Shown here piece after piece: positions 1 to 7,175 of a DNA stretch of 7,175 bases. The translations under genes and the position numbers were made by a program. Source of the stretch: Candidatus Rokuibacteriota bacterium (GTDB lineage Bacteria; Methylomirabilota; Methylomirabilia; Rokubacteriales; JACPHL01); NCBI GenBank assembly GCA_016188625.1, contig JACPHL010000060.1, positions 1-7,175 of the forward strand, read 5' to 3'. Under the pieces are notes generated by a model. It searched no databases. It saw only the letters and a list, made by a program, of their open reading frames with translations, and had not been told where the DNA came from. Each line of letters opens with the position of its first letter. Position 1 is the stretch's first letter.

Positions 1-802
1 AGACCCGCTTGTAGACGTAGAGGCTCACCGTCTCCGTGGCCACGCCGGGCCCGCCCCCCGTGAGGAGGAACACCGTGTCGAAGATCTTGAAGGCGTCGAT
101 CATCCGGAGGAGGACCAGGACGCACATGAGCGGGGTGAGCATGGACCAGGTCAGGCGCCAGAAGGTCTGCCACGGCGAGGCCCCGTCCACGGCCGCCGCC
201 ACGTAGGGGTTGACCGGGAGGCTCTGGAGGCCCGCGAAGAGCCCCAGGGCCATGAAGGGGGTCCACTCCCAGACGTCGATCAAGACCAGCGCCACCAGGG
301 CCCAGGTCGGGGAGCTGAACACCGAGGTCCCCTGGAGGAGGCCGAAGCGGTCCAGGACGTTGTAGGTGAGGAACCCCCAGGAGCCGGCCAGCATGATCTT
401 CCAGATTATGGCCACGACCACCGGCGCGAGGATCGTGGGGATGAAGAGGATCGGCAGGAGCACGGGGCGGCCGTAGATCCTCTGGTGGAGGAGGAGGGCG
501 ATCCCGAGCCCGGCGAGGAACTCCAGGGGGACCGCGGTGGCGATGATGAGCCCGGTCACCGCCATCGTGTTCCAGAAGAGGTGGTCGCCGAGGAGCCGGG
601 CGTAGTTCTCGAGCCCCGCGAAGGGGCCGGGCGTCGTGAAGGACATCGTCCGGAAGGAGAGCGTCACGGTGTAGAGGAAGGGGATCAGGGCCACGGCCAC
701 GAGGGTCGCCATGGCCGGGAGGAGCAGGAGGTAGGGGTAGAGCCCCTCCCGGACCTGCTCCCGCCGGGTGATCGCCTCGGCAGCCGCGGCCCCGATCGCC
801 AT
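1..802 (-). CDS. CUT1 ABC transporter permease, MalF/UgpA-like (3' partial)
   Basis: The minus strand carries an open frame from ATG at 802 to the window edge, giving 267 residues without a stop. The protein starts MAIGAAAAEA and has hydrophobic membrane segments at about 22-45, 80-105, 113-137, 165-190 and 220-240. The sequence LENYARLLGD after the first periplasmic stretch is typical of CUT1 permeases. The EAA loop that docks onto the ATPase is visible at about 201-224 (AAAVDGASPWQTFWRL, with the conserved Gly), followed by the family pattern DAFKIFDTVFLLTGGGP (236-252). Family members are about 290-310 residues, so about 30-40 residues lie beyond the edge. A second MalG-like permease normally follows in these operons and is expected outside the window. 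It would form the inner-membrane channel fed by the binding protein just upstream. Confidence 0.93.
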   Translation of the reverse strand, partial: MAIGAAAAEAITRREQVREGLYPYLLLLPAMATLVAVALIPFLYTVTLSFRTMSFTTPGPFAGLENYARLLGDHLFWNTMAVTGLIIATAVPLEFLAGLGIALLLHQRIYGRPVLLPILFIPTILAPVVVAIIWKIMLAGSWGFLTYNVLDRFGLLQGTSVFSSPTWALVALVLIDVWEWTPFMALGLFAGLQSLPVNPYVAAAVDGASPWQTFWRLTWSMLTPLMCVLVLLRMIDAFKIFDTVFLLTGGGPGVATETVSLYVYKRV

Positions 803-808
803 CAGAAA

Positions 809-813
809 TCCTC
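809..813 (-). promoter_or_regulatory. Ribosome binding site of the permease
   Basis: GAGGA on the minus strand, 6 bases before the ATG at 802, in the 25-base gap after the binding-protein stop. It supports the chosen permease start. The gap has no room for a separate promoter or terminator. Confidence 0.6.
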
Positions 814-827
814 GGAGGGGGGCTCCG

Positions 828-2228
828 CTATTTCAGGAAGCACCGGGTGCAGAGCTTCTCCACGTCGCGCTGGGCGCCGGCGAGGGCGTCCTCGGCCGAT
901 TTCTTCCCCAGGGCCACGTCGTGGAGCGCCGTCACGAAGATGTCGTTGATCTGGTAGAGCTCCGGGACCCTGGGCTTCGGGTTCCCGTACTTCAGGGTCT
1001 CGCGCATGGCGGCGTAGAGCGGCTTCCACTGCCCGGTCGCGAAGGGGAGCGCCCAGCCGGACTCGCGGATGGGGATCGCCCCGGCGCCGGTGGCGAACCA
1101 CCGCTCCTGGGTCTTCTTCTCGGCGAGCCACTGCAAATAGAGGTACGCCGCCTCGGGGTTCTTGGAGGCCTTGTTGACGATCAGGAGGGACGGCTCGGCC
1201 TCGGCCGAGCGGACCTTCTCGTTCCCCTTCTTGTACGGGATCCCGGCGTAGACGAACTTGCCGGCGAACTTCGACTTCTCCGGCCGGTCGATCCCGAAGA
1301 TGAAGTCCGACCAGGCGATCGTCTGGGCCGCGATCCCGTTCCCCATCACCGTCGGGACGTCGATGAGCGAGTACTCGGCCTGGCCCGGCGGCGAGAACTT
1401 CCACAGCCCCGCCCAGAACTTCACCGCCTCGACGTTCTCCTTCCGGTTGATGGTGGGCCGCCCCTCCTTGTCGAAGAGGTCGCCGCCCCAGTTCTTGATG
1501 TGATTGTTCCAGACATCCCAGCCCGTGGTGCCGCCCTTGATCCCCTCGAGGACGATCCCGTAGAAGTCCGCCTCGAGAGCCTTGCCGGCCAGCTTCTGCC
1601 CCTTCTTCCGGGTGAAGAACTCGGCGATGTCCCGCACCTGCTCCCACGTCTTGGCCGGGCCCAGGTCATAGCCGTACTTCTTCTTGAAGGCCGCCTTCTC
1701 CTCGGGGTGCCCCAGGAGGTCGCCCCGCGCCCAGTAGACCGAGTTGTAATTCCAGTTGACGAACCCGATGTACTTCCCGCCCACCTTGGCCAGGCGGTCC
1801 CAGACCGGCTGGATCAGGTCCTTGGCGTCGAAGTCGGGGTTCATGAGCTTCGGGCTGGCCATGAAGTCGTCGACGAAGCGGATGACCCCCGCCTTGAGGA
1901 GCCGGCCGACCTGGGGGGAGTGGAGCATGATCAGATCGTAGGCCCCCTGGCCCGAGAGGAGGTCGGCCTCGCCCTTGGAGATGACCAGGAAGTGGTTGAC
2001 CAGCTCCCACTCCACGTTGATCCCCGTCTCCTTCTCGAAGTCCCCCTTGATCGCCGCCATGGCGTCCTGGATGGGGGTGGTCTCGTCCAGGACCTTGATG
2101 GTCTTCCCCTTGTAGGGCCCGGCCGCCTCGCGGTAGGACCACGCCCCGGCCTCGTCCAGGGCCGTGAGCAGGATGCCCGCCGCCAGCGCGACCACGACCG
2201 CCGACCATCTCATCCGTGCCCGTCGCAT
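828..2228 (-). CDS. Extracellular solute-binding protein, family 1 (CUT1 ABC transporter)
   Basis: This 466-residue protein is the periplasmic or secreted receptor of the transporter. It opens with Arg-rich residues (1-7), a hydrophobic core (about 8-23) and a likely signal peptidase I site after Ala-Gly-Ala at 27-29, giving a Trp at the mature N-terminus; there is no lipobox Cys. The first lobe strand KTIKVLDET (42-50), the DFEKETGI segment (63-70), the AYDLIMLHSP segment, and later AVKFWAGLW and EAAYLYLQWLA are typical of family-1 binding proteins, and the length fits that family. The only cysteines are the pair in the C-terminal KLCTRCFLK, which could form a disulfide after export. Its Lys-rich composition contrasts with the Arg-rich neighbours, as is common for binding proteins. 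It sits between the ATPases and the permease, 19 and 25 bases from them. Ligand is unknown: sugars, polyols or other polar solutes are all possible for this family. Confidence 0.95.
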   Translation of the reverse strand: MRRARMRWSAVVVALAAGILLTALDEAGAWSYREAAGPYKGKTIKVLDETTPIQDAMAAIKGDFEKETGINVEWELVNHFLVISKGEADLLSGQGAYDLIMLHSPQVGRLLKAGVIRFVDDFMASPKLMNPDFDAKDLIQPVWDRLAKVGGKYIGFVNWNYNSVYWARGDLLGHPEEKAAFKKKYGYDLGPAKTWEQVRDIAEFFTRKKGQKLAGKALEADFYGIVLEGIKGGTTGWDVWNNHIKNWGGDLFDKEGRPTINRKENVEAVKFWAGLWKFSPPGQAEYSLIDVPTVMGNGIAAQTIAWSDFIFGIDRPEKSKFAGKFVYAGIPYKKGNEKVRSAEAEPSLLIVNKASKNPEAAYLYLQWLAEKKTQERWFATGAGAIPIRESGWALPFATGQWKPLYAAMRETLKYGNPKPRVPELYQINDIFVTALHDVALGKKSAEDALAGAQRDVEKLCTRCFLK

Positions 2229-2233
2229 GATCG

Positions 2234-2242
2234 ACCTCCTTT
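2234..2242 (-). promoter_or_regulatory. Strong Shine-Dalgarno of the solute-binding protein
   Basis: AAAGGAGGT on the minus strand, 5 bases before the ATG at 2228, is a near-perfect anti-16S match and the best ribosome binding site in the window. It decides the start: the frame extends 18 codons further upstream, but those codons lie over the end of the ATPase gene and lack such a site. Binding proteins are normally needed in excess over the membrane parts, which fits. Confidence 0.85.
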
Positions 2243-2247
2243 CCGGT

Positions 2248-3327
2248 TCAGACGCCCCGGCCAGTCCCCCGATCGAAGACATAGAGTCGCTCGGGGTTTA
2301 CCCGGAGCCACACCGCCTCTCCCGGGGTGAAAGGGGTGTGGCCCTGGAGCTTGACCTTGACCGCCTGCGGGCCGATCCGGGCGGTCAGGATCCCGTACTT
2401 CCCGAAGGGCTCGTAGATATAGACCTCGGCCCGGAGCCCCCGATCGCCGTCCCGGGTGACACCGATGTCCGTCGGCCGGATCCCCAGGACCACCTCCTCG
2501 CTGGTCCGACCCGCGAGCCGACGCTCCACCTCGCGCCCGAGCGGCACGCTGAACCCCGGCCCCGCGGCGGCGAGCCGATCCCCCTCGCGGCGGAGCGCGG
2601 CGGCGAGCAGATTCATCGGCGGGTCGCCGAGGAGTCGCGCCACGGCCGTGGTCGCCGGGCGGGCATAGACCTCCTCGGGCGGGCCCTCCTGCTGGATCTC
2701 CCCGCCCAGGAGCACAACTAGCCGGTCGGCCACCGCCATCGCCTCGAGCCCGTCGGGGGTGGTCCAGAGCGCCGGGACCCCGCGGGCCCGGAGGAGGCGC
2801 TTCAGCTCCCCCCGCAGGCGGTGGCGGAGCTTGGCGTCCAGGTGGGCGATCGGCTCGTCCAGGCAGAAGACGGCGGGCTCCCGGGCCAGGGTCCGGCAGA
2901 GGGCGACCCGCTGCCGCTGGCCGCCCGAGAGCATGTGGGGGTAGCGGCCCAGGAGCCCGTCGATCTCCAGGAGCCGGGCGATCTCGACGATCCGCTCCCG
3001 AACGCCCCCGTTCCGGCCTCCGGCGGCGCCGAGGGCGAAGGCGCAGTTCTGGTACACGCTCAGATGCGGGTAGAGGGCGTAGGACTCGAACATCATCCCC
3101 ACGTTCCGCCGCTGGGGCGGCCAGCCCGTCACGTCGGCGCCCCCCAGGCGGATCGACCCCGCGGCCGGGCGGAGGAGCCCGGCCACGAGCCGGAGGGTGG
3201 TGGTCTTGCCCGCGCCCGACGGGCCGAGGATCGCGACCAGCTCGTCCCCCACCCTGAGGGTCACCCCGCGCAGGACCGGCGCCCGGCCGTAAGCGTGGGA
3301 GACTTCCGAGAGCTCGAGGACCGCCAT
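2248..3327 (-). CDS. CUT1/MalK-type ABC transporter ATPase with degenerate H-loop
   Basis: This 359-residue protein has the full MalK-type length: a nucleotide-binding domain followed by a complete TOBE/regulatory domain (about 276-350, from VVLGIRPTDIGV to NPERLYVFD). Visible motifs are Walker A GPSGAGKT (35-42), the Q-loop region MMFESYALYP with Glu81 in place of Gln, signature LSGGQ (133-137), Walker B CLDE (155-158) and D-loop AHLD (161-164). In the H-loop the usual THDQVEAM is replaced by TPDGLEAM, so the switch histidine is Pro191. The family needs that His for normal hydrolysis in most members, so I infer one composite ATP site is weak or regulatory and the other ATPase provides the active site. 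This resembles CUT1 importers that encode two different ATPases, as in the rhizobial glycerol system GlpS/GlpT. The stop is 19 bases from the binding-protein start. Confidence 0.94.
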   Translation of the reverse strand: MAVLELSEVSHAYGRAPVLRGVTLRVGDELVAILGPSGAGKTTTLRLVAGLLRPAAGSIRLGGADVTGWPPQRRNVGMMFESYALYPHLSVYQNCAFALGAAGGRNGGVRERIVEIARLLEIDGLLGRYPHMLSGGQRQRVALCRTLAREPAVFCLDEPIAHLDAKLRHRLRGELKRLLRARGVPALWTTPDGLEAMAVADRLVVLLGGEIQQEGPPEEVYARPATTAVARLLGDPPMNLLAAALRREGDRLAAAGPGFSVPLGREVERRLAGRTSEEVVLGIRPTDIGVTRDGDRGLRAEVYIYEPFGKYGILTARIGPQAVKVKLQGHTPFTPGEAVWLRVNPERLYVFDRGTGRGV

Positions 3328-3335
3328 GGCCTATG

Positions 3336-3339
3336 CTCC
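3336..3339 (-). promoter_or_regulatory. Ribosome binding site of the second ATPase
   Basis: GGAG on the minus strand lies 8 bases before the ATG at 3327. This independent site fits the fact that the upstream gene ends 176 bases earlier, so translational coupling is not available here. Confidence 0.5.
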
Positions 3340-3346
3340 GAGGGCT

Positions 3347-3372
3347 CCGGCCCCCCCCGCGGGAGGCGCCGG
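3347..3372 (-). promoter_or_regulatory. GC-rich hairpin upstream of the second ATPase
   Basis: The 26-base segment can fold with CCGG at both ends and a C-rich arm pairing with a run of eight G, giving about ten pairs with one mismatch and one G-U pair around a short loop. It ends about 20 bases before the start codon and just upstream of the ribosome binding site. There is no U-tract, so an intrinsic terminator is unlikely. It might stabilise the downstream mRNA or modulate read-through, or it may be a chance fold in GC-rich DNA. Confidence 0.35.
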
Positions 3373-3503
3373 CCCCTCGCTCCACACGCTCCGCGGCGCA
3401 CCCGTCTGTGGCTCGCCGGGCGGGGCCCCTCCTCCTTCGTTCCGAGCCCGCCTTCCGGCTTCCCCACCCGGCTCGCTCACGACGGGGACCCGCGCCGCTC
3501 CGC

Positions 3504-4436
3504 TTAAACGTTCCGCTCGGGGCCGACGCCTCCCTCGGGGCCCCCCTCGGCGTACTCGCGCGCGACCCCCACGGCCTCGGGCCGGATCCCGAAGAGGACC
3601 TCGCGGCCGGCGCCCGCGGCCTCGAGCCGGGCCAGGAGCGGTCGAGGGAGCGGCAGGTCGTGGGGACCGAGCCGGAGGGCCGGGGTCGCGCCGTCGGCGA
3701 GCGTGCCGGGGAGGAGGTTCATGGGCGGCTCCCCGATGAAGCCGGCGACGAAGACCGTGGCGGGCCGATGGTAGAGCGCCTCCGGGGAGCCCGCCTGCTG
3801 GAGCCGGGCCGCGTGCATGACGGCCACGCGGTCGGCCATGGCCATCGCCTCGACCTGGTCGTGGGTCACCAGGATCGTCGTCACGCCGGTGTCCTTCTGG
3901 AGCCGCTTGAGCTCGGCCCGGAGCTCGGCCTTGAGCTCCGCATCGAGATGGGAGAGCGGCTCGTCCAGGAGGAGGAGGTTGGGGTCGCGGACCAGGGCCC
4001 GGCCGATGGCGATCCGCTGCTGCTGCCCCCCCGAGAGGCCGTCCACCCGCTGGTCGAGGAGGTCGGCGACGTGGAGCATCTCGGCCACCTGGCCCACGCG
4101 CCGGGCGATCTCGGCCCGGGGGAGGCGGCGGACCCGGAGGGGGAAGGCGATGTTCTCCCCCGCCGTCATCCGGGGGTAGAGGGCGTAGTCCTCGAAGACC
4201 ATGGCGATGTTCCGGGCCCCCGGCTGGAGCCTTTTCACCGGGCGGTCGTCGAAGAAGATCTCGCCCCCGGAGGGGGGCTCCACCCCCGCGATCATCTTGA
4301 GGGTCGAGGTCTTCCCGCACCCCGAGGGGCCCAGCAGGGCCAGGAGCTCGCCGGAGCGGACCTGGAGGTCGAGGTCGCGGACCGCCTCCACGGCCCCGTA
4401 GTACTTGGTGAGCTGCTCCAGTCGGATCGTCGCCAT
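3504..4436 (-). CDS. CUT1/MalK-type ABC transporter ATPase, C-terminally shortened
   Basis: This cytoplasmic ATPase would power import through the downstream permease, pairing with the second ATPase. In its 310 residues I see Walker A GPSGCGKT (36-43), the Q-loop region MVFEDYALYP with Glu82 where Gln is usual, the signature LSGGQ (134-138), Walker B LLLLDE (154-159) and an intact H-loop VTHDQVEAM with His192. The conserved FIGEPPMNLLPG follows at about 233-244 and FGIRPEAVGV at 282-291, the start of the last TOBE strand set. The protein then ends within about 20 residues in a Gly/Glu/Pro-rich tail. MalK-type partners normally run to about 350-370 residues, and the neighbouring ATPase carries about 60 more after the equivalent point. 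I found no TOBE-like continuation in any forward frame of the following gap, so a simple frameshift does not explain it. The start Met is chosen because MATIRLEQL is the canonical N-terminus and it overlaps the upstream stop. Confidence 0.93.
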   Translation of the reverse strand: MATIRLEQLTKYYGAVEAVRDLDLQVRSGELLALLGPSGCGKTSTLKMIAGVEPPSGGEIFFDDRPVKRLQPGARNIAMVFEDYALYPRMTAGENIAFPLRVRRLPRAEIARRVGQVAEMLHVADLLDQRVDGLSGGQQQRIAIGRALVRDPNLLLLDEPLSHLDAELKAELRAELKRLQKDTGVTTILVTHDQVEAMAMADRVAVMHAARLQQAGSPEALYHRPATVFVAGFIGEPPMNLLPGTLADGATPALRLGPHDLPLPRPLLARLEAAGAGREVLFGIRPEAVGVAREYAEGGPEGGVGPERNV

Positions 4437-4438
4437 CA
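4434..4438 (-). other. TGATG stop-start overlap (translational coupling)
   Basis: On the minus strand the TGA stop of the cysteine hydrolase and the ATG of the first ATPase share one A. No good Shine-Dalgarno lies within the usual distance (a GGAGG occurs over 15 bases upstream, inside the hydrolase), so the ATPase is probably translated by reinitiation. This ties expression of the hydrolase to that of the transporter. Confidence 0.75.
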
Positions 4439-5017
4439 GCGGAGCGCCGCCTCGACCTCCGGGAGGGAGACGACGTAGCCGAAGACGTGGCCGAGGCAGA
4501 GGAGGGCCGCCTCGTGCCGCTCCGGGGCCGTGCCCGCCACGCACTCCCGCGGGACGACGCACCGGAAGTCCAGGTTCCGGGCGTGCTGGACCGTGGAGGT
4601 CACGCAGACGTCGGTGCAGACGCCGGCCACGATCAGGTTCTCGGCCCGAAGGCCGCGGAGGAGGGTCTCCAGGTCCGTCCCGAGGAAGGCGTCATAGCGC
4701 CGCTTGCCCATGATCCGGTAGTCGGTGGGCGCCACCTCGAGCCGTTCGGCCAGCTCCATCCCGGGCGTCCCCTCGAGGCAGTGCGGCGGCTCGAACTGAA
4801 GCTCGATCCCGAAGTCCGACTTGTCGGCCCGGTGCATCTCCTGGGTGAAGACGACGGGGATCCCGAGGGCGCGGGCCCGGGCGGTGAGCCGGTTGATCGC
4901 CGGGATGATCGCGCGCCCGCCGGGTGTCTCGATCGGCGCCCCCGGATCGAGGAAGTCCCGCTGCATGTCGATCACCAGGACCGCGGTCCGCTTCGGATCG
5001 AGAGGTGGCAGCGCCAT
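4436..5017 (-). CDS. Isochorismatase-family cysteine hydrolase
   Basis: This 193-residue protein matches the usual length of the cytoplasmic isochorismatase-fold amidohydrolases, which cleave C-N bonds of amides or ureido compounds through a Cys nucleophile. The triad is visible: Asp17 in VIDMQRDF, Lys105 in IMGKRRYDAF and Cys138 in GVCTDVCV, with the small residues before the Cys forming the usual oxyanion-hole turn. The MHRADKSDFG and HCLEGTPG segments (about 61-70 and 79-86) resemble those of general cysteine hydrolases related to N-carbamoylsarcosine amidase, biuret hydrolase and maleamate amidase; I cannot choose between these. The DxH metal-binding motif of nicotinamidases is absent. 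The start at 5017 is supported by GAGGAG a few bases upstream, overlapping the stop of the molybdoenzyme gene. Its stop overlaps the next ATG by one base. The position between a molybdo-hydroxylase and a transporter suggests it acts on an imported or oxidised nitrogen compound. Confidence 0.93.
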   Translation of the reverse strand: MALPPLDPKRTAVLVIDMQRDFLDPGAPIETPGGRAIIPAINRLTARARALGIPVVFTQEMHRADKSDFGIELQFEPPHCLEGTPGMELAERLEVAPTDYRIMGKRRYDAFLGTDLETLLRGLRAENLIVAGVCTDVCVTSTVQHARNLDFRCVVPRECVAGTAPERHEAALLCLGHVFGYVVSLPEVEAALR

Positions 5018-5020
5018 GTC

Positions 5021-5026
5021 GTCTCC
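5021..5026 (-). promoter_or_regulatory. Ribosome binding site of the cysteine hydrolase
   Basis: The minus strand reads GAGGAGAC followed by GACATG, placing a purine-rich Shine-Dalgarno core directly after the TGA of the upstream molybdoenzyme gene. This supports the start at 5017 and reinitiation by ribosomes finishing the upstream gene. Confidence 0.6.
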
Positions 5027-7175
5027 TCAGGCCGACCCGAGGGGCCGCGCCCCGGCCTCGCGGATCAGGGCCAGGATCCGATTCGGGCTGAGCGGGGTCC
5101 GCGTCACCTTCACCCCGAAGGGCGCCAGGGCGTCCTCCACCGCGTTGGCCACCGCCGCCGGCGGCCCGATCGCCCCCCCCTCCCCTAGCCCCTTCACCCC
5201 CAGCGGGTTCCGGGGCGAGGGGAATTCCAGATGCACCGTCCGGATCGCCGGCACCTCCATCGCCGTCGGTACGAGGTAGTCCATAAAACTCGCGGTCAGG
5301 AGCTGTCCCTGCTCGTCGTACATCATCTCCTCCAGCAGGGCGCCCCCCACCCCCTGCGCCACCCCCCCCCGCACCTGCCCCTCCACGATCAGGGGGTGAA
5401 TCACCCGCCCGCAGTCGTGCGCCACCCCGTAGCGGAGCACCCTCACCTGCCCCGTCTCCGCGTCCACCTCCACCACCGCCGCGTGCACCGCGCTCGCGTA
5501 CGTCACCGTCGGCACCCCCTGGTACACCGTCGCCGTGAACCCCACCCCCGCCCCCGCCTGGGCAAAGCTGGGGAGCGCGGATTGGATCACCCGCCCCAGG
5601 GGCACCGCCGTGCTCGGGACCCCCCGCACGAAGACCTGCCCTCCCTCAAGCTCCAGGTCCTCCGCCTTCGCCTCCAGCACCCCCGCCGCCACCGCCAGCA
5701 CCTGCGCCCGCACCTGCCCCGCCGCCGCCGCCACCGCGTTCCCCGCCACCACCGCGCCCCGGCTCGCAAAGGTGCCAATGCCGAAGGCGATCGCCCCCGT
5801 GTCCCCCCCCACGACGCTCACTGATTCCAGGAGGACCCCCAGGGCATCGGCGGCGATCTGCGCGAAGCTCGTCTCGTGCCCCTGCCCCTGCGAGCACGCC
5901 CCCGTCGCCACCCATACCCCCCCCGTCGCGTCCAGCCGCACCACCGCCCCCTCGTACGGCCCCAGCCCCGTCCCCTCCACGTACGCCGCCACCCCCACCC
6001 CCCGGTACACCCCCCGCGCCCGCAGCGCCCCCTGCTCCGCCCGGACCCCCGCGTAGTCCACCGCCGCCAGGGCCGCCTCCAGGGCCCCGGGAAAGTCCCC
6101 GGAGTCGTACACCAAGGGGTTCCCGTCCCGGTACAAGAGCCCGGTGTCGTACGGCAGCGCCTCCGGGCCGATCAGGTTCCGCCGCCTGAGCGCCGCCGGG
6201 TCCACCCCCACCGCCCGCGCCAGCCGCTCCAGCCCCCGCTCCATCGCGAACACCGCCTCCGGCCGCCCCGCGCCGCGGTAGGGGGCATGCGGGGCCTTGT
6301 TGGTCGCCACCGCGGCCACCTCCACGGCGAAGTTCCGCACCTTGTAGGGGCCGAGAAGATGGGCGACGGTGTTGTACGGGAGGACGATCCCCCAGGGGTT
6401 GAACGCCCCCTGGTCGAGGAGGATCCGGTCACGGACCGCGAGGAGCGTCCCGTCCCGGCGCGCCGCGAGCTCGAGGTCGTGGATCTGCTCGCGCGCGTGG
6501 GCGGCCGCCTGCATGTGCTCCCGCCGGTCCTCGATCCACTTCACCGGCCGCCCGAGGCGCACCGCCAGAAGGGGGATCAGCATGTCCTCCTGGTAGACGG
6601 CAGCCTTGGTCCCGAACCCGCCTCCCACGTCGGGGGTCACCACCCGCACCCGATGGGCGGGGATCCCCAGCACCTCGGCGAGCGCCCGCTGGAGGAGGTG
6701 GGGGATCTGGTGGGAGGTCCAGACCGTGACGGTCGTCTCCCGGCTGCCCGACTCGGCAACGATCCCCCGGGTCTCGATCGGCATCCCGACATACCGTTGG
6801 ATTCGGAACCGCTCCCGGACCACGACGTCCGCCCGGTGGAAGGCCCCCTCCACATCCCCGATCGCGTGGCTGAAGTGGACCGCCACGTTGTCCGGCCACT
6901 CCGGGTGCACCCGCGAGGCCCCCGGCGCGAGCGCCGCCTCCGGGTCCACCACCGCCGGGAGCGGCTCGTACTCGACCCGGATCCGCTCCAGGGCGTCCTC
7001 GGCCAGGGCCCGGCTCTCCGCCACCGCCACGGCCACCGCCTCCCCCACGTAGTGGACCCGGTCCCTGGCGAGGGGGTACTGGATCCCGCGCCGGACGGTG
7101 AACGTGATCCGGCTGACCAGGCCTGGGGGCGCTACCCCCGATTCCAGGAGCGGCTTCATCCGGTCCCCGAGGTCG
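5027..7175 (-). CDS. Xanthine dehydrogenase/CoxL-family molybdopterin-binding large subunit (5' partial)
   Basis: This is the catalytic large subunit of a molybdenum hydroxylase, which inserts water-derived oxygen into a C-H bond of an aldehyde or N-heterocycle. It normally works with a FAD subunit and a 2Fe-2S subunit; neither is visible here. The frame stays open to the window edge (Asp-Leu-Gly-Asp-Arg precedes the Met at 7159), so that Met is probably internal and about 70 N-terminal residues are missing; 710 residues follow it. Counting from that Met, I see the GGGFGTK molybdopterin motif at 179-185, PYRGAGR at 293-299, SQGQGHE at 423-429, the GTFASRG segment at about 462-468, and GLGEGG with the likely catalytic base Glu660. 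The PYRGAGR loop resembles the AYRGAGR loop of form II/CoxL-like enzymes, not the AYRCSFR loop of true CO dehydrogenase, so CO oxidation is unlikely. The stop lies 9 bases before the hydrolase start, implying co-transcription. Codon usage is patchy along the gene. Family assignment is firm; substrate is unknown. Confidence 0.95.
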   Translation of the reverse strand, partial: DLGDRMKPLLESGVAPPGLVSRITFTVRRGIQYPLARDRVHYVGEAVAVAVAESRALAEDALERIRVEYEPLPAVVDPEAALAPGASRVHPEWPDNVAVHFSHAIGDVEGAFHRADVVVRERFRIQRYVGMPIETRGIVAESGSRETTVTVWTSHQIPHLLQRALAEVLGIPAHRVRVVTPDVGGGFGTKAAVYQEDMLIPLLAVRLGRPVKWIEDRREHMQAAAHAREQIHDLELAARRDGTLLAVRDRILLDQGAFNPWGIVLPYNTVAHLLGPYKVRNFAVEVAAVATNKAPHAPYRGAGRPEAVFAMERGLERLARAVGVDPAALRRRNLIGPEALPYDTGLLYRDGNPLVYDSGDFPGALEAALAAVDYAGVRAEQGALRARGVYRGVGVAAYVEGTGLGPYEGAVVRLDATGGVWVATGACSQGQGHETSFAQIAADALGVLLESVSVVGGDTGAIAFGIGTFASRGAVVAGNAVAAAAGQVRAQVLAVAAGVLEAKAEDLELEGGQVFVRGVPSTAVPLGRVIQSALPSFAQAGAGVGFTATVYQGVPTVTYASAVHAAVVEVDAETGQVRVLRYGVAHDCGRVIHPLIVEGQVRGGVAQGVGGALLEEMMYDEQGQLLTASFMDYLVPTAMEVPAIRTVHLEFPSPRNPLGVKGLGEGGAIGPPAAVANAVEDALAPFGVKVTRTPLSPNRILALIREAGARPLGSA

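Follow-up and report, generated by a model that had tools for sequence, protein, structure and literature searches.

An asymmetric pair of MalK-like ATPases suggests a CUT1 importer in which one ATP site is catalytic and the other degenerate

INTRODUCTION

It has long been asked whether an ABC importer has to hydrolyze ATP once or twice in each transport cycle, and MalK, with its two identical sites, is ill suited to finding out. One-site ATP use has been documented for exporters and has been little studied in CUT1 importers. The locus described here encodes two different MalK-like ATPases (ATP1 and ATP2), one of which carries a proline where the H-loop histidine is expected. We asked whether this difference is a genuine property of a transporter family and, if so, whether such a pair could run an importer on a single hydrolyzing site.

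RESULTS

The window, that is, the whole stretch of DNA analyzed (7,175 bases), is an entire contig (C195) of a 2.6-Mb draft genome that comprises 344 contigs and is 84% complete. Its main genes are all encoded on the minus strand. Two different, adjacent MalK-type ATPases are encoded, as the first-pass annotation had stated: ATP1 (positions 3504 to 4436, 310 amino acids) and ATP2 (positions 2248 to 3327, 359 amino acids). The same operon continues with an extracellular solute-binding protein (SBP) of the SBP_bac_1 family (positions 828 to 2282, with a probable start at ∼2234) and a MalF/UgpA-like permease that is cut by the contig end (positions 2 to 802). A second permease was read in two orthologous loci, L009 and L070, and the window contig ends before the corresponding position; with it, the operon has the CUT1 composition of SBP_bac_1 plus two MalF/MalG-like permeases. 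On the other side, the stop codon of an isochorismatase-family hydrolase gene (positions 4436 to 5017) overlaps the start of ATP1 (TGATG). All three domains of ATP2 (PF00005, PF17912, and PF08402) score above their cutoffs, so that OB_MalK and TOBE_2 are complete and the protein qualifies as a CUT1 MalK/UgpC-type ATPase. UgpC (NF008653) is the best NCBIfam family for both ATPases, with 346 bits for ATP1 and 315 bits for ATP2, but both fall below its curated cutoff of 432 bits.

Reading the translations and aligning them to the solved MalK homologue 2it1 bore out the residue difference that the annotation had singled out. The H-loop of ATP1 reads VTHDQVEAM, with His192 (codon at 3861 to 3863, minus strand), and that of ATP2 reads TTPDGLEAM, with Pro191 (codon at 2755 to 2757, minus strand; both codon positions counted from the start of the ORF), which aligns with the His of THDQ in 2it1. 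The remaining ATP-site motifs, also described as intact, are so in both proteins: Walker A (GPSGCGKT in ATP1 and GPSGAGKT in ATP2), the signature (LSGGQQQR in ATP1 and LSGGQRQR in ATP2, where LSGGQ spans residues 133 to 137 at positions 2917 to 2931, minus strand), and Walker B (LLLLDEP and VFCLDEP, respectively). Both ATPases have Glu at the Q-loop position, namely, Glu82 in ATP1 (motif VFEDY; codon at 4191 to 4193, minus strand) and Glu81 in ATP2 (motif MFESY; codon at 3085 to 3087, minus strand). The predicted model of ATP2 (pLDDT 91.3, pTM 0.88) is built like other MalK proteins, Pro191 following immediately on the core strand formed by residues 186 to 190, and it matches E. coli MalK of the maltose transporter (3rlf_B; Z score of 38.8, root mean square deviation of 2.4, 351 residues). 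According to this model, ATP2 folds as MalK along its full length of 359 residues.

Orthologous pairs were collected with two queries. The first, ATP2 against genome contigs, led to a colinear operon in Poseidonocella (L009), whose products are 58% (ATP1), 48% (ATP2), 52% (SBP), and 56% (permease) identical to those of the window. As the second query we used the SBP, scanned taxon by taxon, and then read the flanks of the matches. The 95 genomes of the window's phylum contained one further strong match (G070). Two matches, Poseidonocella itself and the new genome G161, were found among 390 genomes of the Poseidonocella order, and G161 was again the single match among 385 genomes of the corresponding class. 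Ten genomes matched at an E value of 1e-80 among the 397 from the order of L020, a Hyphomicrobiaceae metagenome-assembled genome. In the class of L014, 369 sampled genomes were scanned without a positive control and gave no match at 1e-80, and a plasmid search returned no orthologues, its best SBP matches being ∼29% identical. In total, intact ATP1-ATP2 pairs are present at 12 loci including the window, the other 11 being one from the same phylum and ten from alphaproteobacteria. At a thirteenth locus (L117), ATP2 is frameshifted and still reads ATPDGLEAL. The frameshift lies just ahead of the H-loop (L117:7600-7860) and the SBP frame is also broken, so that this locus is either a pseudogene or a draft-sequence error. 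The order ATP1-ATP2-SBP-permease is kept in the window, in G070, in Rhodobacterales, and in the order of L020. It is not absolute, given that the SBP lies apart from the ATPases in L116 and that the ATPases are on the far side of the permease in G923 (L111/L119). Judging from the sequences, these importers form a small, sparsely distributed CUT1 family with a conserved asymmetric ATPase pair.

Across the 12 intact pairs, every ATP2 has Pro at the H-loop position, Glu in the Q-loop, LSGGQ, and the Walker B sequence DEP, and the count for Pro rises to 13 if the frameshifted L117 copy is included; the D-loop of ATP2 reads [SA]HLDA. Every ATP1 has the H-loop His, the Q-loop Glu, and DEP (12/12), and its signature is [LM]SGGA in all pairs except that of the window, which alone has LSGGQ (Gln138, the fifth signature residue; codon at 4023 to 4025, minus strand). 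This is not due to uniformly close sequences: ATP2 pairwise identities range from 42 to 97%, in a set that includes three near-copies (L113 to L115), and Pro191 is among 77 invariant columns of the 364-column alignment. In the MalK-like ATPases outside both two-ATPase families that we compared, the H-loop His is present in 24/24 and the Q-loop Gln in all 23 with a readable Q-loop; Glu at this position thus occurs in 24/24 ATP1/ATP2 family members and in none of the other MalK-like ATPases sampled. A Fisher test of Pro in ATP2 against His in the 24 others gave a P value of 8e-10, which serves as a guide only since the rows are related. In the related system L118 (SBP 34% identical over 468 amino acids), the stretch read contains one ATPase, and this has the Gln and the His.

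Judged by these sequences, the loss of the H-loop His in ATP2 is permanent, being kept in every relative found and in two phyla. Asymmetric transporters with one degenerate site are defined by paired NBDs of which one has consistently lost residues of its catalytic site, and the ATP1/ATP2 family conforms to this, with Pro in 12/12 ATP2 sequences, His in 12/12 ATP1 sequences, and [LM]SGGA in 11/12 of the latter. Scoring the Q- and H-loops of both paralogues upheld the H-loop asymmetry of the first-pass annotation and revealed a Q-loop Glu in both subunits, which it had not reported. The LSGGA signature of the ATP1 orthologues and the early end of ATP1 in the window had likewise been overlooked.

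The window copy of ATP1 is unusual in its C terminus. At 310 residues, it is ∼60 residues shorter at this end than its orthologues, the missing part being TOBE_2; OB_MalK is retained and PF08402 is absent, whereas orthologous ATP1 proteins have a full-length tail. The distance from the GIRPE motif to the end is 28 residues in the window and 84 to 101 in ten of the eleven orthologues; the motif search mismatched in the remaining one, L070, whose ATP1 nevertheless has 360 amino acids. A hidden frameshift restoring the domain was considered and dropped, since the 177-base gap before ATP2 (window positions 3328 to 3506) holds no convincing TOBE remnant in any frame. The shortening could be a deletion, a misassembly, or a real truncation. 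With its TOBE_2 domain absent, the window copy of ATP1 may be damaged or misassembled, and the short ATP1 together with the lone LSGGQ makes the window a somewhat atypical member of the family.

We inspected the neighboring genes for clues to the substrate. FmdA/AmdA amidases, aldehyde dehydrogenase, GMC oxidoreductase, isochorismatase-type hydrolases, and molybdopterin hydroxylases recur, but they vary between loci, for which reason an assignment from neighbors was abandoned and no substrate is named here. An FmdA/AmdA-family amidase lies beside the transporter in four loci (L009:12291-13235, L109:3517-4455, L112:3719-4654, and L116:9616-10572), accompanied in some loci by aldehyde dehydrogenase or GMC oxidoreductase genes, and this neighborhood is a possible clue to the substrate. 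Genes for molybdopterin hydroxylases of the xanthine dehydrogenase/CoxL-like type are found near the transporter in the window (molybdopterin subunit at positions 5027 to 7159, upstream and in the same direction), in L110 (1502-3919), and in L112 (359-2695).

To place the pair among other two-ATPase importers, we compared it with the rhizobial glycerol system, using a set of eleven GlpS/GlpT pairs (L014, L017, and nine plasmid regions, L080 to L088, most of them annotated with glpD, glpK, or DUF2160 neighbors). The first-pass annotation had named this system as a precedent for two ATPases, which holds, and the precedent turned out to be asymmetric itself in 11/11 pairs. The H-loop position of GlpS is occupied by Thr (ATTEP), its Walker A is noncanonical, and its LSGGQ is intact; GlpT has the H-loop His and a degenerate signature (e.g., LAADAKQ). 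By sequence, the losses are thus concentrated in one composite site, via different residues than in ATP1/ATP2.

In NBD trees, ATP1, ATP2, GlpS, and GlpT form four separate supported groups. The ATP1 and ATP2 trees share their main groupings (L009/L109 with L112/L119, and L113/L116 with L079 and L110) and place L070 weakly; since they are largely congruent, the pair appears to be inherited as a unit. Approximately unbiased (AU) tests rejected none of the groupings ATP2 plus GlpS (P = 0.44), ATP1 plus GlpT (P = 0.33), and ATP1 plus ATP2 (P = 0.40). The SBP and permeases of the ATP1/ATP2 family resemble those of the single-ATPase importers in the comparison more than they resemble GlpV, GlpP, and GlpQ. 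Given that these nearest relatives have single ATPases, the comparison favors, without being decisive, separate origins of the two asymmetries.

DISCUSSION

A composite ATP site consists of the Walker A and B motifs and the Q- and H-loops of one NBD and the signature of the other (PMC7756269). In an ATP1-ATP2 heterodimer, one composite site would then contain both the ATP2 proline and the ATP1 LSGGA, and the other site would have His and LSGGQ and be canonical apart from the Q-loop Glu. We consider it likely, at the level of sequence and comparison, that the locus encodes a CUT1 (type I) importer driven by a heterodimer in which one ATP site is catalytic and the other degenerate, much as the first-pass annotation had proposed. 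The predicted ATP1-ATP2 heterodimer would be the motor of one CUT1-type importer, with two MalF/MalG-like permeases above it. Site I, formed by Walker A/B and His192 of ATP1 and the LSGGQ of ATP2, would be the hydrolyzing site. Site II, formed by Walker A/B and Pro191 of ATP2 and the ATP1 signature (LSGGA in the family), would bind ATP, hydrolyze it poorly or not at all, and play a structural or regulatory role. In such a transporter, ATP is probably consumed at one site only, and the simplest stoichiometry would be one ATP per import cycle.

What the proline may do to site II can be judged from better-known transporters. In the symmetric maltose transporter, one H192R subunit causes severe impairment, which implies that a natural Pro site goes along with an adapted cycle. 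The attacking water in MalK is held in place by H192 and E159 (PMC8134467), so that a Pro instead of the His should cost site II one of its catalytic contacts and impair it. In MRP1, transport hardly changes when the H-loop His of the degenerate site is mutated but is lost almost entirely when that of the other site is (PMC7756269). Site II retains the Walker A Lys, the Walker B Asp, and the catalytic Glu, making it less degenerate than most degenerate sites, and it might hydrolyze slowly. In the window genome, where ATP1 has LSGGQ, the Pro alone sets site II apart.

Other readings of the same residues have to be weighed. That Pro191 is an isolated mutation or sequencing error, or that the two ATPases serve different importers, was raised by the first-pass annotation itself, and the contig does come from a draft genome of several hundred pieces. 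We regard either as extremely improbable: no orthologous ATP2 among those found has His at this position, the proline being kept in all 12 intact copies and in the frameshifted one, and the pair travels with one SBP and permease set, with conserved pairing and largely congruent trees. It is improbable, too, that the Pro is functionally compensated, for example by the Q-loop Glu or by another residue, so that both sites hydrolyze and the asymmetry exists in sequence only. The fixed Glu does indicate that the active-site chemistry of the family is already unusual, and both subunits retain the Walker B Glu, but ATP1, which has its His, carries the Q-loop Glu as well, so this residue is not specific to the Pro subunit.

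The remaining reading concerns the composition of the dimer: an ATP1 homodimer might do the work, with ATP2 as an accessory, part-time regulatory, or inactive partner. ATP1 alone has the Walker motifs, the His, and a usable signature, and among type I importers there are cases of shared or exchanged ATPases (PMC7658222). Such a homodimer, however, would have LSGGA at both sites, and the two genes are always found paired. Moreover, ATP2 keeps the canonical LSGGQ, the Walker motifs, and its C-terminal domains in 12/12 cases, as expected if it completes a catalytic site. An ATP1 homodimer is therefore rather unlikely, and we prefer the heterodimer.

The sites of ATP1/ATP2 and of GlpS/GlpT are genetically distinguishable, so that the role of each can be tested directly. 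The comparison suggests that degenerate sites also occur outside exporters and importers with fused NBDs. It seems to us somewhat better than an even bet that CUT1 importers with one-site hydrolysis are a natural class, possibly evolved more than once (ATP1/ATP2 and GlpS/GlpT), in which, as in asymmetric exporters, the losses have accumulated in a single composite site, with the Q-loop Glu throughout the ATP1/ATP2 family. In the part of the literature covered, which did not extend to the original glycerol-transporter paper, we found no description of degenerate sites in CUT1 importers or of the GlpS/GlpT asymmetry.

As regards known systems, the family shares with MalFGK2 and UgpC-type CUT1 importers the predicted full-length MalK fold of ATP2, the MalF/MalG-like permeases, SBP_bac_1, and UgpC as the best-matching family of both ATPases. 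MalK and UgpC, however, work as homodimers, and each of their two sites has His and Gln, whereas ATP1/ATP2 are two paralogues with Pro in one and Glu Q-loops in both. The glycerol importer GlpSTPQUV of Rhizobium leguminosarum VF39, with a homologue in Cupriavidus metallidurans (PMC7912956), is likewise of the CUT1 type, with two different adjacent MalK-like ATPases of which one lacks the H-loop His. It differs in the Thr and altered Walker A of GlpS, the altered signature of GlpT, and its retained Q-loop Gln; ATP2 with Pro and LSGGQ and ATP1 with LSGGQ or LSGGA belong to neither Glp group. Its SBP and permeases are only ∼28 to 31% related to those of the ATP1/ATP2 family, and it has a DUF2160 gene and glpD/glpK neighbors, while no glp genes were found near the ATP1/ATP2 family members examined. 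RbsA and NupO are also importers with one degenerate ATP site (PMC11466899), but they belong to another importer class, with two NBDs fused in one chain and the degeneracy in Walker A, the signature, and, in NupO, Walker B. Finally, TM287/288, BmrCD, ABCC1, and Pdr5 combine one canonical and one degenerate composite site, and in some asymmetric exporters the altered motifs include the H-loop (PMC7756269). Unlike the importer predicted here, these are exporters, and the Walker B Glu, retained in ATP2, is usually missing from their degenerate site as well.
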